Shown: in pieces, positions 1 through 64,000 of the stretch
Numbering within the stretch: position 1 is the stretch's first letter
Layout: the number at the start of each line of letters is the position of its first letter
Source: Streptomyces sp. NBC_01788
GTDB taxonomy: Bacteria; Actinomycetota; Actinomycetes; Streptomycetales; Streptomycetaceae
Length of the DNA: 64,000 nucleotides
Reading direction: 5' to 3'
Assembly (NCBI RefSeq): GCF_035917575.1
Contig: NZ_CP109090.1
Location: 1,302,001-1,366,000, forward strand
Notes under the pieces: generated by a model
Told to the model about the DNA's origin: nothing
The model's database searches: none
Seen by the model: only the letters and a program-made list of their open reading frames with translations
Made by a program: the position numbers and the translations under genes

Positions 1-2
1 GT

Positions 3-77
3 CTGGACCGGGCCCGAGAGGTGATCGTCACGGCCCAGAGCGCGTTTCTCGACCGCCTGGCCGAGCACTCGCTCTGA
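3..77 (+). CDS. C-terminal end of an unidentified protein (5' end outside window)
   Basis: Only the last 24 codons are visible, ending in TGA at 75-77. The peptide is charged and probably helical and ends in LDRLAEHSL. No family can be assigned from this tail. It lies about 75 bp upstream of the aldehyde dehydrogenase gene on the same strand. Confidence 0.5.
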   Translation: MDRAREVIVTAQSAFLDRLAEHSL

Positions 78-153
78 CGAGGGCCTCACGCGTTGCGATC
101 GGCACCGCGGCGCGGGAAGGTCGAAGCACAGCCCTCTCCCAGGGAGGTCAGTC

Positions 154-1539
154 ATGTCCATCGCCACGGTGAACCCGGCCAGCGGCGAGACGCTCAAGAC
201 GTACGAGGCGTTGGGCGAGGAGGAGACCGAGCGCCGGCTGCAGCTCGCGCAGGCCACGTTCCGTACGTACCGGACGACGGCCTTCGCCGAGCGTGCGCGG
301 CTGATGAACGGGGCCGCCGCTCTCCTGGACGAGGACCAGGAGGAGATCGCCCGTGTCATGACCACGGAGATGGGCAAGCCGGTCAAGCAGGCGCGCGCGG
401 AGGCCGCGAAGTGCGCCAAGGCTATGCGCTGGTACGCCGAGCACGCCGAGGAGCTGCTCGCCGACGAGCGGCCCGCCGACGCGGACGTGAAGGACTCCGG
501 GGCGTCCCACGCCCTGGTCCGCTACCGGCCGCTCGGACCGGTGCTGGCCGTCATGCCCTGGAACTTCCCGCTGTGGCAGGTGGTCCGCTTCGCCGCGCCC
601 GCGCTGATGGCCGGCAACGTCGGGCTGCTCAAGCACGCCTCCAACGTGCCGCAGACGGCCCTGTACCTGGAGGATCTGTTCCACCGGGCCGGCTTCACCG
701 AGGGCTGCTTCCAGACCCTGCTCATCGGTTCCGCGGCGGTCGACGACATCCTGCGCGACGAGCGGGTGAAGGCGGCCACCCTGACCGGCAGCGAGCCGGC
801 CGGGCGGGCGGTGGCGTCCACCGCCGGGGAGATGATCAAGAAGACGGTGCTGGAGCTGGGCGGCAGCGACCCGTTCATCGTGATGCCGTCCGCCGACGTC
901 GACCGGGCCGCCGAGGTCGCGGTGACCGCGCGCGTGCAGAACAACGGGCAGTCCTGCATCGCGGCGAAGCGGTTCATCGTGCACACGGACGTCTACGACG
1001 CCTTCGCGGAACGTTTCGTGGCCGGCATGAGGGCGCTGCGGGTCGGTGACCCGATGCGGGAGGACACCGAGGTCGGGCCGCTGTCCAGCGAGCGGGGGCG
1101 GGCGGATCTGGAGGAGCTCGTCGACGACGCGCGGCGTGTCGGGGCCGCTGTGCTGTGCGGAGGCGAACGGCCCCGCGGGCCGGGCTGGTACTACCCGCCG
1201 ACCGTGCTGGCCGGCATCACCCGCGAGATGCGCATCCACCGCGAGGAGGCGTTCGGTCCGGTGGCCACGCTGTACCGGGCGACCGATCTCGACGAGGCGG
1301 TGCTGATCGCCAACGACTCGCTCTTCGGGCTGAGTTCGAACGTCTGGACCGAGGACGAGACCGAGGTGGACCGCTTCGTACGGGACCTGGAGGCGGGCGG
1401 GGTGTACGTCAACGGGATGACGGCCTCGCACCCGGCGCTCCCGTTCGGCGGAGTGAAGCGGTCGGGGTACGGACGTGAGCTGTCCGGGCACGGAATCCGC
1501 GAGTTCTGCAACATCACCACCGTGTGGCACGGGGCGTAA
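154..1539 (+). CDS. gabD: NAD(P)-dependent aldehyde dehydrogenase, succinate-semialdehyde dehydrogenase type
   Basis: 461 residues, a full-length aldehyde dehydrogenase that oxidises an aldehyde (probably succinate semialdehyde) to the acid with NAD(P)+ in the cytosol. Visible motifs are the cofactor-binding PWNFP stretch near 135-139, the ELGGSDP motif with general base E234, and the nucleophile C268 in NNGQSCIAAKRF. The C-terminal PFGGVKRSGYGRE signature is also present. The ATG has a good ribosome binding site (GGGAGG) just upstream. This subfamily is often called SSADH in actinomycetes, but substrate specificity cannot be read from the sequence, so the gene name is tentative. Confidence 0.9.
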   Translation: MSIATVNPASGETLKTYEALGEEETERRLQLAQATFRTYRTTAFAERARLMNGAAALLDEDQEEIARVMTTEMGKPVKQARAEAAKCAKAMRWYAEHAEELLADERPADADVKDSGASHALVRYRPLGPVLAVMPWNFPLWQVVRFAAPALMAGNVGLLKHASNVPQTALYLEDLFHRAGFTEGCFQTLLIGSAAVDDILRDERVKAATLTGSEPAGRAVASTAGEMIKKTVLELGGSDPFIVMPSADVDRAAEVAVTARVQNNGQSCIAAKRFIVHTDVYDAFAERFVAGMRALRVGDPMREDTEVGPLSSERGRADLEELVDDARRVGAAVLCGGERPRGPGWYYPPTVLAGITREMRIHREEAFGPVATLYRATDLDEAVLIANDSLFGLSSNVWTEDETEVDRFVRDLEAGGVYVNGMTASHPALPFGGVKRSGYGRELSGHGIREFCNITTVWHGA

Positions 1540-1564
1540 GGCTTCCGCGGCTACGATCCCCTTT

Positions 1565-1804
1565 GTGAACCGCGAAGTGACTCTGCCTCTGATCGTCGAC
1601 GACCGCGGTACCTTGCAGGTGGCCGCGGCCGATGTGAGCAAGCTGCTGCGCACGGTCGGCGGCCGGTGGCTGCGTCTGGTGGAGGCCGGCCAGGAGGGCC
1701 TCGACGAGGACACGGTGGCCGCCCTGACCATCGAACTGGCCAAGCTGGCCGACCGCATCGACGTGGCCTGCATCGCCCACAGCAGCGGCCCCACCCCCGG
1801 CTGA
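1565..1804 (+). CDS. DUF6213-type small protein
   Basis: 79 residues from a GTG start, beginning MNREVTLPLIVDDRG. It resembles the small Streptomyces family annotated DUF6213, whose function is unknown. The protein is soluble, with a predicted beta N-terminus followed by two helices and no cysteine cluster or membrane segment. I chose the GTG because the conserved MNREVTLPL start fits the family; the longer frame back to 1475 would overlap the dehydrogenase. The ribosome binding site is weak. It may be read from the dehydrogenase transcript, whose stop is 25 bp upstream. Confidence 0.7.
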   Translation: MNREVTLPLIVDDRGTLQVAAADVSKLLRTVGGRWLRLVEAGQEGLDEDTVAALTIELAKLADRIDVACIAHSSGPTPG

Positions 1805-1860
1805 CCACCCGAACCGCACCGAGCCCCCGCCGTGCTCGCCGTGGCGCCGCCGAGCACGCC

Positions 1861-2680
1861 TCGGCACGCCTCCCCGACCCGGCGGCGAACCCACCCCGGC
1901 TGACCGGCCGGCCCGGACCGACCGCACGGCACCGAACCCACGGCCACGGCCCGGCGGACGCTTCGCCGCGCCTCGCCCTGCCCACCCGGGGGCCAGCCCG
2001 CCTCGTCTCGTGGCATCTGCAACGCCCCTCGGCGGACCGGACGGCCCGGACCGACCGCACGGCACCGACCCGCGGCCACGACCCGCGCCTCGCCCACCCG
2101 GCGGCGACCCCACCCCGGCGGACCGGCCGGCCCGGACCGACGGCCACGGCCCGGCGGACGCTTCAGCGTGCCTCGCCCTGCCCACCCGGGGCCCAGCCCG
2201 CCTCGCCTCGTGGCATCTGCAACGCCCCTCGGCGGACCGGACGGCCCGGACCGACCGCACGGCACCGACCCGCGGCCACGACCCGCGCCTCGCCCACCCG
2301 GCGGCGACCCCACCCCGGCGGACCGGCCGGCCCGGACCGACGGCCACGGCCCGGCGGACGCTTCAGCGCGCCTCGCCCTGCCCACCCGGGGCCCAGCCCG
2401 CCTCGCCTCGTCTCATCTGCAACGCCCCTCGGCGGACCGGACGGCCCGGACCGACCGCACGGCACCGACCCGCGGCCACGACCCGCGCCTCGCCCACCCG
2501 GCGGCGACCCCACCCCGGCGGACCGGCCGGCCCGGACCGACGGCCACGGCCCGGCGGACGCTTCAGCGCGCCTCGCCCTGCTCACTCGGCCGAGCCCGCC
2601 TCGTCTCGTCTCGTCCGCAGCCCCCTCGGCTGACCGGACGGGCCGGGCGACGGGACCTGCCGCGCGGCGCTGACCGGTGG
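1861..2680. repeat. Tandem array of 200-bp GC-rich repeats
   Basis: Three essentially complete units begin at 1961, 2161 and 2361, with a degraded fourth at 2561-2680 and a diverged lead-in from about 1861. The period is exactly 200 bp. Units 2 and 3 differ at three positions and units 1 and 2 at five. Because 200 is not a multiple of three, the frame shifts in every unit, so the long open frames across the block are GC artefacts rather than genes. Shorter sub-repeats such as CGGCCCGGACCGAC recur inside each unit. Confidence 0.9.
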
Positions 2681-2737
2681 TCATGGTCCGGCGGGAGCGT
2701 CGCCCCTCCCGCCCTGCGCCACCGCTCGCCTCACCTC

Positions 2738-2803
2738 ACCCCGCCCCGCCCCGCCCCGCCCCGCCCCGCCCCGCCCGGCCCGGCCCGGCCCGGCCCGGCC
2801 CGC
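2738..2803. repeat. Simple-sequence (CCCCG)n then (CCCGG)n tract
   Basis: About seven CCCCG units run directly into about six CCCGG units. This is a microsatellite in an otherwise non-coding stretch, likely prone to slippage and to assembly error. Confidence 0.9.
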
Positions 2804-3311
2804 AGCAGTGGAGCCGGCTGCGGCTGACCGGATCAGCCGGGCGGGCCGATCCGACCGCGTGGTGCGGGACCGGCCACCGGCGGCCCGGCGGGCGCTTCGG
2901 CACGCCCGCCGCCACACCCGCCCGCTCCCACCGGCACTCCCCCGCACGGCACGGGCGGTGGGTGCGTCTCGTACTCCTGAAGGCGGATGACGATGGTCGG
3001 TGGGGGCGGTGTGAGAGGCGCGGGGGTGATCTTCGTGTGGTGGAGGGCGGTGGCGCGGGTCGAGAGGGTCGCCGACGGAGGTGACCGCAAGGCTGTGAGC
3101 AGGGGTTTCGCGGGTGCGGGAGGTCGTTTCACGGCCGCCGGGGTCCAGCCGTTCGAGCCCGGCGGAGCTTGGGCGCCGTCGCCGGATTGGAGTAGCTCCG
3201 CGAGAAGATCGTCGCTCCTCCGGGTGATCGTAGATGGACCACCCTTCTGGGTGCACCACCCTCTGACCGGGGGGCAACCGGCCTTCCGGAAGGCGAAAGC
3301 AGGCACGGCTC
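2804..3311. other. Non-coding leader upstream of rppA
   Basis: No convincing gene lies here. The last 80 bp hold several inverted repeats. CACCC/GGGTG occurs at 3240-3253, and the perfect 14-bp palindrome GCCTTCCGGAAGGC lies at 3281-3294, 17 bp before the rppA start. These are candidates for an operator or a structured 5' leader. I do not recognise a known riboswitch. Confidence 0.4.
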
Positions 3312-4370
3312 ATGGCGACTTTGTGCAGACCCTCGGTGTCCGTTCCAGAGCACGTGATCACGATGGAGGAGACGCTGGAGCTCGCGCGTTCCCGCCACGC
3401 GGACCACCCGCAACTCCCGCTGGCCCTCCGGCTCATCGAGAACACCGGTGTGCAGACCCGGCACATCGTGCAGCCCATCGAGGAGACCCTCAAGCATCCC
3501 GGCTTCGAGCAGCGCAACAAGCTCTACGAGCAGGAGGCGAAGGCCCGCGTCCCCGCCGTCATCCAGCGCGCGCTCGACGACGCCGAGGTCCGCACCAAGG
3601 ACATCGACGTCATCATCTACGTCTCGTGCACGGGCTTCATGATGCCCTCGCTCACCGCGTGGCTGATCAACGCGATGGAGTTCGAGTCGACCACCCGTCA
3701 GATCCCCATAGCCCAGCTGGGCTGCGCGGCCGGAGGCGCGGCGATCAACCGGGCCCACGACTTCTGCACGGCCTACCCCGACGCCAACGCGCTCATCGTC
3801 GCCTGCGAGTTCTGCTCGCTGTGCTACCAGCCCACCGACCTCGGCGTCGGCTCCCTGCTCTCCAACGGCCTCTTCGGCGACGGCATCGCCGCCGCCGTGG
3901 TCCGCGGCAGCGGAGGCACCGGCGTCCGGCTGGAGCGCAACGGCTCGTACCTCATCCCCAAGACCGAGGAGTGGATCGCCTACGACGTCCGGGCGACCGG
4001 CTTCCACTTCCTGCTGGACAAGCGGGTGCCCGCCACCATGGAGCCGCTCGCCCCGGCCCTCCAGGACCTGGCCGGAGTGCACGGCTGGGACGCGTCCGAC
4101 CTGGACTTCTACGTCATCCACGCGGGCGGCCCACGCATCCTGGACGACCTGAGCAAGTTCCTGAACGTCGAACCGCACGCGTTCCGGTTCAGCCGGGCCA
4201 CGCTCACCGAGTACGGCAACATCGCCAGCGCCGTCGTCCTGGACGCGCTGCGCCGGCTGTTCGAGGAAGGCGGCCCCCAGGACCAGGCGCGCGGACTGCT
4301 CGCCGGGTTCGGCCCCGGCATCACCGCCGAGATGTCGCTCGGCTGCTGGCAGACCGGGGGCGGCGCATGA
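3312..4370 (+). CDS. rppA: 1,3,6,8-tetrahydroxynaphthalene synthase (type III polyketide synthase)
   Basis: 352 residues, homologous along its whole length to bacterial RppA. The family condenses five malonyl-CoA units into 1,3,6,8-tetrahydroxynaphthalene (THN), which readily oxidises to flaviolin. The catalytic triad is visible and sits at the family positions: C138 in AQLGCAAGG, H270 in VIHAGGP and N303 in YGNIAS. The RppA-typical second cysteine C106 (VSCTGF) is also there. The N-terminus MATLCRP matches known RppA proteins, which supports this ATG. The stop overlaps the P450 start (ATGA), so the two are translationally coupled in a pigment operon with the P450 and cupin genes. Confidence 0.96.
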   Translation: MATLCRPSVSVPEHVITMEETLELARSRHADHPQLPLALRLIENTGVQTRHIVQPIEETLKHPGFEQRNKLYEQEAKARVPAVIQRALDDAEVRTKDIDVIIYVSCTGFMMPSLTAWLINAMEFESTTRQIPIAQLGCAAGGAAINRAHDFCTAYPDANALIVACEFCSLCYQPTDLGVGSLLSNGLFGDGIAAAVVRGSGGTGVRLERNGSYLIPKTEEWIAYDVRATGFHFLLDKRVPATMEPLAPALQDLAGVHGWDASDLDFYVIHAGGPRILDDLSKFLNVEPHAFRFSRATLTEYGNIASAVVLDALRRLFEEGGPQDQARGLLAGFGPGITAEMSLGCWQTGGGA

Positions 4371-5596
4371 CGGAGGAGACACTCGTCGAGGAGGCGCGCA
4401 CCGAGACGGTGCCGCCGGTCCGGCCCTGGCCGGCGCTCGACCTGCCGGGCGTGGCCTTCGACCCGGTGCTCTCCGAGCTCATGGAGCAGGGCCCGGTCAC
4501 TCGCGTCGAGCTGCCCAACGGCGAGGGCTGGGCGTGGCTGGTGACCCGCATGGACGACGTGCGGACGGTCACCAACGACCCCCGGTTCAGCCGCGAGGCG
4601 GTCGTCGACCGGGAGGTCACCCGGCTGGCCCCGCACTTCGTCCCGTCCCGGGCCGCGGTCGGCTTCCTCGACCCTCCCGACCACACCCGGCTGCGCCGCG
4701 CGGTCGCCCCCGCACTCACCGCAGACGGTGTCGAGCGGGTGCGGGACAGTGCCCGCCGGATGCTGGACGAGCTGGTCGACGACCTGCTCGCCAACGGCCC
4801 GCCCGCCGACCTGACCGCCGAGGTGCTGAGCCCGTTCCCGATCGCCGTGATCTGCGAGCTGATGGGTGTGCCGGTCGCGGACCGGCAGGGCATGCACGCC
4901 TGGACCCGGCTGATCCTGTCCTCCCCGCACGGCGCCGCCGTCGGCGAGCAGGCCAAGGAGGAGATGGGAACGTACTTCGCCGAACTCCTCGACGCCCGCG
5001 CGGACAGTGCCGGGGAGGACATCGCCTCACTGCTCGGGACCGCCGTGGCCCGCCGTGAGATCAGCCTGAAGGAGGCCGTGGGACTCGCGGTGCTGCTCCA
5101 GATCGGCGGCGAGGCGGTCACCGGCAACAGCGGGCAGATGTTCTACCTCCTGCTGACCCGCCCCGAGCTGGCCGACCGGCTGCGCGCGGACCGGGAGATC
5201 CGCCCTCGGGCCATCGACGAACTGCTGCGCCACATCCCGCACCGCAACGCGGTCGGGCTGTCCCGGATCGCCCTGGAGGACGTGGAGATCAAGGGGGTGC
5301 GGATCCGGACGGGCGACGCGGTCTACGTGTCGTACCTGGCCGCCAACCGCGACCCGGACGTCTTCCCCGACCCCGGGACGATCGACCTCACGCGCAGCCC
5401 GAACCCGCACGTGGCGTTCGGCTTCGGCCCGCACTACTGCCCAGGTAGCCAACTGGCCCGGATGGAGTCGGAGTTGCTGGTCGACGCCCTGCTGGACCGG
5501 GTACCGAACCTGCGGCTCGCGGTGCCTCCGGAGCAAGTGCCCTTCAGGAAGGGCACGTTGATCCGAGGGCCCGAGGCCCTGCCGGTGGCGTGGTGA
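4367..5596 (+). CDS. Cytochrome P450, CYP158A2-like (flaviolin coupling)
   Basis: 409 residues. The heme-binding loop FGFGPHYCPG places the cysteine ligand at C358, and the ExxR motif is E285-R288. The I-helix reads GGEAVT around 247-252, so the usual acid-threonine pair is replaced. This is a known oddity of S. coelicolor CYP158A2, which couples two flaviolin molecules into biflaviolin. The N-terminus MTEET and the PPVRPWPALDLPG segment also match that family. It begins inside the rppA stop codon and is followed 7 bp later by the cupin gene. The likely role is oxidative C-C coupling of the RppA-derived product in the cytosol; the exact product regiochemistry cannot be predicted. Confidence 0.93.
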   Translation: MTEETLVEEARTETVPPVRPWPALDLPGVAFDPVLSELMEQGPVTRVELPNGEGWAWLVTRMDDVRTVTNDPRFSREAVVDREVTRLAPHFVPSRAAVGFLDPPDHTRLRRAVAPALTADGVERVRDSARRMLDELVDDLLANGPPADLTAEVLSPFPIAVICELMGVPVADRQGMHAWTRLILSSPHGAAVGEQAKEEMGTYFAELLDARADSAGEDIASLLGTAVARREISLKEAVGLAVLLQIGGEAVTGNSGQMFYLLLTRPELADRLRADREIRPRAIDELLRHIPHRNAVGLSRIALEDVEIKGVRIRTGDAVYVSYLAANRDPDVFPDPGTIDLTRSPNPHVAFGFGPHYCPGSQLARMESELLVDALLDRVPNLRLAVPPEQVPFRKGTLIRGPEALPVAW

Positions 5597-5603
5597 TCCG
5601 GCG

Positions 5604-6122
5604 ATGACCACGGACGGACTGCTCGTACCGCCGGGCCAGGGCCGCGTCGTCGAGGCGCCGGCCCAGCGGGTGACGTTCAAGGTGACCGGCACGCACTCGC
5701 GGGCGGCCTCCACCTTCGAGGTGGAGGTCCCCCCGGGCTTCGACGTCGGCGCCCACGTGCACACGCGCAGCGAGGAGTTGTTCTACGTGCTCGAGGGCGA
5801 GCTGGACGTGCTCGCCTTCGAGCCGCGGATCCGGACCCCCGACCACTGGCAGCGGTGGGAGTCCCCCTCCGGAAACCGCGTGGTGCGGGCGACCCCGGGA
5901 ACGGTCATCGTCGTCCCGCCGGGCTGCCCGCACGCCTTCGCCAACCCGACCGACACCCCCGCCAAGATGTTCTTCCAGGCGTCTCCGCCGCCGGACCACG
6001 AGCGGTACTTCGAGGAACTCCTTGAGATCCTGGGCAACGGGGGCCCACCGGACCACGCGGCGATCGAGGCCCTCAGAAAGCGCTATGACATCGAGCAACT
6101 GACGCCGCTGCGACACCGTTAG
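5604..6122 (+). CDS. Cupin quinone-forming monooxygenase, MomA-like
   Basis: 172 residues with a single cupin barrel. Motif 1 supplies likely metal ligands H51, H53 and E57/E58 (AHVHTRSEEL, then G65), and motif 2 gives H110 (PPGCPHAF). Small cupins next to rppA and a P450 in Streptomyces include MomA, which oxidises THN to flaviolin. The position seven bases after the P450 stop supports the same job here: supplying flaviolin to the coupling P450. The metal and the activity are inferred from family and context. Confidence 0.8.
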   Translation: MTTDGLLVPPGQGRVVEAPAQRVTFKVTGTHSRAASTFEVEVPPGFDVGAHVHTRSEELFYVLEGELDVLAFEPRIRTPDHWQRWESPSGNRVVRATPGTVIVVPPGCPHAFANPTDTPAKMFFQASPPPDHERYFEELLEILGNGGPPDHAAIEALRKRYDIEQLTPLRHR

Positions 6123-6163
6123 CGGAAGCGCCGTCGGCGGAGACTCCGTCGGCGGACGCACCG

Positions 6164-7390
6164 TCAGCGGATCGGCATGCCCGAGATCGTGCGGGAGATC
6201 ACCAGCCGCTGGATCTCGCTGGTCCCTTCAAAAATGGTGTAGATCGCCGCATCGCGGTGCATCCGCTCCACCGGGTACTCCCGGGTGTAGCCGTTGCCGC
6301 CGAGGATCTGGATGGCCTGGGCCGTGACCTTCTTCGCGGTCTCGCTGGCGAACAGCTTGGACATCGAGCCCTCGGCGGCTTCGAACGGCCTGCCGTTGAC
6401 GGCCATCCACGAGGCCCGCCACACCAGCAGCCGGGCGGCGTCGATCTGCGTGCGCATGTCGGCGAGCTGGAAGGCGACGCCCTGGTTGTCGATGATCGGC
6501 CGGCCGAACTGCTCGCGCGTCCTGGCGTAGTCGAGGGCGACCTCGTAGGCGGCCCGGGCGGTGCCGACCGCCATGGCGCCGACGGCGGGGCGGGACGCCT
6601 CGAAGGTGGCCATCGCGGCGTTCTTCACCCGGTCCCCGCTCTTTCGGGCCTTCTCCCGGGCGCGGGCGAGCCGCTCGTCGAGCTTCTCCTTGCCGCCGAG
6701 CAGGCAGGACCCGGGGACCCGTACGCCGTCCAGGACCACCTCGGCGGTGTGCGAGGCGCGGATGCCGTGCTTCTTGAACTTCTGGCCCTGCGTCAGTCCC
6801 GGCGTGCCCGGCGGGACGATGAAGGAGGCGTGGCCCTTGGAGCCGAGTCCGGGGTCGACGGAGGCGACGACCACGTGCACGTTGGCGATGCCGCCGTTGG
6901 TCGCCCAGGTCTTGGTGCCGTTGATCACCCACTCGTCCTTGGCCTCGTCGTACACCGCGCGGGTGCGCATCGAGGCCACGTCGGAGCCGGCGTCGGGCTC
7001 GGAGGAGCAGAAGGCGGCGACCTTCACATCGTTCGGTTCGCCGTACATCTGCGGGATCCAGGTGCCGATCTGCTCCTCGGTGCCGTTGGCGAGGACGCCC
7101 ACGGCGGCGAGGCCGGTGCCGACGATGGACAGGGCGATGCCGGCGTCGCCCCAGAACAGTTCCTCCATGGCCATCGGGATGCCGAGGCCGGTGGCGTCGA
7201 AGTACTGCTGCGCGTAGAAGTCGAGGGAGTAGATGCCGACCTTGGCGGCCTCCTGGATGACCGGCCAGGGGGTCTCCTCGCGCTCGTCCCACTCGGCGGC
7301 GGCGGGGCGGATCACATCGGCCGCGAAGCCGTGCAGCCAGTCCCTGACCTCCTTCTGTTCGTCGTTGAGCTCCATCGTGAACTCGGCCAT
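6164..7390 (-). CDS. Acyl-CoA dehydrogenase
   Basis: 408 residues. It is an FAD flavoenzyme catalysing alpha,beta-desaturation of an acyl-CoA. Visible are the N-terminal helical domain, the middle beta domain with CSSEPDAGSD (flavin-binding), and the C-terminal helical domain. The latter carries RTREQFGRPI, QILGGNGYTREYPVERM and the catalytic-base region YTIFEGTSEIQ near residue 390. The ATG at 7390 is preferred over one 18 bp upstream because GGAGGGG sits right before it. The gene is divergent from a TetR gene; GTTAC repeats in the shared control region suggest local repression. Chain length of the substrate is unknown. Confidence 0.92.
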   Translation of the reverse strand: MAEFTMELNDEQKEVRDWLHGFAADVIRPAAAEWDEREETPWPVIQEAAKVGIYSLDFYAQQYFDATGLGIPMAMEELFWGDAGIALSIVGTGLAAVGVLANGTEEQIGTWIPQMYGEPNDVKVAAFCSSEPDAGSDVASMRTRAVYDEAKDEWVINGTKTWATNGGIANVHVVVASVDPGLGSKGHASFIVPPGTPGLTQGQKFKKHGIRASHTAEVVLDGVRVPGSCLLGGKEKLDERLARAREKARKSGDRVKNAAMATFEASRPAVGAMAVGTARAAYEVALDYARTREQFGRPIIDNQGVAFQLADMRTQIDAARLLVWRASWMAVNGRPFEAAEGSMSKLFASETAKKVTAQAIQILGGNGYTREYPVERMHRDAAIYTIFEGTSEIQRLVISRTISGMPIR

Positions 7391-7414
7391 GTCCCCTCCA
7401 GCGCGCACCTGCGT

Positions 7415-7442
7415 GTTACTTGCGGTAACCGTACTGTGTTAC
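7415..7442. promoter_or_regulatory. Candidate TetR operator (GTTAC inverted repeat)
   Basis: GTTAC-N5-GTAAC forms a perfect inverted repeat at 7415-7429. A further GTTAC half-site lies at 7438-7442 and another at 7512-7516. All are between the divergent acyl-CoA dehydrogenase and TetR genes, where an autoregulatory operator is expected. Confidence 0.5.
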
Positions 7443-7558
7443 CTGTCGGTGGGGAAAGTCGACTGCCGACGGTCCTCCGGCAGCCCGTTCGGGGCATCCG
7501 GCCTCGTCAGTGTTACTTTGCGCAGGCGTCACCGAACCAGCACGGGTGGGGAGATCTC

Positions 7559-8203
7559 ATGGACACCAGGCAGCGGAGCGATCAGCAGCGGTCCGCCGAC
7601 CGCCGACGGCGCGAGCTGCTGGAGGCCGCCGACCGGGTGGTGCTGCGCGACGGCCCGCACGCGTCGATGAACGCCATCGCCGCCGAGGCCGGCATCACCA
7701 AGCCGATCCTCTACCGTCACTTCGGCGACAAGGGCGGGCTGTACGCCGCCCTCGCCCAACGGCACACCGACGCCCTGCTCGACTCCCTGCGGGCCGCGCT
7801 GGACGCTCCCGCCGACCGGCGGGAGCGCGTCGAGGCGACGCTGGACACCTACCTCGCGGCCATAGAGGCCCGCCCGCAGGTCTACCGCTTCCTCATGCAC
7901 CCGGCGGAGGGCGGTCAGGGCACCGACCAGGGCTTCGACGTCGGCAAGCACTCCGCCCCGCTGCTGCGCCGCATGGGCGAGGAGCTGGCCCGGGTCATCG
8001 AGGAGCGGCTCGACCTGGGGCCGTCCGGGCAGCAACTGGCCCGCGTGTGGGGCCACGGCATCGTCGGCATGATGCACGCGGCCGGCGACTGGTGGCTGGG
8101 TGAGCGACCGTGCCCGCGGGCGGAACTGGTCCGCAGCCTGGCGGACCTCCTGTGGGGACGGCTGGCGGCGGTCGGCGACAAGGTGGGCGGCCCCGGATTC
8201 TGA
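7559..8203 (+). CDS. TetR/AcrR family transcriptional regulator
   Basis: 214 residues. The N-terminal helix-turn-helix is clear around 35-60 (MNAIAAEAGITKPILYRHFGDKGGLY), the TetR signature. A helical ligand-binding domain fills the rest. A Shine-Dalgarno-like GGGGAG precedes the ATG. It is divergent from the acyl-CoA dehydrogenase and probably represses it and itself through the GTTAC repeats between them. A fatty acyl-CoA ligand would fit the neighbour but is inference. Confidence 0.88.
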   Translation: MDTRQRSDQQRSADRRRRELLEAADRVVLRDGPHASMNAIAAEAGITKPILYRHFGDKGGLYAALAQRHTDALLDSLRAALDAPADRRERVEATLDTYLAAIEARPQVYRFLMHPAEGGQGTDQGFDVGKHSAPLLRRMGEELARVIEERLDLGPSGQQLARVWGHGIVGMMHAAGDWWLGERPCPRAELVRSLADLLWGRLAAVGDKVGGPGF

Positions 8204-8557
8204 GCCGCGTCCGCGGGCCCGTCACCGCGAGGCCCGACCTCGCGGCGCGGCGCCCATCACCGCGCGGTGCCGCCGCGACGCCCCGACCGTGCGGCGCGGT
8301 GCCCATCACCGTACGGCGCCATCACGAGGCCCGACCACGTAGCGCGGTGCCCAGCACCGCGCAGCGCCGCCGCGAGGTCCCGACCGCGGCGCGAGGCCCA
8401 TCACCGCCCCGCGCCGCGTGGCCCGACCACGCGGCGCTTCAGCCGGCCGCCGTCCCCGAAGCCCTCGGGCGGCGGACAGCCCGCGGGCCGACGCACAGGC
8501 TCACCGACCCCACCGTGCCGCTCGGGCGGCCGCCGGTCCGCGGCCCCGTGCGGAGGC
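8204..8557. other. Gene-free GC-rich stretch with degenerate repeats
   Basis: No supportable gene. From about 8230 to 8440 a degenerate motif of the form GCGGCGCGGTGCCCATCACCG recurs several times with varying spacing. It separates the TetR gene from the convergent peptide deformylase gene. Confidence 0.6.
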
Positions 8558-9097
8558 TCACCGGCCCCACGGCGCTCGCGCGGCCTGCCGCAGCAGCCGG
8601 CCTCGCCGCCATCCCGTGAGGCGGTCGGCGTACACCTTCCCGTCGAGGTGGTCGCACTCGTGCTGGAGGCAGCGCGCGAAGAACCCCGTCCCGTGCACGG
8701 TGACCGGCTCCCCGGTCACCGTGAAGCCCTCGACGACCGCGTGGTCGTGGCGCTCCGTCCCCGCCTCCAGGCCCGGCAGGGACAGGCAGCCCTCCGGCCC
8801 GCGGATCACCACACCGTCCGTCTCCACCAGCCGCGGATTGACCAGATGACCGAGGTGGCGCACCTCCTCGTCGTCCGGGCAGTCGTACACGAAGACGCGC
8901 AGCGGCAGCCCGATCTGGTTCGCCGCGAGGCCCACGCCGCGGGCCGCGTACATGGTCGCGAACAAGTCCTCCACCACCCGGGACAGTTCGGGTCCGAAGT
9001 CGGTGACTTCCTCGCAGGGGGCGTGCAGAACGGGGCTGCCGAGCAGGGAAAGGGGCCGGACGCGCCCGTGGGCGCCCGGGATCGAGCCGTGTCGCAT
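8558..9097 (-). CDS. def: Peptide deformylase
   Basis: 179 residues. It removes the N-terminal formyl group from nascent proteins. All three family motifs are present: GVGLAANQ at 54-61, EGCLSLPG with metal ligand C104, and QHECDHLDG with ligands H146 and H150 and catalytic E147. Streptomyces usually carries several def paralogues, so this is probably not the only copy. It is transcribed away from murT. Confidence 0.95.
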   Translation of the reverse strand: MRHGSIPGAHGRVRPLSLLGSPVLHAPCEEVTDFGPELSRVVEDLFATMYAARGVGLAANQIGLPLRVFVYDCPDDEEVRHLGHLVNPRLVETDGVVIRGPEGCLSLPGLEAGTERHDHAVVEGFTVTGEPVTVHGTGFFARCLQHECDHLDGKVYADRLTGWRRGRLLRQAARAPWGR

Positions 9098-9248
9098 GGC
9101 GGCAAGGGTACGGTTCCCTGTGCCCCTGCCTGCCGCGTCGGCATGGGCCGGGATTCGGGAGCGTCAACGGATGTCGATAGGCTGAGGTCCACACCACGTT
9201 GCCGGAGAACCCAGGGCGCGGCGCGTACGCAAGGAGGATCGAGAACTG

Positions 9249-10487
9249 ATGGCAGGCAACTCGGACCCGCTCACGCCGCGGGCCAAGCTGGCCGTGACCG
9301 CGGGCAAGGCGGTCGCTGCGGCATCGCGTGCAGCGGGACGCGGCAGCGGTTCGGTGATCGGCGGTCGGGTGGCCCTCAAGCTCGACCCCGATCTGCTCGC
9401 ACGGCTCGCCCAGCACCTGGACGTGATCCTGGTCTCGGCGACGAACGGCAAGACGACGACGACCCGGCTCATCGCCGAGGCGCTGCGGGCCGCGGGCCCG
9501 GTCGTCTCCAACGCGCTCGGCGCGAACATGCCCGCGGGCATCACGTCGGCGCTGGCCGGCGGCTCGGACGCGAAGTTCGGCGTCATAGAGGTCGACGAGA
9601 AGTACCTCGCGGGCGTGGCCCGCGACACCGACCCCAAGTGCATCGCACTGCTCAACCTCTCCCGCGACCAGCTCGACCGGGCCGGCGAGACCCGGATGCT
9701 GGCCGAGAACTGGCGTGAGGCGCTCAGCGGCTCCAAGGCCGTGCTCGTCGCCAACTGCGACGACCCGCTGGTGGTGTGGGCGGCGTCCTCGTCCCCCAAC
9801 GTGGTCTGGGTGGCCGCCGGGCAGATGTGGAAGGACGACGCCTGGTCCTGCCCCTCCTGCGGCGGAGTGATGCAGCGCCCGGGCGACGACTGGTTCTGCG
9901 GCGAGTGCGGCTTCCGCCGGCCGACCCCCACCTGGGCCCTGTCCGGCGACCACGTCCTCGACCCGCACGGCTCGGCCTGGCCGATCCAACTGCAGCTCCC
10001 GGGCCGCGCCAACAAGGCCAACGCCGCCTCCTCGGCGGCCGTCGCCGCCGTCTTCGGGGTGCCGCCGCAGGTCGCCCTGGAGCGGATGTACCAGGTGCAG
10101 GCGGTCGCCGGCCGCTACGACGTCGTGCAGTTCCAGAACCGCGACCTGCGCCTGCTGCTGGCCAAGAACCCGGCCGGCTGGCTGGAGACGTTCTCGCTGA
10201 TCGACCCGCCGCCCACCCCGGTCATCCTGTCGGTCAACGCGCGCGGCGCCGACGGCACCGACACCTCCTGGCTGTGGGACGTCGACTACACGCGTCTGAC
10301 AGGCCACCCGCTCTTCGTGCTCGGGGACCGGAAGCTGGACCTCGCGGTGCGTCTGGAGGTCGCGGGCCAGCAGTTCCAGGTCTGCGAGAGCCTGGACCAG
10401 GCCGTGCAGCAGGCCCCGCCCGGCCGGATCGAGGTCATCGCCAACTACACCGCGTTCCAGGACCTGCGCCGCCGCGTCGGCAACTGA
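9249..10487 (+). CDS. murT: Lipid II isoglutaminyl synthase, MurT subunit
   Basis: 412 residues. MurT is the Mur-ligase-like subunit that with GatD amidates the alpha-carboxyl of D-Glu in the lipid II stem peptide, using ATP and ammonia. Seen here are the P-loop SATNGKTTT (63-71), a Mur central domain, and a four-cysteine zinc ribbon inserted in it (C201, C204, C217, C220) that marks MurT against other Mur ligases. The C-terminal DUF1727 domain follows. AGGAGG lies ahead of the ATG. The gatD gene starts 21 bp downstream, as expected for a two-subunit enzyme. Confidence 0.95.
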   Translation: MAGNSDPLTPRAKLAVTAGKAVAAASRAAGRGSGSVIGGRVALKLDPDLLARLAQHLDVILVSATNGKTTTTRLIAEALRAAGPVVSNALGANMPAGITSALAGGSDAKFGVIEVDEKYLAGVARDTDPKCIALLNLSRDQLDRAGETRMLAENWREALSGSKAVLVANCDDPLVVWAASSSPNVVWVAAGQMWKDDAWSCPSCGGVMQRPGDDWFCGECGFRRPTPTWALSGDHVLDPHGSAWPIQLQLPGRANKANAASSAAVAAVFGVPPQVALERMYQVQAVAGRYDVVQFQNRDLRLLLAKNPAGWLETFSLIDPPPTPVILSVNARGADGTDTSWLWDVDYTRLTGHPLFVLGDRKLDLAVRLEVAGQQFQVCESLDQAVQQAPPGRIEVIANYTAFQDLRRRVGN

Positions 10488-10507
10488 CCACAAAGGACGA
10501 GCACTTC

Positions 10508-11239
10508 ATGAGTGACAACCAACTGCGGCTGGTGTGGATCTACCCGGACCTGCTGAGCACCTACGGCGACCAGGGCAACGTCCTCGTGGTGGAGCGCCGG
10601 GCCCGCCAGCGCGGCCTGGACGTGGCCCGTCTCGACGTGCGCAGCGACCAGCCGATCCCGACCTCCGGCGACATCTACCTGATCGGCGGCGGCGAGGACC
10701 GGCCGCAGCGGCTGGCGGCGGAGCGGCTGCGCCGCGACGGCAGTCTGCCCAGGGCGGTGGCGAACGGCGCGATCGTCTTCTCCGTCTGCGCCGGGTACCA
10801 GATCCTCGGGCACGAGTTCATCAACGACCTCGGGCAGCGCGAGCCGGGGCTCGGTCTGCTCGACGTCGTGTCGGTGCGCGGTGAGGGCGAGCGGTGCGTT
10901 GGCGACGTGCTGGGCGACATCGACGCGCGGCTCGGCCTGCCCCCGCTGACCGGGTTCGAGAACCACCAGGGCGTCACCCACCTCGGCCCCACCGCCCGCC
11001 CCTTCGCCCAGGTGAGCCTGGGCCGGGGCAACGGCACGGGCGACGGCACGGAGGGCGCGTACAACGACACCGTCTTCGGCACGTACATGCACGGGCCGGT
11101 GCTGGCCCGCAACCCGCTGATCGCGGACCTGCTGCTGAAGCTGGCGCTCGACGTCAACGCGCTGCCGCCGATCGACGACCACTGGTACGAGGCGCTGCGC
11201 AACGAGCGCATCGCGGCCGCGCAGCAGCAGCCCGCGTAA
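10508..11239 (+). CDS. gatD: Lipid II isoglutaminyl synthase, glutaminase subunit GatD
   Basis: 243 residues, a class I glutamine amidotransferase-like subunit (CobB/CobQ type). It hydrolyses glutamine and passes ammonia to MurT. The nucleophile is C94 in FSVCAGYQILG and the partner histidine is H195 in GTYMHGP. The N-terminal region LVWIYPDLLSTYGDQGNV is typical. The gene follows murT with a purine-rich ribosome binding site. Confidence 0.95.
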   Translation: MSDNQLRLVWIYPDLLSTYGDQGNVLVVERRARQRGLDVARLDVRSDQPIPTSGDIYLIGGGEDRPQRLAAERLRRDGSLPRAVANGAIVFSVCAGYQILGHEFINDLGQREPGLGLLDVVSVRGEGERCVGDVLGDIDARLGLPPLTGFENHQGVTHLGPTARPFAQVSLGRGNGTGDGTEGAYNDTVFGTYMHGPVLARNPLIADLLLKLALDVNALPPIDDHWYEALRNERIAAAQQQPA

Positions 11240-11412
11240 ACAGCCGCTCGACAGCCCGTGCGGGGACCGTCGCGCGTGCCGTAACAGGCCCGCGGCGGCC
11301 CGCGGGGACGGCCCCGGCCGGAGCCCGTCTGACAGGGTGTCCGCACAGGTGAGCGGGCCCGTCCAGCAGGCGGACGCACGCTTCGGCCCCACCGCCCGGT
11401 GCCGCTAGGGTG

Positions 11413-11448
11413 GCGGGGACCGACCGGACAGAGTGGTCCGGTCCCCGC
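11413..11448. promoter_or_regulatory. Inverted repeat in the pfkA leader
   Basis: GCGGGGACCG (11413-11422) pairs perfectly with CGGTCCCCGC (11439-11448), 27 bp before the pfkA start. It could be an operator, a leader hairpin, or the tail-end terminator of the murT-gatD transcript. Confidence 0.35.
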
Positions 11449-11475
11449 GCCCACGTTGAGAAGGTTATCCGGGCT

Positions 11476-12501
11476 ATGCGCATTGGCGTCCTCACCTCCG
11501 GCGGCGACTGTCCCGGCCTGAACGCCGTCATCCGGTCCGTCGTGCACCGTGCCGTCGTCGATCACGGCGACGAGGTCATCGGCTTCCGCGACGGCTGGAA
11601 GGGTCTCCTGGAGTGCGACTACCTCAAGCTCGACCTCGACGCGGTGAGCGGCATCCTCGCCCGCGGCGGGACCATCCTCGGCTCCTCCCGGGTCCGTCCC
11701 GAGCACCTGCGGGACGGCGTGCAGCGGGCCAGGGGCCATGTCGAGGAGCTGGGGCTCGACGCGATCATCCCGATCGGCGGTGAGGGCACGCTCAAGGCGG
11801 CCCGGCTGCTGTCGGACAACGGCCTGCCGATCGTCGGCGTGCCCAAGACCATCGACAACGACATCGCGGTCACGGACCTCACCTTCGGCTTCGACACGGC
11901 CGTGACCGTCGCCACCGAGGCCCTGGACCGGCTGAAGACGACCGCCGAGTCCCACCAGCGGGTGCTGATCGTGGAGGTCATGGGCCGTCACACCGGCTGG
12001 ATCGCTCTCCAGTCCGGCATGGCGGCCGGCGCCCACGCCATCGTCGTCCCCGAACGCCCCTTCGACATCGAGGAGTTGGCTGCGAAGGTCGGCGAGCGGT
12101 TCGCGGCGGGCAAGCGGTTCGCGATCGTCGTGGCCGCGGAGGGCGCCAAGCCCAGGGCGGGCTCCATGGACTTCGACGAGGGCGGCAAGGACGTCTACGG
12201 CCACGAGCGGTTCGCGGGCGTCGCCCGGCAGCTCGCCCTCGAACTCGAGGAGCGGCTCGGCAAGGAGGCCCGGGCGGTGATCCTCGGGCACGTCCAGCGC
12301 GGCGGCACGCCGACGGCGTACGACCGGGTGCTGGCGACCCGGTTCGGCTGGCACGCCGTGGAGGCGGTGCACCGCGGGGAGTTCGGCCGCATGACGGCGC
12401 TGCGCGGCACGGACATCGTGATGGTGTCCCTGGCCGAGGCGGTGGCGACCCTCAAGACGGTCCCCGCGGAGCGGTACGCCGAGGCGGAGTGCGTGCTGTA
12501 G
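11476..12501 (+). CDS. pfkA: 6-phosphofructokinase
   Basis: 341 residues. Phosphorylates fructose 6-phosphate to the 1,6-bisphosphate in glycolysis. GGDCPGLNAVIR is at the N-terminus, GGEGT at 101-105, PKTIDNDI at 123-130 (with catalytic Asp) and MGRHTGW at 169-175. It combines G104 (as in ATP-dependent enzymes) with K124 (as in PPi-dependent ones), a pairing known in actinomycete ATP-PFKs of the P clade. ATP is therefore the likelier donor. GAGAAGG precedes the ATG. Confidence 0.93.
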   Translation: MRIGVLTSGGDCPGLNAVIRSVVHRAVVDHGDEVIGFRDGWKGLLECDYLKLDLDAVSGILARGGTILGSSRVRPEHLRDGVQRARGHVEELGLDAIIPIGGEGTLKAARLLSDNGLPIVGVPKTIDNDIAVTDLTFGFDTAVTVATEALDRLKTTAESHQRVLIVEVMGRHTGWIALQSGMAAGAHAIVVPERPFDIEELAAKVGERFAAGKRFAIVVAAEGAKPRAGSMDFDEGGKDVYGHERFAGVARQLALELEERLGKEARAVILGHVQRGGTPTAYDRVLATRFGWHAVEAVHRGEFGRMTALRGTDIVMVSLAEAVATLKTVPAERYAEAECVL

Positions 12502-12520
12502 AACACGCCGCACGTCCCCG

Positions 12521-12552
12521 CCGCCCCCGGTCGCAGTCGCGGCCGGGGGCGG
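12521..12552 (+). terminator. Hairpin terminator after pfkA
   Basis: CCGCCCCCGG (12521-12530) pairs with CCGGGGGCGG (12543-12552) about 20 bp past the pfkA stop. There is no T-run, as is usual in Streptomyces. Confidence 0.6.
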
Positions 12553-12622
12553 CTCTAGTCTGGGTGCGGACAGACAGCTGTGGACAGACAGCGCACAATC
12601 CCCACGAATCAGGAGCCGGCGG

Positions 12623-13573
12623 ATGGATCACAGCGGGCACGGCATGACGCACGATCTGCCGCCGTTCACGCTGGGACGCGGTCTGGAGTGGTCCCCGGAC
12701 CCGTTCTTCCTGGTCGCCTGCCTGCTGGGGCTCGGCCTGTACGGCTGGGGTGTGGTGCGGCTGCGGCGACGCGGCGACGCCTGGCCGGTGGGCCGCACGG
12801 TGGCGTACGTCATCGGTGTGCTGACCGTGGGCCTGGTGATGTGCACCAAGCTGAACCACTACGGCATGGTCATGTTCAGCGTGCACATGGTCCAGCACAT
12901 GATCATCAGCATGCTGTCGCCGATCCTGGTCCTGCTCGGCGGTCCGATCACGCTGGCACTGCGGGCGCTGCCGGTGGCCGGGCGGGGCCGCAAGGGGCCG
13001 CGGGAGCTGCTGCTCGTCCTGCTGCACAGCCGGTATCTGCGGGTCGTCACGCACCCCGCCTTCACCATCCCGATGTTCGTGGCGAGCCTGTACGCCCTGT
13101 ACTTCACGTCGATCTTCGACTTCCTGATGGGCTCGCGGGCCGGGCACATCGCGATGATGGTGCACTTCCTCGCGGTGGGCCTGGTGTTCTTCTGGCCGAT
13201 CATGGGCGTCGACCCGGGCCCGAACCGGCCCGGTCACCTCATGCGGATGCTGGAGCTGTTCGCGGGCATGCCGTTCCACGCGTTCTTCGGCATCGCGCTG
13301 ATGATGGCGACCACGCCCATGGTCAGCACCTTCCAGAACCCGCCCGCCTCGCTCGGCGTCGACGCCCTGACCGACCAGTCCGCGGCCGGCGGCATCGCCT
13401 GGGCGTTCAGCGAGATCCCCTCGGTCCTGGTGCTGCTGGCCCTGCTCTTCCAGTGGTACGGCTCCGAACAGCGTCAGGCCCGCCGCAAGGACCGCGCCGC
13501 GGACCGCGACGGCGACAAGGAACTCGAGGCGTACAACGCGTACCTGGCGTCCTTGAACGCCCGGAGCAACTGA
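12623..13573 (+). CDS. Cytochrome c oxidase assembly factor CtaG-like membrane protein
   Basis: 316 residues with about seven hydrophobic segments and conserved membrane histidines (for example HMVQHM and MMVHFL). It matches the actinobacterial caa3_CtaG family, thought to help insert copper into cytochrome oxidase. The N-terminus is His/Met-rich (MDHSGHGMTHD), compatible with metal contact. The C-terminal tail is soluble and charged. The ATG follows an AGGAG site. The 11-bp direct repeat GGACAGACAGC occurs twice in the leader. Confidence 0.85.
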   Translation: MDHSGHGMTHDLPPFTLGRGLEWSPDPFFLVACLLGLGLYGWGVVRLRRRGDAWPVGRTVAYVIGVLTVGLVMCTKLNHYGMVMFSVHMVQHMIISMLSPILVLLGGPITLALRALPVAGRGRKGPRELLLVLLHSRYLRVVTHPAFTIPMFVASLYALYFTSIFDFLMGSRAGHIAMMVHFLAVGLVFFWPIMGVDPGPNRPGHLMRMLELFAGMPFHAFFGIALMMATTPMVSTFQNPPASLGVDALTDQSAAGGIAWAFSEIPSVLVLLALLFQWYGSEQRQARRKDRAADRDGDKELEAYNAYLASLNARSN

Positions 13574-13589
13574 GCCGGACGGCGACCGG

Positions 13590-13631
13590 ACGGGCAGGGG
13601 GCGTGGCAGCGATGCCGCGCCCCCTGCCCGT
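13590..13631 (+). terminator. Strong hairpin terminator after the CtaG-like gene
   Basis: A perfect 14-bp stem: ACGGGCAGGGGGCG (13590-13603) pairs with CGCCCCCTGCCCGT (13618-13631), 16 bp after the stop. Confidence 0.75.
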
Positions 13632-13742
13632 TCCTCCGAGGCGGCCCCGCGGTCGTGAGAGGCGAACAGGCCTGTTGTAGGGGATGCCAATGGGCCGAAC
13701 CGGGGCACCATGGAGGTTACGGACCAGGAGGAGGGTGCCGCG

Positions 13743-13913
13743 ATGCACGGTTCCACGGACGGTTCCACGAAGGCGATGGGGGCGCTCACCGTCGGCGCGC
13801 TCGTCGTGGTGACGGCCTACACGGTGGCGCTCGGCGGCAACGGCTGGCTGTGGTTCGGCTGGGTCGTGCTGGGCCTGGTGACGCTGGGCCTGGTGGTCAC
13901 CCGCGGCACCTGA
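13743..13913 (+). CDS. Small two-segment membrane protein
   Basis: 56 residues. After a short polar N-terminus (MHGSTDGST) it has two hydrophobic stretches around 12-30 and 35-52, ending in TRGT. I chose this ATG because AGGAGGAGGG lies just upstream; an ATG at 13710 lacks such a site. Small proteins of this shape are common beside CtaG-like genes in Streptomyces, but no function is known. Its end faces the kinase gene, with a shared hairpin between them. Confidence 0.6.
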   Translation: MHGSTDGSTKAMGALTVGALVVVTAYTVALGGNGWLWFGWVVLGLVTLGLVVTRGT

Positions 13914-13914
13914 G

Positions 13915-13938
13915 GCGGCTCACTCCCCGGTGAGCCGC
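13915..13938. terminator. Bidirectional terminator between convergent genes
   Basis: GCGGCTCAC pairs with GTGAGCCGC over 9 bp. It spans the 6-bp gap between the small membrane gene and the kinase gene and overlaps the kinase's last codons. Confidence 0.55.
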
Positions 13939-15125
13939 GTCGCCGAGTGGACGCCCGGCTGGTACTTCGGCAGCCGGGCGCTGATCTTCATGCCCGCACC
14001 CCGCGCGGTCTCGATGACCAGTCCGTGGTCGTCGCCGTAGACCTGGCGGAGCCGGTCGTCGACGTTGGACAGGCCGATGCCGCCGGACGGGCTGTCCTCA
14101 CCCGCGAGGATGCGGCGCAGCAGGCCGGGGTCCATGCCGGCGCCGTCGTCCTCGATGACGACCACCGCCTCGGCGCCCGCGTCCCGCGCGGTGATCCTGA
14201 TGTGGCAGGTGCCGGTCTTGCCCTCCAGGCCGTGCTTGACGGCGTTCTCCACCAGCGGTTGCAGGCACAGGAACGGCAGCGCGATGGGAAGCACCTCGGG
14301 CGCGATCTGGAGGGTGACCGAGAGGCGGTCGCCGAAGCGGGCCCGTACGAGCGCCAGATAGTGCTCGATGGCGTGGAGTTCGTCGGCGAGCGTGGTGAAG
14401 TCGCCGTGTCTGCGGAACGAGTAGCGGGTGAAGTCGGCGAACTCCAGCAGCAGGTCCCGCGCCCGCTCGGGGTCGGTGCGGACGAACGAGGCGATCACCG
14501 CGAGCGAGTTGAAGATGAAGTGCGGGGAGATCTGCGCGCGCAGGGCCTTGATCTCGGCCTCGATGAGCCGGGTGCGGGACCGGTCCAGGTCGGCGAGCTC
14601 GAGCTGTACGGAGACCCAGCGGGCGACCTCGGCCGCGGCGCGGGCCAGTACGGCCGACTCGCGGGGCGCGCAGGCGACGAGGGTGCCATGCACGCGGTCG
14701 TCGACGGTGAGCGGGGTGACGACGGCCCAGCGCACCGGGCAGTCCGGGGTCCGGCAGGTGAGCCGGAAGGCCTCGCCGCGGCCGGTCTCCAGGGGCCCGG
14801 CGAGGCGTTCCATGATCTCGGTGCGGTGATGGCCGCCCACACCGTCCCAGGCGAGGACCCGCTCGTCGTCGGTGAGGCAGAGCGCGTCGGTGCCGAGCAG
14901 GGAGCGCAGCCGGCGGGCCGACTTGCGGGCGGTCTCCTCGGTCAGCCCGGCCCGCAGTGGGGGCGCCGCGAGCGAGGCGGCGTGCAGGGTCTGGAAGGTG
15001 GCGTGCTCGACGGGGGTGCCGAGCCCGCCGAGGCTCTGCGGGCGGGCGGTGCGCCGGCCGAGCCAGTAGCCCGCGGCGAGCAGCGGCAGCGCGGCCACGC
15101 ACAGCCCGGCGAGGAAGCCGCTCAT
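13920..15125 (-). CDS. LytS/YehU-type sensor histidine kinase
   Basis: 401 residues. One N-terminal membrane segment (about 3-22) is followed by a GAF-like sensor region (about 60-175). Then comes the His_kinase domain with H202 in ISPHFIFNSL and a C-terminal ATPase domain with N-box LVENAVKHG, DDGAGMD and GGIGLSNVDDRL. It overlaps the symporter stop codon (ATGA). It is the last gene of a four-gene minus-strand operon and should phosphorylate the LytTR regulator encoded first. The stimulus probably relates to the transporter's substrate; that is inference. Confidence 0.92.
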   Translation of the reverse strand: MSGFLAGLCVAALPLLAAGYWLGRRTARPQSLGGLGTPVEHATFQTLHAASLAAPPLRAGLTEETARKSARRLRSLLGTDALCLTDDERVLAWDGVGGHHRTEIMERLAGPLETGRGEAFRLTCRTPDCPVRWAVVTPLTVDDRVHGTLVACAPRESAVLARAAAEVARWVSVQLELADLDRSRTRLIEAEIKALRAQISPHFIFNSLAVIASFVRTDPERARDLLLEFADFTRYSFRRHGDFTTLADELHAIEHYLALVRARFGDRLSVTLQIAPEVLPIALPFLCLQPLVENAVKHGLEGKTGTCHIRITARDAGAEAVVVIEDDGAGMDPGLLRRILAGEDSPSGGIGLSNVDDRLRQVYGDDHGLVIETARGAGMKISARLPKYQPGVHSATRLTGE

Positions 15126-16834
15126 CCCGTCACCTCCGCCCGCAGCTGCTCGGGCAGGTGGAACCGGGCCAGGACGGCCGCCGTCCCGGCCGGCACCCGG
15201 CCGGGCGTGGCAACGGACACCAGTGTCATCGTGAGGAAGCCGAGCGGCACCGACCACAGGGCGGGCCAGGCGAGCAGCGCGTGCAGCGGCCCGTTGCCGG
15301 GAAATCCGGCCATGGTCACGGCGACGGCGACGAGCGCGGCGCCACCGCCCGCCAGCATCCCGGCGGCCGCGCCGGGCGGGGTGAGCCGCCGCCACCAGAT
15401 GCCGAGGACGAGCAGCGGGCAGAAGGAGGAGGCGGACACCGCGAAGGCGAGTCCGACGGCGTCGGCGACGGGCAGCCCGCCGACCAGGACGCTCGCGGCG
15501 AGCGGCACGGCCATGGCGAGCACCGTGCCGAGCCGGAAGTGGCGCACTCCGCGCGAGGGCAGCACGTCCTGGGTGAGCACTCCGGCCACCGCCATGGTCA
15601 CGCCGGAGGCGGTCGACAGGAACGCCGCGAACGCGCCGCCCGCGACCAGGGCGCCCAGCAGGTCGCCGCCGAGGCCGCCGATCACCCGGTCGGGCAGCAG
15701 CAGCACGGCGGCGTCCGCGCTGCCGGTGAGCGTGAGTTCGGGGGCGTAGACGCGGCCGAGGGCACCGTACACGGGGGGCAGCAGGTAGAAGGCGCCGATC
15801 AGGCCGAGCACGGCCACCGTGGTGCGGCGGGCGGCCACGCCGTGCGGGCTGGTGTAGAAGCGGACGACGACGTGCGGCAGGCCCATGGTGCCGAGGAAGG
15901 TGGCGAGGATCAGTCCGTAGGTGGCGTACAGGGGGCGTTCCTCGCGGCCCGCTGCCAGGGAGGTGGACATGCCGCCGCTGCCGCCGCGGGCGGCGGCCAC
16001 CGGGACTTCGGCTCCCCGGGCGAAGGTGAGCCGGGTGCCGCCGTCGACGCGGTGCGTCCCGGCCGGCAGGCTCACCCGTCGCTCGCGGTGGGCGCGGCCG
16101 TCGACGGTGCCGGTCACGGTGACGGTGAGCGGGCGCTCCAGCCTGAGGTCGAGGGTTTCCGCGACGCGCACGGTGCGCTGCTCGCGGAAGGCGGCCGGTT
16201 CGTCGTAGGCGCGTGGTGCCCCGTCGGCCTGCCAGGCGAGGACGAGGAAGAGGGCGGGGACGAGCAGCGCGGTCAGTTTCAGCCAGTACTGGAAGGCCTG
16301 GACGAAGGTGATGCTGCGCATTCCGCCCGCGGCGACGATGGCGACCACGACGACGGCGACGATCACCGCGCCGAGCGCGTCGGGCGCGCCGGTCAGGACC
16401 GCCAGGGTGAGTCCGGCTCCCTGGAGCTGCGGCAGCAGGTACAGCCAGCCGACGCCGACGACGAAGGCGCCCGCGAGCCGCCGCACGCCCTGGGAGGCGA
16501 GCCGGGCCTCGGCGAAGTCGGGCAGGGTGTAGGCCCCGGACCGGCGCAGCGGTGCGGCGACGAACAGCAGCAGGACCAGGTAGCCGGCGGTGTAGCCGAC
16601 GGGGTACCACAGCATGTCGGCGCCCTGGACGAGGACCAGTCCGGCTATGCCGAGGAAGGAGGCCGCGGAGAGGTACTCCCCGCTGATGGCGGCCGCGTTC
16701 AGGCGCGGGCCCACGGTGCGGGAGGCGACGTAGAAGTCGGAGGTGGTGCGGGAGATGCGCAGGCCGAAGGCGCCGACGAGGATCGTGGCGACCACGACGA
16801 GGGCGACGGCGGGGACGGTGTAGGCGGAGTTCAC
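15122..16834 (-). CDS. Sodium:solute symporter (cation/acetate-type)
   Basis: 570 residues with about 13 hydrophobic segments, matching the SSF family nearest to actinobacterial acetate/carboxylate carriers. The first segments contain SRTVGPRLNAAAISGEYLSAASFLG, typical of this branch. A soluble beta-rich insert of roughly 100 residues (about 205-305) sits between two membrane helices and probably lies outside the cell. The start is GTG at 16834, 5 bp after the small upstream gene. The substrate is not determined; acetate or another monocarboxylate is likely. Coupling to a kinase and regulator suggests substrate-responsive expression. Confidence 0.88.
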   Translation of the reverse strand: MNSAYTVPAVALVVVATILVGAFGLRISRTTSDFYVASRTVGPRLNAAAISGEYLSAASFLGIAGLVLVQGADMLWYPVGYTAGYLVLLLFVAAPLRRSGAYTLPDFAEARLASQGVRRLAGAFVVGVGWLYLLPQLQGAGLTLAVLTGAPDALGAVIVAVVVVAIVAAGGMRSITFVQAFQYWLKLTALLVPALFLVLAWQADGAPRAYDEPAAFREQRTVRVAETLDLRLERPLTVTVTGTVDGRAHRERRVSLPAGTHRVDGGTRLTFARGAEVPVAAARGGSGGMSTSLAAGREERPLYATYGLILATFLGTMGLPHVVVRFYTSPHGVAARRTTVAVLGLIGAFYLLPPVYGALGRVYAPELTLTGSADAAVLLLPDRVIGGLGGDLLGALVAGGAFAAFLSTASGVTMAVAGVLTQDVLPSRGVRHFRLGTVLAMAVPLAASVLVGGLPVADAVGLAFAVSASSFCPLLVLGIWWRRLTPPGAAAGMLAGGGAALVAVAVTMAGFPGNGPLHALLAWPALWSVPLGFLTMTLVSVATPGRVPAGTAAVLARFHLPEQLRAEVTG

Positions 16835-16839
16835 GGTGC

Positions 16840-17199
16840 TCAGCGGTCTCCGACGAGCCGTACGAAGTCGCGTTCGTTGCGCTCGGCGCGGCGCACGTAC
16901 CAGCGGGCGAGGAGCACCAGCGGGGCGTAGAGGCCGAAGCCGAGGACCGCCCACTTCAGCCTGCGGACGTCGGGGGCCGCGGCGAACACCAGCGGCAGCG
17001 GGCCCATGAGGAGCACGAGTACCGCGAACACCGTGAGGCCGGCCCGTAGTTGGCTGCGCATCAGGGAGCGGACGTAGGTGTGGCCGAGGGTGGTCTGCTC
17101 GTCGATCTCCGTGCGCGGGCGGTAGTGGACCGGGGCCCGGCGGGTGCGGCGGGGCGGGCCGGTGACGACGACTCGGCGTTCGGTCGGGTCCTGCGGCAT
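16840..17199 (-). CDS. Small membrane partner of the symporter (DUF485-like)
   Basis: 119 residues. A polar N-terminus of about 48 residues precedes two hydrophobic segments (about 55-75 and 84-104), then a basic tail. Proteins of this shape (DUF485 in ActP systems) sit immediately upstream of acetate/solute symporters. It lies 13 bp after the response regulator and 5 bp before the symporter. It probably assists the transporter. Confidence 0.7.
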   Translation of the reverse strand: MPQDPTERRVVVTGPPRRTRRAPVHYRPRTEIDEQTTLGHTYVRSLMRSQLRAGLTVFAVLVLLMGPLPLVFAAAPDVRRLKWAVLGFGLYAPLVLLARWYVRRAERNERDFVRLVGDR

Positions 17200-17212
17200 G
17201 GCGTACGGCTCC

Positions 17213-17968
17213 CTAGCGCGCGGTGCGGCGGATCAGCAGCTCGCGCAGTTCCCGCGCGTGCCGCCGGCTGACCTGGAGTTCCTCGGCGCCGACCAGAACA
17301 CTCACCGTGCCCGCGTCCAGGCGGAGTTCACCGATGTGGCGCAGGGCGACGAGGTGGCGGCGGTGGATGCGGACGAAGCCGCGGCCGCGCCAGCGCTCCT
17401 CCAGGGTGGACAGCGGGATGCGCACGAGGTGGCTGCCCCTGCCGGTGTGCAGCCGGGCGTAGTCGCCCTGCGCCTCGACGTGGGTGATGTCCTCGACGGC
17501 CACGAAGCGGGTCACTCCGCCGAGTTCGACGGGCAGATGGTCGGGGTCGGGCTCGCTGACCGGTATCCGCGGGGCGGCGCCGCGCAGTTGGGCGGCGCGG
17601 CGGACGGCCTCGGCGAGGCGTTCCTTGCGGACGGGCTTGAGGACGTAGTCGACGGCCTTGAGGTCGAAGGCCTGCACGGCGAAGTCCTCGTGGGCGGTGA
17701 CGAACACGATCAGCGGCGGCTGGGCGAACCCGTTGAGCAGCCGGGCCAGGTCGAGGCCGTCGAGGCCCGGCATGTGGATGTCGAGGAAGACGACGTCGAT
17801 CGCGTCGGGTCCGTCCGGGCCGGACTCCAGCGCCCGGTTGATACGGCGCAGCGCCTCGGTCGCGTCGCCGGCGCCCTCCACGCCGGCGATCCGGGGATCG
17901 GCGTTCAGGAGGTACAGCAGCTCCTCGAGCGAGGGGCGTTCGTCGTCGACGGCGAGGGCGCGCAGCAT
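17213..17968 (-). CDS. LytTR-family response regulator
   Basis: 251 residues. A receiver domain (1-120) with acidic residues D8 and D9, phospho-acceptor D63 (FLDIHMPGLDG) and K111 (VLKPV) is followed by a LytTR DNA-binding domain (about 148-250). The ATG at 17968 starts the canonical MLRALAVDDE; the longer frame has no support. It is the first gene of the operon with the DUF485-like protein, symporter and LytS-type kinase. The promoter must lie in the 77-bp gap to the divergent Lrp gene. Confidence 0.93.
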   Translation of the reverse strand: MLRALAVDDERPSLEELLYLLNADPRIAGVEGAGDATEALRRINRALESGPDGPDAIDVVFLDIHMPGLDGLDLARLLNGFAQPPLIVFVTAHEDFAVQAFDLKAVDYVLKPVRKERLAEAVRRAAQLRGAAPRIPVSEPDPDHLPVELGGVTRFVAVEDITHVEAQGDYARLHTGRGSHLVRIPLSTLEERWRGRGFVRIHRRHLVALRHIGELRLDAGTVSVLVGAEELQVSRRHARELRELLIRRTAR

Positions 17969-18045
17969 GAACGTGGAGTGTAGGGGCGAACAGCACGGTG
18001 TGACATGTGCCGGGCGCAGGCGTCCGCGCTGGATACAGTGCGGCC

Positions 18046-18549
18046 ATGAACAGCAGGCCGGCACCGTTCGACGAACTCGACCGGAAGATCCTCACCGCTC
18101 TGATGGCGAACGCCCGCAGCAGTTTCGCCGAGATCGGCGCCGCCGTCGGCCTGTCCGCGACGGCCGTCAAGCGGCGCGTGGACCGGCTGCGCGAGAGCGG
18201 CGTGATCACCGGGTTCACGGCCACGGTGAAGCCGGCGGCGCTGGGCTGGCGCACGGAGGCGTACGTCGAGGTGTACTGCGAGGGCGCGGCCCCGCCGAGG
18301 CGGCTGGCGGAGGTGGTGCGCCACCATCCGGAGATCACGGCGGCGATGACGGTGACCGGCGGCGCGGACGCGCTGCTGCATGTGCGGGCGCGGGACGTGG
18401 AGCACTTCGAGGAGGTGCTGGAACGCATCCGTACGGAGCCGTTCATCCGCAAGACGATCAGCGTGATGGTGCTGTCCCACCTGCTGCCGGACAGTCCTGA
18501 GGCGGGCGCCAGCCAGCCGGCCCCGCCGGACGCATCAGACGTGCGCTGA
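18046..18549 (+). CDS. Lrp/AsnC family transcriptional regulator
   Basis: 167 residues. A winged helix-turn-helix (about 8-55, DELDRKILTALMANARSS) precedes the ligand-sensing RAM domain. The ATG at 18046 gives the standard N-terminus. It is divergent from the LytTR regulator and lies upstream of the ddaH-rocD operon on the same strand. The likely role is amino-acid-responsive control of arginine/ornithine use. Confidence 0.9.
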   Translation: MNSRPAPFDELDRKILTALMANARSSFAEIGAAVGLSATAVKRRVDRLRESGVITGFTATVKPAALGWRTEAYVEVYCEGAAPPRRLAEVVRHHPEITAAMTVTGGADALLHVRARDVEHFEEVLERIRTEPFIRKTISVMVLSHLLPDSPEAGASQPAPPDASDVR

Positions 18550-18670
18550 GCGCCGGAAAGACGCAGCATCGCTGCTTCAACGCGCAGCTTTTGTTTCTTG
18601 TCGTTCGTCTTGGCCACTTCCTACCTTTGTTGCAACCCTGCAGCCACCCAGGAAGCGGAGGAACCCCTCT

Positions 18671-19489
18671 GTGCCCGAATCCCGTGTGCCGCGCCGGCGG
18701 CGCTTCCTCGTCTGCGAACCCAGACACTTCGCCGTGCAGTACGCGATCAACCCCTGGATGCATCCCGACGTCCCCGTGGACGTGCCCCTGGCCCAGGAGC
18801 AGTGGCACGAGCTGACGCGCGTCTACCGCGCCCACGGCCACACCGTCGACACCGTGGAGCCCGTGCCCGGACTGCCCGACATGGTCTTCGCCGCCAACGC
18901 GGCGGTGGTCGTGGACGGCCGCGTCTTCGGCTCCCTGTTCCGCGCGCCCGAGCGCCGTCCGGAGTCCCTTCCCTACGACACGTGGTTCAAGTCGGCCGGC
19001 TTCGACGTCTACCGCCCCGAGTCGGTCTGCGAGGGCGAGGGCGACTTCGTGCCGGCCGGCCGCTGGATCCTGGCGGGCACCGGCTTCCGCACCACCCGTG
19101 AGGCCCATCGCGAGGCGCAGGAGTTCCTCGGCGCCCCGGTGATCGGCCTGACCCTGGTGGACCCGTACTTCTACCACCTGGACACGGCGCTGTTCGTGCT
19201 CGACGACGAGGGCGAGGGGAACATCGCGTACTACCCGGACGCGTTCTCGCCGGGCAGCCGCGAGGTGCTCGCCAGGCTGTACCCGGACGCGCTGATCGCC
19301 ACCCGGGAGGACGCCATGTCCTTCGGCCTGAACTCCGTCTCGGACGGCCACCACGTCTTCATCTCGCCCGGGGCCACCGCCCTGGCCGATCAGCTCGCCG
19401 ACCGCGGCTACGTCCCCGTCCCCGTCGACCTGTCCGAGTTCCACAAGGCCGGCGGCGGAATCAAGTGCTGCACCCAGGAGATCCGCTGA
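18671..19489 (+). CDS. ddaH: Dimethylarginine dimethylaminohydrolase / arginine-deiminase superfamily hydrolase
   Basis: 272 residues from a GTG start preceded by GGAGG. It is a pentein-fold guanidine hydrolase. The active-site cysteine is in the C-terminal GGGIKCCTQEIR, the histidine in FYHLDTALFV, and the substrate-binding PDMVFAANAAV is near 70-80. Known relatives act on N-methylated arginines, giving citrulline, or on arginine itself. Its stop overlaps the rocD start by one base, tying it to ornithine metabolism. That context suggests arginine-derived substrates, but which one is not visible. An inverted repeat GCAGC-N3-GCTGC lies in the upstream gap. Confidence 0.85.
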   Translation: MPESRVPRRRRFLVCEPRHFAVQYAINPWMHPDVPVDVPLAQEQWHELTRVYRAHGHTVDTVEPVPGLPDMVFAANAAVVVDGRVFGSLFRAPERRPESLPYDTWFKSAGFDVYRPESVCEGEGDFVPAGRWILAGTGFRTTREAHREAQEFLGAPVIGLTLVDPYFYHLDTALFVLDDEGEGNIAYYPDAFSPGSREVLARLYPDALIATREDAMSFGLNSVSDGHHVFISPGATALADQLADRGYVPVPVDLSEFHKAGGGIKCCTQEIR

Positions 19490-20709
19490 TGACCGCACCC
19501 GCCCGTACCCGTACCTCCGCGGAGCTGATCGAGGCCGAGGAGCCGGTCCTCGCGCACAACTACCATCCGCTCCCCGTGGTCGTGGCCCGCGCCGAGGGCA
19601 GCTGGGTGGAGGACGTCGAGGGGCGCCGCTACCTCGACATGCTGGCCGGCTACTCGGCGCTGAACTTCGGTCACCGCCACCCCGTGCTGACGGAGGCGGC
19701 CCACCGTCAGCTCGACCTGCTCACCCTCACCTCGCGGGCGTTCCACAACGACCGTCTCGCCGGGTTCGCCGAGCGGCTCGCGGCGCTGACGGGGCAGGAC
19801 ATGGTGCTGCCGATGAACACCGGCGCCGAGGCGGTGGAGAGCGGCATCAAGGTCGCCCGCAAGTGGGCGTACGAGGTCAAGGGCGTCCCGGCCGACCGGG
19901 CGACGATCGTGGTCGCGGCGGACAACTTCCACGGCCGTACGACGACGATCGTCAGCTTCTCCACGGACGAGACGGCACGGTCGGGCTTCGGGCCGTTCAC
20001 GCCGGGCTTCAAGATCGTCCCGTACAACGATCCGGCGGCCCTCGAGGCGGCGGTCGACGAGACGACGGCGGCGGTGCTGATCGAGCCGATCCAGGGCGAG
20101 GCCGGCGTACTCATCCCCGACGACGGCTACCTCGCGGGCGTGCGGGAGCTGACCCGCCGCAAGGGCTGCCTGTTCATCGCGGACGAGATCCAGTCCGGCC
20201 TCGGCCGCACCGGGCGCACGCTCGCCGTCGACCACGAGGACGTCGTCCCGGACGTCCTGCTGCTGGGCAAGGCGCTCGGCGGCGGCATCGTGCCGGTGTC
20301 CGCGGTCGTCGGGTCCCGGGAGGTGCTCGGGGTGCTGCGGCCGGGTGAGCACGGGTCGACGTTCGGCGGCAACCCGCTGGCCGCGGCGGTCGGCACGGCG
20401 GTGGTCGGGCTCCTGGAGACGGGCGAGTTCCAGCTCCGGGCGGCCGAGCTGGGCAAGGTGCTGCACGAGGGGCTCGTCGAGCTGGTCGGCCGGGGTGTCG
20501 TCGGCTTCCGCTCGCGGGGCCTGTGGGCGGGCGTGGACGTGGATCCGGCGATCGGCACCGGGCGGGAGATCGGCGAACGCCTGATGCGGGAGGGTGTCCT
20601 GGCCAAGGACACCCACGGCTCCACGATCCGGCTGGCGCCGCCGCTGACCATCACCGAGGAGGAACTGCGCTCGGCGCTCGCCTCCCTGGAGAAGGTGCTG
20701 GCCGCCTGA
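19489..20709 (+). CDS. rocD: Ornithine aminotransferase
   Basis: 406 residues, PLP-dependent class III aminotransferase. It converts ornithine and 2-oxoglutarate to glutamate semialdehyde and glutamate. The PLP lysine is K261 in LLLGKALGGG; the upstream IADEIQSGLGRTG and TFGGNPLA motifs are typical of RocD. The ATG at 19489 shares its A with the ddaH stop (TGATG), and CAGGAG precedes it. A strong hairpin follows the gene. Confidence 0.93.
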   Translation: MTAPARTRTSAELIEAEEPVLAHNYHPLPVVVARAEGSWVEDVEGRRYLDMLAGYSALNFGHRHPVLTEAAHRQLDLLTLTSRAFHNDRLAGFAERLAALTGQDMVLPMNTGAEAVESGIKVARKWAYEVKGVPADRATIVVAADNFHGRTTTIVSFSTDETARSGFGPFTPGFKIVPYNDPAALEAAVDETTAAVLIEPIQGEAGVLIPDDGYLAGVRELTRRKGCLFIADEIQSGLGRTGRTLAVDHEDVVPDVLLLGKALGGGIVPVSAVVGSREVLGVLRPGEHGSTFGGNPLAAAVGTAVVGLLETGEFQLRAAELGKVLHEGLVELVGRGVVGFRSRGLWAGVDVDPAIGTGREIGERLMREGVLAKDTHGSTIRLAPPLTITEEELRSALASLEKVLAA

Positions 20710-20726
20710 CGGACACCGTCGCCGGA

Positions 20727-20758
20727 CGCACACCGCCGGGGCTCCCCGGCGGTGTGTG
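20727..20758 (+). terminator. Hairpin terminator after rocD
   Basis: ACACCGCCGGGG pairs with CCCCGGCGGTGT with a 2-nt apex, and further pairs outside. It starts 18 bp after the rocD stop. Confidence 0.75.
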
Positions 20759-20864
20759 CTCCCGTCCGGCTCCTCGGCACGCGAAGGGGCCGGACGGGTC
20801 GCCTGGCCGGTGGCGGGCTGGGTACCCGCCTCGATGAGTGACTCTCCGAGGACTCTTTGAGGGG

Positions 20865-21176
20865 ATGACTCCCATGCTGCTCATCGGCCTGCTCCTCCTC
20901 GCGGCGACGGCCGCCTTCACCGGCCTGGCCATCGCCGGCAACCTCGCCGGCGGCCCGCACTACCCGGTGTCGGTGCTCGGCAACCACATCGCCACCATGA
21001 ACACGCTCGAGATCTTCAGCGCCGGTCTCGCCCTCGCCCTGCTCTTCTGCCTGGGCGCGAGCCTCATGGCCGGCGCGGCGACGCACCACCGGCACGCGCA
21101 CCGGTCCACGCACCGCTTCGGCGGCCGCCATGACACCGGCACGCTGAACGAGCCCACGGGCCGGGACGGCCGCTGA
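20865..21176 (+). CDS. Small membrane protein of unknown function
   Basis: 103 residues. Two hydrophobic segments (about 2-25 and 47-72) flank a short loop, followed by a His/Arg-rich tail (THHRHAHRSTH). An alternative start is the ATG at 20874, which is better spaced from the GAGGGG site at 20859-20864. It resembles small conserved Streptomyces membrane proteins without a known role. Confidence 0.65.
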   Translation: MTPMLLIGLLLLAATAAFTGLAIAGNLAGGPHYPVSVLGNHIATMNTLEIFSAGLALALLFCLGASLMAGAATHHRHAHRSTHRFGGRHDTGTLNEPTGRDGR

Positions 21177-21348
21177 CACCACCCACGGCTGGTGCGGTTG
21201 CCGGCCGCCGGTGCGGGCGCCGGCCGTGCGTGCCCGCGGGGATCACGTACGCCCGCGGAGCAGCTGGTGCCGCGGCTGGCAACGTTCGCGACGGGGCAAA
21301 CGTCGCCTGCCGGGGCACCAGCGCCGCGTGGGCAGCACGCGTCCGCTG

Positions 21349-21972
21349 TCAGTCCTGGCGGCGCCTGCGCCGCAGCAGGTGCCGCGCGATCAGCGCGACG
21401 ACGAGAACCGCGAGCGCCACGAGCACGTACACCTGGTAGCGGCTGATCTCGGCGTAGACCGTGTCGATGTGCGTGCCCGCCACGTAGGCGAGGCTCACCC
21501 ACAGGCCGACCCACAGCGCCGCGCCGAGCGCGTTGAAGGCGAGGAAGCGGAGCCAGTGCATGCCCGTGGTCCCGGCGATGATGCCGTTGGCCTGGCGCAG
21601 GCCCTCGATGAACCGGGCCACCACGACGATCTTGCCGCCGTGCCGGCCGAAGAACCGCTCGGCCGCCGCGAACCGCTCCGGCGTCAGGAAGATGTACCGG
21701 CCCCAGCGGTGCACGAAGGGACGTCCGCCGAGATGGCCGACGAGGTAGCCGATGTTGTCGCCGACGACGGCCGCGGCGAACGCGATCAGGGCCACGGCCA
21801 CGACGTCGAGCTGCCCGGCCCCGGCATACACCCCGGCCGCGATCAGGATCGTCTCGCCCGGCGCGGGGACGCCGAAGTCCTCCACGAGGACCACGCCGCC
21901 CACGGCCCAGTACCCGTAGTGGCTGAGCAGCGGTGCCAGGTGCTCCAGCGGACCCGGAAGCGGAGGGGCCAT
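21349..21972 (-). CDS. DedA family membrane protein
   Basis: 207 residues. The DedA/SNARE-associated signature is clear: ENFGVP-type motif VEDFGVPAPGETILI near 30-45, then GDNIGYLVGHLGGR and the FIEGLRQANGIIAGTTGMHWLRF motif. There are about five hydrophobic segments. The family transports undecaprenyl phosphate or phospholipids across the membrane. The ATG at 21972 is chosen over the longer frame because MAPPLPGPLEHL starts the typical domain. Confidence 0.88.
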   Translation of the reverse strand: MAPPLPGPLEHLAPLLSHYGYWAVGGVVLVEDFGVPAPGETILIAAGVYAGAGQLDVVAVALIAFAAAVVGDNIGYLVGHLGGRPFVHRWGRYIFLTPERFAAAERFFGRHGGKIVVVARFIEGLRQANGIIAGTTGMHWLRFLAFNALGAALWVGLWVSLAYVAGTHIDTVYAEISRYQVYVLVALAVLVVALIARHLLRRRRRQD

Positions 21973-22077
21973 GCCCACACCGTACGACGCCGGGCGAACG
22001 GTCACCGGCAGGCACGGCGACGCGCGACCGCTGACGTGTCGGACGGCGCCCCGCGGCCCTGCCGTGCTGGTGCCCGG

Positions 22078-24501
22078 TCAGAAAGGCAGCACGGAGGAGA
22101 ACATGAGCTCGTCCGGCCCCGGGCCGACCGCCTGCTCGGCCCAGATGGTCTTCCCGCGCCGGCTGTAACGGCTGCCCCAGCGGGTGCTGAGCTGGGCCAC
22201 GAGAAACAGGCCCCGCCCCCCTTCGTCGGTGGTGCGGGCCCGGCGCAGGCGGGGCTGGGTGTTGCTCGGGTCGCTGACCTCGCAGACCAGGACGTCCTCG
22301 TGGATCAGCCGCAGCCCGATGGGGCCGCCGGCGTAGCGGATGGCGTTCGTGACCAGTTCGCTGACCACGAGCTCGGTGCTGAAGGCGATGTCGTCGAGCC
22401 CCCACTCGGCGAGCTGGCGGGTGGCGGCCTCCCGGGCGTCGGCCACGCTGGCGGGGTGCGCGGGGAACTCCCAGTCGGCGACGGACTCCGCGGGGACCGC
22501 GCGGGTGCGGACGAGTAGCAGCGCGATGTCGTCCCTGGGCGGATGGTCGTCGAGGTCGGCGAGGAGCGCCCGGCCGATCTCCTCCAGCGGCCGGCCGGGA
22601 CGGCAGCAGGCGGCGAGGCGGTCGGTCAGCCGGCGCAGTCCGGCATCGGTGTCGCCGTCGTCGCCCTTGATCAGTCCGTCGGTGTACAGGGCGAGGACGC
22701 TGCCGGGTGCGAGATCGACCGTGACGGTCTCGAAGGGCATGCCACCGACGCCCAGGGGCGGGCCGGGAGAGAGGTCCACGGGCCGGGCCCTGCCGTCGCA
22801 GGGGACGAGGACGGGTACCGGATGCCCGGCGCTGGCGAGGGCGCAGCGGCGGGCGACCGGGTCGTAGAGGGCGTACAGGCAGGTGGCCCCGACGGTGTCC
22901 CGGTTCTCGGGGGCGGCCTCCCCCGCGAGCCGCTGCACCAGGTCGTCGAGGTGGGTGAGCAGGTCGTCGCAGTCGAGTTCCAGGTCGGCCAGGGTCTGCA
23001 CGGCGGTGCGCAGCCGGCCCATGGTGGCGGAGGCGTGCAGACCGTGCCCGAAGACGTCGCCGACGACGAACGCGGCCCGCAGCGAGGGCAGTGAGAGGAC
23101 GTCGAACCAGTCGCCGCTGATCTCCGCCCCGCCGCCCGCGGGCCGGTAGACGCCGATGGTCTCGGCGGCCGGGGTCTCGGTGGTCGCGCGCGGCAGAAGG
23201 CGCCTTTGGAGCGCGACGGCCGCACGGCGCTCGCGCGTGTAGCGGCGGGCGTTGTCGACGCTGAGCGCGGCCCTGGAGGCGATCTTCTTCAGCAGGTCGC
23301 CCTCGTCCTCGTCGAAGGGCTCTCCCTGCCCGGTGCGGCAGACCCCGACGACTCCGAGCACCGAGCCGCGTGCGACCAGTGGCGCCACGGCGATCCAGCG
23401 CGCGTCGTCGGGCACCAGCAACTCGATCAGGTGCGGCTCGCCGAACATGGCCCTGATGGTCTCACTGTCGGCGACGACGACGTCGCCGCGCTGGACCGCG
23501 AGCAGGGTGGGCATGTCCGGCTGCGGGGGCGCCACCGCGCCCTTCTGGAGCAGACGGGAGGGCCACGGCCCGGTGGCCGAGGCGACCGCGACCCGGCGCC
23601 AGCTCAGCCTGGCGCCGCCCAGCACGTTGGCCGGTTCGTCGCCCTCGATGACGGGCTCCGCCAGCTCCACCCAGGCGAGGTCCCCGAGAGCGGGGACAAG
23701 GACGTCGACGAGGTCCTGCGCGGTGCGCGTGACGTCCAGTGAGCCGCCGATCCGGGTGGAGGCGTCGCGCAGCAGGTCCAGGTGCCGACGGGTCCGCTGC
23801 TGCTCGGAGATGTCGGTGACCAGCGTGACGACGCCCACGGGCTCCCCCCGCGCGTCCTCCAGCCGGAAGGCGGACAGGGAGAGTGTCCGGTGCCGCCCGG
23901 GCAGGTGCGGCGAGTGCACCTCCTGTGCCTCCCCGATCAGCGGTACGCCCGTCTCCAGCACCCGGCGCAGGGCCGCCTCCGCGGCTTCGGCGCTCGCGGC
24001 GTCGGCCACCTCCCGCATGTGCACGCCGTCGGCGCCGGGAGATCCGCCGAGCGTCTCGAGGGTGATGTTGGTCCGTACGAGGGCCAGGTCCGTGTCGCGG
24101 AGGGTGACCCCCATCCGGGTCTGGGAGAAGAGCGCGTGCAGCAGGGACAGGCCCTGTTCCCGCTCGGTCGCCCCGGCCACGGGGGCGGCCAGGGCGAGTA
24201 GTTCGGCGGAACCCTCCAGGGGCTCGATCCGGAAGGCGACCTCCACCGCACGCCCTGAGCGGTGCCGCAACCGGGTCCGGCCGACGGCCGGAGACCCGTC
24301 GGCCGCGAAGGCGCAGGGGTGCGTCCGACCGGGCGTGTCGGCGAGCAGGTCCCCGACGGGGCGGCCGCAGACGTGTGCGGCCGGGTGTCCCAACAGGTCG
24401 GCCGCCGCGCGGGACCAGCGCACGACGGTCCCGGCTTCGTCGAGCACGGCGGCTGCCACGGCGCCTGAGGCAAGGGCGCCGGCGGGGTCGAACCCGTTCA
24501 T
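22078..24501 (-). CDS. PAS-PAS-GAF-SpoIIE phosphatase with C-terminal RsbW-like kinase domain
   Basis: 807 residues. Two PAS-like domains (about 1-120 and 130-250), a GAF domain (about 260-420), a PP2C/SpoIIE phosphatase (about 440-660, with GGGAEISGDWFD and VVGDVFGHG metal-binding aspartates), and a HATPase_c domain (about 680-790, with ELVTNAIRYA and DEGGRGLFLV). Such fusions control anti-sigma-factor antagonists by dephosphorylation and phosphorylation. GAGGAG precedes the ATG. An inverted repeat lies about 30 bp upstream. The partner sigma factor is not in the window. Confidence 0.92.
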   Translation of the reverse strand: MNGFDPAGALASGAVAAAVLDEAGTVVRWSRAAADLLGHPAAHVCGRPVGDLLADTPGRTHPCAFAADGSPAVGRTRLRHRSGRAVEVAFRIEPLEGSAELLALAAPVAGATEREQGLSLLHALFSQTRMGVTLRDTDLALVRTNITLETLGGSPGADGVHMREVADAASAEAAEAALRRVLETGVPLIGEAQEVHSPHLPGRHRTLSLSAFRLEDARGEPVGVVTLVTDISEQQRTRRHLDLLRDASTRIGGSLDVTRTAQDLVDVLVPALGDLAWVELAEPVIEGDEPANVLGGARLSWRRVAVASATGPWPSRLLQKGAVAPPQPDMPTLLAVQRGDVVVADSETIRAMFGEPHLIELLVPDDARWIAVAPLVARGSVLGVVGVCRTGQGEPFDEDEGDLLKKIASRAALSVDNARRYTRERRAAVALQRRLLPRATTETPAAETIGVYRPAGGGAEISGDWFDVLSLPSLRAAFVVGDVFGHGLHASATMGRLRTAVQTLADLELDCDDLLTHLDDLVQRLAGEAAPENRDTVGATCLYALYDPVARRCALASAGHPVPVLVPCDGRARPVDLSPGPPLGVGGMPFETVTVDLAPGSVLALYTDGLIKGDDGDTDAGLRRLTDRLAACCRPGRPLEEIGRALLADLDDHPPRDDIALLLVRTRAVPAESVADWEFPAHPASVADAREAATRQLAEWGLDDIAFSTELVVSELVTNAIRYAGGPIGLRLIHEDVLVCEVSDPSNTQPRLRRARTTDEGGRGLFLVAQLSTRWGSRYSRRGKTIWAEQAVGPGPDELMFSSVLPF

Positions 24502-24842
24502 CTCGCTCCTCGCTGGCGGCCGAGCCGCCCGACAGGCTCGTCCCATTATCGGCGATTTGGGACAGCCTGCGCCTCCGCTCCCCCGCCGGGCCCACCCGAC
24601 GACGCCGGTCCGGCACGCGGTCGGCGGCCCCGGAGCGGCCTGCGCGCGGCGCGGTCCGGGTCGAGGGGGCGCACGTCTGGTCACGCAGGTGCCGGGGCCC
24701 TGGCGGGTGGTCAGCAGTCATCGACGGCCGACACGCGCCGCACCGCCTGCATCCGGGCTGTTCTCGGCCGTCCGGCGACCTCGGAACTGCAGGAAGCCTC
24801 AGCCCCCCGGTCCGGCCCCCGTCGCGCGCGTACTTCGGACCG
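24502..24842. other. Gene-free stretch with inverted repeat
   Basis: No gene seen. An imperfect inverted repeat lies at 24533-24545 and 24558-24569 (CAGGCT..GTCCCA with TGGGAC..AGCCTG), close upstream of the SpoIIE-type gene and possibly an operator. The rest is ordinary GC-rich spacer between that gene's start and the end of the GntR gene. Confidence 0.45.
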
Positions 24843-25493
24843 CTACCGCGTCGGCTGCCGGCGGTGGGGCGCGGCCACGTCCCGGCTGGTGGCCAGGTGC
24901 TTCATGACCAGTTCCTCGACCCTCGGCACATCCCGGTCCGCGATCGCCTCGTAGAGCGCCTCGTGCTCCTTCGCGACGGTCACGAGGTCGTCGTGCTGGG
25001 CCAGCAGCCAGCGCATACGGCTTCGGAGCGTGGTGCCCAGCTCGTTCAGCAGCTCGTTGGCGGCCATCACCGTCACGGTCTCGTGGAAGTCGGCCGCGGC
25101 ACGCCGGGCCTTGACGGCGTCGCCCCGGCGCGCCGCTTCGAGCTCGGCGTCCAGATCCGCGCGCAGCTTCTCCAGGCCGGCGCGGTTGCGTCGCTGGGCC
25201 GCGAGCCGGAACGTCAGCGTCTCCAGGGCGGTGCGGACCTCGTCGAGGTCGGAGATGTCGGTGGAGGTGAACTCGCGCACGACGGCCCAGGTCCGCGGGC
25301 GCGGCGTGACCAGTCCCTCCGCCACCAGCGCCTTCAGCGCCTCCCGGATCGGGAGCCTGCTCACGCCGAGTTCCGCGGCGAGCTCCCGTTCGACGAGCTT
25401 GCTGCCGGGCCGACGGTCGCCGTCCAGAATCTGGTCGCGCAACTGCCGTGTGACGCGTTCGGACTCGGACTCAAAACCCTCGGACCCTGCCAT
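24843..25493 (-). CDS. GntR family regulator, FadR/FCD subfamily
   Basis: 216 residues. Winged helix-turn-helix near 10-75 (ERELAAELGVSRLPIREALKAL) and an all-helical FCD ligand domain (about 80-205) with metal-binding histidine positions. The ATG at 25493 gives the normal family N-terminus; upstream ATGs extend into non-conserved sequence. Its target is not obvious, since the next gene upstream is a pseudogene remnant. Confidence 0.88.
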   Translation of the reverse strand: MAGSEGFESESERVTRQLRDQILDGDRRPGSKLVERELAAELGVSRLPIREALKALVAEGLVTPRPRTWAVVREFTSTDISDLDEVRTALETLTFRLAAQRRNRAGLEKLRADLDAELEAARRGDAVKARRAAADFHETVTVMAANELLNELGTTLRSRMRWLLAQHDDLVTVAKEHEALYEAIADRDVPRVEELVMKHLATSRDVAAPHRRQPTR

Positions 25494-25564
25494 GGGCCTC
25501 ATTCTCGCAGGTACGCGCCACCCGTCCGCCCCGTACCGGCACGTCCGCCCGGCGCCGGGTTCGT

Positions 25565-25905
25565 TCACGCTCCCTGGCGGTCCACCGAGCCCAGCCACTG
25601 CGTCAGGGCCTGGCACACCTCATCCGGGCCGGAGTCCTCGGCCGCCCACGCGGCATAACCGTCGGGCCGGTCCAGGAGGGTCGGGCGCAGGCTGGTCGCC
25701 GGGGAGACTGTCGCCACTCGCCCCGCCCACGGCGTCGCAGCCGCAGCGACATCGCGGTCCACCAGCACGAACTTGCCCTCCCGCAGTGCCTCATAGTGCC
25801 GGGCCGGCGTGTCTGCCAGACGGAGATCCGATACCCGGCGTCCGACGAGCGGATGAGAGCCACGGGGCGCCCGGTAGGTGATCCTGATGCCGGAAATGCC
25901 GTGAG
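25565..25905 (-). pseudogene. Remnant of an FAD-dependent aromatic monooxygenase (C-terminal part)
   Basis: Only the C-terminal thioredoxin-like region is readable (SGIRITYRAPRGSHPLVGRRVSDLRL onward, in segments, ending QALTQWLG). It matches flavin hydroxylases of the PheA/TfdB/MhpA type. The FAD-binding domain is absent. Upstream, homology-like text continues briefly in another frame. It is therefore a decayed gene. Confidence 0.6.
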
Positions 25906-26160
25906 GCGTAGGCGTACGTGCGGGCAGAGCCGGGCCTGATCGCGGAGGTCCTGGCGGACACGACTCGGCATCCCGTGGCGGCGGTGACAAGGCTGCGCTG
26001 ATCGGCGGGAGCTTCAGCCGGGCTGATTCCGATCAACTGTCGGTCAGGCTGTCGACGGCTGCCTCGTTGGGGTACTTACCACCGGGTTCGGGGTTTACCG
26101 ACCGGATTCGGGCCGCTACGTTCTGCGGTCCGACGGTTCATCAGGGAGGCACGTCGCAAC

Positions 26161-26431
26161 GTGCGTACGCGTATCCGGCTGGCGGCGGTGGCCGCTGCTG
26201 CGGCTGTAGCGGCGATGCAGAGGTGGAGTCGAAGCCGGGCGGGGTGCACAGGCCCGAGGACGACGTCAAGATCACGAAGTGTTCGTCGGCGGCTCCGGCA
26301 CGCGATCCAGCGAGGGCGTGGCGATGGTGAACAACCTGGCGGCGGGCCGGAAGGCCAACGAGAAGGCCGGGGGTCTCACCAAGGCACCCGATGGATTGAA
26401 GTGCCGTATCACCAAGGTCAGTCGGCACTGA
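26161..26431 (+). pseudogene. Frameshifted small lipoprotein-like gene
   Basis: A GTG start with an AGGGAGG site begins MRTRIRLAAVAAAAAVA, a signal peptide. The expected lipobox cysteine and PEDDVKITKC segment lie in a second frame. A third frame carries VFVGGSGTRSSEGVAMVNNL to a TGA at 26429. Reading across two shifts gives a plausible about 85-residue secreted protein. As it stands the gene is broken. Confidence 0.4.
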
Positions 26432-26694
26432 CCTGACATGGGACTGTGCGGCGCGAGGCCACCGCCGAGGAGTTCGGCGAGGGCCTCGTCGTGTGTCTGC
26501 GTTGCCGTCGCTGCCGCCGCGGCGCCTCGACCAGTGCATGACCGACATTCAGGCGCCGTGATGCCCGCTCTCAGGGCTGGAGCGGGCAATACCCGCGGCG
26601 CACGGCATGGCGGCTGAAGCGAGGGCATACGGCAACCGTCGCCCACAAGCGACCTCTTGGGCGACGGTTCCAGTCTCCATGGGGAGGCCGGCAC

Positions 26695-27146
26695 CTATGG
26701 CTTCACAGGATCACCATTCCCCAGCTCCAGCCACCACACATCGTTGCCCCGGACAAGGTCCACCACCTGTCTCTGTCCGTCGAAAAGCGAAGTTCGACGG
26801 CGGCCAGACCCGGTACGACGGGGTCCGATACGACTGCTTCGACCGGCTCGCCGGCGTGTGCGCCATACCTGGAGATCAGGCCTTGCGCGGCCCGCTCTCT
26901 GGCGGTGTACCAGGGTGCGCCGATATGCGCCAGGTCCGCGGGCTCACCGGCCTGAAGGCGTTGGACGTACACCTTGACGAGCAGCTCGACCTCGTCGGCG
27001 ACTTCCTTCGCCTCAGGGTAGGTGGACTCTTCGGGGCGGAGCGTTACGTTCACCTCGGGCGTAGCCCGCAGTGCGTAGGGGGCGGAGGGCTCCCGGAGCA
27101 GCCACCATGCGGCGGCAGCCGTCACCAGAAGGGCCAGAGCCGTCAC
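26695..27146 (-). pseudogene. Membrane-anchored hypothetical protein with a frameshift near its end
   Basis: From a GTG start, an N-terminal hydrophobic anchor (TALALLVTAAAAWWLL) precedes a soluble domain of about 120 residues. In the starting frame the end reads TMCGGWSWGMVIL. After an A4 run at 26783-26786 the neighbouring frame instead reads GQRQVVDLVRGNDVWWLELG and on to a TAG at 26695-26697, which looks like the genuine C-terminus. A real or sequencing frameshift in that run is likely. No function is known. Confidence 0.55.
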
Positions 27147-27268
27147 CGCCGAAGGCGCGGCTCTCCCATGGCTCGGTCCGCATGCGCCTGCTCGAATACC
27201 GGCCTAGGTTGGCAATGGATACAAGTAACCCCCAGTCGCGTCGGGCGAAAATGGAAAGGTGCTCCCTG

Positions 27269-27964
27269 ATGGCGAAGCTGCTGTTCGTGATGACCGGAGC
27301 CACGTACTGGACGCTCAAGGACGGCACCCGACATGCAACCGGTTACTGGGCCGAGGAGTTCGCGGCCCCGTACAAGGCGCTCACGGAAGCCGGCCACGAG
27401 ATCGTGGTGGCCACCCCCAATGGCGTGGTCCCGAACGTGGACATGATGAGCCTCCGCCCCGAGATGGCAGGCAGTGCCGAGATCGCCCTCGACCTCGAGC
27501 GCATCATCCGCTCCGCGGAGGAGATGCGGCGGCCGATCCGGCTGTCGGACGCCCGCTTGGAAGATTACGACGCCGTCTACTTCCCGGGCGGCCACGGTCC
27601 GATGGAGGACCTGTGCGTCGACGCCGACGCGGGCCGGCTGCTGACCGCAGCGCTCGCCTCGGGCAAACCACTCGCCGTCGTGTGCCACGCCCCTGCCGCG
27701 ATGCTGGCCACCAGGATGCACGGTGTCTCGCCCTTCGCCGGCTACCGGGTCACGGCCTTCACCAACGACGAGGAAGAGGCCGTCGGACTGGCCGCCCGGG
27801 CTCGGTGGCTCCTGGAGGACGAACTGAAGGACCTGGGCGTCGACTTCACTCGCGGCGAGATCTGGAAACCGTACACGGTGGTGGACCGCAACCTGTACAC
27901 GGGACAAAACCCCGCTTCGGCAGGGGCCCTTGCAGAGCGCCTGCTGAAGGAGGCGTTGACGTAG
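27269..27964 (+). CDS. DJ-1/PfpI family protein (type 1 glutamine amidotransferase-like)
   Basis: 231 residues. The nucleophile-elbow cysteine is in AVVCHAPAAML, with the preceding glutamate-region PGGHGPMEDL. This is the Hsp31/chaperone-like branch, related to glyoxalase III and stress proteins. The ATG at 27269 starts MAKLLFVMTGA, typical for the family; the upstream frame is not conserved. It stands alone between broken genes. Confidence 0.88.
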   Translation: MAKLLFVMTGATYWTLKDGTRHATGYWAEEFAAPYKALTEAGHEIVVATPNGVVPNVDMMSLRPEMAGSAEIALDLERIIRSAEEMRRPIRLSDARLEDYDAVYFPGGHGPMEDLCVDADAGRLLTAALASGKPLAVVCHAPAAMLATRMHGVSPFAGYRVTAFTNDEEEAVGLAARARWLLEDELKDLGVDFTRGEIWKPYTVVDRNLYTGQNPASAGALAERLLKEALT

Positions 27965-28058
27965 ACGAACCTCCCCCATTTCCCCTATCCATGGACGAGT
28001 GCCCATTATGTATGGGATGTATGGGTAGCGCGGCTTTCGGTGGACGGAGTCAGGCTCG

Positions 28059-29063
28059 ATGGACGCGAATCTGGCTGCCCTGGTTGCCGTGGTGGTCATC
28101 GCCTTGGCGTTCGACTTCACCAACGGCTTCCACGATGCCGCGAACGCGATCGCGACGTCGATCTCCACCCGTGCGCTGACCCCGAGTGCCGCGCTGGCGC
28201 TCGCGGCGTGCATGAACTTCGCCGGTGCGGCGCTGGGCACGGGGGTGGCGAAGACGGTCGGCTCGGGCATTATCGCCACACCGACCGGCTCCCACGGTCT
28301 GAGCGTGGTGTTCGCCGCCCTGATCGGCGCCATCGGCTGGAACCTGATCACCTGGTGGCTGGGACTGCCCACCTCCTCCACCCACGCCCTGATCGGCGGG
28401 CTGGTCGGCGCCGCGCTCGCCGCGGCCAGCGGCGTCCACTGGAGCGGGGTGGTGGACAAGGTCGTCCTGCCGATGGTCTTCTCGCCCCTGCTCGGGGTCG
28501 TGCTCGGCTACCTGGTGCACACGTTGATCCTGTGGATCTTCCGGCGCGCCCGGCCGGCGAAGGCCATGCACGGATTCCGTGTCGCGCAGTCCGTCTCGGC
28601 GGCCGGGATGGGCCTGGGGCACGGCCTGCAGGACGCGCAGAAGACGATGGGCGTGATCGTTCTCGCGCTGGTCACCGCCGGGCAGCAGACCACGTTCGAC
28701 GTGCCGTGGTGGGTCATCGGGGCGGTCGCCGCCTCCATGGCAGCGGGAACGTACACGGGCGGCTGGCGCATCATCCGCACGCTGGGACGGCGGATCGTGC
28801 ACCTTGACCCGCCGCGAGGTTTCGCCGCCGAGTCGGCCGCCGCGAGCGTGCTGTACGCGACGGCGTTCATCTGGCAGGCGCCGGTCTCGACCACGCACAC
28901 CATCACCTCCGCGATCCTCGGCGCCGGCGCGACCCGGCGGCTGTCCGCGGTGCGCTGGGCCATGGCCCGCAACATCGCCACCGCCTGGCTGCTGACCATG
29001 CCCGGCGCCGGACTGACCGCGGCCGCCACCTACGCACTCATTCACCTGGCCCTGGGAACCTGA
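28059..29063 (+). CDS. pit: Low-affinity inorganic phosphate transporter (PiT family)
   Basis: 334 residues with about ten membrane segments. The duplicated PiT signature is visible: GFHDAANAIATSISTRAL near 22-40, and the C-terminal copy around GLGHGLQDAQKTMGVI. PTSSTHALIGG and APVSTTHTITSAILG are paired substrate-site motifs. GGAG precedes the ATG. It imports phosphate (as metal-phosphate) with protons or sodium. The following gene starts 19 bp later. Confidence 0.92.
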   Translation: MDANLAALVAVVVIALAFDFTNGFHDAANAIATSISTRALTPSAALALAACMNFAGAALGTGVAKTVGSGIIATPTGSHGLSVVFAALIGAIGWNLITWWLGLPTSSTHALIGGLVGAALAAASGVHWSGVVDKVVLPMVFSPLLGVVLGYLVHTLILWIFRRARPAKAMHGFRVAQSVSAAGMGLGHGLQDAQKTMGVIVLALVTAGQQTTFDVPWWVIGAVAASMAAGTYTGGWRIIRTLGRRIVHLDPPRGFAAESAAASVLYATAFIWQAPVSTTHTITSAILGAGATRRLSAVRWAMARNIATAWLLTMPGAGLTAAATYALIHLALGT

Positions 29064-29082
29064 CCGTAAAGAGGTACGTGCG

Positions 29083-29706
29083 ATGAACGACTTCGGCGCA
29101 CACCCCCTCGCACTCCAGCGGTACACGCACCTGAACCCGGCGGACGGGATGTGCCTCATGGAGTACGTCTCCCTTCTGGCCGGTGCCGGCTTCACCGACC
29201 GACCGGCCTGCACCGATGCCCTCCTGGCGGCCCTTGCCCGGATGGTCGACGATGCCGTGAGCGATGCCGGCCGCAGTCGGCTGATTCACCTCGCACCCCT
29301 GCTGGTACGCGGTGCGCCGGGTGCGGGGGTGCGCGACCGGGTCGTCTTCCACTGCTGGGACGCGGTCGGTGCCGCCGCGGCGCCCGGCAGCCGGGCCGAA
29401 CGGCGCGCGTGCCATCGGCGCGACATGGCCCGCGCACGGCTTCAGGCGTGCCGGTGGGAGGGGAGGGTGGCGGCGGGGCTGCGCCTGCACGGCCCGGCAC
29501 GTCGTGCCGTAGAAACCGCGGTGCGGGTGTTGTCAGCCCTGCCTCCCGTCGAAACCGACCGAGCACTGCTACGGCTGCTGACCCTGTGCGCCACGCAGAC
29601 GGCACCGGACGACAGGCAGGAGCCAGGACGCCGCCCGGCAGCACAGGAGCGGGACGTCTGCGCACCTCGGCGCCGACTCGTCGTGTCGGATCACGCAAGG
29701 CGTTGA
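29083..29706 (+). CDS. Hypothetical protein in the pit transcript
   Basis: 207 residues, soluble. The N-terminal region (YTHLNPADGMCLMEYVSLLAG, then CTDALLAALAR) looks conserved among Streptomyces proteins. The C-terminal half is rich in Ala and Arg with scattered cysteines. AAAGAGG precedes the ATG. No function can be assigned. Proximity to pit may be incidental. Confidence 0.65.
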   Translation: MNDFGAHPLALQRYTHLNPADGMCLMEYVSLLAGAGFTDRPACTDALLAALARMVDDAVSDAGRSRLIHLAPLLVRGAPGAGVRDRVVFHCWDAVGAAAAPGSRAERRACHRRDMARARLQACRWEGRVAAGLRLHGPARRAVETAVRVLSALPPVETDRALLRLLTLCATQTAPDDRQEPGRRPAAQERDVCAPRRRLVVSDHARR

Positions 29707-29715
29707 CCTGCATGA

Positions 29716-30160
29716 TCACGATTCGCCCACTTCGACCACGCGGGCGGCTTCGACGGGCTGGTCCGGCTGCGCGGGCGCTCCGGCCTGCCGCTGACCGTCC
29801 ACCCCGCGGTCTGGACCCGCCGCCGCCTGGAACTACCCGCCGGCCAGGGTCTGGAGATGCCCACGCTGTCACGGGGTGCGCTGGAACGCGAAGGGTTCGA
29901 GGTGATCGAGCGGCGGCAGCCGTCGCTGCTGGCCGGCGGCATCCTGATCACCGGCGAGGTGGACCGCGTCACCGAGTTCGAGCACGGCATGCCGCCGGCA
30001 CACCAAGCCTGGGACGGGAACGGCCGGCGGCGCGACCCCGCCGTCATCGACGACCAGGCACTCGTCATCAACGTGCGCGGCCGGGGACTTGTCATCATCA
30101 CCGGGTGCGGCCACGCCGGAGTGGTCAACATCATCCGGCACGCCATGGAAGCTGACCGGC
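29716..30160 (+). pseudogene. Truncated metallo-beta-lactamase-fold hydrolase
   Basis: The frame begins right after a TGA with FAHFDHAGGFDGLVRLRG, the remainder of an HxHxDH metal site. It continues through IDDQALVINVRGRGLVIITGCGHAGVVNI, as in COG1237-type MBL proteins. The N-terminal 60 or so residues are missing, and after 30150 the frame leaves the family. No start codon or ribosome site fits. A relic. Confidence 0.6.
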
Positions 30161-30281
30161 GTCAGCGAAGGGGGCCGGCCCTCATAGCCTCAGGTCACAG
30201 CGCAGGTGTTGAGGCGTCGCGGCGCCGACGGCTCGTCGGGCTCCGGTTGCGCCCTGGCGGTGCGCGCCGCAGGCTGCCCCT

Positions 30282-31211
30282 ATGGACCGCACCGCGGCAG
30301 CCAGTGTGCTGCCCATTCTGGTGACGGGCGCGGCGGGCAGCGTAGGCGCGGTCGGACGATCCGTGGTCGAAGGCCTCAGACGACGGGGCCTGCCCGTCCG
30401 GGCCATGGTGCGTCGCGATGACGAGCGGGCGGAGGCGCTGCGCGCGACGGGCGCCGAGGTCGTCGTCGGAGACCTGACGCGCGCGGGCGACATCGCCGAC
30501 GCGCTGGCCGGCTGCGGACGTATGTACTTCGGCATGGGCGTGTCGGCGCAGTACCTGGAGGCTGCCGTTACGGCGGCGGCCGTCGCGCGCGCGTACGGAC
30601 GCCTGGAAGCGTTTGTGAACATGTCGCAGCTGACGGTCTCCGAGATGGACCTCACCAGCACCTCCGAGTCGGTTCAGCACCGCCAGCAGTGGCTGGTCGA
30701 GCAGGTCCTCGACTGGTCGGGCCTGCCCGTTGTCCAGATCAGGCCCACCGTGTTCCTGGAGAACCCGCTGTTCCGTGTCGGCTTCTCCTCGATCGCGAGG
30801 AACGGAAGCATCAGGCTGCCCTTCGGCCGAGCGAGAACCTCCCCTGTGGCGGCGGGCGACGTCGCCGCGGTCGTGGAGGAGATCCTGGCCGACCCGGCCC
30901 CGCACATCGGCCGCATCCATGAGCTGACCGGCCCGCGCTCGGAGGACATCGCCGCCATGGCGGCGGAGGTCTCCGCAGCTCTGGGCCGACCGGTCGGTTA
31001 CACCGACGTCCCACTGCGGGAATGGATCGACGACGAACTCAGGCCGCTGGGCCTGCCCGACCACGTCTTCCAGCACACCGCCACCATGGCTCGCCTTCAT
31101 GCGGAGAATCGCTACGACCGCAAGGCGGAAGGGGTCGAGCAGGTCACCGGGCGGCCTCCATCGGGGGTGGCCGATTACGTCCGGAAGAACCCCAGCCTCT
31201 TCACCCGCTGA
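30282..31211 (+). CDS. NAD(P)-binding NmrA-like oxidoreductase
   Basis: 309 residues. Rossmann motif TGAAGSVGAVG near 15-25, then the atypical short-chain dehydrogenase (NmrA/HSCARG-type) core with RPTVFLENPL near 155. The usual YxxxK dyad is not present, in line with this branch, which includes redox sensors and quinone/azo reductases. The ATG at 30282 is preceded by a weak site. The FUSC gene follows after 61 bp. Confidence 0.82.
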   Translation: MDRTAAASVLPILVTGAAGSVGAVGRSVVEGLRRRGLPVRAMVRRDDERAEALRATGAEVVVGDLTRAGDIADALAGCGRMYFGMGVSAQYLEAAVTAAAVARAYGRLEAFVNMSQLTVSEMDLTSTSESVQHRQQWLVEQVLDWSGLPVVQIRPTVFLENPLFRVGFSSIARNGSIRLPFGRARTSPVAAGDVAAVVEEILADPAPHIGRIHELTGPRSEDIAAMAAEVSAALGRPVGYTDVPLREWIDDELRPLGLPDHVFQHTATMARLHAENRYDRKAEGVEQVTGRPPSGVADYVRKNPSLFTR

Positions 31212-31272
31212 AGCCGCGTCCTCGGCGTGCGTTGTCCAGCAGACGGCCGCCACCGCACCGAGGCGGATTGCG

Positions 31273-33567
31273 ATGATTCAGATGCGTCAGTTCACCGCGT
31301 GGTTGCGCCGCCGGGATCCGGGCCTCGCCGCCATGCGGCGGGCGGCCAGGACCGCGGTGGTGATGCCGTCCCTCTTCGCGCTGTGCACCCAGGTCTTCCA
31401 CGCGCCGGTCACGGGCACCTTCGCCGCGTTCGGCGCGTTCGCGATGCTCTTGCTGGTCGAATACACCGGCCCCGTGGTGCAGCGGCTGCGCGCGCATGCG
31501 GCGCTCGGGGCGGCCTGGCTGGTGCTGGTCTCACTGGGCACCCTCGCGTCGCGGTCGGTCTGGAGCGCGACTGCCGCGACGCTGGTGGTGGGCTTCGTCG
31601 TGCTCTTCTCGGGCGTGGTCAGCTCGGTCCTGGCCGGCGCCACGACGTCGCTGCTGCTGGCGTTCATCCTGCCGGTGTCTGCGCCCGCTCCCCTGACCCA
31701 GCTGCCCGACCGGCTGATCGGCGTGGGGCTGGCGGCCGGTACGTCCCTGATCGCGGTCTGGCTGTTGTGGGCGAGGACGCAGGCCGATCCGCTCAGTGCG
31801 CCGGCGGCTCGGGTCTTCCGAGCTGCGGCAGTGCAGTTGCGCGCCGACGCCGACTACATCACGGGCCGCGCCGCCGGCCCCTCCTTCGGGGAGTGCCGTG
31901 CCTGCGCCCAGGAGACCAGGTCGAGCACACAGAAGCTGCAGCAGGCGTTCACCGCCACCCCCTACCGGCCCACCAGTCTCTCCACCGGGTCCCGAGCACT
32001 GGTCCGCCTGGTCGACGAGCTGACCTGGCTGAGCGCAATCCTCGCGGAGGCCGCCCCCGCCGTCGAGGACGGTTCGACGGGCACCCGGCAGTCCTCGGTG
32101 GTGCGCAGGGCCGCTGCCGCCGTACTGGAACTGGCGGCGGAGATGCTCGATGATCCGCGCGTCACGCCGGACCGCCTGCGCGCCGGCGTGGAGGAGCTCC
32201 GTCATGCATCGACCGCGCTGGAGGACGGGGCAGTCGACCGGCTGCCGATGCCGGACGGCGGCTCCGGTGGCAGGCGTGGCCTCGACACCTTGGTCGACAG
32301 CCTAGACGTCACCTTCCGGGCTCAGGAGGTGGCCTTCGTCGTCCTGCAGATCGCCCGGAACGTCGACATCGCCCGGACCGCCGATCACCGCAGCTGGCCG
32401 GACCGCCTGTTCGGCCGCGAGCCCGAATCCCCGACCGGTCGCCTGACCAGCGCCACGGAACGCGCCGCCGCACATGTCGAGCCGCACTCCATATGGCTGC
32501 ACAACAGCATCCGCGGCGCCATCGGCCTGGGCATCGGTATCTCGCTGGCCGATGTGACCGGCGTCCAGCACGGCTTCTGGATCACGCTGGGCACCCTGTC
32601 GGTGCTGCGTTCCAACGCCCTCAGCACCGGGCAGAACGTCTTCCGCGCCCTCGGCGGCACCCTGGTCGGCTCGATCCTGGGCGCCGGTCTGCTCCAGCTC
32701 ATCGGACACAACACGAGCGTGCTGTGGATCCTGCTGCCCGTCGCGGTGATGGCCGCGGGCGTCGTCCCGGCCGCGATCTCGTTCGCCGCCGGGCAGGCGG
32801 CCTTCACGCTCACCCTGGTCATCCTGTTCGACATCGCCCGGCCGGCGGACCTGTCGGTCATCCTGTTCCGTGTCGAGGACATCGCGCTCGGCTGTGCGGT
32901 GAGCCTGGTCGTCGGCCTGCTCTTCTGGCCGCGCGGCGCGTCCGCCGCCCTCGCCAGGGCGTTGGCGGAGGCGTATGTCGACAGCGCGCGCTATGTACTC
33001 GGAGCAGTGGGCTATGCGGTGTCCTGCTGTACTTTCAGGCCCGAGGCCATCGAGCGCCCGCAGGAGGGCCGCCGGGCGGCGGCCGCGGCGCGCCGACTGG
33101 ACGACGCCTTCAGGACCTACCTGTCCGAGCGCGGAGCGAAGGACGTCGCGTTGTGCGAGGCGACGACTCTTGTCAACGGTGTCGTGGGGCTTCGTCTGGC
33201 AGCCGACGCGGTCCTGGAGCTGTGGCGGCGGGCCCCGGGCGGCCGGCCGCTCGGGGACCGCGCCGCCGCGCAGAGGGAACTGCTGGTCATGGCGGAACGG
33301 GTCTTCCGGTGGTACGAGAGTCTGGCCGAGGGGCTGGAGAGCGAAGGGCCGGCGCCGGAGCCGCTGGAGTCCGACCGGGAGCACAACGCCCGGCTGGTCG
33401 AGGCGGTCCGCCGGGACCTGCGTGGTGCGGACGGGCGGGCGACGGGGACCGGCATCCGCATCATCTGGACCGGCGACCATCTGGAAGCAGTGCGGCGGCT
33501 CCAGTCGCCCATCGCGGCGGCAGCCGGTCACGCCGACGCGCGCGTTGCCGTGATGGGATCAGTTTGA
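31273..33567 (+). CDS. FUSC family inner-membrane protein
   Basis: 764 residues. Two hydrophobic bundles (about 25-165 and 405-570), each of five to six helices, are separated by a soluble region, with a cytoplasmic C-terminal domain. This is the aromatic acid exporter / fusaric-acid-resistance architecture. The substrate is unknown. The ATG at 31273 begins MIQMRQFTAWLRRRD just before the first membrane block. Confidence 0.82.
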   Translation: MIQMRQFTAWLRRRDPGLAAMRRAARTAVVMPSLFALCTQVFHAPVTGTFAAFGAFAMLLLVEYTGPVVQRLRAHAALGAAWLVLVSLGTLASRSVWSATAATLVVGFVVLFSGVVSSVLAGATTSLLLAFILPVSAPAPLTQLPDRLIGVGLAAGTSLIAVWLLWARTQADPLSAPAARVFRAAAVQLRADADYITGRAAGPSFGECRACAQETRSSTQKLQQAFTATPYRPTSLSTGSRALVRLVDELTWLSAILAEAAPAVEDGSTGTRQSSVVRRAAAAVLELAAEMLDDPRVTPDRLRAGVEELRHASTALEDGAVDRLPMPDGGSGGRRGLDTLVDSLDVTFRAQEVAFVVLQIARNVDIARTADHRSWPDRLFGREPESPTGRLTSATERAAAHVEPHSIWLHNSIRGAIGLGIGISLADVTGVQHGFWITLGTLSVLRSNALSTGQNVFRALGGTLVGSILGAGLLQLIGHNTSVLWILLPVAVMAAGVVPAAISFAAGQAAFTLTLVILFDIARPADLSVILFRVEDIALGCAVSLVVGLLFWPRGASAALARALAEAYVDSARYVLGAVGYAVSCCTFRPEAIERPQEGRRAAAAARRLDDAFRTYLSERGAKDVALCEATTLVNGVVGLRLAADAVLELWRRAPGGRPLGDRAAAQRELLVMAERVFRWYESLAEGLESEGPAPEPLESDREHNARLVEAVRRDLRGADGRATGTGIRIIWTGDHLEAVRRLQSPIAAAAGHADARVAVMGSV

Positions 33568-33821
33568 CTCCAGTCAGCAAAGCGTCGGCATGAGCTCGGT
33601 CGAGCGCGGTTAGAGATGACTACTGACGCACATGGGCAACATCCGGGATCCTGCCCTTTACCTGGCACAACACCGGTCCGAAGCCGAGCTGGTCGGAGTG
33701 AGGGGCAAGCCGTGTTCTACTACCTGCTCAAGTAGTGGCGCAGATCTCTTTGCGCAGGTCAGGTGGTATGCAGCAGGCTCAGTGTCAGCAAAATCTCAGC
33801 ATCAGCACGGAGTCAGCTACA
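33568..33821. other. Left edge of the accessory island
   Basis: About 250 bp between the FUSC gene and the integrase. Base composition drops here. It holds a short inverted repeat around 33718-33738 (TACTAC/GTAGTG) and repeated CAGCA motifs near 33770-33805, but no gene. An attachment site could lie here; none is evident. Confidence 0.4.
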
Positions 33822-34964
33822 TTGGCCACCAAGTCACTCGCACGCGGCATGGGCACGTACTCGAAGAGGTGCGGGTGCGCCCGCCCCACCAACTGCCCCC
33901 ACCCCTACACCATCCGCTTCCGCAACGCCGCGGGCAGACAGACGGAAGAGAGCGGGTACCGGACGCAGCAAGCTGCCGTGGACCGCCTCACCGAGATCTA
34001 CCAGCAGAGGCGGTCAACGCCTCAGGCAGCAGCGCAGGAAGCCCATGAGCTGGGTCAGAAGCAGTTCAAGACATACGCCGAGGACTATATAGCAAAGCGC
34101 CGCGACTGGAGTGAGTCGAGAAGCGCCGGCGCACGCTCATCGCTTGGCAAGCACATATATCCAGAATTGCAGTCCCGACGAATAGAGAGCTTCACACCGT
34201 CCATTGTCGAACGGTTCATCGAGACGATGGAGCGTAATAATGTTGGCATTGCAGCACAAGACCAGGTATTTGTCACGCTGAAGACGATCCTGCTGTCCGC
34301 CCACAAGAAGGGTGCCATCCAACGCAACCCGCTGACCGGCGTGGTACCTCCGCAGTACGACCCGGAACGAGCTGTGGTACCGAACTACGACACCATCCAG
34401 CTCATCAAGACCCAGTCTTCCGACTTCAGATTTCGACTGGTCGCCGATCTGATGACCGGCATGGGACTCCGCAACGGCGAAGCACTCGCAGTCAACATCA
34501 AAAATTTGGTGGCCGATGACGTCTACCGGGTTTCCGAACAAGTCAGCGCAAACACGAACCAATTGACGAGGCTGAAGCACAGGAAGCTTGGAGAATTCCG
34601 CGAAGTACCCATGCCGCAGAAGACGCGTGCCGCCATAGAGACGTACGCGAAGGAGCATGGAACCTTCTCTGGGGGCTACCTTCTGGCAGGAGCCAACAAG
34701 ACTGGAAGCTTGCCCCACATGACCTACAGATCACTGAATCATGCCTGGAAGCAGGCGACTAAAGATCTCCCCCTACCTGACGGACTTGTCATGTACGGCT
34801 TCCGTCATTTTTTCGCCTCCAACGCCCTGTCCAACGGCATACCGATTACGGATGTGGCAGAGTGGATGGGGCACAAGTCCATCGAAATTACGTACCGGAT
34901 CTATCGCCATTTGATGCCGTCGTCTATTACCCGAGCAGCCAAGATTCTCAACATGTCCCTGTAG
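33822..34964 (+). CDS. int: Tyrosine-type site-specific integrase
   Basis: 380 residues from a TTG start with GGAG 9 bp upstream; an ATG at 33849 is the alternative. The N-terminus has a Cys cluster (KRCGCARPTNCP) typical of actinobacterial integrases, then a core-binding domain. The catalytic domain has R217 (GLRNGEA), R328/H329 in YGFRHFF (tyrosine replaces the usual first His of box II), H351 in WMGHKS and nucleophile Y361. The set is otherwise complete. Codon use is richer in A/T than the neighbours, suggesting transfer. It converges with a small excisionase gene. Confidence 0.88.
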   Translation: MATKSLARGMGTYSKRCGCARPTNCPHPYTIRFRNAAGRQTEESGYRTQQAAVDRLTEIYQQRRSTPQAAAQEAHELGQKQFKTYAEDYIAKRRDWSESRSAGARSSLGKHIYPELQSRRIESFTPSIVERFIETMERNNVGIAAQDQVFVTLKTILLSAHKKGAIQRNPLTGVVPPQYDPERAVVPNYDTIQLIKTQSSDFRFRLVADLMTGMGLRNGEALAVNIKNLVADDVYRVSEQVSANTNQLTRLKHRKLGEFREVPMPQKTRAAIETYAKEHGTFSGGYLLAGANKTGSLPHMTYRSLNHAWKQATKDLPLPDGLVMYGFRHFFASNALSNGIPITDVAEWMGHKSIEITYRIYRHLMPSSITRAAKILNMSL

Positions 34965-34985
34965 ACAAGGCTATACATAGCAAAA

Positions 34986-35027
34986 TCCTGGCGAACGAAA
35001 CAAGAAAACTTGTTTCGTTCGCCAGGA
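34986..35027. terminator. Perfect bidirectional terminator between int and xis
   Basis: A 19-bp perfect stem (34986-35004 with 35009-35027) and an AAAA loop. The stem core is CTGGCGAACGAAACAAG. It lies between the convergent integrase and excisionase genes and suits both directions. Confidence 0.85.
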
Positions 35028-35038
35028 ACTGTGCCCTA

Positions 35039-35224
35039 TCAAGCGACGCGGCGCTGCTCCAGCCACTTCAATACATCAGACCGCTTGAATTGAATTTTGG
35101 CGTTTCTCCCCGAGCCCAACTTATATGGCGTCAACCCGCAACGCACTGCATCCCTGTAGACCCAGGTGACTGACATATTCAGAAGCTCGGCCGTTTCCTG
35201 AGCGCTCATCAGATAAGGGGTCAC
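35039..35224 (-). CDS. xis: Excisionase-like MerR-type helix-turn-helix protein
   Basis: 61 residues: MSAQETAELLNMSVTWVYRDAV then KIQFKRSDVLKWLEQRR, the HTH_17/excisionase fold. Convergent with the integrase. Probably a recombination directionality factor that biases int towards excision. Confidence 0.8.
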   Translation of the reverse strand: MTPYLMSAQETAELLNMSVTWVYRDAVRCGLTPYKLGSGRNAKIQFKRSDVLKWLEQRRVA

Positions 35225-35899
35225 CCGTACTCCAAGTTCCGAATCATCCCACCCCAGTAGGTAGCGCTCGCGCTATGCCGGCGGGGTAGCGGCCAACGTC
35301 AACGGTGCTGGTCCACGCTTGCCTGCTCGAGAAGCGGGGACGTCCCCACTGTCCGAGGAAACGCCGGTTTCCCCAACCGCGAGATTGCTGCTATGTTTCG
35401 CCCGCGCGATCGAACGCCACCGCGGCCAATCGTGCTCAAGTCCGCCTCGCCCCAAAGTCGCCGACGCGACGCACCAGGCGGTCCACCCCAGCGCCACTCG
35501 CCTGTCTCTGCTCTCCGGTTGCCAGCGACGAAAACAGGCTGCGGATGCTCCCATCGGCGACGGCCCACTCCGCCGATCTGGGGGCTTCCCGGGAGCGCGA
35601 GGGTCGTTTGCTCGCCAGACAGTTGCCGTCACGGCCAGGGGCGTAGCGTGTAGTGACGCAACGTGTCGATGTCCTTGGCGCAGATCGCGGTTGAAGTCCA
35701 CTCGCTGACCTGGGACGAACTTACCCTCACACCCACCTGCCAGGGCGAGACGATGCGCTGACAGGTGAAACATGACTGCGACGCCTTCGAGGAAGTCGGG
35801 CTGCCGTTCGACAACGAGCACGGCCGCTTCCCGCTCCCCAGCAGCGGGCGGAAGAGGTCCGCCGCTGGCGTCGACCAGTCGCGACCCGTGCGTCGGCAC
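35225..35899. other. Gene-free stretch in the island
   Basis: Short frames exist on both strands but none looks like a known protein, has a good start site, or is supported by codon use. Probably degraded mobile DNA. Confidence 0.5.
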
Positions 35900-36120
35900 C
35901 GCCGCAAGTACAAGGCGACGGCCCCGGCGTACAACTTCGTTGTCAGCTCGGCGCGACTGCGTCCGAACCTCAGCTCCCGCAGGTACCGATCCGCAATCGG
36001 CATCACCTGCAGATGATCACCGATGACCGTCCAGTACCGACTCCCCGACGGATGCGGACCAAGAACGGTCCATCCACTTCCCCTCGTGCATCTCACGCGA
36101 CGGCCCATCACAAGCACCAC
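35900..36120 (-). pseudogene. N-terminal fragment of a second tyrosine integrase
   Basis: The frame from 36120 reads IADRYLRELRFGRSRAELTT and continues to RRCRRTGRDWSTPAADL, the core-binding (SAM-like) domain of Streptomyces phage-type integrases. After residue 80 the similarity stops and no catalytic domain follows. A relic distinct from the intact integrase. Confidence 0.6.
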
Positions 36121-36599
36121 ACCCCCTGAAATTCGTCGTGCAAGACATCAACGGAGGGGGTCAGACAACGTCACGCCACACCGGAAAGAACCTCAGAGAA
36201 CGGAGAGCTCTACTGCTGCTTCGAACACGGGACCCGCTTCGACGAAGCTGTCGCGTTCCCCACGGCTACCGAGGCTCTCGCGGCATGAGTTCCGTCAGCG
36301 ACCGATTGCGCGCGACCAACGCTCGTGGATGATGGTCAGCTTCTGCTCGAACGCCGCATCCCACATCCGGTTAGTGAAGACCTCGGGGAATCGCGAGGGA
36401 GCGCCCCCGGACCCGTACGGAGGCCAACCACGCAACACCGAAGCCACCGACCCAATACCATCGGTCCGATGTCGGCTCAGCCAGGCCCACTGCTACCGCC
36501 CCACAGGCAAAGACCAGCGTCAGGAAGCCGGTCCACTACCGGTTCCTCCGCGGCTCCGCTTCGCTGAGACCAACGAGCCGCCCAACCTGACGATTTAAA
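36121..36599. other. Gene-free stretch in the island
   Basis: About 480 bp with only short, unsupported frames on both strands. No recognisable motif. It separates the integrase and Tn3 relics. Confidence 0.45.
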
Positions 36600-36609
36600 C
36601 GCCTGAGGT

Positions 36610-36861
36610 GTCTACCGGCCGGTGATGGACCGATCGACCTGCTCAGGCTGTACCTGGAGCAGCCGCTGAAGGAGGGGCGTTCTTCGACCCGGCCGAGACG
36701 GTGCCGCTGGACGGATGGTCCCCGAGCAGTGGCGGGCGGCGGTCGTCGACGACCAGGGCCGCGTCGAGCGCATCCCGTACGAGCTGTGCGTGCTCGTCAG
36801 CTTGCGGGACGCGCTGCGACGTCGGGAGATTTGGGTCGCGGGCGCCAACCGGTGGCGGAAC
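36610..36861 (+). pseudogene. Tn3-family transposase fragment (plus-strand piece)
   Basis: Reads IDLLRLYLEQPLKEG, then FFDPAETVPLDG, then after a shift VPEQWRAAVVDDQGRVERIP and CVLVSLRDALRRREIWVAG. These are consecutive blocks of a Tn3-type transposase N-terminal half. It ends at RWRN at 36861, where the next block would be expected; that block is found inverted immediately downstream. Confidence 0.65.
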
Positions 36862-36869
36862 TGGCACCC

Positions 36870-37034
36870 CGCCCGTGCTGCCCCGGCCAAGGCCTGCTCG
36901 AAGCGGTCCAGCGATGTGCGGAGCCTGCCTTGCAGGGCGGTGATGAATGCGCCGACGTCCTGCGGCTGACCGAGCGCCGCGTAGTGGACGTACCGGTTGT
37001 CCTCGAAGTCGGCGGGCGGGTCGTCCTCCGGTGG
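36870..37034 (-). pseudogene. Tn3-family transposase fragment (inverted piece)
   Basis: On the minus strand: PPEDDPPADFEDNRYVHYAA, then GQPQDVGAFITALQGRLRTS and LDRFEQALAGAARAG. In intact Tn3 transposases this block follows directly after the WRN block that ends at 36861 on the plus strand. Here it points the opposite way, so a local inversion has occurred. Confidence 0.6.
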
Positions 37035-37166
37035 CATGTGCGACAGCCGACCTGCGGCCAATGGGCCCCACTTGACGGGTGGCGTGGTGCAGGTGCGCAC
37101 TGATCGGATCAATCGCTGATGGGTAGACAAACACACCGCCCACGAGGAGTCCCTTCGGCCGGATTG

Positions 37167-37193
37167 GCAGATAAAAAGCACCATTTTATCTGC
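37167..37193. promoter_or_regulatory. AT-rich inverted repeat upstream of the LamG gene
   Basis: GCAGATAAAA (37167-37176) and TTTTATCTGC (37184-37193) form a perfect 10-bp inverted repeat with a 7-nt spacer, 108 bp before the LamG start codon. It could be an operator, a terminator or a mobile-element end. A TTGACC near 37229 might be a -35 box. Confidence 0.45.
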
Positions 37194-38575
37194 ATACTGG
37201 GACGGTTTCAACGTGATAGGCAACACTATTGACCAGGCCGTTCGACCGCCACATGATCTTCACTGTTTATTTTTATGAAAAATTAAGAGGCGGGTGGGGG
37301 CGTGTTTACGCGAGAACGGTGGCGCGGCTGGCGTCAGACAGCGCGGAGTGGGGTGGTAGCCCTTACTCTTCTAGGAGTTGCCGTCCCGGTGACCGGGGCG
37401 ACTCGGGCACTCGCCGATGAGCGGGTGACCTCGACAGCAGCTAGCGGGACTCCGGAGTCGCAGGCGAGTGCTCTCGCGGCAGAGATCGGTGAGCGTGTCG
37501 CCGTGGAGGCGGTGACCACCGAGTCGTCGCAGGTCTTCGCTAACCCGGACGGTACCTTCACCCAGGAGATGAACGCGGCTCCCGTCCGTGCCCGGAAGGA
37601 CGACGGTACTTGGGCCCCCATCGACACCACCCTTGTACGCGAGGCCGATGGTTCTATACGGGCCAAGAACACGACGACCGATGTCACCTTTTCGGGCGGG
37701 GGTAGCGGGGACGGACTGGTCACGCTGGAGGACAAGGGACACGAGTTGCAGCTCGGCTGGCCCACCGCGCTTCCCGAGCCCCGGATTGATGGCAACACCG
37801 CTACCTACCCCGGAGTCCTCCCGGACATCGATCTGAAACTGACCGCGCTCAGTTCCGGCTACACCTCGGTTCTCGTGGTCAAGACCGCTGAGGCGGCAAA
37901 GAACCCGGCGCTTGAGACGATCTCGATGGCCGTCTCCGGCGGTGGCCTGGACATAACCCCAACGGCCGACGGGGGTTTCGTCGCGCGCGACAGCGACGGC
38001 ACCCCAGTCTTCGAGAGCCCGGCGGGGCAGATGTGGGACTCGGCCGGTGACACCCCGGCGACTGTCACCGCTACCTCAACCGTCACCCCGCAATCCGCCC
38101 GCAATGCTTCGGCGGAACTGGCCCCTCTGCCCGACGCCAAGGGCGAGCCGGCCCCCTCGGAGGGCCCCGGCAGCGGAGACGCGGCGGCCAAGCTCCCGCT
38201 CAAGGTCACCGGCACCACCCTGGAGATCACGCCCGACCCCGCCCTACTCCATGGCAAGGACACCGTCTTCCCGCTCTACATCGACCCGCCGACCAAGGGC
38301 GTCACGCTGGGGGACTATACGGCTCTGGCCTCCAACGGCACCAAGTACTGGAAGTTCAGCGGGGACAAGGGCGTGGGGCGCTGCTCCAACTACGCCGGCT
38401 ATCTCTGCTCCAGCAGCGCGTACACCCAGCGCATGTACTTCGAGTACCCGCTCTCGTCGATCCATGGCAAGAAGGTGCTGGACGCGACGTTCGAGGTGTA
38501 CCAGGTGTGGACGTTCACCTGTGATCCGCACGTGTACGACCTGACCCGTGTGGACAAGGGCATCTCCTCCAGCAC

Positions 38576-39951
38576 CAGGGTCTTTGAGAAGTGATCTTGT
38601 GTCCGGGTTCGTCAGGTCAGTCCGAGGGCGGTGAGGGGCCGCTGGTGGTCACGGCCGGTGCGGCGGAGGGCGGCGGCGATGTTGGTGTGGCCGTCCTGGC
38701 GGTGGACGCCGATGGCGAGATTGCGCAGGCCGGCCATCACGCGGGGCAGGTGCCGGGTGCAGATTTTGGAGGCGTCCTCGCGGAAGGTGCGGTCTCGGAC
38801 GTGGTGGAGCTGGTTTTCGATGAGCCAGTGCCCGCGGATCCAGGCGGCGAGTTCGCTGCCGGTGGCCGCGCCGGGCGGCAGGCTCGTGACCAGGTAGATC
38901 CGCTCGATCGTCAGCCTGCCGGTGCCCAGGTCCCGTCTCCAGCGCACGACTTGGAGGGCCTGGCGGGCGTGCGGGTAGTCGAGGTGGGCGAAGGTGGCGG
39001 TCTTCAGCCGGCGGATCTCCTCGCGGTGGTGGGCCCGGGCGCGTTCGTAGTGGTCCAGGCGGACATCACGCCAGGGTAGGCGGCGGACCTTCTGATGCAG
39101 TCCGGGGTGGTTCTTCTTGACGACGGCCAGGTAGTGGGCCCCGCGTTCATGCAGGTAGGAGGCGTGGTCGTGCTGGGTGTGAAGAGCGTCCGCGGTGATC
39201 ACCGCGCCGGTCAGGTCGAGGCCGTCCAGGAGTGGGGCGAAGGCCGGGATCTCGTTGCTCTTGCCGTCGATCTGACGTTGGGCGAGGACCTGGCCGTCGT
39301 GGGTCATGGCGGCGATCAGGGAAGTGGCCCGCTGTTTTGTGGTGCGGGAGCCACGGAGTGTCTTGCCGTCGACGGCGATGACCTTTCGTCCCGGGGCCGG
39401 GGCCTTGCGTTCCTGGAGGAAGTCGCCGATGGCGCGGTCGAGGGCGTCACCGTCCGCGGCGGCCAGGACGAGACGGATGGTCGTGGCATGGGGCGGGCGG
39501 ATCAGGCCGGTCAGCGGATCGGGCCGGAACCCGAGCAGGGCCAGGGCCCTCTGCGGTGCGTCGGCGACCCACTCTCCGATCGCCGTAATCGAGGCGGCGC
39601 CTGCCAGAACGGCGGCGGCCGCAGCGGTGAGCAGGGCTGTCCAAGGGTGACGTATGCCGCGACGGGCCCGTGGGTCAGGCACCGTGGCCATATAACTCCG
39701 CAGGTCAACGGCTGCCTCCAGCGGGGCTGAGCCGGAGGCGTCCCCCAGTTGTCGAAGGCATGACGGCATGCGGGAAGATGGGTGTGCAGGCATGGACTCG
39801 CTCGGTGCTCATACGGACTCGACACCCACATGATCACCAGCGGCCATGCCTGTTCTGCGTCCAGGGTCACCCACAGACAGAAGTCGACAAGCCGTCACAA
39901 CCGGTGCTCAGCAAGCGAACCCGCCCACCTCGGCACTTCTCAAAGACCCTG
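38576..39951 (-). mobile_element. ISAs1-type insertion sequence (1,376 bp)
   Basis: Bounded by perfect 18-bp inverted repeats, CAGGGTCTTTGAGAAGTG at 38576-38593 and its complement at 39934-39951. It is flanked by a 10-bp target duplication, CCTCCAGCAC, at 38566-38575 and 39952-39961. Size, repeat length and duplication length all fit ISAs1. It carries one transposase gene on the minus strand. Confidence 0.92.
38612..39793 (-). CDS. ISAs1 family transposase
   Basis: 393 residues, apparently intact. DDE residues are visible in VIAVDGKTLRGSR, VITADALHTQ and the glutamate of HWLIENQLHHVRDRTF. The N-terminal DDE_Tnp_1-associated region (DLRSYMATVPDPRARRGIRH) is typical. An ATG eight codons further in is an alternative start. 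With intact ends and an intact gene the element may still be mobile. Confidence 0.92.
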   Translation of the reverse strand: MPAHPSSRMPSCLRQLGDASGSAPLEAAVDLRSYMATVPDPRARRGIRHPWTALLTAAAAAVLAGAASITAIGEWVADAPQRALALLGFRPDPLTGLIRPPHATTIRLVLAAADGDALDRAIGDFLQERKAPAPGRKVIAVDGKTLRGSRTTKQRATSLIAAMTHDGQVLAQRQIDGKSNEIPAFAPLLDGLDLTGAVITADALHTQHDHASYLHERGAHYLAVVKKNHPGLHQKVRRLPWRDVRLDHYERARAHHREEIRRLKTATFAHLDYPHARQALQVVRWRRDLGTGRLTIERIYLVTSLPPGAATGSELAAWIRGHWLIENQLHHVRDRTFREDASKICTRHLPRVMAGLRNLAIGVHRQDGHTNIAAALRRTGRDHQRPLTALGLT

Positions 39952-42401
39952 CCTCCAGCACCACCTGGTCGACCCGCCCCACTGGGGTGGACTTGATGGT
40001 CGACCGGACGGTGGCCTACGGGCGGGGCACTCTGTGCAGCCCGTCGCAGCCGGCGAACTGGGTGCGGTTCAGTGACAACCTGGAGGAGACGAACGAGAAC
40101 CTGACGCCGACCCTCGCCTCCTACGCCGCGAACAAAGAGGCGCAGATCACTTTCTCGCTGACTGCACACGACGAGTCCAATGCGGCTTCCTGGGCGCGGT
40201 TCCGCAACGACGCGAAGCTGTCGGTGACTTACGTCTCCTATCCGGACAAGCCGACCGCGTACGGCGTCCAGCAGGGCACCACCGGGCGGGCGTGCAATGC
40301 TTCCACGCTGCCCTTCGCCACCAGCGACACGAAGCCGAAGATGCTGGCCACGGTGCAGTCCGTTGACGGCTCCAACGCGCAACTGCGCGCCATGTTCGAG
40401 GTGTGGAAGGCCGACGGCTCCAGCCGCGCCTGGTACGCGGCGTCGCCGGACAGTGCCTGGGTGGCCCACAACGCCGCGCGTACCGCGACCTCCAGCGCGC
40501 TGCCGGCGCAGACGGATTACCGCATGCGCGTCAAAACGCAGGCGTACTACAAGACTGACCGGGGCGCCACTGGTGTCCTGGACTCGGCCTGGTCGTCCTG
40601 GTGCTACTTCCGGGTCGATACCGATTCGCCACCGCCTCCGGTGATCACCAGCGCGGATGGTCTCTACAAGCCGGCCGAGGCCAACCCGGCCGCCGGCGGG
40701 GTGGGCACGCCGGGCAAGTTCACCTTCACTCCTGCGGACACCAACCCGAGCGTGCCCGGGATCCAGTCGGACGTCGTCAGCTACAAGTGGAGGCTGAACA
40801 GCGGCGCGGTCTCCTCGCCGATCACCGTCGCACAGGGCACTGCCACCACCCAGACGATCACTCCCAACCAGGCCGGTGAGAACACCATCCAGGTCTGGGG
40901 CTACGACGCGGCCGGACACAGCTCACTCACCGGCTACTACAGCTTTCTTGTGAAGGGTGCCGAGAAGCCCTCGGGAATCTGGCACCTGGACAACGCCCTC
41001 ACCGACTCCACCACCGCCACCCAGCACCCGTTGACCTCCTCGGGGGCCACTTGGGACACCCTGGCACGCAGCGGCTCCAGCGCCGCGAAGTTCAACGGCA
41101 CAAGCGCCTACCTCTCCACCTCCGGCGCGGTACTGGACACCACCAAGTCCTTCACCGTCTCGGCGTGGGCGCGTCTGACGAAGAACGACGTCAACTACAC
41201 CGTCCTGTCCCAGGCGGGGACGAACGCCTCCGGGTTCCAGCTGTACTATTCCACCGCCTACAACGCCTGGATCTTCAACCGCCACCAGACGGACGTCACC
41301 AGCCCCGCGATCACCCGCTCGATCGGCACCAAACCGCCGGTCCTGAACGTCTGGACTCACCTGGCGGGTGTCTACAACGCGGCGGCGCAGACCCTTCAGC
41401 TCTACATCAACGGCGTCCCGCAGGGCAATCCGGTGCCGTTCACTACCCCGTGGAAGGCGTCCGGCGGCCTTCAGGTCGGGCGGCTGTGGTACAAGACGGC
41501 TGGTGCGGAGAACTTCGCCGGCACGATCGATGAGGTGGAGGTCTGGTCCCGCGCGCTCGCGGACACCGAGGTCGCCCACGAGGCCTGGCTGGAGGATGAG
41601 GACCTCAGCGACGGCACTGCCGGTGACCCGGTCCCGGCGCTCGTCGCCAAGTGGGACGCCACGGACATCGCCAACGCGACCGGCACCACGATCAAGGACA
41701 CCAGCGGCTTCGGCCGGAACCTGACGCTCAGCGGTGCCAAGCTCACCCAGCTCACCACCGGCGACCCGGAAATCGGCGAAGAGGTCACCACGACTCAGAC
41801 GATGACCCTGAACGGCACCAGCGCGTACGCCACCGCCGCCGGCCCGGTTGTCGACGACTCCGGTTCGTTCACCGCGACCGCCTGGGTCACGCTGGACCCC
41901 GCCAAGCTCGCCGACACCAGCAAGTCGTACGCCGTGCAGGTGTTCGGCCAGTCAGGGACCAGCCAGTCCTCCTGGGGCGTCTGGTACGAGCAGCCGGCCG
42001 GAAGCACCCAGGGCCGATGGACGTTCGGCCGCCCCGATAAGGACGGCACCGGCGCGGTGTGGACCAAGAGTGACTCCACCGCATTCACCACGGCCAAGCT
42101 GGGCGTTCCGGTGATGCTGACGGTCGTCTACGACGCCCAGGCAGCAACCGACCCCGACGACACCTCCAAGCTCGGCGGGCTCAAGCTCTACGTCGACAGC
42201 GCCAGGATGGGCGACGAGGACGGCGTGTCATACCCGGCCCCCTGGCAGGGCAGTGGAGCGTTCGAAATCGGCCGGGCAAAGATCAACGGCGCTGCCGCAC
42301 GCTACTTCCCCGGGATGATCGACAGCGTCCGCGTCTGGGCCGGAGCCACCTCCACCGACATGATCGCCAACCGGCGCAACGCCGAGCAGCAGTAGCAGCG
42401 G

Positions 42402-42437
42402 GGTGGGACAGGGCGGCCTACGCCGTTCTGTCCCACC
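42402..42437 (+). terminator. Hairpin between the LamG and RHS genes
   Basis: GGTGGGACAG (42402-42411) pairs perfectly with CTGTCCCACC (42428-42437), just past the LamG stop. A terminator, so the RHS gene probably has its own promoter in the 120 bp that follow. Confidence 0.65.
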
Positions 42438-42559
42438 GTGCCGCCTTCTACCCGCACCATCCCGCGCGCCTTCACCGACGCGCCGTCAAGGCCTGGCGCT
42501 CTTGGGCACGGACATCGCTAGAGCGCCTCCTCCCCCTATCCGAGAACCGGGAAATCACC

Positions 42560-45500
42560 GTGTCGTCAACTCCCTTCCGCCCACGCTTGCCAGGGGCGGT
42601 CATACGCCGCTGGCTCGGCCGTGGAGCGCTCGTCGTCTCCCTCTCCGTCCTTCCGCAAGTCGTGGTTCCTTCGGGCTACGACTTCGCCGCCCAGGCCCAG
42701 TCCACGTCGGCCCGCAAGAAGCTGGAGGACCGGCCCGACGCGAAGATCGACAAGGTGGGCGTGCTCCAGCCCGGCACGTCCAAGGCACCGAAGGACAGGG
42801 CCGCCCCCGCCGCCCGCGAGACCCGTGAACGGCTGAAGAAGGCCGCCTGGCCGAAGCCCGGGAAGATCACCGCCGCCGTCCCGACATCCGGCGGGACCTC
42901 CGTCTCCGTCGGCGGGCTCGGCGTGAAGCTGGCTCAGGAACCCGCCGCGCCGACACTCAAGGAGACGAAGAACAGGACGGCCGCGAAGGCCACCGCTCCG
43001 GCCGAGGTGGCGCTCAGCGTCCATCCCCAGTCGGCCGCGAAGAAAGCGGGCGTCAACGGCGTCCTGCTCACCGTCGACCCGACGGGAGCCGCATCCGGGA
43101 AGTCCGCCGGTGACACCGACAAGCTCCGGATCTCCCTGGACTACTCCTCCTTCAACGACATCTACGGCGGCAACTTCGGCCCCCGCCTGAGCCTTGTGAC
43201 ACTCCCAGCGTGTGCGCTGACCACCCCGGAAAAGGCATCCTGCCGAACCCAGAGTCCCGTGACCGGCGCGGACAACGACGCGCAGGCCCAGACACTGACG
43301 GGCACCGTCTCCGGCCGCACCCTCGCCTCCGGCACACCGATGCTGCTGGCGGCGGCGGCCGACAGTTCGGGCGGCGGCAGCGACTACAGCGCCACCCCGC
43401 TGTCCCCGACCGCGACCTGGGAGGCTGGCGGCAGCACGGGTGACTTCAGCTGGGACTACCCGCTGCGGGTTCCCCCTGCGACGGCCGGCCCGTCCCCGAA
43501 CCTGTCCATCTCCTACAACTCCGCCTCGGTAGACGGCCGTACGGCCGGGGAGAACAACCAGACCTCCGTGATCGGCGAGGGCTTCTCGATCACCGAGTCC
43601 TACATCGAGCGCAAGTACGCCTCCTGCAAGGACGACGGCCAGTCCGGCAAGGGCGACCTGTGCTGGAAGTACGCCAACGCGACTCTGGTCCTCAACGGCA
43701 AAGCCGTCGAGCTGGTCAACACCTGCACCGACAAGGCAGCCTGCGACACCGCAGCCCGGTCCCAGGCGTCCGGCGGCACCTGGAAGATGAAGAACGAGGA
43801 CGGCACCCGCGTCGAGCACCTGACCGGAGCCACCGGCAACGGCGATGACAACACCGAGTACTGGAAGGTCACGGACGCCTCCGGCACCCAGTACTTCTTC
43901 GGCAAGCACCGCCTGCCCGGCTGGAGCGACAAGGGCACCACCGACACCGCCGACGACGACCCCGTCACCAACTCCGTGTGGACCGTCCCCGTCTTCGGCA
44001 ACGACTCCGGCGAACCCTGCTACAAGTCCACCGGCTTCGCCGACTCCTTCTGTTCCCAGGCCTGGCGCTGGAACCTGGACTATGTCGTGGACACCCACGG
44101 CAACGCCTCAGCGTACTGGTACAACCGGGAGACGAACTACTACTCCAAGAACGCCGACACCACTGTCAACGGCACCAGTTACACCCGCGGCGGCTACCTC
44201 GACCACATCGACTACGGTCTGCGCAGCGACCTGATCTACAGCAAGCCCGCCGCCCAGCAGGTCCGCTTCACCTACGCCGAGCGGTGCGTCGTCTCGGGCG
44301 GCTGCACCAGCCTGACGAAGGACACAAAGGCCAACTGGCCCGACGTGCCCTTCGACATGATCTGCGCGGCCAACACCAAGTGCACCACCCAGATCGGCCC
44401 GGCCTTCTTCACCCGCAAGCGCCTGACCGACGTCACCACCTCGGTGTGGACCGGCACCGGCACCACCCGCCGGGACGTGGACACCTGGCACCTGGAGCAG
44501 AGCTTCCCCGACACCGGTGACGCCTCCTCGCCGAGCCTGTGGCTGAAGTCCATCCAGAACACCGGCAAGGCCAACACCACCACGGCCGCCATGCCGCCGA
44601 TCGTCTTCGGCGGCATCCAGATGTCCAATCACGTCGAGGGCAGCGGCCCGGACACCCTTCGCTACATCAAGTGGCGCGTACGTACCATCAAGTCCGAGAC
44701 CGGCTCGACCACCACCGTCAACTACTCGGACCCGGACTGCATCTGGGGCACCAAAATGCCCGCGGCCGTCGACAAGAACACCCGCCGCTGCTTCCCGGTC
44801 AAGTGGTCGCAGTCCGGCGCAACCCCGGTCACCGACTGGTTCCACAAGTACGTGGTCACCTCCGTCTTCCAGGACGACCCCTACGGCCACGGCGACACCG
44901 GCGAAACCTACTACGACTACCAGGGCGGCGCCGGCTGGGCCTACGCCGACGACGAGGGCCTGACCAAGACGTCCAACCGCACCTGGTCGCAGTGGCGCGG
45001 CTACGGCAAGGTCGTCCAGACCGGCGGCAACACCGAGGGTCCGCGCAGCAAGAAGTCCACCCTGTACATGCGCGGACTGAACGGCGAGAAGGAACTCGAC
45101 GGCACCCCCCGCGTGGAGAAGGTCACCGACTCCACCGGCACCGCCATCGACGACTCCCGCCAGTACGCCGGCTTCGTCCGCGAGACCATCGTCTACAACG
45201 GCAACGAAGAAGTCAGCGGCACCATCAACACCCCCTGGTCCCACAAGACCGGCAGCCACGCCTACAGCTGGGGCACCACCGAGTCCTGGATCGTCCAGGC
45301 CGGCGAGACCGCCACCCGCACCAAGACCTCCACCGGCACCCGCACGGTCAAGCAGAAGACCACCTACGACACCACGTACGGCATGCCAGTCACCGTGGAG
45401 AACACCGGCGACACCGCCAAAACCGGCGACGAGATCTGCACGCGAACCACGTACGCCCGCAACACGTCGGCCTGGCTGGTAGCGAAGATCAGCCGTGTCG

Positions 45501-48500
45501 AGGTCTACTCCGTCTCCTGTGCGGCCATGCCGGCGGTTCCCGGGGACGTCGTCTCCGACGTCACCACAGCCTACGACGGCCAGGCGGTCGGCGTGTCGCC
45601 TACCAAGGGCGACATCACTGCCTCCTTCCGGGTCGCCAGCTACAACGCAATGGACAAGACACCCGTTTACCAGCAGGTCTCCGGCTCCACCTACGACAAG
45701 CTGGGTCGCCCGCTCACGGAGACCAACGCCCTGAACGGCACGGTCAAGACCACGTACGTCCCCGACGACAACGGCTATGGCCCGCTGAAGTCCAAGATCT
45801 CCATCGACCCCAAGCTCTACAGCTCCACCACCGAGGTAGACCCGGCCTGGGGCACAGCAACCAAGACCACCGACGCCAATGGCAACGTTACCGAGTGGTC
45901 CCTGGACGCGCTTGGTCGCCTGCGGTCGGTCTGGAAGCCGGACCGCTCACGCACCCTCGGTGACGCTGCCAGCATCGTCTACGCCTACAGCATCAACAAC
46001 GACAAGCAGACCTGGGTCCGCACCGACGCCCTCAAGGCCGACGGAAAGACCTACAACAGCTCCTACGAAATCTTCGACAGCCTGCTGCGGTCCCGTCAGA
46101 AGCAGGTCCCAGCGCCGAACGGCGGCCGGGTGATCTCCGAGACCCTCTACGACGACCGCGGCCTGGCCTACATCACCAACGGGCAGGTCCACGACAACAG
46201 CGCACCCTCGGGCACCCTCGCCAACACCTACCCCGGCTCCGTCCCCGCCTCCACCAAAACGGTCTTCGACGCCGCCGGTCGCGCCACCGAATCGATCTTC
46301 CGGGTCTACGACCAGGAGAAGTGGCGCACCAAGACGGAGTACCAAGGCGACCGCACCGCCGTCACCGCCGCCGCAGGCGGCACCGGCACCCTGAGCATCA
46401 CCGACGCCCGCGGCAGGCTCATCGAGCGCCGTGAATTCAGTAGCCCCGTCCCGACCGGCACCGACTACACCCGCACCCTCTTCGAACACGACCCAGCCGG
46501 CCAGCTGACGAAGATGACAGGCCCGGACAACGCCGTCTGGTCCTACGGCTACGACCTACGCGGCCGCAAGATCACTTCTAGCGACCCCGACAAGGGCACC
46601 GTCACCACCACCTACAACGACGCCGACCAACCGGTGACCACCACGACGACCCTCAACAAGGTCACCCGTACCCTGATCACCGACTACGACGAGCTCGGCC
46701 GCAAGACCGGCACCTGGGACGGCGTGCAGGACAACGCCCACCAACTGACCAAGTTCACCTACGACTCCCTCGCCAAGGGACAACTGACCGCAGCCATCCG
46801 GTACGTCGGCGGCACCACCGGCAAGATCTACTCCCAGGCCATCACCGGCTACGACGATCTCGGCCGCCCCAAGGGCATCAAGACCGTCATCGCAGCCACC
46901 GACCCCCTCGTCACCGCCGGTGCGCCGCAGACCTTCACCACCTCCACCACCTACAACATCGACGGCACCGTCCAGTCCACCTCGATGCCCGCAGTGGCCG
47001 GCCTGCCAGCCGAGACCGTAGCCAACAGCTACAACGGCCTTGGCATGCTCACCGGCACTGACGGCATGACCGACTACGTCCAGAACATCGGCTACTCCCC
47101 GTACGGCGAGATCGAGGAAACCCGCCTGGGCACATCCACCGGTGCCAAGCAGCTCCAGATCCTCAACCGCTACGAGGACGGCACCCGCCGGCTGGACAAC
47201 ACCCACACCGTCGATCAGAGCAACGCTGGCTACACCAGCGACGTCAACTACACCTACGACGCCACCGGCAACGTCAAGTCGATCACCGACAACGCCAACG
47301 GCAAGGACACCCAGTGCTTCGCCTACGACGGCTACCGCCGTCTGACCGAAGCCTGGACCCCCTCCTCCAACAACTGCGCCACCGCCCGCTCGGCGACCAC
47401 GCTCAGTGGCCCGGCCCCGTACTGGACCAGCTGGACCTACAAGCCCGGCGGCCTGCGCGACACCCAGACCGAGCACAAGGCCACTGGTGACACCAAGACC
47501 GTCTACGACTATGCCGCCGGCAATGCCTCCGGCACCGGCCAGCCCCACACACTGACCTCACTCACCGTCAACGGCGGCACCGCCAAGACCTTCACGTACG
47601 ACGAGCAGGGCAACACCACCCAGCGCTACGGCCCCACCGGCATCGCGCAGAACCTCACCTGGGACATCGAGGGAGAACTCGTCCGCCTGACCGAAGGCAC
47701 CAAGACCACCGACTACCTCTACGACGCCAACGGCGATCTCATGATCCGCCGCGGCCCCGACAAGACCATCCTTTACCTGGCTGGCCAGGAACTCCACTAC
47801 GACACCGCGGCCAAGAAGTTCAGCGCCCAACGCTACTACGCAGCCGGTGACGTCACCGCCGCCCGTACCGAGACCAGCCTGACCTGGATGGTCGACGACC
47901 ACCATGGCACCGCCTCTATGGCAGTCGACGCCACCACTCAGGCCGTCACCCGCCGCTATACCAAGCCCTTCGGTGAGACCCGCGGCACGACACCACCGAC
48001 CTGGCCCGACGACAAGGGCTTCCTTGGTAAAACCGTCGACACTGGCACCGGACTCACTCACGTCGGCGCCCGCGAGTACGACCCGACCACCGGCCGTTTT
48101 CTCTCCGTGGACCCGGTCCTCGTCCCCGATGACCACGAATCCCTCAACGGCTACGCCTACTCCAACAACACCCCCGTCACCAAGGCCGATCCCACCGGCT
48201 TGCGGCCGCTCTCGGGCTGCGAGGAGGGTTGCAGCGACGGCAAGGGCGGCACCTACCGGGACTATGTGACACCTAGCAGCAACGGCTGGGTATACCACTC
48301 CACCAGCACATACGTGACCAAGGTCCCCGACACGTCGGACACGTACCTGAGTACGACGGTGCATACCCGCGCCGGAAAGACGACCGCGGTCAGCGTCGCT
48401 GTCTTCAAGAAGCCGAGCTTCAAGAAGGGGCCGAACCCCGAACCGGAGCGGAAAGACGGCAAGAAGGGACCCGACGGCGAAGAAACCATAGACCTCTCCG

Positions 48501-49069
48501 CTCAGCAGCTGGTCACAGTCTGGGCCATGGGCGGACCGACGGAGATCACCCTTCCCCCGGACGGCGAATTCGTCAGGCAGCTTCGCACCGAGGACCACTT
48601 CAGATCGTTCACCAGGATGGTGCAGGGCCTGATCAAGGACGGCGTGTACGCGAAGAAGGGGACCTTCCACAAGTCTCACTCTGAGCGGAGCAATGGCGAA
48701 ATGCTCTGGGAGGGACTCACCGACCTCACCGGGTTCTTCACATCGGGGATCTACGGGGCCAGTCCCGCAAGCCTCGCCCTCGGTTCCTACAACCTCGACT
48801 ACGAACTGCTCGGGGTGTCCTGCCGGCCGCCCCAGACGGATTCGGAGTGGGACCACGGAGCACTGGTCGGCCAGGTGCAGATAGCAGTGTCCAACCGCAT
48901 GACGGTAGCCTCGGCCACCCGCAGCCTGTCGAACGACGGGTACAAGAATGGAAGCACCAATCCCATCATGAAGGCTGGCTCGGACGCCGTTAAGAAAATC
49001 TTCCCTGAGGGTCAGAGAGACATCAACGTGAAGATCACCTGGATTGAGGAAGTGTATGTACCGTACTAA
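42560..49069 (+). CDS. Secreted RHS/YD-repeat polymorphic toxin with unrecognised C-terminal domain
   Basis: 2,169 residues from a GTG. The N-terminus has an Arg-containing hydrophobic signal (RRWLGRGALVVSLSVLPQVVV). A wall/SpvB-like region spans about 200-1000. YD repeats follow (YDxxGRxxxxT patterns, for example YDKLGRPLTET and YDELGRKTGTW) from about 1050 to 1830. The RHS-associated core ends with GAREYDPTTGRFLSVDP at about 1836 and DPTGLR near 1877. The remaining roughly 290 residues are the variable tip: a lysine/proline-rich linker, then HFRSFTRMVQGLIKDGVYA, GSYNLDYELLG and a conserved-looking ISNRMTVASATR-like segment. I do not recognise this domain. By family analogy the tip is a toxin released by the RHS cocoon. 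The last 14 bases overlap the start of a small lipoprotein gene, the expected position of an immunity gene. Confidence 0.92.
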   Translation: MSSTPFRPRLPGAVIRRWLGRGALVVSLSVLPQVVVPSGYDFAAQAQSTSARKKLEDRPDAKIDKVGVLQPGTSKAPKDRAAPAARETRERLKKAAWPKPGKITAAVPTSGGTSVSVGGLGVKLAQEPAAPTLKETKNRTAAKATAPAEVALSVHPQSAAKKAGVNGVLLTVDPTGAASGKSAGDTDKLRISLDYSSFNDIYGGNFGPRLSLVTLPACALTTPEKASCRTQSPVTGADNDAQAQTLTGTVSGRTLASGTPMLLAAAADSSGGGSDYSATPLSPTATWEAGGSTGDFSWDYPLRVPPATAGPSPNLSISYNSASVDGRTAGENNQTSVIGEGFSITESYIERKYASCKDDGQSGKGDLCWKYANATLVLNGKAVELVNTCTDKAACDTAARSQASGGTWKMKNEDGTRVEHLTGATGNGDDNTEYWKVTDASGTQYFFGKHRLPGWSDKGTTDTADDDPVTNSVWTVPVFGNDSGEPCYKSTGFADSFCSQAWRWNLDYVVDTHGNASAYWYNRETNYYSKNADTTVNGTSYTRGGYLDHIDYGLRSDLIYSKPAAQQVRFTYAERCVVSGGCTSLTKDTKANWPDVPFDMICAANTKCTTQIGPAFFTRKRLTDVTTSVWTGTGTTRRDVDTWHLEQSFPDTGDASSPSLWLKSIQNTGKANTTTAAMPPIVFGGIQMSNHVEGSGPDTLRYIKWRVRTIKSETGSTTTVNYSDPDCIWGTKMPAAVDKNTRRCFPVKWSQSGATPVTDWFHKYVVTSVFQDDPYGHGDTGETYYDYQGGAGWAYADDEGLTKTSNRTWSQWRGYGKVVQTGGNTEGPRSKKSTLYMRGLNGEKELDGTPRVEKVTDSTGTAIDDSRQYAGFVRETIVYNGNEEVSGTINTPWSHKTGSHAYSWGTTESWIVQAGETATRTKTSTGTRTVKQKTTYDTTYGMPVTVENTGDTAKTGDEICTRTTYARNTSAWLVAKISRVEVYSVSCAAMPAVPGDVVSDVTTAYDGQAVGVSPTKGDITASFRVASYNAMDKTPVYQQVSGSTYDKLGRPLTETNALNGTVKTTYVPDDNGYGPLKSKISIDPKLYSSTTEVDPAWGTATKTTDANGNVTEWSLDALGRLRSVWKPDRSRTLGDAASIVYAYSINNDKQTWVRTDALKADGKTYNSSYEIFDSLLRSRQKQVPAPNGGRVISETLYDDRGLAYITNGQVHDNSAPSGTLANTYPGSVPASTKTVFDAAGRATESIFRVYDQEKWRTKTEYQGDRTAVTAAAGGTGTLSITDARGRLIERREFSSPVPTGTDYTRTLFEHDPAGQLTKMTGPDNAVWSYGYDLRGRKITSSDPDKGTVTTTYNDADQPVTTTTTLNKVTRTLITDYDELGRKTGTWDGVQDNAHQLTKFTYDSLAKGQLTAAIRYVGGTTGKIYSQAITGYDDLGRPKGIKTVIAATDPLVTAGAPQTFTTSTTYNIDGTVQSTSMPAVAGLPAETVANSYNGLGMLTGTDGMTDYVQNIGYSPYGEIEETRLGTSTGAKQLQILNRYEDGTRRLDNTHTVDQSNAGYTSDVNYTYDATGNVKSITDNANGKDTQCFAYDGYRRLTEAWTPSSNNCATARSATTLSGPAPYWTSWTYKPGGLRDTQTEHKATGDTKTVYDYAAGNASGTGQPHTLTSLTVNGGTAKTFTYDEQGNTTQRYGPTGIAQNLTWDIEGELVRLTEGTKTTDYLYDANGDLMIRRGPDKTILYLAGQELHYDTAAKKFSAQRYYAAGDVTAARTETSLTWMVDDHHGTASMAVDATTQAVTRRYTKPFGETRGTTPPTWPDDKGFLGKTVDTGTGLTHVGAREYDPTTGRFLSVDPVLVPDDHESLNGYAYSNNTPVTKADPTGLRPLSGCEEGCSDGKGGTYRDYVTPSSNGWVYHSTSTYVTKVPDTSDTYLSTTVHTRAGKTTAVSVAVFKKPSFKKGPNPEPERKDGKKGPDGEETIDLSAQQLVTVWAMGGPTEITLPPDGEFVRQLRTEDHFRSFTRMVQGLIKDGVYAKKGTFHKSHSERSNGEMLWEGLTDLTGFFTSGIYGASPASLALGSYNLDYELLGVSCRPPQTDSEWDHGALVGQVQIAVSNRMTVASATRSLSNDGYKNGSTNPIMKAGSDAVKKIFPEGQRDINVKITWIEEVYVPY

Positions 49070-49514
49070 GCGAAGTCGGCAGGCTCTCTTCGCGGTCGCG
49101 CTCTCCGCTGGCCTTGTGACGGGTGTGTCCGCCTGCTCGGCAGAAGAGGAGTTTCCCGTCCCGACGGACGACCAGGTTGTCGGCACCTGGAGCAATCCCG
49201 GGAGGGATTGGATCAAATTTAAAGAGGGAGGTACGGGCCTCATTTCCGCAGGAGCACAGCTTCAATTGAGCGCACTAATGGAGGAGGCCGACATCAAGGA
49301 CGCGTGTGAGTTCTCCTGGGGGGTGGACACTGTACCCGCAGGAGGCAGCAAGTGGGTTTCCGTCACCTTCACAAAAGGGCAATGCGGTTTCTCGGGGCCG
49401 GGTGAGTTTGGCCTCAATTACTACTACACGGATTCGGGGGAACTGCGCCTGTCTCCGGCTGTTGAATTCCCGGAACCTGACGAGGTATATGCGCGAACGA
49501 ATGCCGCCTCATAG
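49056..49514 (+). CDS. Small lipoprotein, candidate immunity protein for the RHS toxin
   Basis: 152 residues. The basic start MYRTKRSRQ, hydrophobic stretch ALFAVALSAGLVTG and lipobox VSAC predict a membrane-anchored lipoprotein of about 125 mature residues. It overlaps the RHS 3' end by 14 bp, with GAGGA a few bases before the ATG, so the two are translationally coupled. Gene position, size and co-translation are those of polymorphic-toxin immunity genes. An outer-face location suggests the toxin acts at or outside the membrane. Function is inferred. A strong terminator follows. Confidence 0.75.
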   Translation: MYRTKRSRQALFAVALSAGLVTGVSACSAEEEFPVPTDDQVVGTWSNPGRDWIKFKEGGTGLISAGAQLQLSALMEEADIKDACEFSWGVDTVPAGGSKWVSVTFTKGQCGFSGPGEFGLNYYYTDSGELRLSPAVEFPEPDEVYARTNAAS

Positions 49515-49542
49515 GGGGAAGAGGATTTGACCTGACGATTGG

Positions 49543-49576
49543 TCGACGGGGAGGCGGATTTTCGCCTCCCCGTCGA
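49543..49576 (+). terminator. Terminator after the RHS-immunity pair
   Basis: A perfect 14-bp stem: TCGACGGGGAGGCG (49543-49556) pairs with CGCCTCCCCGTCGA (49563-49576), with loop GATTTT. It begins 29 bp past the lipoprotein stop and closes the unit. Confidence 0.85.
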
Positions 49577-49619
49577 AGAGGCTCTTCTCCCTGTAGACCG
49601 CCAAGCGCAGATTGTCCAG

Positions 49620-50130
49620 GCCCTGGACATTCTTGATGCGCGAATCACTCACGCAAACGCAGAAGCCAGCCCGCAGCTTCCGACACGCCCGGCGCGCACC
49701 AGGCTCGCCACGACACCGCTTGAGTGGCGTCGGCAGATCCGCTACGTCGCGATCGACATGTCCCCCGGCTACCGGACCGCCATCCACACCGGACTGCCGC
49801 ACGCCACCGTAGTCGTCGACCACTTCCACATGGTGCAGCTCGCCAACAAGATGCTGAACATCGTCCGGCGTCGGACCACCGTCGCCCTGCGCGGCCGACG
49901 CGGACGGGCCCGCGACCCGGAGTGGAAGGTCAGGCGTCGGCTCCTGCGCAACCGCGAAGACCTCACCGACACCCAGTTCACACGATGTGGAACGTACTGA
50001 TCGACGCCGGGACGATCGGGATGACGCTGCTGACCGCGTGGATCGCCAAGGAGAAGCTGCGGGACCTGCTCGCCTGCGCCCGCACCGGCGCAGACCGCCA
50101 CCGCATCGGCCACCTGCGCTTCAAGTGCCC
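49620..50130 (+). pseudogene. ISL3-family transposase fragment
   Basis: The frame reads IRYVAIDMSPGYRTAI, then VVVDHFHMVQLANKMLNIVRRR, the catalytic region of ISL3 transposases. Near 49985 the frame shifts to MWNVLIDAGTIGMTLLTAWI and EKLRDLLACAR. Both ends are missing, with no inverted repeats seen. A dead relic between the two toxin modules. Confidence 0.75.
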
Positions 50131-50370
50131 ACCAGTGCCTTGTTCAGGCCGAACGATGCGACAAACGTCAGCACATACGCTGCGACCCGGTGCGCGAGCA
50201 GCACGCGCAGCGGCGCGTTCCGAGCCCCCTGCAGCAGCTGAACCGCCGCAGCCAGTTCGGCAGCCCGGAGGTCTTCCCCTGCGTCCTCGCCGGACTCTCC
50301 ACAAGCGGCTCGTCGCAGCGCGTCGGTGACCAGCACGCTCTGCTCCGCGACTGCTGCCTGCTGCCCGGGG
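50121..50370 (-). pseudogene. Possible C-terminal fragment of an unknown protein
   Basis: A minus-strand frame ends AAELAAAVQLLQGARNAP, then HRVAAYVLTFVASFGLNKAL with a hydrophobic tail. The composition is protein-like, but there is no recognised family and no start. It may be debris from an insertion next to the orphan toxin. Confidence 0.25.
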
Positions 50371-50937
50371 ATGGCCCCGCATCCCGGCTACAAGGGCACC
50401 GCCACAGGACCGTCGTGGGGCGTGGCTGGTGAGATCGCACTGATGGCCTGCGGCTGGGTGCCCGCGGTCGGCGCCGGATGTGACGCCGTGGACCTGGGTC
50501 GCTCCGCCGTGGACAAGGACGCCCTCGGGGTCGGCCTCGGGGTGGCTGGTTTCATTCCGCTCGCGGGCGACGCGGCAAAGCTGCCGAAGCAGCTCGACAA
50601 CATAGCCGATGCGGTCAAGCTCGCGCACAAGATTGCCTCCTCGCCGTTCTCCACCAAGCTGGATCGGATCTCCGAGCACCTGCAGATGAAGGACCTCACC
50701 GCGGCTGCGCGGGAACTGAAGGGAGAGGTGGTCGCCCGGAAGGCAGACGGTACCCCGTGGGATCATGTCCACGAGGTTCGGGACGCCCAGAACGGCCTGC
50801 TCAACGCGATCGGTGACATCAACAGGAAACTGGCCCACCCCAAGACGGGTGGTGCCGAGCGAGACCTTCTCGTCGCAGACCTGGGGCGGGCTAGCAAAAT
50901 GCTGGACTACTCCGAGCAGTTCGTTCCCAGGGGGTGA
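50371..50937 (+). CDS. Orphan C-terminal polymorphic toxin module (type-28-like)
   Basis: 188 residues from an ATG after CCCGGGG; the true boundary is uncertain. The first half is a Gly/Ala-rich hydrophobic pre-toxin region (VAGEIALMACGWVPAVGAGCD, then GVAGFIPLAGDAAK). The second half ends WDHVHEVRDAQNGLLNAIGD, INRKLAHPKTGG, RASKMLDYSEQFVPRG. From memory this resembles the polymorphic toxin type 28 domain found at RHS tips. No RHS core precedes it, so it is a displaced tip. The next gene starts 7 bp later and should be its immunity gene. Confidence 0.7.
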   Translation: MAPHPGYKGTATGPSWGVAGEIALMACGWVPAVGAGCDAVDLGRSAVDKDALGVGLGVAGFIPLAGDAAKLPKQLDNIADAVKLAHKIASSPFSTKLDRISEHLQMKDLTAAARELKGEVVARKADGTPWDHVHEVRDAQNGLLNAIGDINRKLAHPKTGGAERDLLVADLGRASKMLDYSEQFVPRG

Positions 50938-50944
50938 GTGGAGC

Positions 50945-51547
50945 ATGACAGTGACGCATGACGAGTACCTGCGGCAGCTGACCGCGCGCGCGAAGGACGG
51001 CACTATCCCGCAACAAGAGGTGAAGGAGATCGCCCGGACCATTTCCGAGGGTCGGGCCGGCCGGGACCTGTACCGGTTGTTGTACGCGGTGGCCCGCGCG
51101 GGCGGTCCGGCGTACGAGTCTCTGGTCGCCAGCTATCTGATTTACCCAGAGGACCCCGAGGTCTCGGCGCTCGCCGTGCAGGTGCTCACGGGGCACTGGA
51201 GAGTGGGAGCAAAGTACTCGAAGACCATACTCGAGTTGCTGGGCTCCGCCGATTGGGACCTGAGTGACGACGCGTTCATGGCGGCGCTCTCGGGGGCGGG
51301 GGAGATCCTGCACGACGGGTTCGATGCCGAACTACTCCACGCCCTACTGAAGCTCGCCGAGGAGGGCCGCGGTGAATACGGCGACGATCTCATGCAGCGT
51401 CTCGCGGTAGAAGCGATCGCCCGCGCGCTGGGCGCCAGCCATGCCGAATCTATGAGACCGCCCGAGGGAGTCACGCGTGCGGAGTGGTCGCAGGGCTTGC
51501 TGAGTGCCGCGCGTGACCGACTCCACGATGCGGCACGTCAGGCCTGA
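50945..51547 (+). CDS. Candidate immunity protein for the orphan toxin module
   Basis: 200 residues, cytosolic and mostly helical, with repeats reminiscent of HEAT-type (PEVSALAVQVLTGHWR, DDAFMAALSGAGEIL, DAELLHALLKLAEEG). GGAG precedes the ATG, 7 bp after the toxin stop. The order toxin tip then small helical protein is that of toxin-immunity pairs. No membrane segment, so its target probably acts inside the cell. The exact family is not recognised. Confidence 0.65.
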   Translation: MTVTHDEYLRQLTARAKDGTIPQQEVKEIARTISEGRAGRDLYRLLYAVARAGGPAYESLVASYLIYPEDPEVSALAVQVLTGHWRVGAKYSKTILELLGSADWDLSDDAFMAALSGAGEILHDGFDAELLHALLKLAEEGRGEYGDDLMQRLAVEAIARALGASHAESMRPPEGVTRAEWSQGLLSAARDRLHDAARQA

Positions 51548-51562
51548 TTCAGCTGACAGCCG

Positions 51563-51601
51563 AGCAGGCCCCGGCAGGACAACGTCCGGCCGGGGCCTGC
51601 T
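51563..51601 (+). terminator. Terminator after the orphan toxin-immunity pair
   Basis: AGCAGGCCCCGGC (51563-51575) pairs perfectly with GCCGGGGCCTGCT (51589-51601), 15 bp after the immunity stop. Confidence 0.8.
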
Positions 51602-51769
51602 GAAGCCTCGAAGACCTGCTGCAGACGGTGCGCATACATGATCTGTCCGACGAGCTGCGAGCATAGTGAGGATGCGCTGGTAGTCCGCCGATAGCACTGC
51701 CCAGGCCAGCCCCTCACAGCGCAGCTGCCGAGAAGGTTCGCTGATCGCGTGTGAAGGCCCGCGAGAGCA

Positions 51770-52306
51770 AGGATCGCCTCCCAGTCGGTTCCCGCACCGA
51801 TCCGCTGCCTGGTCGAGCAGGGTCACCCCGGCGGCGTTGTCGTGCGCCGACGCGGCCAGGACGACGACGCCGATGATCAGTCCCCGCTTGCGCCCCGGCG
51901 TCCGCTTGTTGGCGTCCAGCCCCGTCGTGGTCTTCGGAACTCCCGCGGCCGCGCGCACGGACTGGGTGTCGATGACCACGAGGGACGGGGCCTTTAATCG
52001 GCGGGCCTTCTCCCGCACCTGGCAGCGCAGGAGTTCCTGGATCCGCTGATCGAGCCCGTCCTTGCGCCACAGGGTGAAGTAATAGAACACCGCCGACCAG
52101 GCGGGCAGGTCATGGGGCAGATAGCGCCACTGGCAGCCCGTCCGGTTCTGGTAGAAGATCGCGGTCACGACCTCCTGGAGATCACAGGTCCCGGGATCCT
52201 TGGTCGCCGACCGCGCCACACGGTCCTGCTTCCAGGACGTGATCATCGGCTCGAGCAAGGCCCACCGCTCGTCCGATAAGTCGCTTGGATACGGCTCACG
52301 CTCCAT
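51770..52306 (-). pseudogene. IS5-family transposase, truncated copy
   Basis: From ATG at 52306 it reads MEREPYPSDLSDERWALLEP, TGCQWRYLPHDLPAWSAVF and VIDTQSVRAAAGVPKTTTG, clearly the same family as the copy at 52520. Seven residues (AVDVLGL in the other copy) are missing after GRKRG, and homology ends near 51780 at RCGNRLGG. The C-terminal catalytic part is lost. Its left end abuts the left end of the other copy, head to head. Confidence 0.8.
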
Positions 52307-52519
52307 TCCTCTATCTGGGCATGCGCATGCCCCATGTCCAATCACCGCCCCGAACGGCAACAGTCACACGAACGAGCGATCACGAACCCAGAGAGATGGG
52401 ACTTACTGATCATTTCAGAGGGCATTAAGTCCCGTTTCTGGTGATGTGGTGTCGCTCGTTCGTGGGCGATAGGACGGTTCCATCCTCGCGTCATGTCGTG
52501 TGCATGATGGAGTCGCGGC

Positions 52520-53373
52520 ATGGAACGGATGCCGTACTCAACCGACTTGCCCGACGAGCAGTGGGCGTTGATCGAGCCGCTGGTCACCGCGCGGAAGCAG
52601 GAGCGGGTGGCGCGGTCGGCGACGGGAGACCCGGGCTCCTGCGGCCTGCGCGAGGTTGTGAACGCGCTGCTCTACCAGAACCGGACGGGCTGTCAGTGGC
52701 GGCTCCTGCCACACGACCTTCCGGCCTGGTCGGCGGTGTTCTACTACTTCACCCTGTGGCGCCAGGACGGCCTTGACCAGCGGATCCAGGAGATCCTGCG
52801 CTGCCAGGTGCGGGAGCGGTCCAGACGATTAGAGGACCCCTCCCTCGTGATCATCGACACCCAGTCCGTCCGCGTGGCGGCCGGGGTGCCGAAGGAGACG
52901 GCGGGACTGGACGCGAACAAGAAGACGCCCGGCAGGAAGCGGGGACTCGCCGTCGACGTGCTGGGTCTGATCATCGGTGTAGTGGTCCTGGCTGCGAGCG
53001 CGCACGACAACGAGGCCGGCATCGCCCTGCTGGACCAGGCGGCCGAGCGGTGCGGGATGCGCCTGGAGAAGGTCCTGGTCGACCAGGGTTTCAAGGACGC
53101 CGTGGTCATCCACGGGGCGGTGAAGGACATCACCGTCGAGGTGGTCCGACGCAACCCCGACGACGAGGGCATAGGCTTCGTCCCGCAACCGAAGCGTGGG
53201 TGGTCGAGCAGGTCAACGGCACCCTCATGCTGCAGCGGCGCCTCGCCCGCGACTACGACCACCGGCCCGACAAAGCGGCCTCCCGCGTCTACTGAGCCTC
53301 CACCGCCGGCATGCTCCGCCGCCTCACCACCCCTACCCCCACCTGGCGCGACGACGTGGAGCTGGCCGCGTGA
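52520..53373 (+). pseudogene. IS5-family transposase with frameshift and nonsense codon
   Basis: Reads well from MERMPYSTDLPDEQWALIEP through VIDTQSVRVAAGVPKETAG to GFVPQPKR. Near 53195 one base appears missing; the next frame continues WVVEQVNGTLMLQRRLARDY to SRVY, then meets TGA at 53294-53296 where tryptophan is expected. The family C-terminus (TAGMLRRLTTPTPTWRDDVE) follows to a TGA at 53371. Two lesions make it inactive. The stop overlaps the start of the winged-helix gene. Confidence 0.85.
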
Positions 53374-53768
53374 ACGTCTGCGAACTCCTGCGGCTGCTGC
53401 TGACCGAACACGATGAGACCGCAGCCCGCGCCGACAACCTGCGCGAGCAGCGGCTCACCACCGACCTCGCCGAGACCGAAGTCCGCCTGGCCGAGCTCGC
53501 CGCCACCCGCAAGGTCATCGACGGCCTCACCCCTCCCGACCATGCAACCGCCCCCGCGGCGACCGCCACCGCCACCGTCTACCAGCGCATCGTGACCACG
53601 TTCAACGAACACCCCGGAAAGGTGTTCCGCGGCCGCGATCTGCACGAGCACCTCGGCCTGCCCACCGACGAGCCCTCGACAAACGTCACCCGCTCCCGCC
53701 TGGGACGACTCGTCCGCCAGGGACTCCTCACCCAGCCCGGACGCGGCCGCTATCAGAAACGGACTTAA
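53370..53768 (+). CDS. Winged-helix passenger protein of the IS5-type element
   Basis: 132 residues from a GTG that overlaps the transposase stop (GTGA). The first half is charged and likely coiled-coil (about 15-50, LREQRLTTDLAETEVRLAEL). After a Thr/Ala linker comes a winged-helix-like domain (about 68-132, YQRIVTTFNEHPGKVFRGRD to RSRLGRLVRQGLLTQPGRGR). I recall similar proteins next to IS5-type transposases in other Streptomyces. It lies inside the element's inverted repeats, and its TAA is within the right repeat. A regulator or transposition helper is likely; function is unproven. Confidence 0.7.
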   Translation: MNVCELLRLLLTEHDETAARADNLREQRLTTDLAETEVRLAELAATRKVIDGLTPPDHATAPAATATATVYQRIVTTFNEHPGKVFRGRDLHEHLGLPTDEPSTNVTRSRLGRLVRQGLLTQPGRGRYQKRT

Positions 53769-53843
53769 CGCCCTCTGCAAGTGATCCAGAACCAGTTTTC
53801 AGGAAGCGTCGACAGCGCATCTGCTCGCCGGGCCGCACCTCGA

Positions 53844-54605
53844 TCACCTGAACTCCTCCGGCATCGCGTCCTGCCATGGCTCAGGGCAGCCGTGGTCGAC
53901 GTCCGACGCGGCGCATTGGTTGATCAGGCGGATTATGCGTTGTACGTCGGTTAGGTCAGGGACGACGTGGCAGGCCCCGGCGGCAGCCAACCGCTCGACT
54001 GATGTGGTGCCGGAAGCGACGCCAATCACGTGGGCGCCTCCTTCCCGTCCAGTGCGGACGTCCTCGAGAGAGTCGCCGATAATCACGGTCGCCCGTGTGA
54101 AGGTATGCCCATGGCGAGTGCCGGCTCGCTGCTGTGCCACGCGTACGAGGGCAGGGCGGTGGGAGTCGTCGGAGGAGTATCCGCCGATGCTGAGGTCGAG
54201 ATACTCGTCCAGGCCAAGAGCCTTGAGCTTGATCTCGGCGCTGCCGCGCAGATTGCCAGTGACGACAGTGGGAACCAGTCCGGGCTCCTGTTGCACGGCG
54301 GCAAGGGCGGCGGGTGCACCGGGCATGACCTGCCCGGTGCGAGAAAGATCGTCACGGTGACGCTCTAGTTGCGCGGGCATACGCTGCACGATGCGCTGCG
54401 CGAGTTCCTCGATCCGCTCGCGTTTCACTGCATTCGCTCGCAGCAGCTCCCGGACAGCGAGGGGCATCGTCACCCCGGTTCCCCGGGCGGGCAGACGCTC
54501 GGCAGGCCGGCCCACTACCTCCTCGAAGAGCTCCCGATAGACCAGCCGGTCAGTGTCGCCGGTGTAGAGGAGAGTGCGGTCGATGTCCCAGAGAACCAGA
54601 ATCAT
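53844..54605 (-). CDS. HAD-superfamily hydrolase
   Basis: 253 residues. HAD motif I DxD is LWDIDRTLL (D7, D9), motif II the threonine in VVTGNLRG, and motif IV the aspartates in IIGDSLEDVRTG; the cap domain lies at about 20-85. Phosphoglycolate-phosphatase-like. The ATG overlaps the stop of the XRE regulator gene (ATGA), so they form one operon. The substrate is unknown. Confidence 0.88.
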   Translation of the reverse strand: MILVLWDIDRTLLYTGDTDRLVYRELFEEVVGRPAERLPARGTGVTMPLAVRELLRANAVKRERIEELAQRIVQRMPAQLERHRDDLSRTGQVMPGAPAALAAVQQEPGLVPTVVTGNLRGSAEIKLKALGLDEYLDLSIGGYSSDDSHRPALVRVAQQRAGTRHGHTFTRATVIIGDSLEDVRTGREGGAHVIGVASGTTSVERLAAAGACHVVPDLTDVQRIIRLINQCAASDVDHGCPEPWQDAMPEEFR

Positions 54606-56098
54606 GCGGCGGCTCGCTGGCGCATGATGCTCTCCCCACGATCCAGCAGATCTCGGGCGGTTGATGAGGCACCGTAGGAACGCGCCTCGTTGAGCATGGT
54701 GCTCAGGTGGCCGTCGAGGCGGGCGGATTGAATGCCTTCGGCGAGGGTCAGGACGTCATGGGCGGTGGCGCAGCCAGCGTCAGCGTCGCCGGCGCGCATC
54801 TGCGCGGTCGCGGCTCGGGAGAGGAACTGAGCGGTGGTTCGGGTCTCGTCCCGGCTGAGCACGTCGCGGGCCGCGGCGAAGGATTGGGCTGCCCGAGTTG
54901 GCTGTCCTAGGTCGAGGTGGCAGCTTCCGGTCTGTCCGAGGATCTCCCCCGGGCTGATCCAGTACAGCCAGTGAGGATCGTCCTCGCCCCGGCCGCGCGC
55001 GCAGAGTTCTTCGGCTTCGGCAAGCGCGGCCAAGGCGTGGCGCTCTTCACGGAGCCGGGCGTGGCCGCGAGCCTGGCGGGTGAGGAGCATGGCGTTCAGG
55101 GCAGGGGCGTCATGATCGGTGATTGCCTGGCGCGCTGTACGGGCGGCGGTGATGGCGTCGCGCGGGTCGCCGGCGGAGTAACCATGGATGGCGAGGAAAC
55201 CGAGAGCGCCCGCGCGCAGGCGGGAGTCGCCCGAAGCGTGGGCTGCCCGCAGAGCGCCAAGGAAGAGCTGTTGGGCGGTGTCGTGGTCACCGCTGTCGAA
55301 GGTGTACCAGCCGGTCTGAGCCGCTGTGTCGGCGGTGACGGCAGCCAGGCGGCGCCCGTAGCTCTCGTTATGGGAGCCATGCTTGAGCAGGTGCAGAAGC
55401 ATCCGCAGGTGAGTCTTCGCCGTGTGGGCGAGGTTTCCGCTACCGCTGGTGGCGTCCATCTGGCGGAGTGCGTCGGTGGTGCTTTGAAGCGAATCGATCA
55501 GGGCATCGGTGACAGTCGTGGTGCCGGAAGAAGCGGCCACGGCCTCCGCGGGAGCGATGGCGGACTGCAAGACGTACTGGGTGAGTGCGGCTCCGCTCAG
55601 GGCGGTCAGCACGCGGCGGCGCTTCATGGTGGTACCTCCGATGGCCACTTCAAGTGACGTCACCATACGATCCGCCGTCCAAGGCAGTACGGCCTCCGTG
55701 GAGAGGCTATGACCAGGTTTCGGCGCATCGCCGCGTAGGGGCGTCAGCAGCAAAGGCTGCAGGTCGGAGGGCAGACCGAGGCCGTTGAGAAGATCAAGAA
55801 GGGTGGCGGGGCTACCGATCTGCTTTTGACCGCGTTCGAGGCCGGAAATGAACGACTGAGGTAGCGCCGTCAGCTCGCGCACAGCCATCTGAGATAAGCC
55901 GGACCGCTTACGCACCAGGCGCAGCAGCTCGCCGAAATCCCAAGCGGCCAGGGCCCGGTAAACGGCTTCGTCGCGCCAGGCACGATCGGGCACTCCCGGC
56001 GCCGTTCCCGTCTTTGCGCACAGGGCGCAGAGGGCATCTGGGTTGTACTGACTTAGCTCGGTCGCACACCTCTCGCATACGCGGCTCGGCGGTCTCAT
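54602..56098 (-). CDS. XRE-family regulator with zinc-ribbon-like start and TPR-type C-terminus
   Basis: 498 residues. A Cys motif (CERCATELSQYN then CALCAKTG) near 8-30 precedes an XRE helix-turn-helix (about 55-110, LSQMAVRELTALPQSFISGLERG). A long helical TPR-like sensor domain (about 190-490) follows. The ATG at 56098 is preferred over the longer frame. It overlaps the HAD gene. A palindrome 56 bp upstream (TATCTCT-N2-AGAGATA) is a candidate autoregulatory operator. The signal is unknown. Confidence 0.85.
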   Translation of the reverse strand: MRPPSRVCERCATELSQYNPDALCALCAKTGTAPGVPDRAWRDEAVYRALAAWDFGELLRLVRKRSGLSQMAVRELTALPQSFISGLERGQKQIGSPATLLDLLNGLGLPSDLQPLLLTPLRGDAPKPGHSLSTEAVLPWTADRMVTSLEVAIGGTTMKRRRVLTALSGAALTQYVLQSAIAPAEAVAASSGTTTVTDALIDSLQSTTDALRQMDATSGSGNLAHTAKTHLRMLLHLLKHGSHNESYGRRLAAVTADTAAQTGWYTFDSGDHDTAQQLFLGALRAAHASGDSRLRAGALGFLAIHGYSAGDPRDAITAARTARQAITDHDAPALNAMLLTRQARGHARLREERHALAALAEAEELCARGRGEDDPHWLYWISPGEILGQTGSCHLDLGQPTRAAQSFAAARDVLSRDETRTTAQFLSRAATAQMRAGDADAGCATAHDVLTLAEGIQSARLDGHLSTMLNEARSYGASSTARDLLDRGESIMRQRAAA

Positions 56099-56406
56099 GG
56101 CGCGGCCCCCTGGGTCGAACTTCCCAACCGTCCACACGATATGCGGGATTCCGTATCTCTACAGAGATATCGCCGCAGAGATCAGCGCGGGTGCGTCCTA
56201 GTCCCACACTCATGCTCACCGCACTGACCACTTGGCCGGATGCGGCGATCACCCTGTCGCTGCGGAGAGGGGAGGAACGTGCGCGGCACCACGACAACCC
56301 TGTTTGGCCCATGCCCGTCCCGTCTTCGTCCCGACAGCGAGCGGACCTGCCTGCGAGGGGCAACATCCGCCGCCCGGTCGGTTCTCCGTGCCCCCAAGAG
56401 GACGTG
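56099..56406. other. Divergent control region between XRE and kinase genes
   Basis: No gene. It contains the perfect inverted repeat TATCTCT-AC-AGAGATA at 56154-56169. Promoters for both divergent genes should lie here. Confidence 0.5.
56154..56169. promoter_or_regulatory. Candidate operator palindrome
   Basis: TATCTCT (56154-56160) and AGAGATA (56163-56169), a perfect 7-bp inverted repeat with a 2-bp spacer. It is AT-rich against its surroundings and lies upstream of the XRE gene. Confidence 0.5.
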
Positions 56407-56877
56407 ATGACGACGATTAGCGAACCACCGCTTAGCTCCTCCGGGGCCGGCGCTGACCTGCTGAGTCACACCTTCCGGATCACGGAGCGCAGTCCAGGCC
56501 AACCCCTCGTACGCATGGACACGTTGCAGGTCGCACAGATGCGCAGGCTGACCCTGACTCATCTGGTCGAAGAGGGCCTGTCCTGCTTTGCGGACGACGT
56601 CGTGCTCGTCGTCTCCGAGTTGGTTACCAACGCTGTCCAGCACAGCCACGGTCGAGAGATCACCTTGACACTCTCCCTCCGCAACGGTTACTTGCGCGTC
56701 AAAGTCCACGACGGAGTCACCAGCCATCGGCCCACTCCGTGGAAACCCTGTGACGAAGACGAGCACGGCCGCGGCTTGCTGATGGTGCAGGCGATCGCGG
56801 GCGCCCGACGGGGCTCCTGGGGTGTCAGCGACGATGGCGCCAGTACGTGGTGCGAAATGGCATTGGCGGTGAGCTGA
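56407..56877 (+). CDS. RsbW-like ATP-binding protein (anti-sigma-factor kinase type)
   Basis: 156 residues. A HATPase_c_2 domain with VVLVVSELVTNAVQHSHG (N-box, about 75-92), a short DGVTSHRP G1-like region and DEHGRGLLMV (about 118-127). Streptomyces has many such single-domain kinases in developmental and stress signalling. The ATG at 56407 follows AGAGGA; the upstream frame is not conserved. Confidence 0.85.
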   Translation: MTTISEPPLSSSGAGADLLSHTFRITERSPGQPLVRMDTLQVAQMRRLTLTHLVEEGLSCFADDVVLVVSELVTNAVQHSHGREITLTLSLRNGYLRVKVHDGVTSHRPTPWKPCDEDEHGRGLLMVQAIAGARRGSWGVSDDGASTWCEMALAVS

Positions 56878-56927
56878 TGACAAGCAACCTCAAGGCCGCG
56901 TGCCATCAGCACCTTCAGGCTCCGACG

Positions 56928-57416
56928 TCACGGTCGTTCGGTTGCATCCTTCCAGTACGTGGGGTCGAGCATCTCACCTGGCCAGGCCGGCTGACGTACG
57001 ACTCCTCGGGGACCCATCTGCTGGAAGTACGGCGCCAAATCGATCACGGGCGTCCCATCGACAGCATCAAGGTCAGTGACCAGAAGATCCCGGCCGTCCA
57101 CGTCGAGCAGGCGCGGGTAGCTGATCGCGAGCTGGTTCGGCCGGCGATGGTTGCGGTGCACGAAGGTCCCTGTGGCCGGCCAGCGCACGTTCCCGCGGGG
57201 ACTACGGGCATGAAGCTGCACATCTTCCGGGCGCGCCAGGTGAAAGCGCCAAGTCACCGTCAGGTGCGAGAACTCCTCGATCCCTTGCAGGGTTTCGAGC
57301 GGGTACTCGTCGTGGACACGGATGATCGACCGAGCTCCCCCCTGGTAGTCGTCCAGGACGCGGGTGTGTCCCCCGACAACCGTGGCGATCGGCCTGACCT
57401 CGTACGCGGAGACCAC
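56928..57416 (-). CDS. TrmO-like (TsaA/YaeB family) tRNA methyltransferase homologue
   Basis: 162 residues from a GTG with GAGAGGA upstream. It opens YEVRPIATVVGG and has the family block TGTFVHRNHRRPNQLAIS, then DLDAVDGTPVIDLAPYF. The family includes TrmO, which methylates t6A37 in tRNA. This version is on the short side and lacks the C-terminal extension of E. coli TrmO, so the activity is uncertain. Confidence 0.8.
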   Translation of the reverse strand: MVSAYEVRPIATVVGGHTRVLDDYQGGARSIIRVHDEYPLETLQGIEEFSHLTVTWRFHLARPEDVQLHARSPRGNVRWPATGTFVHRNHRRPNQLAISYPRLLDVDGRDLLVTDLDAVDGTPVIDLAPYFQQMGPRGVVRQPAWPGEMLDPTYWKDATERP

Positions 57417-57491
57417 CGTTCATTCCTCTCGCTCGGCAGGATGTGGACGGCGGCATCCCTCGGCTGGGGGCACCTCCGTCCTGATCGGTGT

Positions 57492-58880
57492 TCAGCCTAT
57501 GGTGCGGAGCATTTCGCGTGCGCGGCGGTCCAGCTCCGCGACGTGTTGACCGCCGCGGTGCCGAACAGGCGAGAGGTCGCTCCGCATGCGGACGATGACG
57601 TCTCGGGCGCGGCCGGATTGGACACCGGACATCGCGTCGAGGGCTTCACTCCAGGTGGCGCATGCCTCGTCGAGGCGACCTTGCTGGACCTGAACGGCGC
57701 CAAGGTAGCCAAGAGTCACGCTGTGGGTGCGGGCGTATTGCTGACGGCGACGGGTGGCGACGCTGCGCTGGAAGTGGATCTCCGCGTCGAGCGGCTGGCC
57801 CATGTCACGCAGGGCGCAGGCTGTCTCGTGGGCGAGGGAGGCTTCCTGGAAGAAGCCGACGCGGCTGGGTGCGGCGTCGTCGTCGGCGCGGGAGAGATCT
57901 CGCTCTGCGCGACTGATGGCCGCGAGGGTGCCGGCGTGGTCGCCGACTGCCGCAAGGGCCCGGGCGTGAACGATCCCGAGCAGGGCTTTCTCACGGTGGC
58001 TGGCCTGGCCATATCGGTCGCGGGACATGGAGGCGTCGGCCAAGGCGAGCGCTCGGCGGGGCTGTCGCAGGTCGACTGCTTGGTGTGCGAGGGCTCGCAG
58101 GATGTGGCCGCCGAGTGGCCCGTCGCCGGCTTCAGCTGCGATGCGGGCGGCAAGGGCGAGGTAGCGCTGGGCGGTGCGGTGCTCGGATGCGTCGAACGCC
58201 ATCCAGCCTGCGAGGTAGGTCATCTCCGCCACTGCCGAGTAGGTGTCCCGACGCATCTTTTCCGTGCGGTACCTGCTGCCCAGCAGGGGCACCACTTCGT
58301 CGCGAAGGTGGCCTGCGAGTGCCGAGCGGCCCGAGGCACCCCCGCGCTGCTGGTCGCGCGCGGAGTAGAAGGTCGTCAGGTCGCGGACATCGTTGATATC
58401 GGCCTGTGCCACCAGTCGGGAGGAGACTGCTGGGCGCTTCGCCGCCGCGGCAGGAGCGGCTGCCCACCACGAGGCCGTGGGCAAGGCGAGGCCAGCGGCC
58501 GAGTATGCGGCGGTCGCCAGCATCTTGCGTCGGTGCATATCGAGGTCGTCGCTTCCCAGCTCGGCCAGCACGGTCAGAGGGTCGACGCTCCAGTCGGAAC
58601 CGCTGTCGGTTTGGCCTGTCGGCTCACCTCCCAGCCCGAGGTCGGGCAGGGTCAGGCGCCGGCCGAGCCTACGGGACAGCGCCTCACGAAGCATATGGGG
58701 GGCCTGTCCGCTCGGCTGCGTGCCCTGTACCCACATGGCGATGTGCGAGCGGGAAACGGCCTCCAGGTCGCGCACCCCGCTCTCCGCAGCCACCCGGGCG
58801 ACAGCCGCGGCTGCTTGCGGCTGGGACCAGCCTGCTTCGCGCAGGAGTGCGGCGAGGGCGATGTTTCGTTCACGGGCCAT
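57492..58880 (-). CDS. Putative helix-turn-helix/TPR regulator
   Basis: 462 residues. The N-terminal 80 residues (LAALLREAGWSQPQAAAAVAR onward in segments) look like the degenerate XRE domain of Streptomyces regulators of this type. From about 110 a Tat-like hydrophobic patch is followed by a long array of TPR-like helices (for example AQRYLALAARIAAEAG, LGYLGAVQVQQGRLDEACATW). The role is probably sensory or regulatory. It is not clearly linked to its neighbours. Confidence 0.75.
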   Translation of the reverse strand: MARERNIALAALLREAGWSQPQAAAAVARVAAESGVRDLEAVSRSHIAMWVQGTQPSGQAPHMLREALSRRLGRRLTLPDLGLGGEPTGQTDSGSDWSVDPLTVLAELGSDDLDMHRRKMLATAAYSAAGLALPTASWWAAAPAAAAKRPAVSSRLVAQADINDVRDLTTFYSARDQQRGGASGRSALAGHLRDEVVPLLGSRYRTEKMRRDTYSAVAEMTYLAGWMAFDASEHRTAQRYLALAARIAAEAGDGPLGGHILRALAHQAVDLRQPRRALALADASMSRDRYGQASHREKALLGIVHARALAAVGDHAGTLAAISRAERDLSRADDDAAPSRVGFFQEASLAHETACALRDMGQPLDAEIHFQRSVATRRRQQYARTHSVTLGYLGAVQVQQGRLDEACATWSEALDAMSGVQSGRARDVIVRMRSDLSPVRHRGGQHVAELDRRAREMLRTIG

Positions 58881-59069
58881 GGGCTGCCCCTCGGTTCCGA
58901 AATGATCTTTGACGGCTTTGACGGCCTTCCGGTCCGCGCAGGCATACCCCTCGGGCGGGATTCACGGTTCGCTCAACGTAGCGGCCGGATCACTCACTTG
59001 GCACGTCAGCCGTCGGTGCCACCCGGCGATCTCGGCTCACTTTGGCCTCATCCGAACAGGAGCTGTGTC

Positions 59070-59567
59070 ATGCGTCTTTCGCTGGTCCCTCGCCGAGGCG
59101 ACATCCAGCGCGTGGGCGAGAGCGGGCGGCGAGGGCACGTCACCGAGCCGGCGCCGCAACGGAATCAAGCGGTGGCCGCGGCGAAGAAGACAGTGACACT
59201 CCTATTGGGCGAGGATTCACCGCTGCCCGAGAGCGCTGCCGATGTGGAAGACCTCGTTCGCCTTCTGCGCGGCCACGTCAGCCAGTTGGGAGCGCGGACA
59301 GCTCCGGGAGACCCTGCCCTGGTGCGTGCGCAGCAGCTCTGCTCGGACAGCGTCCCCGAGGGCTATGTGGAGAGCCGGGTGTACCTGGTCAAGCTCGCCA
59401 AAGCTACCCAAGGACTCGTCGCGCATGTGGAGTGCGGCGGTCCCGGGCGGATGCGCCCGAAGCGAAGGCAGCGTTGGTGGAAGCCCCGGATCAACGTGCT
59501 GCGCGGGGCGGTCTTCGCGGTCGCCCTCGCCTGTTTGGTCTGGGCCGCTTCGATGCCGCGGACATGA
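59070..59567 (+). CDS. DUF6415-like protein ending in a membrane segment
   Basis: 165 residues. AGGAG lies 8 bp before the ATG. A helical domain (about 35-120, LLLGEDSPLPESAADVEDLV onward) resembles the DUF6415 family of Streptomyces; a basic stretch (RMRPKRRQRWWKPR) and a hydrophobic segment (GAVFAVALACLVWAA) follow. The TGA at 59565-59567 is in frame with a second hydrophobic segment and tail that end at 59705, so the stop may be a recent nonsense change in a 210-residue protein. Confidence 0.6.
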   Translation: MRLSLVPRRGDIQRVGESGRRGHVTEPAPQRNQAVAAAKKTVTLLLGEDSPLPESAADVEDLVRLLRGHVSQLGARTAPGDPALVRAQQLCSDSVPEGYVESRVYLVKLAKATQGLVAHVECGGPGRMRPKRRQRWWKPRINVLRGAVFAVALACLVWAASMPRT

Positions 59568-59796
59568 CCCTCCGGGGCAGTCCTCATCGGGCTGGTCCTC
59601 GCGCCGATGGCCTGGCTGGTTCTTCGCGGCGAGCGCGCGGCCAGCCCTTCGGCTGACGACGAGGACTCCACGCCAGCTCTAATCGCCCCTCCCTCACCCC
59701 GGTGATCACCGGCACCCCTCTTCCTGACCGTTCCCGGCCACTACGGCAGCCCTAACAGCACCCCCGGATCCGCGGGGCCTAACGGAGATCCACACG

Positions 59797-61644
59797 ATGA
59801 AATCTGTTCCGCGTATCGAGCGGTACGGCCTGATCGGCGACATGCAGACCAGTGCTCACGTCTGCGACGGCGGCTCGATCGACTGGCTGTGCCTGCCCCG
59901 CTTCGACCGGCCGGCCGTCTTCGCCGCGCTGCTCGGAACACAGGAGCATGGGGCGTGGCGTATAGCCCCGTCCGCAGCGTACGAGGGCGGCGCCGATGTG
60001 TCAGCCGAGCGTCGCTATGCCGGCGAGTCCCTTGTGCTGGAGACGGTGTGGACAACGCCCTCCGGCAGCGTGAAAGTCATCGACTTCATGCCGCCGCGTG
60101 ACGGTGGTGCTCCGCAGCTGATCCGGATCGTGGAGGGCCTGGCAGGCGAGGTGGCAGTGGTCTCCACGCTGCGTGCCCGCCCCGGCTACGGCCGGGTCAG
60201 CCCGTGGATTCACGAGCTGGGCGGACGCGTGATAGCCGAGGCCGGCGAAGACGCCCTGTGGCTCGACACGTGCTCCGAGCAGGCCGAGAAGGACGGGGCA
60301 ATCGTCGGCTCATTCACGGTCGGCGCGGGCGAGAGCGTCGCGTTCGTCCTTAGTTGGGGGACGTCCCACGGGGCCGCGCCGGAGATTCCGGATCCTGAGG
60401 CTGCCCTGGCGGCGACGCTCGCGTTCTGGGCGGACTGGACGAGCAAGTGCACCTACAACGGCCCGCATCGGGAAGCCGTCATCCGGTCCTTGATCACCCT
60501 GAAGGCGATGACCTATGCCCCCAGCGGGGGAATCGTCGCCGCGCCGACGACGTCGCTGCCGGAAGAAATCGGCGGGGGCCGGAACTGGGACTACCGCTAC
60601 ACCTGGCTGCGCGACGCCTCCATCACCCTGGCCGTCCTGCTCGGCACGGGATACCGGCAGGAGGCCGAGGCATGGCGGCGATGGCTGTTGCGGGCTGTGG
60701 CCGGCGACCCGGAGAACCTGCAGATCATGTACGGAATCACCGGTGAGCGGGACCTGCAGGAACGGGAGCTGGGATGGCTGCCCGGCTACGAGAACTCCGT
60801 CCCCGTCCGCGTCGGCAACGCCGCAGCGGACCAACTGCAGCTCGACGTGTACGGCCACGTGATCGAGATGCTGCATGGCGCGCACCTCGGCGGGGTCGCC
60901 CGTTGCCGAGATACCGCGGTCCTGCACCAGCGGCTGATCGAGCACCTGGCCCAGCGGTGGCAGATGCCCGACGAGGGTATCTGGGAGGTCCGCGGGCAGC
61001 GCCGGCATTTCGTGCATTCGAAGGTGATGGCCTGGGTGGCGGTCGACCGGACGATCCGCCTGATCGAGGCCGGCGCCCTGGACGCCGACCTGGCCGCGCT
61101 GAGGAAACTGCGCGAGACCATCCACCACGAGGTGTGTGCGAAGGGCTTCGATCGAGACCGCAACACCTTTACTCAGTCGTATGGATCGCAGAAGGTCGAT
61201 GCCGCCCTGCTGCTGATCCCCCGGGTGGGGTTCCTGCCTCCCGGTGACCCTAGGGTGCTGGGGACGGTGGAGGCGGTGCGCCGGGACCTGTCCACCCCGG
61301 AGGGCTTCGTACAGCGCTACACGACCGCCGGCGGCCACATCGGCCTCGATGGCTTGACCGGCGACGAGGGAACCTTCCTGCTCTGCTCGTTCTGGATGGT
61401 CGACGCGCTCGCCCTGACCGGCCGTCGGCCAGAAGCCCACGCTCTCTTCGACCAACTGTTGGCCCTGCGCACCGACCTCGGTCTGCTCGCCGAGGAGTAC
61501 GAGCCCGCAACCGGGCGCCAACTGGGCAACTTCCCGCAGGCGTTCAGCCACATCGGGGTGATCGGGTCCGCGCTCCTGCTGCAGCAGCTCAACGCTGGGG
61601 CGCCCGAGGCGACCTCCGACGCCATCCTGCTGGCAGGTGTCTGA
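59797..61644 (+). CDS. Glycoside hydrolase family 15 protein (trehalase/glucoamylase-like)
   Basis: 615 residues, full length. The N-terminal beta domain (IERYGLIGDMQTSAHVCDGG) leads to an (alpha/alpha)6 barrel. GGRNWDYRYTWLRDASI near 264-280 and the EEYEPATGRQLGNFPQAFSH region near 570 are typical catalytic-site motifs. Actinobacterial relatives include mycobacterial trehalases. No signal peptide, so it is cytosolic. The stop overlaps the start of cvnA (TGATG). Confidence 0.9.
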   Translation: MKSVPRIERYGLIGDMQTSAHVCDGGSIDWLCLPRFDRPAVFAALLGTQEHGAWRIAPSAAYEGGADVSAERRYAGESLVLETVWTTPSGSVKVIDFMPPRDGGAPQLIRIVEGLAGEVAVVSTLRARPGYGRVSPWIHELGGRVIAEAGEDALWLDTCSEQAEKDGAIVGSFTVGAGESVAFVLSWGTSHGAAPEIPDPEAALAATLAFWADWTSKCTYNGPHREAVIRSLITLKAMTYAPSGGIVAAPTTSLPEEIGGGRNWDYRYTWLRDASITLAVLLGTGYRQEAEAWRRWLLRAVAGDPENLQIMYGITGERDLQERELGWLPGYENSVPVRVGNAAADQLQLDVYGHVIEMLHGAHLGGVARCRDTAVLHQRLIEHLAQRWQMPDEGIWEVRGQRRHFVHSKVMAWVAVDRTIRLIEAGALDADLAALRKLRETIHHEVCAKGFDRDRNTFTQSYGSQKVDAALLLIPRVGFLPPGDPRVLGTVEAVRRDLSTPEGFVQRYTTAGGHIGLDGLTGDEGTFLLCSFWMVDALALTGRRPEAHALFDQLLALRTDLGLLAEEYEPATGRQLGNFPQAFSHIGVIGSALLLQQLNAGAPEATSDAILLAGV

Positions 61645-63077
61645 TGAACGCGACCGTCACCACCCTGGTCGTCCTGCTCGCCGTCACGGCCGTGGTCGCC
61701 GTGGCGGCGGCCTGGGGCACGAACCGCCGCTGGCGGCAGGCCCGGCAGGAGGCCCAGCGTCTGAGCCGACAGCAGCAGGCGACCGAGCATGCCCTGCGGA
61801 AGCTTGTCAGCGAGACCCTGCCGCAGATTCACCAGGCGCGCGGTCACGTCTCCGTGCCGGCCCCTGCACCTGAACTGGCCGGAACCGCGGTCGGTGAGCA
61901 GCTGACCACGTTGGTCAAGTGTGCCGTCGGCGTAGTCCAGGCAGTGGTCCGTGACGTCCAGTACGCGGCGTACGGCGAGGTAGAGCGGGCGAAGGCGCTC
62001 GGTGCCGAGGAGTTGCGGCATGCGCATACCGCGGCACAGGAGGAGATCGTGCGTGTCCGTGCCACCGCGCTGCGATCGACGGAGGCCGCCGTGCGCAGTG
62101 TGACGGTCGCTCTTGTGGGCATGGCGGCCAGGACCAGCCGCAAGGTCAGCAAGGGGATGCGTGCGCATGAGGACGATGCCGCGTTCGAGACGCTGATCGG
62201 CATTGATCACACGGTCCAGCAAATGCTGCTAGTGGCCCAGGGATGGACCGTTCTGGCGGGCGGGAAGCTGACCCGGCGCTGGCCCACGGCGTCCTTGACC
62301 GATGTGGTGCGGGCCGCGATGGGCTACGTCGAGGACTACCAGCGGGTGCTGCCGCAGGAGCTCGACGTGGCGGTGACCACCCGGGCGGTGGGGCCCGTGG
62401 TGCAGACACTCGCGGTTCTATTGGACAACGCGCTGCGCTTTTCTCCGCCGGAGTCACGGGTGCACGTCTGCTTCGAGCAGGGTCACCACGGGGTCACCGT
62501 CTTCGTGGACGACAGCGGCCTGCAGATGACGCCTGAGCAGCTCGACGCCGCACGGGACATCCTCACCGGGCAGCGCAGGGATGACATCACGCAGCTCGGT
62601 GCCCGCCCGCAGATCGGGTTCAGGGTCGCCGCCGACCTCGCGCGCACCTACGGGTTCCGGGTCGATGTCCAGGCACCCAACTCCCTGCTTGGCACGCGCG
62701 CGCTCCTGACTCTTCCCCAGGACCTCCTCACCACGGTGCCGCAGACGCCGCCCGCGCAGCCGTCGCGGGCCGCCCCGTCGTCGGCGCTCGCTTCCGTCCC
62801 AGCCGACCCGCCGCCCGCGCTCACCCCGGTTCCGGCAGCATCCCAGCCCGGACCGGCCTCTGAGGGGCCCGCTGTCCGCACGACCTCCAGCGGTCTGTCC
62901 GTGCGCCGCAAGGGCCCCGCTCGCGTTGCCGCTCCGGCTCCCCGCCCGGCCAACGCCGAGCCGGGACGGGCGAGCGTGATCGCCGCCTGGGCCCGTGGCA
63001 CGCAGCAAGCCCGTGCAGAGCAGGGCATTCACACCTCCACTTCCACCGTCGACAACGACCAAGGGCAGGACGCATGA
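61644..63077 (+). CDS. cvnA: Conservon protein CvnA: membrane histidine-kinase-like ATPase
   Basis: 477 residues. One membrane segment at about 4-25, a coiled-coil region (about 30-190), then an ATPase domain with LLDNALRFSPPES (N-box, about 255-267), VDDSGLQMT and GFRVAADLARTYG. A Pro/Ala-rich tail follows. There is no clear phospho-accepting H-box, as usual for CvnA. It is the first gene of the conserved cvnABCD cassette and is translationally coupled to the GH15 gene and to cvnB. Confidence 0.9.
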   Translation: MNATVTTLVVLLAVTAVVAVAAAWGTNRRWRQARQEAQRLSRQQQATEHALRKLVSETLPQIHQARGHVSVPAPAPELAGTAVGEQLTTLVKCAVGVVQAVVRDVQYAAYGEVERAKALGAEELRHAHTAAQEEIVRVRATALRSTEAAVRSVTVALVGMAARTSRKVSKGMRAHEDDAAFETLIGIDHTVQQMLLVAQGWTVLAGGKLTRRWPTASLTDVVRAAMGYVEDYQRVLPQELDVAVTTRAVGPVVQTLAVLLDNALRFSPPESRVHVCFEQGHHGVTVFVDDSGLQMTPEQLDAARDILTGQRRDDITQLGARPQIGFRVAADLARTYGFRVDVQAPNSLLGTRALLTLPQDLLTTVPQTPPAQPSRAAPSSALASVPADPPPALTPVPAASQPGPASEGPAVRTTSSGLSVRRKGPARVAAPAPRPANAEPGRASVIAAWARGTQQARAEQGIHTSTSTVDNDQGQDA

Positions 63078-63484
63078 CCGACAAGAACATCGGCTGGCTC
63101 CTCGAAAGCCTGGAGGGCACCGCCGGCGTGGGGTACGCCGTTCTGGTCGCCGCGGACGGCATCAGCCCGGCCTACACCGACCGGCTGACGCGTGAGCGTG
63201 CCGAGAAGATCGCGGCCATCACCTCCACGCTGTGGGGAGCATCGAGGGCCTACGACCAGGAAACGGACGGCGGAGGCGTCCGCCAGTTCGTCATGGAGTC
63301 GGTCGACGGCATCTCGCTGGTCATCCCGGCGGGCGAGAACTCGATGCTCGCCGTGCGCACGGACAGCCCCCACGCGGACATCGGTGTGATCAGCGAGGCC
63401 GCGCTGCGCCTGGCCGCGAGCGTGGGCGAACGGCTGGGCGCCAGGACGCGCGTCGCGGGCGGCACGGAAGCCGCGCGGGCATGA
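63074..63484 (+). CDS. cvnB: Conservon protein CvnB (roadblock/LC7)
   Basis: 136 residues. Starts TDKNIGWLLESLEGTAGVGY, with the roadblock/LC7 fold through about 120. The family binds and regulates the Ras-like GTPase CvnD. It overlaps both neighbours by four bases (ATGA). Confidence 0.92.
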   Translation: MTDKNIGWLLESLEGTAGVGYAVLVAADGISPAYTDRLTRERAEKIAAITSTLWGASRAYDQETDGGGVRQFVMESVDGISLVIPAGENSMLAVRTDSPHADIGVISEAALRLAASVGERLGARTRVAGGTEAARA

Positions 63485-63837
63485 GCGGGCCGCGGCAGGA
63501 CCCAGATCTGGTCAGGGCCTACGTCCGCACGGGTGGACGTAGCCGCCCCAGCAAGGACGTGCGCCTGGAGAGCCTGGTCTTCGCCGCGACCGGCACCCTT
63601 CCCGGCCTGAACCCGGACGCACGCCGCGTGCTTGCTCTGTTCGCGCCCTCGCACGGTGGAGGACTGGCCGTCGCGGACATCGCCTCCGCACTGTCCCTGC
63701 CGCCCTCCACCACCCGGATCCTCGTCGCCGACCTCATCGAGCAGGGGCTGATGACCCTCGCCCAGGGTCGCGACGACGACCGGCCCGTGACCTCAATTCT
63801 CGAAAGGGTTCTGCATGGACTCCGCGCTCTCGCCTGA
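63481..63837 (+). CDS. cvnC: Conservon protein CvnC (DUF742)
   Basis: 118 residues. DPDLVRAYVRTGGRSRPSKD, then a winged-helix-like DUF742 core (IASALSLPPSTTRILVADLIEQGLM). It overlaps cvnB and cvnD. It forms part of the GTPase signalling complex at the membrane. Confidence 0.92.
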   Translation: MSGPRQDPDLVRAYVRTGGRSRPSKDVRLESLVFAATGTLPGLNPDARRVLALFAPSHGGGLAVADIASALSLPPSTTRILVADLIEQGLMTLAQGRDDDRPVTSILERVLHGLRALA

Positions 63838-64000
63838 CCGGTTCATCGCACCCACGGTGACGGAGACCGCGAAGATCGTGGTCGCGGGAGCCTTCGGCGT
63901 GGGCAAGACCACCTTCGTCGGAAGCGTCTCCGAGGTGGCTCCCGTGCGCATGGAGGAGACCATCACTCAGGCGAGCGCCGTGGTCGACGACCTGGCCCGC
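63815..64000 (+). CDS. cvnD: Conservon GTPase CvnD (5' part; continues beyond window)
   Basis: 62 codons visible. MDSALSPDRFIAPTVTETAK leads to the P-loop GAFGVGKTTFVGSVSEV. It is a small Ras-like GTPase and the output of the conservon. The start overlaps the cvnC end by 23 bp. Confidence 0.92.
   Translation, partial: MDSALSPDRFIAPTVTETAKIVVAGAFGVGKTTFVGSVSEVAPVRMEETITQASAVVDDLAR

Follow-up and report, generated by a model that had tools for sequence, protein, structure and literature searches.

An RHS toxin tip that may share the colicin M fold, and its lipoprotein partner, in Streptomyces

RHS genes are present in at least 18 of 19 Streptomyces genomes and in at least 11 of 12 genomes of the order. 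To our knowledge, few of the tips that they carry in Streptomyces have a known target. One such gene lies in the window analysed here, a stretch of 64,000 nucleotides from Streptomyces sp. NBC_01788 (contig NZ_CP109090.1, positions 1,302,001 to 1,366,000), whose genome is a single contig of 8.27 Mb (G000). The gene that follows it encodes a lipoprotein, which raises the question of what the tip attacks and whether protection against it is placed on the outside of the cell.

The RHS gene, its tip and their surroundings

A preliminary description, made from the letters of the sequence, had proposed an RHS toxin with an overlapping lipoprotein gene, and both are real: the frame at 42560-49069 is open, an RHS-associated core (TIGR03696) is present, the lipoprotein gene overlaps the 3' end of the RHS gene by 14 bp, and its product carries a lipobox with Cys27 (Table 1). 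RHS repeats (PF05593, E 9e-15 in a profile search of the window RHS protein) lie together with the core ahead of the tip, as in RHS polymorphic toxins. When residues 1870-2169 were used as query, 82 proteins were retrieved, of which 18 cover 73-100% of it (P0043-P0060) and 64 cover 15-52%. All 15 of the partial matches that were inspected share the region after the core and then diverge into different tips, among them a ribonuclease domain, Ntox28 and Ntox44 (precomputed Pfam annotation), and the window protein is thus one of a set in which the same stem or linker carries different tips. Because the linker (about 1882-1977) is common to proteins with other tips, the tip proper comprises residues 1978-2169. 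The last 290 or so residues had been taken as an unrecognised tip; this length has to be reduced to 192 aa, and the lack of a toxin-family match by sequence was confirmed, while a match in fold was found.

Table 1. Features of the locus, in positions of the window
Feature	Position	Strand	Remarks
RHS polymorphic toxin gene	42560..49069	+	2169 aa, open throughout; N terminus signal-peptide-like (by eye)
RHS-associated core	47963..48202	+	TIGR03696, residues 1802-1881, E 6e-17
Linker common to other-tip Streptomyces RHS proteins	48203..48490	+	residues 1882-1977
Putative toxin tip	48491..49066	+	residues 1978-2169, 192 aa; model resembles colicin M fold
Conserved tip segment N135-R144	48893..48922	+	putative site of colicin M DxYDx5HR; model residues 141-160 pLDDT about 62
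Ribosome-binding-site-like GAGGAAG	49046..49052	+	just before lipoprotein ATG
Lipoprotein immunity candidate	49056..49514	+	152 aa; ATG at 49056; codon of lipobox Cys27 at 49134-49136; small beta-barrel in the model
Hairpin, terminator candidate	49545..49574	+	12 Watson-Crick pairs; no T-run
Displaced Ntox28 toxin tip, further cassette of the locus	50326..50937	+	PF15605, E 5e-30
Candidate immunity gene, Ntox28 cassette	50945..51547	+	assigned by position; no Pfam match

Profile and sequence searches with the window tip gave no Pfam, NCBIfam or PDB sequence match, and a profile of 23 tips with 17-84% identity to it (A2) found nothing convincing among families and PDB sequences (best E 0.0035, from one member). 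The colicin M family profile PF14859 matched none of six tips at E up to 10, in a search whose filters can drop weak matches, and nothing in the whole host genome, where the controls were silent too. Structure prediction, which the preliminary description had suggested and which was run on single chains, gave a tip model resembling the colicin M fold and a small beta-barrel for the lipoprotein.

The best structural matches of the tip model over the whole tip are the colicin M family; the match is modest, with a low Foldseek TM-score, and the tip may fold like colicin M, a toxin that destroys one of the building blocks of the cell wall. Colicin M requires the motif DxYDx5HR (PMC5821083), which lies at 226-236 of the E. 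coli sequence and is absent from all 32 tips compared. Position 135, where the second long strand ends, is N in 25 of these tips, D in three and Q in three, and the position of R144 is H or R in 20 of 23 aligned tips. Since the spacing N135-x-M137-T138-x5-R144 equals that of D226-x-Y228-D229-x5-H235 in colicin M, the active site may have been kept and rebuilt, in a register that we infer; the model is weak in this part (N135-R144), and sequence profiles of the tip and of colicin M did not align there. Colicin M is inactive when D226 is mutated (PMC8469651), so the tip cannot be assumed to work by the same type of catalysis. A subgroup of three tips (L051, L052, L053; also L020, L021, L028) has D for N at position 135 and no convincing downstream immunity candidate.

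A search with the single tip sequence found relatives in 8 of 392 Streptomyces genomes, and a profile of eight tips (A1) matched in 24 of the same 392; in the class, A2 matched in 8 of 394 genomes, two of them from another genus. The distinct tip loci number 32, counted after removal of partial copies (L009/L036 and L010), of fragments in G330 (L031/L037) and of L002, which is the same gene as L011. G98 and S141 are invariant in these tips, W184 is found in 30 and E186 in 28. The proposed survey for the same tip on other RHS stems was successful: one relative (P0060) and one locus (L004) carry it on a different stem, and related tips stand on several stems, some of them RHS proteins and others shorter and lacking any RHS match; one stem has an ALF repeat. 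Apparent orphan copies of the tip adjoin the lipoprotein gene. In L003, the lipoprotein gene is succeeded by a second, partial copy of the tip C terminus (2813-3170; G240:C45 from 35885), beyond which another lipoprotein-like ORF begins, as if cassettes were stacked.

Downstream of the lipoprotein gene of the window, an orphan Ntox28 tip and a candidate immunity ORF (50326-51547) make up a displaced cassette, and Streptomyces sp. NPDC087844 encodes a complete RHS protein ending in an Ntox28 tip (P0086), a truncated window-type tip (P0136) and the lipoprotein (P0006). Transposase remnants flank the toxin cassettes (49539-50100 and 51344-53416; ISL3-like by eye; IS4/5-type DUF4096). Upstream of the RHS gene, an insertion sequence (38577-39950) with a DDE_Tnp_1 transposase on the minus strand and 35-nt terminal inverted repeats, 80% complementary, sits between ORFs 37302-38594 and 39846-42395 (LamG domain), which look like one interrupted gene.

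The lipoprotein and its pairing with the tip

The lipobox of the candidate immunity protein reads V-S-A-C, as expected of a lipoprotein signal peptide, and the column of Cys27 is conserved in at least 90% of 42 aligned relatives. Its model (pLDDT 79.4) is a small beta-barrel, for which the structural matches, Tp0435 and avidins, look like a common barrel. A profile of the lipoprotein has strong matches in 3 of 392 Streptomyces genomes and five weak matches in addition. One of the weak matches (L041) follows an RHS gene whose tip also belongs to the family and was first found through the lipoprotein profile. The weakly related lipoproteins L046, L047 and L048 stand alone, with no family tip in the 7-8.5 kb around each, and are possible orphan immunity genes. 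L045 (G107:C1:7806951-7807100), a 109-codon frame that matches the C-terminal part of the profile only, looks like a remnant. The dedicated terminator that had been assigned to the unit is a hairpin, in a stretch whose predicted folding is much more stable than that of shuffled sequences (z -4.8). It lacks a T-run, and the consensus terminator scan did not pick 49545-49574. A similar hairpin is found 3' of the lipoprotein gene in L003 and is absent in L011.

Three of 392 Streptomyces genomes have a tip of 76% identity or more, and precisely these three have the lipoprotein (E below 1e-70), which together with the 14-bp overlap marks the lipoprotein gene as a candidate immunity gene directly downstream; G343 has a tip of 51% identity without such a lipoprotein. 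For the wider family, the next gene was called anchored when an ORF starting between -150 and +260 bp from the tip stop encoded a lipobox or a hydrophobic N-terminal segment. Of the 32 tip loci, 26 have an anchored next gene by this rule, 15 with a lipobox and 11 with a membrane segment. As controls, 48 Streptomyces RHS loci were chosen blind to the tip from at least 61 other RHS matches, with 13 left out, mostly on short contigs. Two of the 48 (L129, L132) carry the tip family themselves (A2 E 5e-22 and 4e-19; next best 0.31), leaving 46 with other tips, and among these the same rule finds an anchored next gene in five, three with membrane segments and two with lipobox calls that look like multi-helix proteins by eye. 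The p value for 26/32 against 5/46 (2.4e-10) is too small, as relatives are not independent. In all 48 control loci, the only next genes judged to be true lipoproteins are those after L129 and L132. Lipobox pattern matches in L133, L148, L149, L150 and L122 were rejected as lipoproteins by eye.

Inspection showed a G-x-W/Y domain after the anchor that is common to 26 of the 32 partners; it adds L024 and L025, whose partners, missed by the gene-start rule, were cut 22 residues upstream of the lipobox, and removes L050 and L070. Homologous tips without the lipoprotein, which the preliminary description had held to speak against a pair, do exist in part: four of the 32 (L049, L051, L052, L053) have no convincing downstream immunity candidate, and two have an unrelated membrane protein. 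When the window lipoprotein family was compared by hhalign with 20 distant partners (those of L026, L032 and L035, missed by the trimming pattern, were left out), the match was 93.4% with E 2.5e-7 over 102 columns, and the score of 43.5 compares with 18.1 for the best of 100 column shuffles, which do not fully correct for the agreement favoured by trimming at G-x-W/Y. Over 26 pairs, the pairwise identities among the tips are correlated with those among the partners (r 0.84, 0 of 5000 permutations; Spearman 0.20), mostly via the closer pairs. Computationally, then, tip and partner are paired, the partners carry anchoring signals and are related to each other, and the tip is reused on other stems.

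A probable toxin-immunity pair and its possible target

Tip and lipoprotein are very probably a toxin-immunity pair, and it is nearly as probable that this pair acts at the outer face of the membrane; the earlier proposal of an envelope pair is supported by the co-occurrence in three genomes and by the frequency of anchored partners relative to the controls. The best explanation, which we hold with a little more belief than doubt, is that a tip with the colicin M fold attacks a lipid-linked wall precursor and that the lipoprotein is its cognate immunity protein. The RHS stem, with its signal-like N terminus, would display the tip outside the producer, and the tip would reach the outer leaflet of a neighbour's membrane, where it would attack lipid II or some other lipid-linked precursor of the cell wall. 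The barrel of the lipoprotein, tethered by its lipid on the outside of the producer's membrane, would bind the incoming tip, in a scheme that presumes toxicity, the substrate, a catalytic action and direct contact of the tip with the lipoprotein. Its logic is parallel to that of colicin M-type immunity proteins, which sit in or on the cytoplasmic membrane (PMC5821083), and of TipC, which protects against the Gram-positive lipid II phosphatase TelC (PMC6193138).

Less probable, though far from remote, is an envelope toxin with lipoprotein immunity that is no lipid II enzyme but binds to lipid II or to the membrane, or has a different target at the surface. Such a toxin would be in line with the missing catalytic motif and the modest fold match, anchored partners would suit any outer-face target, and a lipid II-dead mutant of pectocin M1 that is sent to the periplasm still lyses cells (PMC5821083); the conserved polar residues at 135 and S141, at the expected end of the catalytic strand, argue against it and suggest a functional site. 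Action in the cytoplasm, with the lipoprotein as an entry blocker or a chance neighbour, is very unlikely. If most RHS toxins act there, an unanchored next gene, or no next ORF, is what would be expected of other tips, and this is the case in 41 of the 46 controls, which also fits the earlier remark that RHS immunity in Gram-positive bacteria is mostly cytosolic; however, 26 of 32 divergent loci, with several different stems, show the pairing and have related partners, which makes chance very improbable and a surface partner the rule. Scarcely less unlikely is a non-toxic surface or adhesive domain, with the lipoprotein as its membrane docking partner or chaperone. The four related tips without a convincing partner would agree with this, but the variety of tips on one linker, the occurrence of this tip on other stems, the apparent orphan tips and the Ntox28 cassette point to a toxin. 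Tip swapping, stem swapping, orphan tips and adjacent toxin cassettes are hallmarks of polymorphic toxins.

We tentatively put forward, as a possibility, an unrecognised actinobacterial superfamily of envelope-toxin tips on RHS and other stems, which would combine the colicin M fold with a rebuilt site (N/D..S..H/R in place of DxYDx5HR), attack lipid-linked wall precursors via other chemistry or on another carrier lipid, and be matched by a separate superfamily of barrel immunity proteins at the outer face, in which lipid and helix anchors are exchanged. With this pair, one tip family acquires an extracellular target that can be tested, together with a matching immunity family, and the rebuilt site, if true, would lend itself to testing which elements of the colicin M fold activity depends on.

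Relation to known systems

Colicin M-like attack is well described in Proteobacteria, and the preferred reading, if true, would extend it to Gram-positive RHS toxins. The window tip is like the colicin M family (PF14859; colicin M, PaeM, pectocins M, syringacin M) in C-terminal position and in having a partner on or in the membrane, and it may share the fold, for which this family gave the best matches over the whole tip. Unlike that family, it has no sequence-family match and no DxYDx5HR, belongs to a Gram-positive host and sits on an RHS or other long stem, and its partner is a predicted barrel lipoprotein, whereas those of the colicin M family are Cmi/YebF-type or multi-helix.

ColM-fold tips of polymorphic toxins were already noted in 2025 in a cystatin-linked system, where they are predicted to act against lipid head groups and where the immunity proteins of the network are described as TM proteins or lipoproteins, in line with the lipoprotein of the window pair (PMC12419801). 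The cystatin-linked system differs in its cystatin-like domain and its BamE-like membrane-anchored immunity, and the available parts of its description make no mention of Streptomyces RHS tips or of a barrel-type partner (PMC12419801). DUF3289/DUF943 was previously proposed as a ColM-like T6SS pair, with the ColM-like domain recognised structurally and periplasmic toxicity rescued by the partner; unlike the window pair, it is a proteobacterial T6SS candidate with a different partner (PMC11148199). Colicin M-like RHS tips in Streptomyces were not found in our literature search; since ColM-fold tips and a ColM-like pair have been described, the window pair is not a new category.

Among Gram-positive bacteria, TelC and TipC of Streptococcus intermedius are comparable, as a lipid II phosphatase countered by outward-facing membrane-anchored immunity (PMC6193138). 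TelC has another fold (PMC5821083), a lipocone (PMC12419801), and its export by the T7SS, like the single TM segment and crescent alpha/beta fold of TipC, is unlike the window pair (PMC6193138). Lipoprotein immunity to an RHS toxin is represented by Imm65 with Tox-JAB-1, described as the sole lipoprotein of a 2012 collection, which differs from the window pair in coming from Bacteroidetes, in being alpha+beta and in a toxin thought to be a nuclease (PMC3482391). If the proposed pair is true, outer-face lipoprotein immunity, called exceptional in that survey (PMC3482391), would be the norm in one tip family at least.
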